DNA of 11,789 bases from Nitrososphaerales archaeon TH5894 (GTDB taxonomy: Archaea; Thermoproteota; Nitrososphaeria; Nitrososphaerales; Nitrososphaeraceae). Under the pieces are notes generated by a model that worked only from the letters and a program-made list of their open reading frames with translations, was not told the origin of the DNA and did no database searches. Position numbers and translations under genes: made by a program. The DNA is taken from assembly GCA_014523485.1 (NCBI GenBank), contig JAATVK010000252.1:1-11789 (forward strand), given 5' to 3'. The first letter of the stretch is position 1, and each line of letters begins with the position of its first letter. Positions 1 through 11,789 of the stretch are shown here, in pieces.

Positions 1-929
1 AAGTTTTCTATCAACGCCCCTCGATTATCAATATCAGAAACTATCAAAGTACCCGGAAACTTCTTCAACACTGAGGTAACTATAGAAATCTCGTTGGGAG
101 GAACCAATGTGAAAATTGTTTCTCCAAACATACCTATACTACAATCTATTCCAAGATTGTTTAATTTTTCTATTGGTTTTGCACACAATCCTTTTGTCAA
201 TCCTAAAAAATCCGCAAATTCATGAGACATCCTTAAAAAAGAATTAACATCGATTGATAATAATAATCGTTCTACCATTTTTCGACCAATAATATTAGCC
301 TTATTTGAAGAATTAGAAAGCATATATTTTGTAGAGAGAGGGCCAATACAAAGAATAATAGCTTTATAATTATTTAATTCTATTTTAGTTACTTGACCTA
401 TTCCTGGAGCTCCAAAACTAGTCCTTATTTCTAGTCCACCATAAAATTCTGAGATAACAGTACCTAAACCTGTATTGCAATCAATTTCTGCTATATGCGC
501 AATTTGAGCGGCTTGTTCCCTTAAGAATTTTTTACCAAGGGCTCCATTCAAAGCATAAGAAAGGCTCAAAGCAGCTGCACCACTTGTTCCTAATCCATAA
601 CCAATAGGAATATCTATAAAATGGTTTATCTTGATATAATAGGTAATATCAAAATTTTCAAGATAATACTGTGTTACCCACTCTGAAACTTCTGCATTAT
701 TTGTTAATGATTTATTAATATAGATCTGATACCATTTATGCTTAGATTTGTAAAGTTCTACAGAAGTAGTTACTCCTTTTTTAAAGGAAAAACCAGCCCC
801 TTTAGATCCATAAAAAAGTGGATCTGTGTTTTTATTTTTACTTTTTGGTTTTTCAAAAAAGCCTGTGATATGACCAGGACTGAATGCTGTACATCTAGCA
901 ACAAGGTCACCAATTTCAGACGAGGTCAT
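1..929 (-). CDS. Pantoate kinase (archaeal GHMP-kinase family), C-terminus cut by window edge
   Basis: Reading the minus strand from the ATG at 929-927 gives 309 codons without a stop to the window edge. Archaeal pantoate kinase phosphorylates pantoate with ATP to 4-phosphopantoate, which phosphopantothenate synthetase then joins to beta-alanine in coenzyme A synthesis; it acts in the cytosol. Seen: FSPGHITGFFE near residues 16-26, a GSKGAGFS stretch at 41-48, and the GHMP ATP-binding loop IPIGYGLGTSGAAALS at 107-122. Then come EIDCNTGLGTV at 148-157, GGLEIRTSFGAPG at 164-176 and a late MFGET at 267-271. The family is about 300 residues, so only a short tail is missing. The ATG has no Shine-Dalgarno; a TATA-like element about 32 bases upstream suggests a nearly leaderless mRNA. 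It diverges from the CinA-like gene. Assignment by motif recognition is firm for family and good for function. Confidence 0.88.
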   Translation of the reverse strand, partial: MTSSEIGDLVARCTAFSPGHITGFFEKPKSKNKNTDPLFYGSKGAGFSFKKGVTTSVELYKSKHKWYQIYINKSLTNNAEVSEWVTQYYLENFDITYYIKINHFIDIPIGYGLGTSGAAALSLSYALNGALGKKFLREQAAQIAHIAEIDCNTGLGTVISEFYGGLEIRTSFGAPGIGQVTKIELNNYKAIILCIGPLSTKYMLSNSSNKANIIGRKMVERLLLSIDVNSFLRMSHEFADFLGLTKGLCAKPIEKLNNLGIDCSIGMFGETIFTLVPPNEISIVTSVLKKFPGTLIVSDIDNRGALIEN

Positions 930-953
930 AGACTAAAAGTAAATATAACATGA

Positions 954-964
954 AAATATAAAAA
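954..964 (-). promoter_or_regulatory. TATA-like element for pantoate kinase
   Basis: Read on the minus strand this is a TTTTTATATT run centred about 32 bases before the ATG at 929. That spacing would place transcription start only a few bases before the start codon, fitting a leaderless or very short leader. Called by eye; the surroundings are AT-rich. Confidence 0.35.
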
Positions 965-1008
965 TATCGATACTAACTTATAATGTAAAAGGTACTTTTA
1001 TAAAGTCG

Positions 1009-1019
1009 ATTTTTATATA
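1009..1019 (+). promoter_or_regulatory. TATA-like element, possible promoter of the CinA-like gene
   Basis: TTTTTATATAT lies in the divergent intergenic region about 165 bases before the TTG start at 1185. If used, it would give a leader of roughly 140 bases containing the inverted repeat at 1095-1119. The AT-rich context makes this weak. Confidence 0.2.
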
Positions 1020-1094
1020 TTATAATTAAATTGTCTATTATATGGTAAACTTTAATTTATCGCAATTTTCTCGTTATTGTTGAAATAGCTGTTT

Positions 1095-1119
1095 ATTTAT
1101 TTAAATGATATAAATAAAT
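1095..1119. repeat. Perfect 9-bp inverted repeat in divergent intergenic region
   Basis: The arms at 1095-1103 and 1111-1119 (ATTTATTTA and TAAATAAAT) are perfect reverse complements around a 7-base centre. It sits 66 bases before the CinA-like start and could be an operator dyad or a weak hairpin. Pure A/T arms of this length can also arise by chance here. Confidence 0.4.
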
Positions 1120-1184
1120 TTTAATTGTTGTGAATAGAAAGAAATTTTATAGGAGAAATAAAATACAGTAAGAAGGGGTAACCA

Positions 1185-1988
1185 TTGTCCAAGGATATAG
1201 AAATTATTTGTATTGGCAATGAAATATTAAACGGGACTACAATCGAAAAGAATTCAGCTTGGATAACAGCAAGAATAAGACGAATAGGAGGTAATGTATC
1301 GAGAATAACTATAGTTCGAGATGATCCTAAGGAGATTGAATTCACAATAAATGAAGCATTATCCCGTAATCCTAAATGGATAATAACATCTGGTGGTCTT
1401 GGTCCTACATACGATGATATTACCATTGAATCAATCGGAAGAGCACTGAAAAGGAAATTTATACATGATCCTATTGCATTAGCAATTCTAAAGAAAAATT
1501 ATTTTAAACGTGGCATAAAAAAATTAAATAAATATCAATTAAAGATGTCTTTTGTACCAGAAAATTCACAAATAATTGATAATTTAATAGGTACAGCTCC
1601 CTCAGTATTAATTAGACATAAGGAAACAAAGATAATTTGTTTGCCAGGTGTACCTATAGAATTAAGACACATTTTTAAAACGCATATATCAAAACTGATA
1701 AGAGATGATTACAAAGGCATCTTTTTTAAGGAACAATTTGTAAGGACACTAAAAATTAGAGAAAGTCAGATTGCAAAATTTTTAGAAATAATTACCAAGA
1801 AATATAATGAAAAGGAATACGATTTTTATATTAAAACACATGCAAAAAATCCAACTTCAAGAATCCCAAAAATAAATATTTACGTTTCTATTAAAGGTTA
1901 TGATGAAAAAATTGTAAATATAAAATTCGAGAATATAATAAATAAAATTAAAAATGAAATATATAGGTTAGAGGGAGTCATTTTGTAA
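1185..1988 (+). CDS. CinA-type molybdopterin-binding-domain protein (COG1058)
   Basis: 267 residues. The family shares the MoaB/MoeA-like fold; in bacterial CinA this domain has nucleotide pyrophosphatase activity (ADP-ribose-type substrates), so an NAD or ADP-ribose housekeeping role is likely. Archaeal members are usually stand-alone domains of about 250 residues, without the bacterial C-terminal NMN deamidase domain, as here. Seen: IGNEILNG at 10-17, the TSGGLGPTYDD loop at 68-78 and CLPGVPIEL at 152-160. The start is well fixed: an in-frame TAA lies at 1179-1181, two codons before the TTG at 1185, and an AGGGG Shine-Dalgarno-like stretch sits about 6 bases upstream. The gene converges on the solute-binding protein gene with a 28-base AT-only gap. 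Family is sure; the substrate is not. Confidence 0.85.
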   Translation: MSKDIEIICIGNEILNGTTIEKNSAWITARIRRIGGNVSRITIVRDDPKEIEFTINEALSRNPKWIITSGGLGPTYDDITIESIGRALKRKFIHDPIALAILKKNYFKRGIKKLNKYQLKMSFVPENSQIIDNLIGTAPSVLIRHKETKIICLPGVPIELRHIFKTHISKLIRDDYKGIFFKEQFVRTLKIRESQIAKFLEIITKKYNEKEYDFYIKTHAKNPTSRIPKINIYVSIKGYDEKIVNIKFENIINKIKNEIYRLEGVIL

Positions 1989-2022
1989 TTTATTAATTTA
2001 TTAATTAATTAATTAATTAATT
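1989..2022. repeat. TTAA-type tandem repeat between convergent genes
   Basis: The stretch between two convergent stop codons is built of repeated TTAA/TTAAT units, with about five consecutive TTAA copies at 2001-2020. It covers the TAA stop of the minus-strand gene (2017-2019). It may act as a two-way termination zone through short T runs on either strand, which is inference; it may equally be slippage-prone AT sequence. Confidence 0.6.
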
Positions 2023-4419
2023 TATAGCAAGAAAAGTATTTGGAGAAATAAAGGGACGTAAAGAGTCTTGCATAGTCGCATATAGCTTTAGCATAACAGG
2101 TCCTAATGGAATTTTATCTGTTTCTTCTTTTGATAAAGTAATTTGAAAGTATCCTTCTTGATTGGGTATTGGGAATGCTTTTCCCTGTGAGATAATATTT
2201 CCATTATAATCAATAAGGAAGAATTCTGCAGTTATAGAAGATGACATACTTTTATTCATTGGAATGTTATCAACTAGAATCTGAAATTCATAAATTTTTT
2301 CTTCCCCTATTTTTATAAACTTAGAGAAATTAACAGACGCTACTTGAATTGTTTTAGGGTTTTCAAAGTTTGACCAATAATTGCGTTGAAAAGGATAGGA
2401 AGAATCATTAAATACTTTAATATCTATGGTCCTTCCTGAAGGATTATATTTGTCTAGATAGAAGGCACCATTACTTATGACTGCGTGATTATGTTTTTCT
2501 ATCCAATTTATGCTGGCCTCATATCTTTTTTTTGCTTCTTCCAAGTTTACAATGCCCTTAAGAGGAGTAGGGATAAAGTTTTCATTCTTCATCTTAAGTA
2601 GCTCATTTTTTATTAAATTAGCGTGCGTTGGAATTATTAACGATAACCATTCTGCATTCTTGGTAGTTGATTGCGATTTAGAAAATGAAAGAGCATTTGA
2701 CAAAACTAATCTTTCAGTAGCTGCAGTTATCTCCCACGGTTCTTGAGCCCATACTCCTGCACTTGCAGCTATTTCTTTATTATCATAATGCCATTGATCC
2801 AAATACGATTCTACAATATCATCGTTTTCAGAGATAAATCTAATTCCTTTAAAATAAGGTAATCCCAGTTCCATTCTCGAAGTATATTCTGGATCAAAAG
2901 TAGGATCAGTATCCCCACTATTTGTACCCCATTCATACATAAAATATAATGAATATAATAAGTCAGATTTATCCATTGGGATTCCGTTATGCCAGTTAGA
3001 GTATAAAATTTTATATGTGACTTTGCTTAATGATGTAGAATTCTTTTCTACAGGTACCCATCCTAATGTACTGTTCCATATAATCGTATCAGGGTGAATT
3101 GGTATTCTCTCATCAGGACCATTCATTGTTGAATTGAGAATTTGATTTCTCATTGAAATAACTTCTCCTGTAAATGGATGTCTCAGAGTAGGATTATCAG
3201 CAATATTCGAGTAGATATTTATGCTATAAGCGTCACTAAATCCACCTATCGTGTTCCAGGCACCTTGATAAATTTGTTTAACTCCTACTTTTAGAGAATT
3301 ATTGCGGTCAGATTTTGCGTTTAGTAATGAATATTTGCTTGTAATTCCAGCCCCAAAGTCATTTACTAGGCCCGTTACAGAAGAAGAAACAGCATAAGGA
3401 TCGATATTCTTAACTAAAAAAATCCGTACAGATTCTTCAATACCCATTCTGGTTGCTTCGTTAAGTAATGTATTTCTTTCATTTTCAGAACTAAAATTTG
3501 AGAAGACCAATTTCTGAGTTATTTTATCCAATGTAGAATTCTGATATTGCCAAAATCCAGGATTTTGATTTCCTGGCATGTTAGCATACCAAGGCGAGTA
3601 CATTTGAGCAAGGACTGCATCATTATATTTAATAAAAGATGTAGATCCAGCGAATGCTTCAGTATATACATGCCATAAAAATTTTTGTGGGTCTGATCCT
3701 TGAGTGATGGTAACAGCTTTATTTAGATCACTATAATCCTTTATAATTGTAAAACCTAATTGTTCAAGTTCTGAAGAAACTAATTCTCCAAGAACTTTTC
3801 TTTGAAGATCATCACTTCGTATTAAAACTTTTATTTTAATAGGTTTGTCATTATAATACCATTTCTCATCTTTTAATTCAGCTCCCTGTGCTAGCAAAGT
3901 TTTTTTAATTTGTTTTAATGCATAATCTGGATCATAATGGAATCCAAATGACTCAACAGTGTCCATTACTATAGGATAATCAGGTGAGAAAAGACCAAAA
4001 GCATCGTACATTGGAATTCCATAACCATGTAAAAGCTCATTTGAAATAAAATTTCTGTTTATTAAAAAATTTATAGCAAATCTAATATCACGAAATTCAA
4101 AGGGATTAATGGTATCATTATTTGATGATGGAGAAGGATTTAACAAAATTCCAAATGAACCCCCAATTTTATCATATAGTGTGATACTAATATCATTTTT
4201 TATATCTGAAACCAAATCAAGTGGAATACGAAAAAAATATGTATCCAAGTTTCCAGACTTTATTTCCTCAATAGCGACATTTTCATCTAAGTAATGGATA
4301 AATCTTACATTGTCGATATTTTTTGAGTCTTCCTGGCTTGAAATTTCAAAAGATAATTGAAAAAGAAGCAAGAAAAAAAAAGAGAGAAGAATGATAGAGA
4401 AATTAGTAAATTTATTCAT
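2017..4419 (-). CDS. Secreted ABC-type solute-binding protein, family 5 (peptide/oligosaccharide type)
   Basis: 800 residues. Family-5 binding proteins capture peptides, oligosaccharides or nickel outside the cell and hand them to a permease. Seen: a short basic N-terminus then a hydrophobic signal core at about residues 7-24, followed by polar sequence. The mature part has family-5 traits: VRFIHYLDENVAIEEIKSG early on, FEFRDIRFAINFLINR, and YDPDYALKQIKK. The last 120 or so residues look like a beta-rich, Ig-like accessory domain, known in some archaeal members. There is no lipobox Cys after the signal and no C-terminal membrane helix, so anchoring is unclear. About ten N-x-S/T sequons occur in the mature part. 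No permease or ATPase lies in the window, so it is an orphan or its partners lie elsewhere. The ATG at 4419 has no Shine-Dalgarno. The substrate cannot be read from sequence. Confidence 0.82.
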   Translation of the reverse strand: MNKFTNFSIILLSFFFLLLFQLSFEISSQEDSKNIDNVRFIHYLDENVAIEEIKSGNLDTYFFRIPLDLVSDIKNDISITLYDKIGGSFGILLNPSPSSNNDTINPFEFRDIRFAINFLINRNFISNELLHGYGIPMYDAFGLFSPDYPIVMDTVESFGFHYDPDYALKQIKKTLLAQGAELKDEKWYYNDKPIKIKVLIRSDDLQRKVLGELVSSELEQLGFTIIKDYSDLNKAVTITQGSDPQKFLWHVYTEAFAGSTSFIKYNDAVLAQMYSPWYANMPGNQNPGFWQYQNSTLDKITQKLVFSNFSSENERNTLLNEATRMGIEESVRIFLVKNIDPYAVSSSVTGLVNDFGAGITSKYSLLNAKSDRNNSLKVGVKQIYQGAWNTIGGFSDAYSINIYSNIADNPTLRHPFTGEVISMRNQILNSTMNGPDERIPIHPDTIIWNSTLGWVPVEKNSTSLSKVTYKILYSNWHNGIPMDKSDLLYSLYFMYEWGTNSGDTDPTFDPEYTSRMELGLPYFKGIRFISENDDIVESYLDQWHYDNKEIAASAGVWAQEPWEITAATERLVLSNALSFSKSQSTTKNAEWLSLIIPTHANLIKNELLKMKNENFIPTPLKGIVNLEEAKKRYEASINWIEKHNHAVISNGAFYLDKYNPSGRTIDIKVFNDSSYPFQRNYWSNFENPKTIQVASVNFSKFIKIGEEKIYEFQILVDNIPMNKSMSSSITAEFFLIDYNGNIISQGKAFPIPNQEGYFQITLSKEETDKIPLGPVMLKLYATMQDSLRPFISPNTFLAIN

Positions 4420-4459
4420 AATAACTGCTGAGTATAAAATGGGTTTTCTTACAATAATG

Positions 4460-4489
4460 ATTATTATTATTATTATTATTATTATTATT
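4460..4489. repeat. (ATT)10 trinucleotide microsatellite
   Basis: Ten perfect ATT copies lie between the 3' end of TFB and the start of the solute-binding protein gene, 41 to 70 bases upstream of that ATG. This is in or just upstream of where its promoter must lie. Such runs change length by slippage, so the spacing could vary between cells; an effect on expression is inference. Confidence 0.9.
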
Positions 4490-4511
4490 TAAATAAAGAT
4501 TAAAAACTTAG

Positions 4512-5426
4512 TTAAAGTTTGAGATGAGTTTTCAATCCTTTATAACGATTTCTAATAGTTACTTCTGTAACTCCTGCAGCCTCTGCTACATCTTTTTGTG
4601 TCTTATTTTCTCCGTTCATAACGCATGCAACGTATAATGCAGCTGCTGCTAGACCCATTGGATCTTTACCTGCTGAAATTTTACCTTCTTCCGCTTTTTT
4701 AAGAATTTCTAGGGCTTTACGTTTAGTTTTTTCAGACAATCCTGCTTTGCTAGCAATTCTTGCAACACATTTTACTGGATCGACAACTGGCATTCTTAAA
4801 TCAAGCTCCCGAATTAAAAGTCTATAACAACGTGCAACATCCTTTTTCTTGATATTACTTGCATTTGCAATATCTTTTAGAGTTCTAGGTGTCTCTGTAT
4901 CACGACATGCAGCATATAATGCAGCTGCAACGAGAGCAGAAATAGATCTGCCTCTTACTAATCCTTTTTCTAATGCTTTTCGATAGATATATGCAGCCTT
5001 TTCTATTACTGCATCTCCAACTGCCAGTTTGTCTTTTAACCTATCTAATTCACTAAAAGCTTGCCTAAAATTACGATCAACTGGTTCATGAACCTGACTT
5101 CTACTATCCCATGTTCTAAGCCTTTCAATAGTACTTTTCATTGAAGAGGAAAGTGGTTTACCAGAAGCATCTTTGTCCACAGGTCCTATAATAGTTGCTA
5201 ATCCCATATCATGCATAGCTAAAGAAGTAGGAATTCCTGCACGGCTTCTATCTTCATGTTCTTCTTTGGAGAATGCTCTCCACTCCGGTCCAGTTTCCTC
5301 AATTCTTTCATTAATTACAAACCCACAATTTCCACAAAACATCTCACCGGTAGAATTGTCAGTAACCATCGGACCTTTGCCACATCGAGGGCACCGATCG
5401 CCAAAAAGCGATATATCTTTAACCAT
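4512..5426 (-). CDS. tfb: Transcription initiation factor TFB (TFIIB homologue)
   Basis: 304 residues, the usual length. TFB bridges TBP on the TATA box and RNA polymerase, reads the BRE and helps open the promoter. Seen: an N-terminal zinc ribbon with C12, C15, C31 and C34, and the conserved B-reader/linker segment with GPEWRAF at 47-53 and RSRAGIPTS at 60-68. Two cyclin-like repeats follow at about 112-205 and 212-300. The second ends in the BRE-recognition helix-turn-helix, TQKDVAEAAGVTEVTIRNRY at 276-295. The ATG at 5426 is preceded by GGTGA five bases upstream, a Shine-Dalgarno match, so this mRNA has a leader, unlike most neighbours. aIF1 lies upstream on the same strand. Archaea of this group often carry several TFBs; whether this is the general one cannot be told here, but all parts are intact. 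Confidence 0.97.
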   Translation of the reverse strand: MVKDISLFGDRCPRCGKGPMVTDNSTGEMFCGNCGFVINERIEETGPEWRAFSKEEHEDRSRAGIPTSLAMHDMGLATIIGPVDKDASGKPLSSSMKSTIERLRTWDSRSQVHEPVDRNFRQAFSELDRLKDKLAVGDAVIEKAAYIYRKALEKGLVRGRSISALVAAALYAACRDTETPRTLKDIANASNIKKKDVARCYRLLIRELDLRMPVVDPVKCVARIASKAGLSEKTKRKALEILKKAEEGKISAGKDPMGLAAAALYVACVMNGENKTQKDVAEAAGVTEVTIRNRYKGLKTHLKL

Positions 5427-5484
5427 TCATTTCACCACAAAACTTTTTAATAACTAAATCCGTACTATTTATGTTTTATTCTAA

Positions 5485-5496
5485 CATATAAATATT
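5485..5496 (-). promoter_or_regulatory. TATA box for tfb
   Basis: The minus strand reads AATATTTATATG, a good archaeal TATA match, centred about 64 bases before the ATG. It would give a leader near 38 bases, which agrees with the GGTGA ribosome-binding site seen before this start. Confidence 0.45.
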
Positions 5497-5579
5497 ACCC
5501 TACCAATACGCAGCAGAATAAATATTCCATAAAATTTTTTATAAAAAGTTTCGTCATAACTTGTCAAGCAGAAGATAAA

Positions 5580-5888
5580 TTATTGTACTTCAATTGCTTC
5601 TTGGTTAAATCCTTTTTTTACTAAATAAGTTTTAACATCTTCACGATGATCTCCTTGTAACATTATAAAACCATCTTTAGCAGTTCCACCACAAGCAAAT
5701 TGGCTTTTAAGTTCTTTAACAATATTATGCATATTGGTTACTTTAGGATCTATTCCTTCTATCATAGTTGTGGTCTTAGAAAATCTCCGAGTTTCAAGGC
5801 GGATTATTATTCTTGTCTCTTCTTTTTCAAGTTCTCCACAAGGACATAAATCATCAGGTAATCCACATTTTTTACATATAACCGCCAT
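5580..5888 (-). CDS. Translation initiation factor aIF1 (SUI1/eIF1 family)
   Basis: 102 residues, typical of archaeal aIF1. The protein binds the small ribosomal subunit near the P site and checks start-codon pairing. Seen: an N-terminal Cys cluster with C5, C8, C15 and C17 (CKKC and CPC), likely binding zinc, as in many archaeal members. The SUI1 fold follows, with KTTTMIEGI at 38-46, FACGGTA at 64-70 and the LQGDHR turn at 77-82; these are the hallmark positions of the family. The ATG is not preceded by a Shine-Dalgarno. A TTAATAAG-like element about 33 bases upstream (5917-5924) would suit a short-leader mRNA. It is divergent from secG and upstream of tfb on the same strand with a 153-base gap, so tfb probably has its own promoter. 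Confidence 0.95.
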   Translation of the reverse strand: MAVICKKCGLPDDLCPCGELEKEETRIIIRLETRRFSKTTTMIEGIDPKVTNMHNIVKELKSQFACGGTAKDGFIMLQGDHREDVKTYLVKKGFNQEAIEVQ

Positions 5889-5984
5889 ATTATATTTATC
5901 TATACTTTTCTTAGCTTCTTATTAAGCCTTACCCAGTCTAACAAAGACGTGATTTAAACATTATCCTGATAAGTAAACGATAGC

Positions 5985-5993
5985 TATTTAAGT
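5985..5993 (+). promoter_or_regulatory. TATA-like element for secG-DUF2070
   Basis: TATTTAAGT is centred about 33 bases before the TTG start of secG in the 133-base divergent region shared with aIF1. The spacing suits a leaderless or very short-leader transcript, consistent with the absence of a Shine-Dalgarno before secG. Confidence 0.4.
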
Positions 5994-6021
5994 AATAATG
6001 TTTTATTTTTTATGAATTAAA

Positions 6022-6198
6022 TTGAGTAGCAAAAAGAAAAACGCACCATTACCAGCTTCTAGTGCAGGTTTACTAAGATTCTTTGAGGATGAAACTAAAG
6101 GAGTAAAAGTGAAACCTGAAATTGTTCTTGGAGTTACAGGAGCGTTAATTGCTATTTCGATCTTAATTAGAGTCATATTTCCAGTTGCAGGAGCATAA
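6022..6198 (+). CDS. secG: Preprotein translocase subunit SecG/Sec61beta
   Basis: 58 residues with a TTG start. Sec61beta is the small third subunit of the archaeal SecYEbeta channel, tail-anchored in the membrane with its N-terminus in the cytosol. Seen: a basic, Ser/Ala/Pro-rich N-terminus (SSKKKNAPLPASSAGLLRFF), the conserved amphipathic stretch RFFEDETKGVKVKPEIVL at 19-36, and one hydrophobic helix at about 35-56 ending almost at the C-terminus. The start is constrained by an in-frame TGA at 6013-6015, three codons before the TTG; there is no ATG or GTG in this frame before the conserved part. DUF2070 begins 15 bases after the stop, so the two are very likely co-transcribed. Confidence 0.93.
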   Translation: MSSKKKNAPLPASSAGLLRFFEDETKGVKVKPEIVLGVTGALIAISILIRVIFPVAGA

Positions 6199-6213
6199 CC
6201 TTAATATCATAAG

Positions 6214-8010
6214 ATGGAAAATGGCCCTGATAGTATATCTAATATTCATAGAAGATGGGCTTTAACTCGGATCAATTTTTCATCGTATAAAATTTCTTTA
6301 GTAATATCACTAATTAGTTCTTTAGCTATAATATTAGTTATTGATCATTTTTATCTAAACCTGAATTTAATGCAATTCATTCTATTTACAATAACTGGGA
6401 TATCTTTTCTCATTTTCAGTTATTTCTTAGACCTCTTTTTGTTAAGGAAAACACCGGTTAATAAAATATCCAAAATTCTCCATGTTTCAGCTTTTTCGAA
6501 TTTGTTATGGTTACTCATCCTGATCCTTGGATTTTTTACTTTTATTATTTTTCAGAAAGATGTTCCTCCTAATGGATACCTGCTTGAGGGAATGATGTTA
6601 GCGATTGGGCTAAGAATAGGAATATTTACTTCAGTTTTTGGTGCTAATTTAGTAAAAGCAATAAAAACTGCAGTAATCCAGCCTATAGTTTTTCTATTAT
6701 TTATTATTCCCTCTTATGTTTTTGTTGAAATTTTTTTCAATGTTGTGGCAATTTCCTTTGGTTTAATTTTAATAGGATTAGGTATAGGATGGACAATACT
6801 TGCAGATAGAGCAGGAAGGCCAAATATACAGAGTACTTTTACTCTTCTTCAGGCTTTTCTCTCAGCATGGACAGAAAACAAGGTTGAAAATATAGAAAAA
6901 ATATTGTTATCCAAGTCTAGAAATAAATTGGTTGATACATATATTGTTAAATTTACTAATACACATGATAACCTTTATTTGGTTTTACCCAATATTCATC
7001 CCGGGCCTTTTAAAGAAATTGGTGGAAGTAATCTCCCTTATCAAATATATAACCATTTTTCTCAAAAAGCAGTGGTATTCCACAGTGCTTCTGACCACTC
7101 CTTGAACATTCCATCTAAGAGCGAGCTCAGAGAATACCTAAATTCACTATCTGATACACAAAAGACCATAGGTAATGGAAATACATGCTCCATACCTATT
7201 CAACTAAAAAATAACAACGCTACGGTTACAGGGATAATCTTAAACAATACTCCTATACTAATACTGTCTTTAGCACCTTATGGTATGGAAGATATTCCAG
7301 AAGAAATAAGTAAAGAATTGGAATCATATTCAAAAAATGAAGGATTCAAGCGACCCTTTATAATAGATAGTCATAATGCCATGGGAAAAAAAATTGGAAA
7401 ATGTGAAAATGAAGATTTTTTAGTAGCAGCAAAAACATGTCTAAAAACCTTAAAGAAATCTCCACAATATAATTTTAAAATTGGGTTGTCAAATACAAAA
7501 GATATTGAAAATCATCTAGTCTTTGGAGAAGACCTTGGTAAAAGTGGTCTTTCTATCATCCTTATTGATGTGAACAAAGGTGATAACGATAACAATAATA
7601 ACAATAATCGATTTGTAATAGGTTGGGCTGATTCTAATAATATGAAAAGTGGATTAAGAGAATATATTATAAAATATTTACAACAAAAAGGAATAAGAAT
7701 GTTAGAAATTTGTTCATCCGATACTCATGAGAATTCGGGATTTAGAACCTCAGAAGGGTATTATCCATTTGGTCACATAACCAAATTTGAAACAATAGCA
7801 GATCATTATTATAAGCTTATAGAACTAGCATATAAAAAATTAGAAGTTTATGAATACGAAGTATTACATACTGAATCAACAGTAAAGGTTATGGGAATGA
7901 ACCAATTTATGGATTATTCTAATGCTTTAGATAAAGCAATGAATTTAACTAAAAAATGCCTAATGATTACGTTTGGAGTAATATTAGTTATGCTGATAGC
8001 TACCAATTAA
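6214..8010 (+). CDS. DUF2070 family integral membrane protein
   Basis: 598 residues; an archaeal family of unknown function. The N-terminal third is membrane-embedded, with hydrophobic segments at about 27-45, 53-75, 92-114, 124-142, 152-172 and 174-195. A large soluble domain of about 380 residues follows, then a final hydrophobic helix near 582-596. The soluble domain has clustered His/Asp motifs typical of metal sites: HPGPF at 262-266, HSASDHS at 290-296, DSHN at 385-388 and SSDTHE at 501-506. I infer a metal-dependent hydrolase-like activity at the membrane, unproven. Residues 457-465 are a run of Asn and Asp from AAT/AAC codons, likely a disordered, slippage-made insert. It starts 15 bases after secG, which hints at a role near the translocon or in membrane protein handling, but co-transcription alone does not prove this. 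Confidence 0.88.
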   Translation: MENGPDSISNIHRRWALTRINFSSYKISLVISLISSLAIILVIDHFYLNLNLMQFILFTITGISFLIFSYFLDLFLLRKTPVNKISKILHVSAFSNLLWLLILILGFFTFIIFQKDVPPNGYLLEGMMLAIGLRIGIFTSVFGANLVKAIKTAVIQPIVFLLFIIPSYVFVEIFFNVVAISFGLILIGLGIGWTILADRAGRPNIQSTFTLLQAFLSAWTENKVENIEKILLSKSRNKLVDTYIVKFTNTHDNLYLVLPNIHPGPFKEIGGSNLPYQIYNHFSQKAVVFHSASDHSLNIPSKSELREYLNSLSDTQKTIGNGNTCSIPIQLKNNNATVTGIILNNTPILILSLAPYGMEDIPEEISKELESYSKNEGFKRPFIIDSHNAMGKKIGKCENEDFLVAAKTCLKTLKKSPQYNFKIGLSNTKDIENHLVFGEDLGKSGLSIILIDVNKGDNDNNNNNNRFVIGWADSNNMKSGLREYIIKYLQQKGIRMLEICSSDTHENSGFRTSEGYYPFGHITKFETIADHYYKLIELAYKKLEVYEYEVLHTESTVKVMGMNQFMDYSNALDKAMNLTKKCLMITFGVILVMLIATN

Positions 8011-8430
8011 ATTGATATATTATTCCTATTGTTATTAGTTGAATGCTAATTTCATTAGTTTACATAATACTAGAATATTGTGGATGTAAATATAGAATAA
8101 TTATTTGCTTTAGAATTTTGCCACATAGTTGTTTTATTTAATTGAAAAAAATATGCATAATATGTAATTTTTACTATTAGTTTAATGCCTTTATTTATTT
8201 TAGGAGGTTTATTTTTATAGAGTATCTAACCTAGCAACGAAATTAAAATATTGAATTTAGACATATACAAATTTTATACAAATATTAACGGGTATAAGAT
8301 ATCACTGAATTTACCTACAAAATCATGTAAAATTACTCCTAGTAAAAGTTCTGAAAGTATGGTACATTTGAATACTGTAAACATAAATCCCTCTCTTGCA
8401 GATTTGGAATTTACTTAAATAGAAGGCCAC

Positions 8431-8483
8431 TAGTAATATTATGAATAGTCTAGGGATATTTGACTAGTATAAATTAATTACTA
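8431..8483. repeat. Nested imperfect stem
   Basis: The outer arms TAGTAAT (8431-8437) and ATTACTA (8477-8483) enclose inner arms TAGTC (8446-8450) and GACTA (8462-8466). The nesting would give one long bulged hairpin in RNA. The arms are short and AT-rich, so chance is possible. Confidence 0.3.
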
Positions 8484-8602
8484 ATGATAAAAACCAAATA
8501 ATGTTAAATTCCCTTTTTGAAGTTAAAACATGTAAAGGAGTCAAAATAAGAAAGAACTGAATTATTAAATTTAACAAGTTATAGGTCGCAAGCAAAAGAG
8601 GC

Positions 8603-8623
8603 TTTTATAATATTATTATAAAA
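8603..8623. repeat. Perfect 9-bp inverted repeat with 3-base loop
   Basis: TTTTATAAT and ATTATAAAA flank a central ATT. A T-rich stretch follows at about 8628-8637 on the plus strand, so it could help end transcription. The stem is all A/T, hence weak. Confidence 0.4.
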
Positions 8624-8683
8624 TATGTTCTTTTTTCCGATGCCTACCAAGTCCTATCTCATTTTTAGTTATGTAATTTCATC

Positions 8684-8719
8684 ACCTACATATTTTCTTA
8701 TGTTTCCGTCCTTGTAGGT
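8684..8719. repeat. 7-bp stem with 22-base loop
   Basis: ACCTACA (8684-8690) and TGTAGGT (8713-8719) are perfect reverse complements, with three G-C pairs. It lies in the less AT-rich part of the long intergenic region and may mark a structured RNA or a regulatory dyad. Confidence 0.35.
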
Positions 8720-8893
8720 CGTCAACCAAATGCAATAGATATATATTGTTATAACCACAAACTCCCTCCCCCACACATAAAATAAATAGAGCCAAATTAG
8801 TTTTATGACTTAAGTAATACTTCATATTTTTTCTCTATTTTCAAATTACTAATATTAACTGTAATAGTATGTGAGTTAAATATTTAAACTAAA

Positions 8894-9124
8894 TCAAGTT
8901 TTATTCGTCGGCATTTTCTTTAGGTTTTCAAAGGTTCTTAATATTAATTTATATTTTCCATTTCTTGGTCTGATTCCTAATCTATAACCACAACATGGAC
9001 ACCATATACCATCCCATTCGATATAGATCTCACACACCTGACAGCGTTTTTGCCCTCTCAAATAGCGTCCTCCATTTCGAGGCTTTATTGCTTTATGACA
9101 TTGACAAATTCCCTTACATGTCAT
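8894..9124 (-). CDS. Small Cys-rich zinc-ribbon-like protein
   Basis: 76 residues, basic. Seen: CKGIC at residues 3-7 followed by C9 and H10, CQVC at 28-31, and CPCC at 42-45 within WDGIWCPCCGYRL. The paired Cys motifs indicate one or two zinc sites. A GQKRCQVCEIYIEWDG core followed by CPCCGYRL is, from memory, a recurring small protein of ammonia-oxidizing archaea, often in several copies, of unknown function; nucleic-acid or protein binding would be usual for such ribbons. The ATG at 9124 has no Shine-Dalgarno. It stands alone with gaps of 883 and 265 bases on either side. Existence is well supported by the conserved-looking core; the role is not known. Confidence 0.8.
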   Translation of the reverse strand: MTCKGICQCHKAIKPRNGGRYLRGQKRCQVCEIYIEWDGIWCPCCGYRLGIRPRNGKYKLILRTFENLKKMPTNKT

Positions 9125-9389
9125 TTTTCATCAGCGGTATACTAATTGAAAACATAATAATGCCTATATTGTAAATTGGAGGTATTATATATTATACATT
9201 TACATAAGCACTTAATTGTTTAAGTATATCTTGTTAATAATTTTTAATAAAATTAGATATTTTCTACCTATATCCTTATTAAAAAAACTATTATCAACAG
9301 AAGGAAATATCTGCTATAACATTTATAATTCTCTACATACTATAAAATATAGAATAAGATACCTTTTCTTTTAATCTCTTTTAATTCTT

Positions 9390-9695
9390 TTATTTTAATG
9401 ATTCAAAAAATTGAATTAATCTTCCATTAAAGCCATAATTATATTTCATTAATTCTGTAATTTTCTCAACACAATTTAAGCAAATATTGTAATATTTGTC
9501 AGAAAGATCGTCGTTATTATTAGTGAGAACCTCCGATTTTTTAGTTTTGTTATTGTTACTCCTGCTACTGTTGTTGCTGGTACTCCTACTAACATTTAGA
9601 TATACAATCGTGTTAATTTCATTATTGCAAATATCACAGGTTTTGATTTGCTCTTCTTTGACTATATCTTTTGTGGTCGAAATATCTTCTATCAT
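9390..9695 (-). CDS. Hypothetical protein with two CxxC pairs split by an Asn/Ser-rich insert
   Basis: 101 residues. Seen: CDIC at residues 20-23 and CLNC at 72-75, which together would make a four-Cys zinc site. The intervening region (about 38-62) is low-complexity Ser, Asn, Arg and Lys, encoded by imperfect triplet repeats at about 9540-9600. The C-terminus ELMKYNYGFNGRLIQFF is ordered-looking. I recognise no family. The plus-strand reading of the same DNA gives a poly-Leu frame that is best seen as its shadow. The ATG lacks a Shine-Dalgarno. It resembles the 62-residue protein at 10905-11093 in design (zinc pairs around an Asn/Asp-rich loop), though not in sequence. Confidence 0.6.
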   Translation of the reverse strand: MIEDISTTKDIVKEEQIKTCDICNNEINTIVYLNVSRSTSNNSSRSNNNKTKKSEVLTNNNDDLSDKYYNICLNCVEKITELMKYNYGFNGRLIQFFESLK

Positions 9696-9876
9696 ATTTA
9701 TTTTTCTGAGTTTGTTGCCATTAATGTTTTCCTTAACTAAATCATATTTTACTTGTTAGAACCAATTTTTTAAAAAAAATATTCAAAGTAATTAATGAAA
9801 ATCTGCCATTTTGATTTTTAATGAAAGTAACAATTAATTTTATCCAATCCAAATAATACATGTAGTATAAGTATTT

Positions 9877-10593
9877 ATGTTTGTGAATAATCTGAATCGG
9901 TTTACTTCGTCCTTTGCAGCCAATTTTAAGTTTTATAAAAATATATCAGAACAGTATACTGACCATACAATATTGGATTCTGTCAATCAATTAGTACCAG
10001 AAAAGTTTTTAAAATCATCTCTCGATCACCAATCGTTACCTCCTCTCTTACATTGGTTCAAAAATGACTTAATGAAATGGATGCCAAAAGAACTTCAATG
10101 TTCAAGCTGTCATAGGCGGATGAGAGTCCAAATAAAAGAAGGTGATTCAAAGATATTCCGCAAAACAGAAGTACATTCATGCGATAAATGTGACTCCTCC
10201 ATAATATTTCCTCGATATGTGAAAATACTAAAGATTGCAGAAGTAAAGATCGGCAGGTGCAGTGAATGGTCTATCCTCTTTGGAGCTATTCTAAATTCAT
10301 TGTCAGTTCAAACTAGAATAGTACATGATTTTCTTGATCATTGTTGGAATGAATCTTTGATAAATAAAAAATGGATACACCTCGACTCAACTTTGAACTA
10401 TCCTATTTCCTTTAACCACCCTTATTATTATGAACAAAATTGGGGAAAGGAATATGAGTATGTTTTTGCATTCTCTACCAATAGCATTGAAGATGTTACA
10501 AGATATTATACTGAAAAGTGGCAGATGATTAAGAACAGGAGAGTAAATGAAGATAAAGCAAATATATTGAAAAAATTCTACTCGAGAGTATAA
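9877..10593 (+). CDS. Peptide:N-glycanase (PNGase/NGLY1/Png1-like) with transglutaminase fold
   Basis: 238 residues. Eukaryotic cytosolic PNGase cuts N-glycans from the Asn of misfolded glycoproteins before proteasomal breakdown. Seen in order: LLHWFKNDLMKW at 57-68; zinc knuckle pairs CSSC at 75-78 and CDKC at 102-105; FPRY at 111-114; GRCSEW at 126-131 carrying nucleophile C128; DHCWNES at 154-160 with H155; WIHLDS at 166-171 with D170; YYEQNWGKEYEYVFAFS at 184-200; and DVTRYYT at 206-212. Each matches the eukaryotic core in order and spacing, so the triad and zinc site are intact. It lacks the PUB and PAW domains of animal enzymes, like the short yeast form. Related Rad4/XPC proteins lack the triad, so they fit less well. 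The ATG at 9877 has no Shine-Dalgarno; GTG at 9883 is an alternative. There is no clear operon partner. Family assignment is strong; activity in this cell is inferred. Confidence 0.88.
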   Translation: MFVNNLNRFTSSFAANFKFYKNISEQYTDHTILDSVNQLVPEKFLKSSLDHQSLPPLLHWFKNDLMKWMPKELQCSSCHRRMRVQIKEGDSKIFRKTEVHSCDKCDSSIIFPRYVKILKIAEVKIGRCSEWSILFGAILNSLSVQTRIVHDFLDHCWNESLINKKWIHLDSTLNYPISFNHPYYYEQNWGKEYEYVFAFSTNSIEDVTRYYTEKWQMIKNRRVNEDKANILKKFYSRV

Positions 10594-10699
10594 TCCACTA
10601 TTCACCAAATAAATTAATATTGTGCTAGGAATATACTATACAAAATATATCAGTGTATTTAGTGATGATGATTTTTGTTTTAAATATACACCAAAAACA

Positions 10700-10757
10700 A
10701 TAGATCATAATCAACAAAAAACGAAACTAATTTTATAGGCCGATTATTATGATCTAT
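10700..10757. repeat. Perfect 12-bp inverted repeat with 34-base loop
   Basis: ATAGATCATAAT (10700-10711) and ATTATGATCTAT (10746-10757) are exact reverse complements. They sit downstream of the PNGase gene and just before the small reading frames at 10768-11146. They could be a paired operator, a hairpin in the leader, or ends of a lost small element. Twelve matched bases including GATC are unlikely to be chance at this distance. Confidence 0.65.
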
Positions 10758-10767
10758 AGTTCATATA

Positions 10768-10908
10768 TTGTTAGAAAATAGAAAAGAGAGAAAATTTAAT
10801 GAGTGTATAAAGAACTTTCTAGAGGATTTTATAAAATACGATTTAGGTATGAAGGTAATAGATGTTGCTATAGAAACCAAAAGACAGAAGAATAAAGAGA
10901 AGAAATGA
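10768..10908 (+). CDS. Possible small Lys-rich protein, 46 residues
   Basis: A TTG-started frame read from 10768, with an in-frame TGA shortly upstream (near 10750). The product is charged, with a plausible amphipathic middle (NECIKNFLEDFIKYDLG at 11-27) and a Lys-rich tail ending KNKEKK. Its TGA overlaps the ATG of the next gene as ATGA, which suggests translational coupling. No family recognised, and the length alone could be chance; the overlap is the main support. Confidence 0.35.
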   Translation: MLENRKERKFNECIKNFLEDFIKYDLGMKVIDVAIETKRQKNKEKK

Positions 10909-11093
10909 GTTCTGAAATTCACAATAATTTATGTGAAATCTGTGGTAAAAAAGCAGGTGCTGGTATTTTAGACAATTATGATAACAACGATAGTAATGAG
11001 GATAATAATCAAATCAGAATAAGATACTCATGCCATGACCACTATTTACAAGTTTATAAAAAGATCAAAGAGGAACGAAAGAATAAGAAATGA
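10905..11093 (+). CDS. Small Cys/His zinc-finger-like protein
   Basis: 62 residues. Seen: CEIC at residues 10-13 followed by GKKAG, and C43-H44-x-H46 (SCHDH) near the end, a layout expected for one zinc site of treble-clef or knuckle type. Between them, residues 23-36 are Asn/Asp-rich (about 10976-11010), probably a loop grown by triplet slippage. The C-terminus is a Lys/Glu-rich helix. The start ATG overlaps the upstream frame as ATGA, and the stop overlaps a further ATG in the same way. Family not recognised. The zinc motif makes it more likely real than its two tiny neighbours. Confidence 0.6.
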   Translation: MSSEIHNNLCEICGKKAGAGILDNYDNNDSNEDNNQIRIRYSCHDHYLQVYKKIKEERKNKK

Positions 11094-11146
11094 GTTTTAA
11101 TAATAATAATAATAACGATATGTATATAAAATCTTATTTCTTTTGA
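11090..11146 (+). CDS. Tiny Asn-run peptide frame, 18 codons (doubtful)
   Basis: It begins at an ATGA overlap with the zinc-finger-like gene and encodes Met-Ser-Phe, six Asn, then ten residues to TGA. The Asn run comes from the AAT repeat at 11099-11113. It is probably not a functional protein; it is noted because it repeats the overlap pattern seen at 10905. Confidence 0.15.
   Translation: MSFNNNNNNDMYIKSYFF
11099..11116. repeat. (AAT)5-AAC short triplet repeat
   Basis: Five AAT copies followed by AAC directly after the zinc-finger-like gene. It is the same repeat family as the (ATT)10 run at 4460-4489 read on the other strand. Confidence 0.7.
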
Positions 11147-11286
11147 TTAAGATTCCAATATCTAAGCCAATTGCGTTTCCCTATAGTCCCAAATCTTTCC
11201 AAGAATTGTAAGATGATTTTTCTTTTCTCGGTAAGTTTTTAACCTTCTTCATGCAATCTGCTTTCTCTCGGCTGGTTGAATCTAGT
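11134..11286 (-). pseudogene. Possible decayed coding remnant
   Basis: On the minus strand one frame reads about 50 codons with a single in-frame TAA at 11239-11241. The part after that stop, KLTEKRKIILQFLERFGTIG then KRNWLRYWN, has a protein-like pattern with a likely helix. Random sequence of this composition would carry about four stops over this length. No family recognised and no start found, so a gene remnant is only a possibility. Confidence 0.2.
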
Positions 11287-11663
11287 TCATCAGGATTGTT
11301 TAAACATTTAGGAATTTATTAAAATTCATCTGCCTAAAGTTATAAGTTCCAATCAACTTAGTATTGCCGCCATTACCTAACGAGGATGATTTTTACAAGT
11401 ATTAAGATGATCTAAACGATTCTATTTGTTTAGCAATTATCTAATCACAAATGATGTTAGCATTCTCAGGATTTTTATTTTATAAATCCTTTGAGCAATT
11501 TATTTAGCAATTGCTTGATAAGGTTTACAAGATTTTGTTACTAAATCTATCTTTTGTTCTATTACTGTTCTTCTACTAATATACCTTCATTGTCGATGAT
11601 TTATCAAACTAAATTAAATAATTATCGATATTACACTCATTTGAAAAAAGTGTGGCTAGCAAT

Positions 11664-11688
11664 AACCTATATCTGTTAGGGATAGGTT
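11664..11688 (+). repeat. Hairpin 1: 7-bp stem, 11-base loop
   Basis: AACCTAT (11664-11670) and ATAGGTT (11682-11688) are perfect complements with two G-C pairs. The second hairpin begins two bases later, and both lie 60 to 80 bases before a possible gene start at the right edge. Confidence 0.5.
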
Positions 11689-11689
11689 C

Positions 11690-11707
11690 TTTACAAATAC
11701 TTGTAAA
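11690..11707 (+). repeat. Hairpin 2: 7-bp stem, 4-base loop
   Basis: TTTACAA (11690-11696) and TTGTAAA (11701-11707) flank ATAC. T-rich sequence follows (about 11710-11720), so the pair could end an upstream transcript or be part of a structured leader for the next gene. Confidence 0.5.
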
Positions 11708-11764
11708 TAATTTTCTTTTACTTATTAAAATTAAAAAAATAAAAAAAATGAGGAGATTTACGGT

Positions 11765-11789
11765 ATGTGGGCTGGTGGATTGTCAAAGC
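11765..11789 (+). CDS. Possible gene start running off the right edge
   Basis: An ATG at 11765 is preceded by GAGGAG (11750-11755), nine bases upstream, a Shine-Dalgarno-like site. Eight codons are visible, reading MWAGGLSK. A competing frame starts at the ATG at 11748 and reads MRRFTVCGLVDCQS. Too little is present to identify the product or settle the frame. Confidence 0.3.

Follow-up and report, generated by a model that had tools for sequence, protein, structure and literature searches.

Cytosolic peptide:N-glycanase (PNGase), represented by mouse NGLY1 (2f4m) and yeast Png1 (1x3w, 3esw), is the enzyme of NGLY1 deficiency and is regarded as a eukaryotic tool of quality control in the endoplasmic reticulum (ER). 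In the Png1-type mechanism of eukaryotic PNGase, the glycan is released as a glycosylamine and asparagine is converted to aspartate, and a chitobiose core is required. Rad4/XPC, which shares a transglutaminase-like domain (PF03835) with these enzymes, is a large inactive DNA-repair factor with added DNA-binding beta-hairpin domains; the title of a 2001 paper by Anantharaman reportedly describes Rad4/XPC as inactive enzymes. According to the available portions of the sources, animal PNGase additionally possesses PUB and carbohydrate-binding domains (PMC8997433), Dictyostelium PNGase has conserved residues R229, W239, E241 and W248 that may be essential for catalysis (PMC3502110), and bacterial PNGase F, which performs the same overall reaction, is built on an unrelated fold, a double jelly roll (PMC8812541). 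Searches of open-licence papers turned up no account of a cytosolic-type PNGase in archaea. In the available portions of PMC8997433, PMC3502110, PMC2866665 and PMC2791212, the sole mention of archaea is in a cited title (Makarova 1999).

The gene described here lies on a stretch of 11,789 bases (the window), which is the entire contig C223 of the genome of a soil archaeon related to ammonia oxidisers (G000; 281 contigs, 87.5% complete). The gene begins with ATG, an in-frame stop being located just 5' of it with two codons between, and its downstream side is cut because the window ends with the contig. A sequence-only reading had claimed the PNGase core motifs for the 238-residue protein, and all of them are present in the open reading frame: HWFK, CSSC, CDKC, FPRY, GRCSEW, LDHCW, HLD, WGKEYEYVFAFS and DVTRYYT. 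No signal peptide or membrane segment is evident in the protein (P0001) on inspection by eye. The features are collected in Table 1.

Table 1. Features of the PNGase-type gene and of two upstream neighbours, in window positions
Feature	Position	Strand	Basis
DUF2070 membrane protein, yardstick for transfer	6214..8010	+	Pfam 5e-111
Upstream neighbour, 101 aa, CxxC pairs	9390..9695	-	no Pfam family over cut-off
PNGase-type gene	9877..10593	+	238 aa; sequence matches, alignment, model
N-terminal helices (model H2-26, H30-37, H42-45, H51-65), HWFK helix included	9880..10071	+	model secondary structure, alignment
First CxxC pair of predicted zinc site, C75 and C78	10099..10110	+	invariant in 30/30 rows; same in mouse and yeast
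Second CxxC pair of predicted zinc site, C102 and C105	10180..10191	+	invariant in 30/30 rows; same in mouse and yeast
Catalytic Cys C128 in GRCSEW	10258..10260	+	invariant in 30/30 rows; aligns to Cys of mouse/yeast GRCGEW
R147, W157, E159, W166	10315..10374	+	invariant in 30/30 rows; identical in mouse, yeast and 7/7 mini rows
Catalytic His H155	10339..10341	+	27 residues past Cys, as in mouse and yeast
Catalytic Asp D170	10384..10386	+	alignment, invariant in 30/30 rows
PNGase/Rad4-type post-triad extension (YYEQNWGK...YVFAFS...DVTRYYT)	10387..10545	+	Pfam Rad4 match, residues 162-227

P0001 is the core of a cytosolic-type PNGase (NGLY1/Png1). Searching the PDB sequences with P0001 (phmmer) retrieved mouse PNGase at 1.5e-26 and yeast PNGase at 3.1e-24 and 3.5e-24, the next match standing at 0.75. 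A profile built from 30 archaeal rows matched mouse and yeast PNGase at 2.3e-42, 1.1e-38 and 1.3e-38, followed by 0.037, so that PNGases and not generic transglutaminase-like proteins were its only significant matches. The single control used, a generic archaeal transglutaminase (L085), matched 3isr (2.8e-7) and 6g49 (8.7e-5) and not PNGase. Among Pfam families, Transglut_core (1.4e-8) and Rad4 (1.2e-5) were found in P0001, the Rad4 score lying below the cut-off of 27 for the protein itself (25.5 bits) and just above it in the genome search (27.3). Of the 35 genomes of the window's family with a match, 28 supply the 30 aligned rows (A1); the copies of G055 (truncated at a contig end), G012 (L054, missed by the motif filter), G019, G020, G029, G042 and G053 are left aside.

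P0001 is 34% identical to mouse and 33% to yeast PNGase over about 180 columns, and its archaeal host has no ER. It retains 41 of the 79 columns that the two eukaryotic enzymes have in common, including both CxxC pairs, which form the predicted zinc site, and C128, H155 and D170. Behind the triad, Y185, W189, K191, A198, F199, D206, V207 and Y211 are retained, corresponding to the W-K, AF and DV motifs of the eukaryotic enzymes. The triad and the four zinc cysteines, which had been described as intact from the sequence, proved invariant in all of the aligned archaeal copies, as did R147, W157, E159 and W166, which correspond by spacing to the four Dictyostelium residues named above. A copy outside the alignment (L054) has GKCSEW in place of GRC and keeps the Cys, His and Asp. 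Moreover, dN/dS was 0.15-0.30 in all eight pairs tested, a sign of purifying selection, and the protein has therefore been retained for its function.

The AlphaFold model of P0001, made from A1 with no templates, has a mean pLDDT of 90.3 and a pTM of 0.89, with pLDDT values of 93-97 across residues 121-170, which hold C128, H155 and D170. A Foldseek search with this model gave mouse PNGase as the best match (3.9e-15, TM 0.76 by query length) and only PNGases at ranks 1-4; XPC (7.1e-7) and Rad4 (1.7e-4 and weaker) came next, and 3isr (1.4e-3) and transglutaminase 2 thereafter. The predicted fold thus ranks PNGase before XPC/Rad4 and transglutaminases last, in agreement with the sequence matches, the profile and the L085 control that the protein is a PNGase, as had been proposed, and not a generic transglutaminase; the latter identity is ruled out. 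Generic proteins of this kind (PF01841; 3isr, 6g49) share the papain-like core and the triad with P0001 but have neither the zinc ribbon nor the PNGase post-triad motifs. Unlike animal PNGase, the archaeal protein has no room for PUB and carbohydrate-binding domains. A set of compact zinc-less archaeal proteins (mini forms, L064-L070) resembles it in the triad, the R/W/E/W set and the post-triad motifs, but lacks the zinc ribbon, belongs to other families of the phylum and forms a separate branch.

P0001 is predicted to be an enzymatically active, minimal, cytosolic-type peptide:N-glycanase, a reading to which we give a probability of roughly 0.6. C128, activated by H155 and D170, would serve as the nucleophile, and the enzyme would cut the amide bond that joins the first N-glycan sugar to asparagine, turning Asn into Asp. 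The glycan would leave as a glycosylamine and decay to free glycan and ammonia, while the zinc ribbon would support the cleft. Its likely substrates would carry a chitobiose-type core and be either glycoproteins that are unfolded or proteolysed or glycopeptides of short length.

The main competitor to an active glycanase is a protein of PNGase fold that performs another thiol reaction, as a deamidase, protease or transglutaminase on peptides, and releases no N-glycan. This is unlikely, though several observations lend it some weight. The archaeal copies share changes beside the catalytic Cys, mostly GRC[ST]EWS.LFGA. As far as the available portions of the sources go, members of the papain-like superfamily differ in the reactions they catalyse (PMC10318531), and AtPng1 has been reported with transglutaminase activity (PMC2866665). 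Drosophila Pngl lacks one CxxC and, despite a conserved catalytic domain, showed no deglycosylation and appears to work without that activity (PMC2866665); by analogy, this case would count against activity of P0001. Set against such a reaction are the R/W/E/W residues, invariant here as in mouse and yeast, together with the failure of the profile to find generic transglutaminases and their place below PNGase and XPC/Rad4 in the fold ranking. A non-catalytic role in DNA damage recognition, in which only the fold had been kept as in Rad4/XPC, is highly improbable. The Rad4 family of Pfam does match 19 of the 30 members (E 0.01), XPC/Rad4 rank next after PNGase by fold, and the post-triad extension is common to both. 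However, Rad4/XPC are inactive enzymes whereas the archaeal proteins have an invariant triad, no Rad4 sequence appears among the profile matches even at E 10, and 238 residues are too few for the beta-hairpin domains of Rad4. A Rad4-like identity is ruled out by the intact triad and the missing sequence match.

Our inferences for the predicted glycanase are that it is active and cytosolic, that it acts on the substrates named above and that it serves to salvage or clean up glycopeptides. Since archaeal N-glycosylation takes place outside the membrane, a cytosolic enzyme would need an imported or internal substrate, and we know of no such glycosylated substrate for a cytosolic archaeal PNGase. 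For the same reason its likely job would be clean-up, perhaps glycopeptide salvage, and the nitrogen freed by deglycosylation may benefit the cell. The gene is dispensable and seemingly mobile, so a niche function would fit it better than a housekeeping one. In favour of the glycanase reading, the window's genome encodes the oligosaccharyltransferase STT3/AglB, as do 61 of the 70 family genomes overall. Three single-contig genomes that lack the PNGase gene are presumably those of N. evergladensis, gargensis and viennensis; Nitrososphaera viennensis, the species with a characterised glycan, is thus probably without it. In the available text of PMC12153357, the N-glycan of N. viennensis is a hexasaccharide whose chitobiose-type core consists of modified sugars, and marine Nitrosopumilus piranensis shows no apparent N-glycosylation; this difference fits the occurrence of PNGase in the soil family. 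With its core sugars modified, this glycan would not necessarily fit a eukaryote-like pocket. Additionally, Nitrosocosmicus, in which the PNGase gene is frequent, is described in the accessible part of PMC11559005 as having no S-layer genes and possibly a glycocalyx.

The gene had been placed by the sequence-only reading in a gene-poor, accessory-looking stretch, a description that did not hold, as core chromosome lies on either side. The upstream genes are TFIIB, SUI1 and DUF2070, and the downstream side of the syntenic region L101 carries Ribo_biogen_C, a helicase, an MIT/AAA ATPase and a pyrophosphatase. A conserved operon was not found among 21 regions including the window, of which only L101 and L102 share its neighbours; the 101-aa protein with CxxC pairs also stands beside PNGase in these two alone. 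A small Cys-rich protein of 76 aa with no Pfam family over cut-off (window 8894-9124, minus strand) also belongs to the synteny with L101 and L102. In 7/21 regions (L114-L118, L104 and L109; two of the window's family and five of genus g20), an MFS transporter is located tail-to-tail with the PNGase gene, the L104 copy being assigned to Pfam MFS_1, and the two genes are possibly an ancestral pair. Four Nitrosocosmicus regions carry a long aminopeptidase-like protein divergent to PNGase (M1 by eye, HELAH). Both neighbours speak for the glycanase reading, although neither link is family-wide.

Within the window's family, PNGase matches at E <= 0.001 occur in 35/70 genomes and 10/12 genera and are absent from the other 35; the matches include copies that look degraded, with internal stops or split frames (G019, G020, G029), and a marginal one (G053). 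Restricting the count to genomes with a completeness of 90% or more and a contamination of 5% or less gave the gene in 19 of 37 and no match in 18. Single-contig genomes carry it in three cases (G012, G013, G014) and lack it in three (G031, G032, G048). The gene is thus dispensable within the family, which tells against the glycanase reading. Contamination of one bin is ruled out by the three single-contig carriers and by the archaeal neighbours in the window. One 4.0-Mb genome (G002) holds three copies (L006, L007, L008), which group with copies from Nitrosocosmicus (genus g5; g6 being Nitrosopolaris) and not with the same-genus copy of the window.

Beyond the family, the genome sets were samples from larger groups. 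The order sample gave 45 matching genomes out of 400 at 1e-30, of which 34 belong to the window's family and 11 to one genus (g20) of a second family. In the class sample, 42/400 matched at 1e-10, all within the window's order and one being a virus-like case (G644), and in the phylum sample 30/398 matched at 0.001. Full-length zinc forms accounted for eight of the latter, all in the window's order, and none was found outside this order among the 398 phylum and 400 class genomes; the remaining phylum matches span the catalytic half only. The mini forms, PNGase-like open frames of 167-191 aa, were found in seven of the 398 phylum genomes, from two other families. One of them (L068) matches mouse PNGase at 1.4e-23; across 98 aa of the catalytic core the two share 45% identity, above the value of the zinc forms, which applies to a longer match. 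PNGase-like catalytic domains were also seen in another group, made up of larger proteins with membrane-helix-like stretches (L071, L072, L075, L077, L079), which might act extracellularly.

The sequence-only reading had favoured transfer of the gene or lineage-specific retention. Transfer gains support within the archaeal family. The window's genome and G002 are 78% identical in DUF2070 and at most 54% in PNGase, whereas four members of another genus, g10, share 42-45% identity with the window's genome in DUF2070 and 63-70% in PNGase. Across 26 genomes, with DUF2070 as the one marker, the two identities were uncorrelated (Spearman 0.10, p 0.64); this comparison was made without G000 itself, without G001 and G022 (no DUF2070 match) and without G019, G020, G029, G042, G049 and G053 (broken, split or marginal PNGase matches). 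DUF2070 was matched in 64/70 genomes of the family. At the DNA level, similarity with the g10 loci L011, L012, L014 and L015, and with the same-genus locus L013, does not reach beyond the gene (at most window 9875-10595). Since a relocated gene could produce this picture too, and some of the loci are short, the discordance of identities is the main evidence for transfer. At third codon positions, the GC of the PNGase gene reaches 0.31 in the window, 0.35 in L101 and 0.32 in L102, where the neighbours average 0.20-0.21; it is 0.30-0.34 in the g10 copies, whose loci have a GC of 0.34-0.36. As a counterweight, the gene also exceeds the neighbour mean in 13 of the 18 other regions, though within about two standard deviations. 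The simplest reading would be a gene-sized transfer from a g10-like donor, as judged from one marker gene. These comparisons suggest that PNGase may move between related archaea as a single gene.

In the trees, the zinc forms of archaea make up a single clade (99/98 in 48 rows, where the bootstrap had not settled; 99/97 in 47 rows), and together with mouse and yeast they group apart from the mini and membrane forms (100/100 and 99/99, respectively), long branches being flagged in both trees and mouse and yeast being the only eukaryotic sequences. The trees take five of the 11 second-family genomes, without f1_L048 and, from the 47-row tree on, without TM_L081; L073, L074, L076, L078, L079 and L080, missed by the motif filter, are in no tree, and L082-L085 did not serve as outgroup. 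In AU tests, whose clades were chosen with the first tree already in view, grouping of the mini forms with eukaryotes (p-AU 0.033) or with zinc forms (0.032) was weakly rejected, and grouping of archaea with mouse (0.136) or yeast (0.193) was not.

Two histories, close to the sequence-only reading's alternatives of transfer from a eukaryote and an old shared component, may be weighed on these results. One transfer out of an early eukaryote, followed by spread among these archaea, is a tentative option, at somewhat under even odds. The one clade of zinc forms, standing with eukaryotic PNGase against the zinc-less relatives, fits a single entry, the confinement of full-length zinc forms to the window's order in the genomes sampled agrees with it, and the AU tests leave nesting with mouse or yeast unrejected. 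Nevertheless, nesting inside eukaryotes was not recovered with the two eukaryotes in the tree, zinc-less PNGase-like enzymes exist in other archaea, and the MFS pairing, present in both families, hints that the gene is old within the order. The other history is an old archaeal enzyme, ancestral to eukaryotic PNGase and lost many times, which is only slightly less likely. Both archaeal branches, mini and zinc, resemble eukaryotic PNGase, in one mini form as closely as the 45% noted above, and an archaeal origin has been argued for the eukaryotic enzymes of chitobiose synthesis in the available portion of PMC8993221. Against such ancestry, the mini and zinc forms did not group, the distribution is sparse down to the few mini-form genomes, and the genome searches stayed within one archaeal phylum, outside the Asgard, euryarchaeal and bacterial genomes.

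A further relative is encoded on a 4895-base contig, G644:C26 (the whole of L132), from a bin of the second family of the order. Its gene (2535-3056, plus strand) specifies a PNGase-like protein of 173 aa with no zinc ribbon and lies directly behind a phage-type family-B DNA polymerase; an unnamed open reading frame and an NT5C/phrog_420 gene follow. The contig looks like a fragment of a virus. The gene occurs in 1/5 genomes of its genus, and its best PDB match is yeast PNGase (4.8e-21). In a 35-row tree keeping 16 of 29 f1 rows, it joins the archaeal side with modest support (86/81), with the mouse-yeast pair weak at 77/27 and the clade of eukaryotes, archaea and L132 at 99/99; AU tests did not reject L132 with eukaryotes (0.265) and rejected L132 with the mini forms (0.038). 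The L132 protein has two weak, partial matches among unannotated phage records of human faecal origin (2e-4, 1e-3). A BFVD fold search gave one match (E 8.9e-4, TM 0.36). Pattern scans of viral contigs with A1, A2, L132, A4 and A3 yielded 27, 93, 7, 24 and 24 candidate stretches, respectively, none of them confirmed. Carriage on plasmids or phages was rejected on the records searched, P0001 and one mini form having no match in plasmids or phages and mouse PNGase none in plasmids.

New here are a PNGase identity that does not follow that of a core neighbour within the family, and a virus-like contig with a zinc-less PNGase-like gene. A bolder and quite improbable picture is that soil relatives of ammonia-oxidising archaea keep travelling single PNGase genes, along with virus-carried relatives, which would cut nitrogen-rich N-glycans with a chitobiose core off spent glycoproteins or glycopeptides, this pool being the archaeal side of the NGLY1 lineage. 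If it were true, glycoprotein clean-up would be older than the endoplasmic reticulum. P0001 offers a small single-domain enzyme for work on mechanism and for glycoproteomics. The apparently intact archaeal core, which sits in a family with a described chitobiose-core N-glycan, makes two questions testable, namely the purpose of deglycosylation without an ER and the origin of eukaryotic PNGase.
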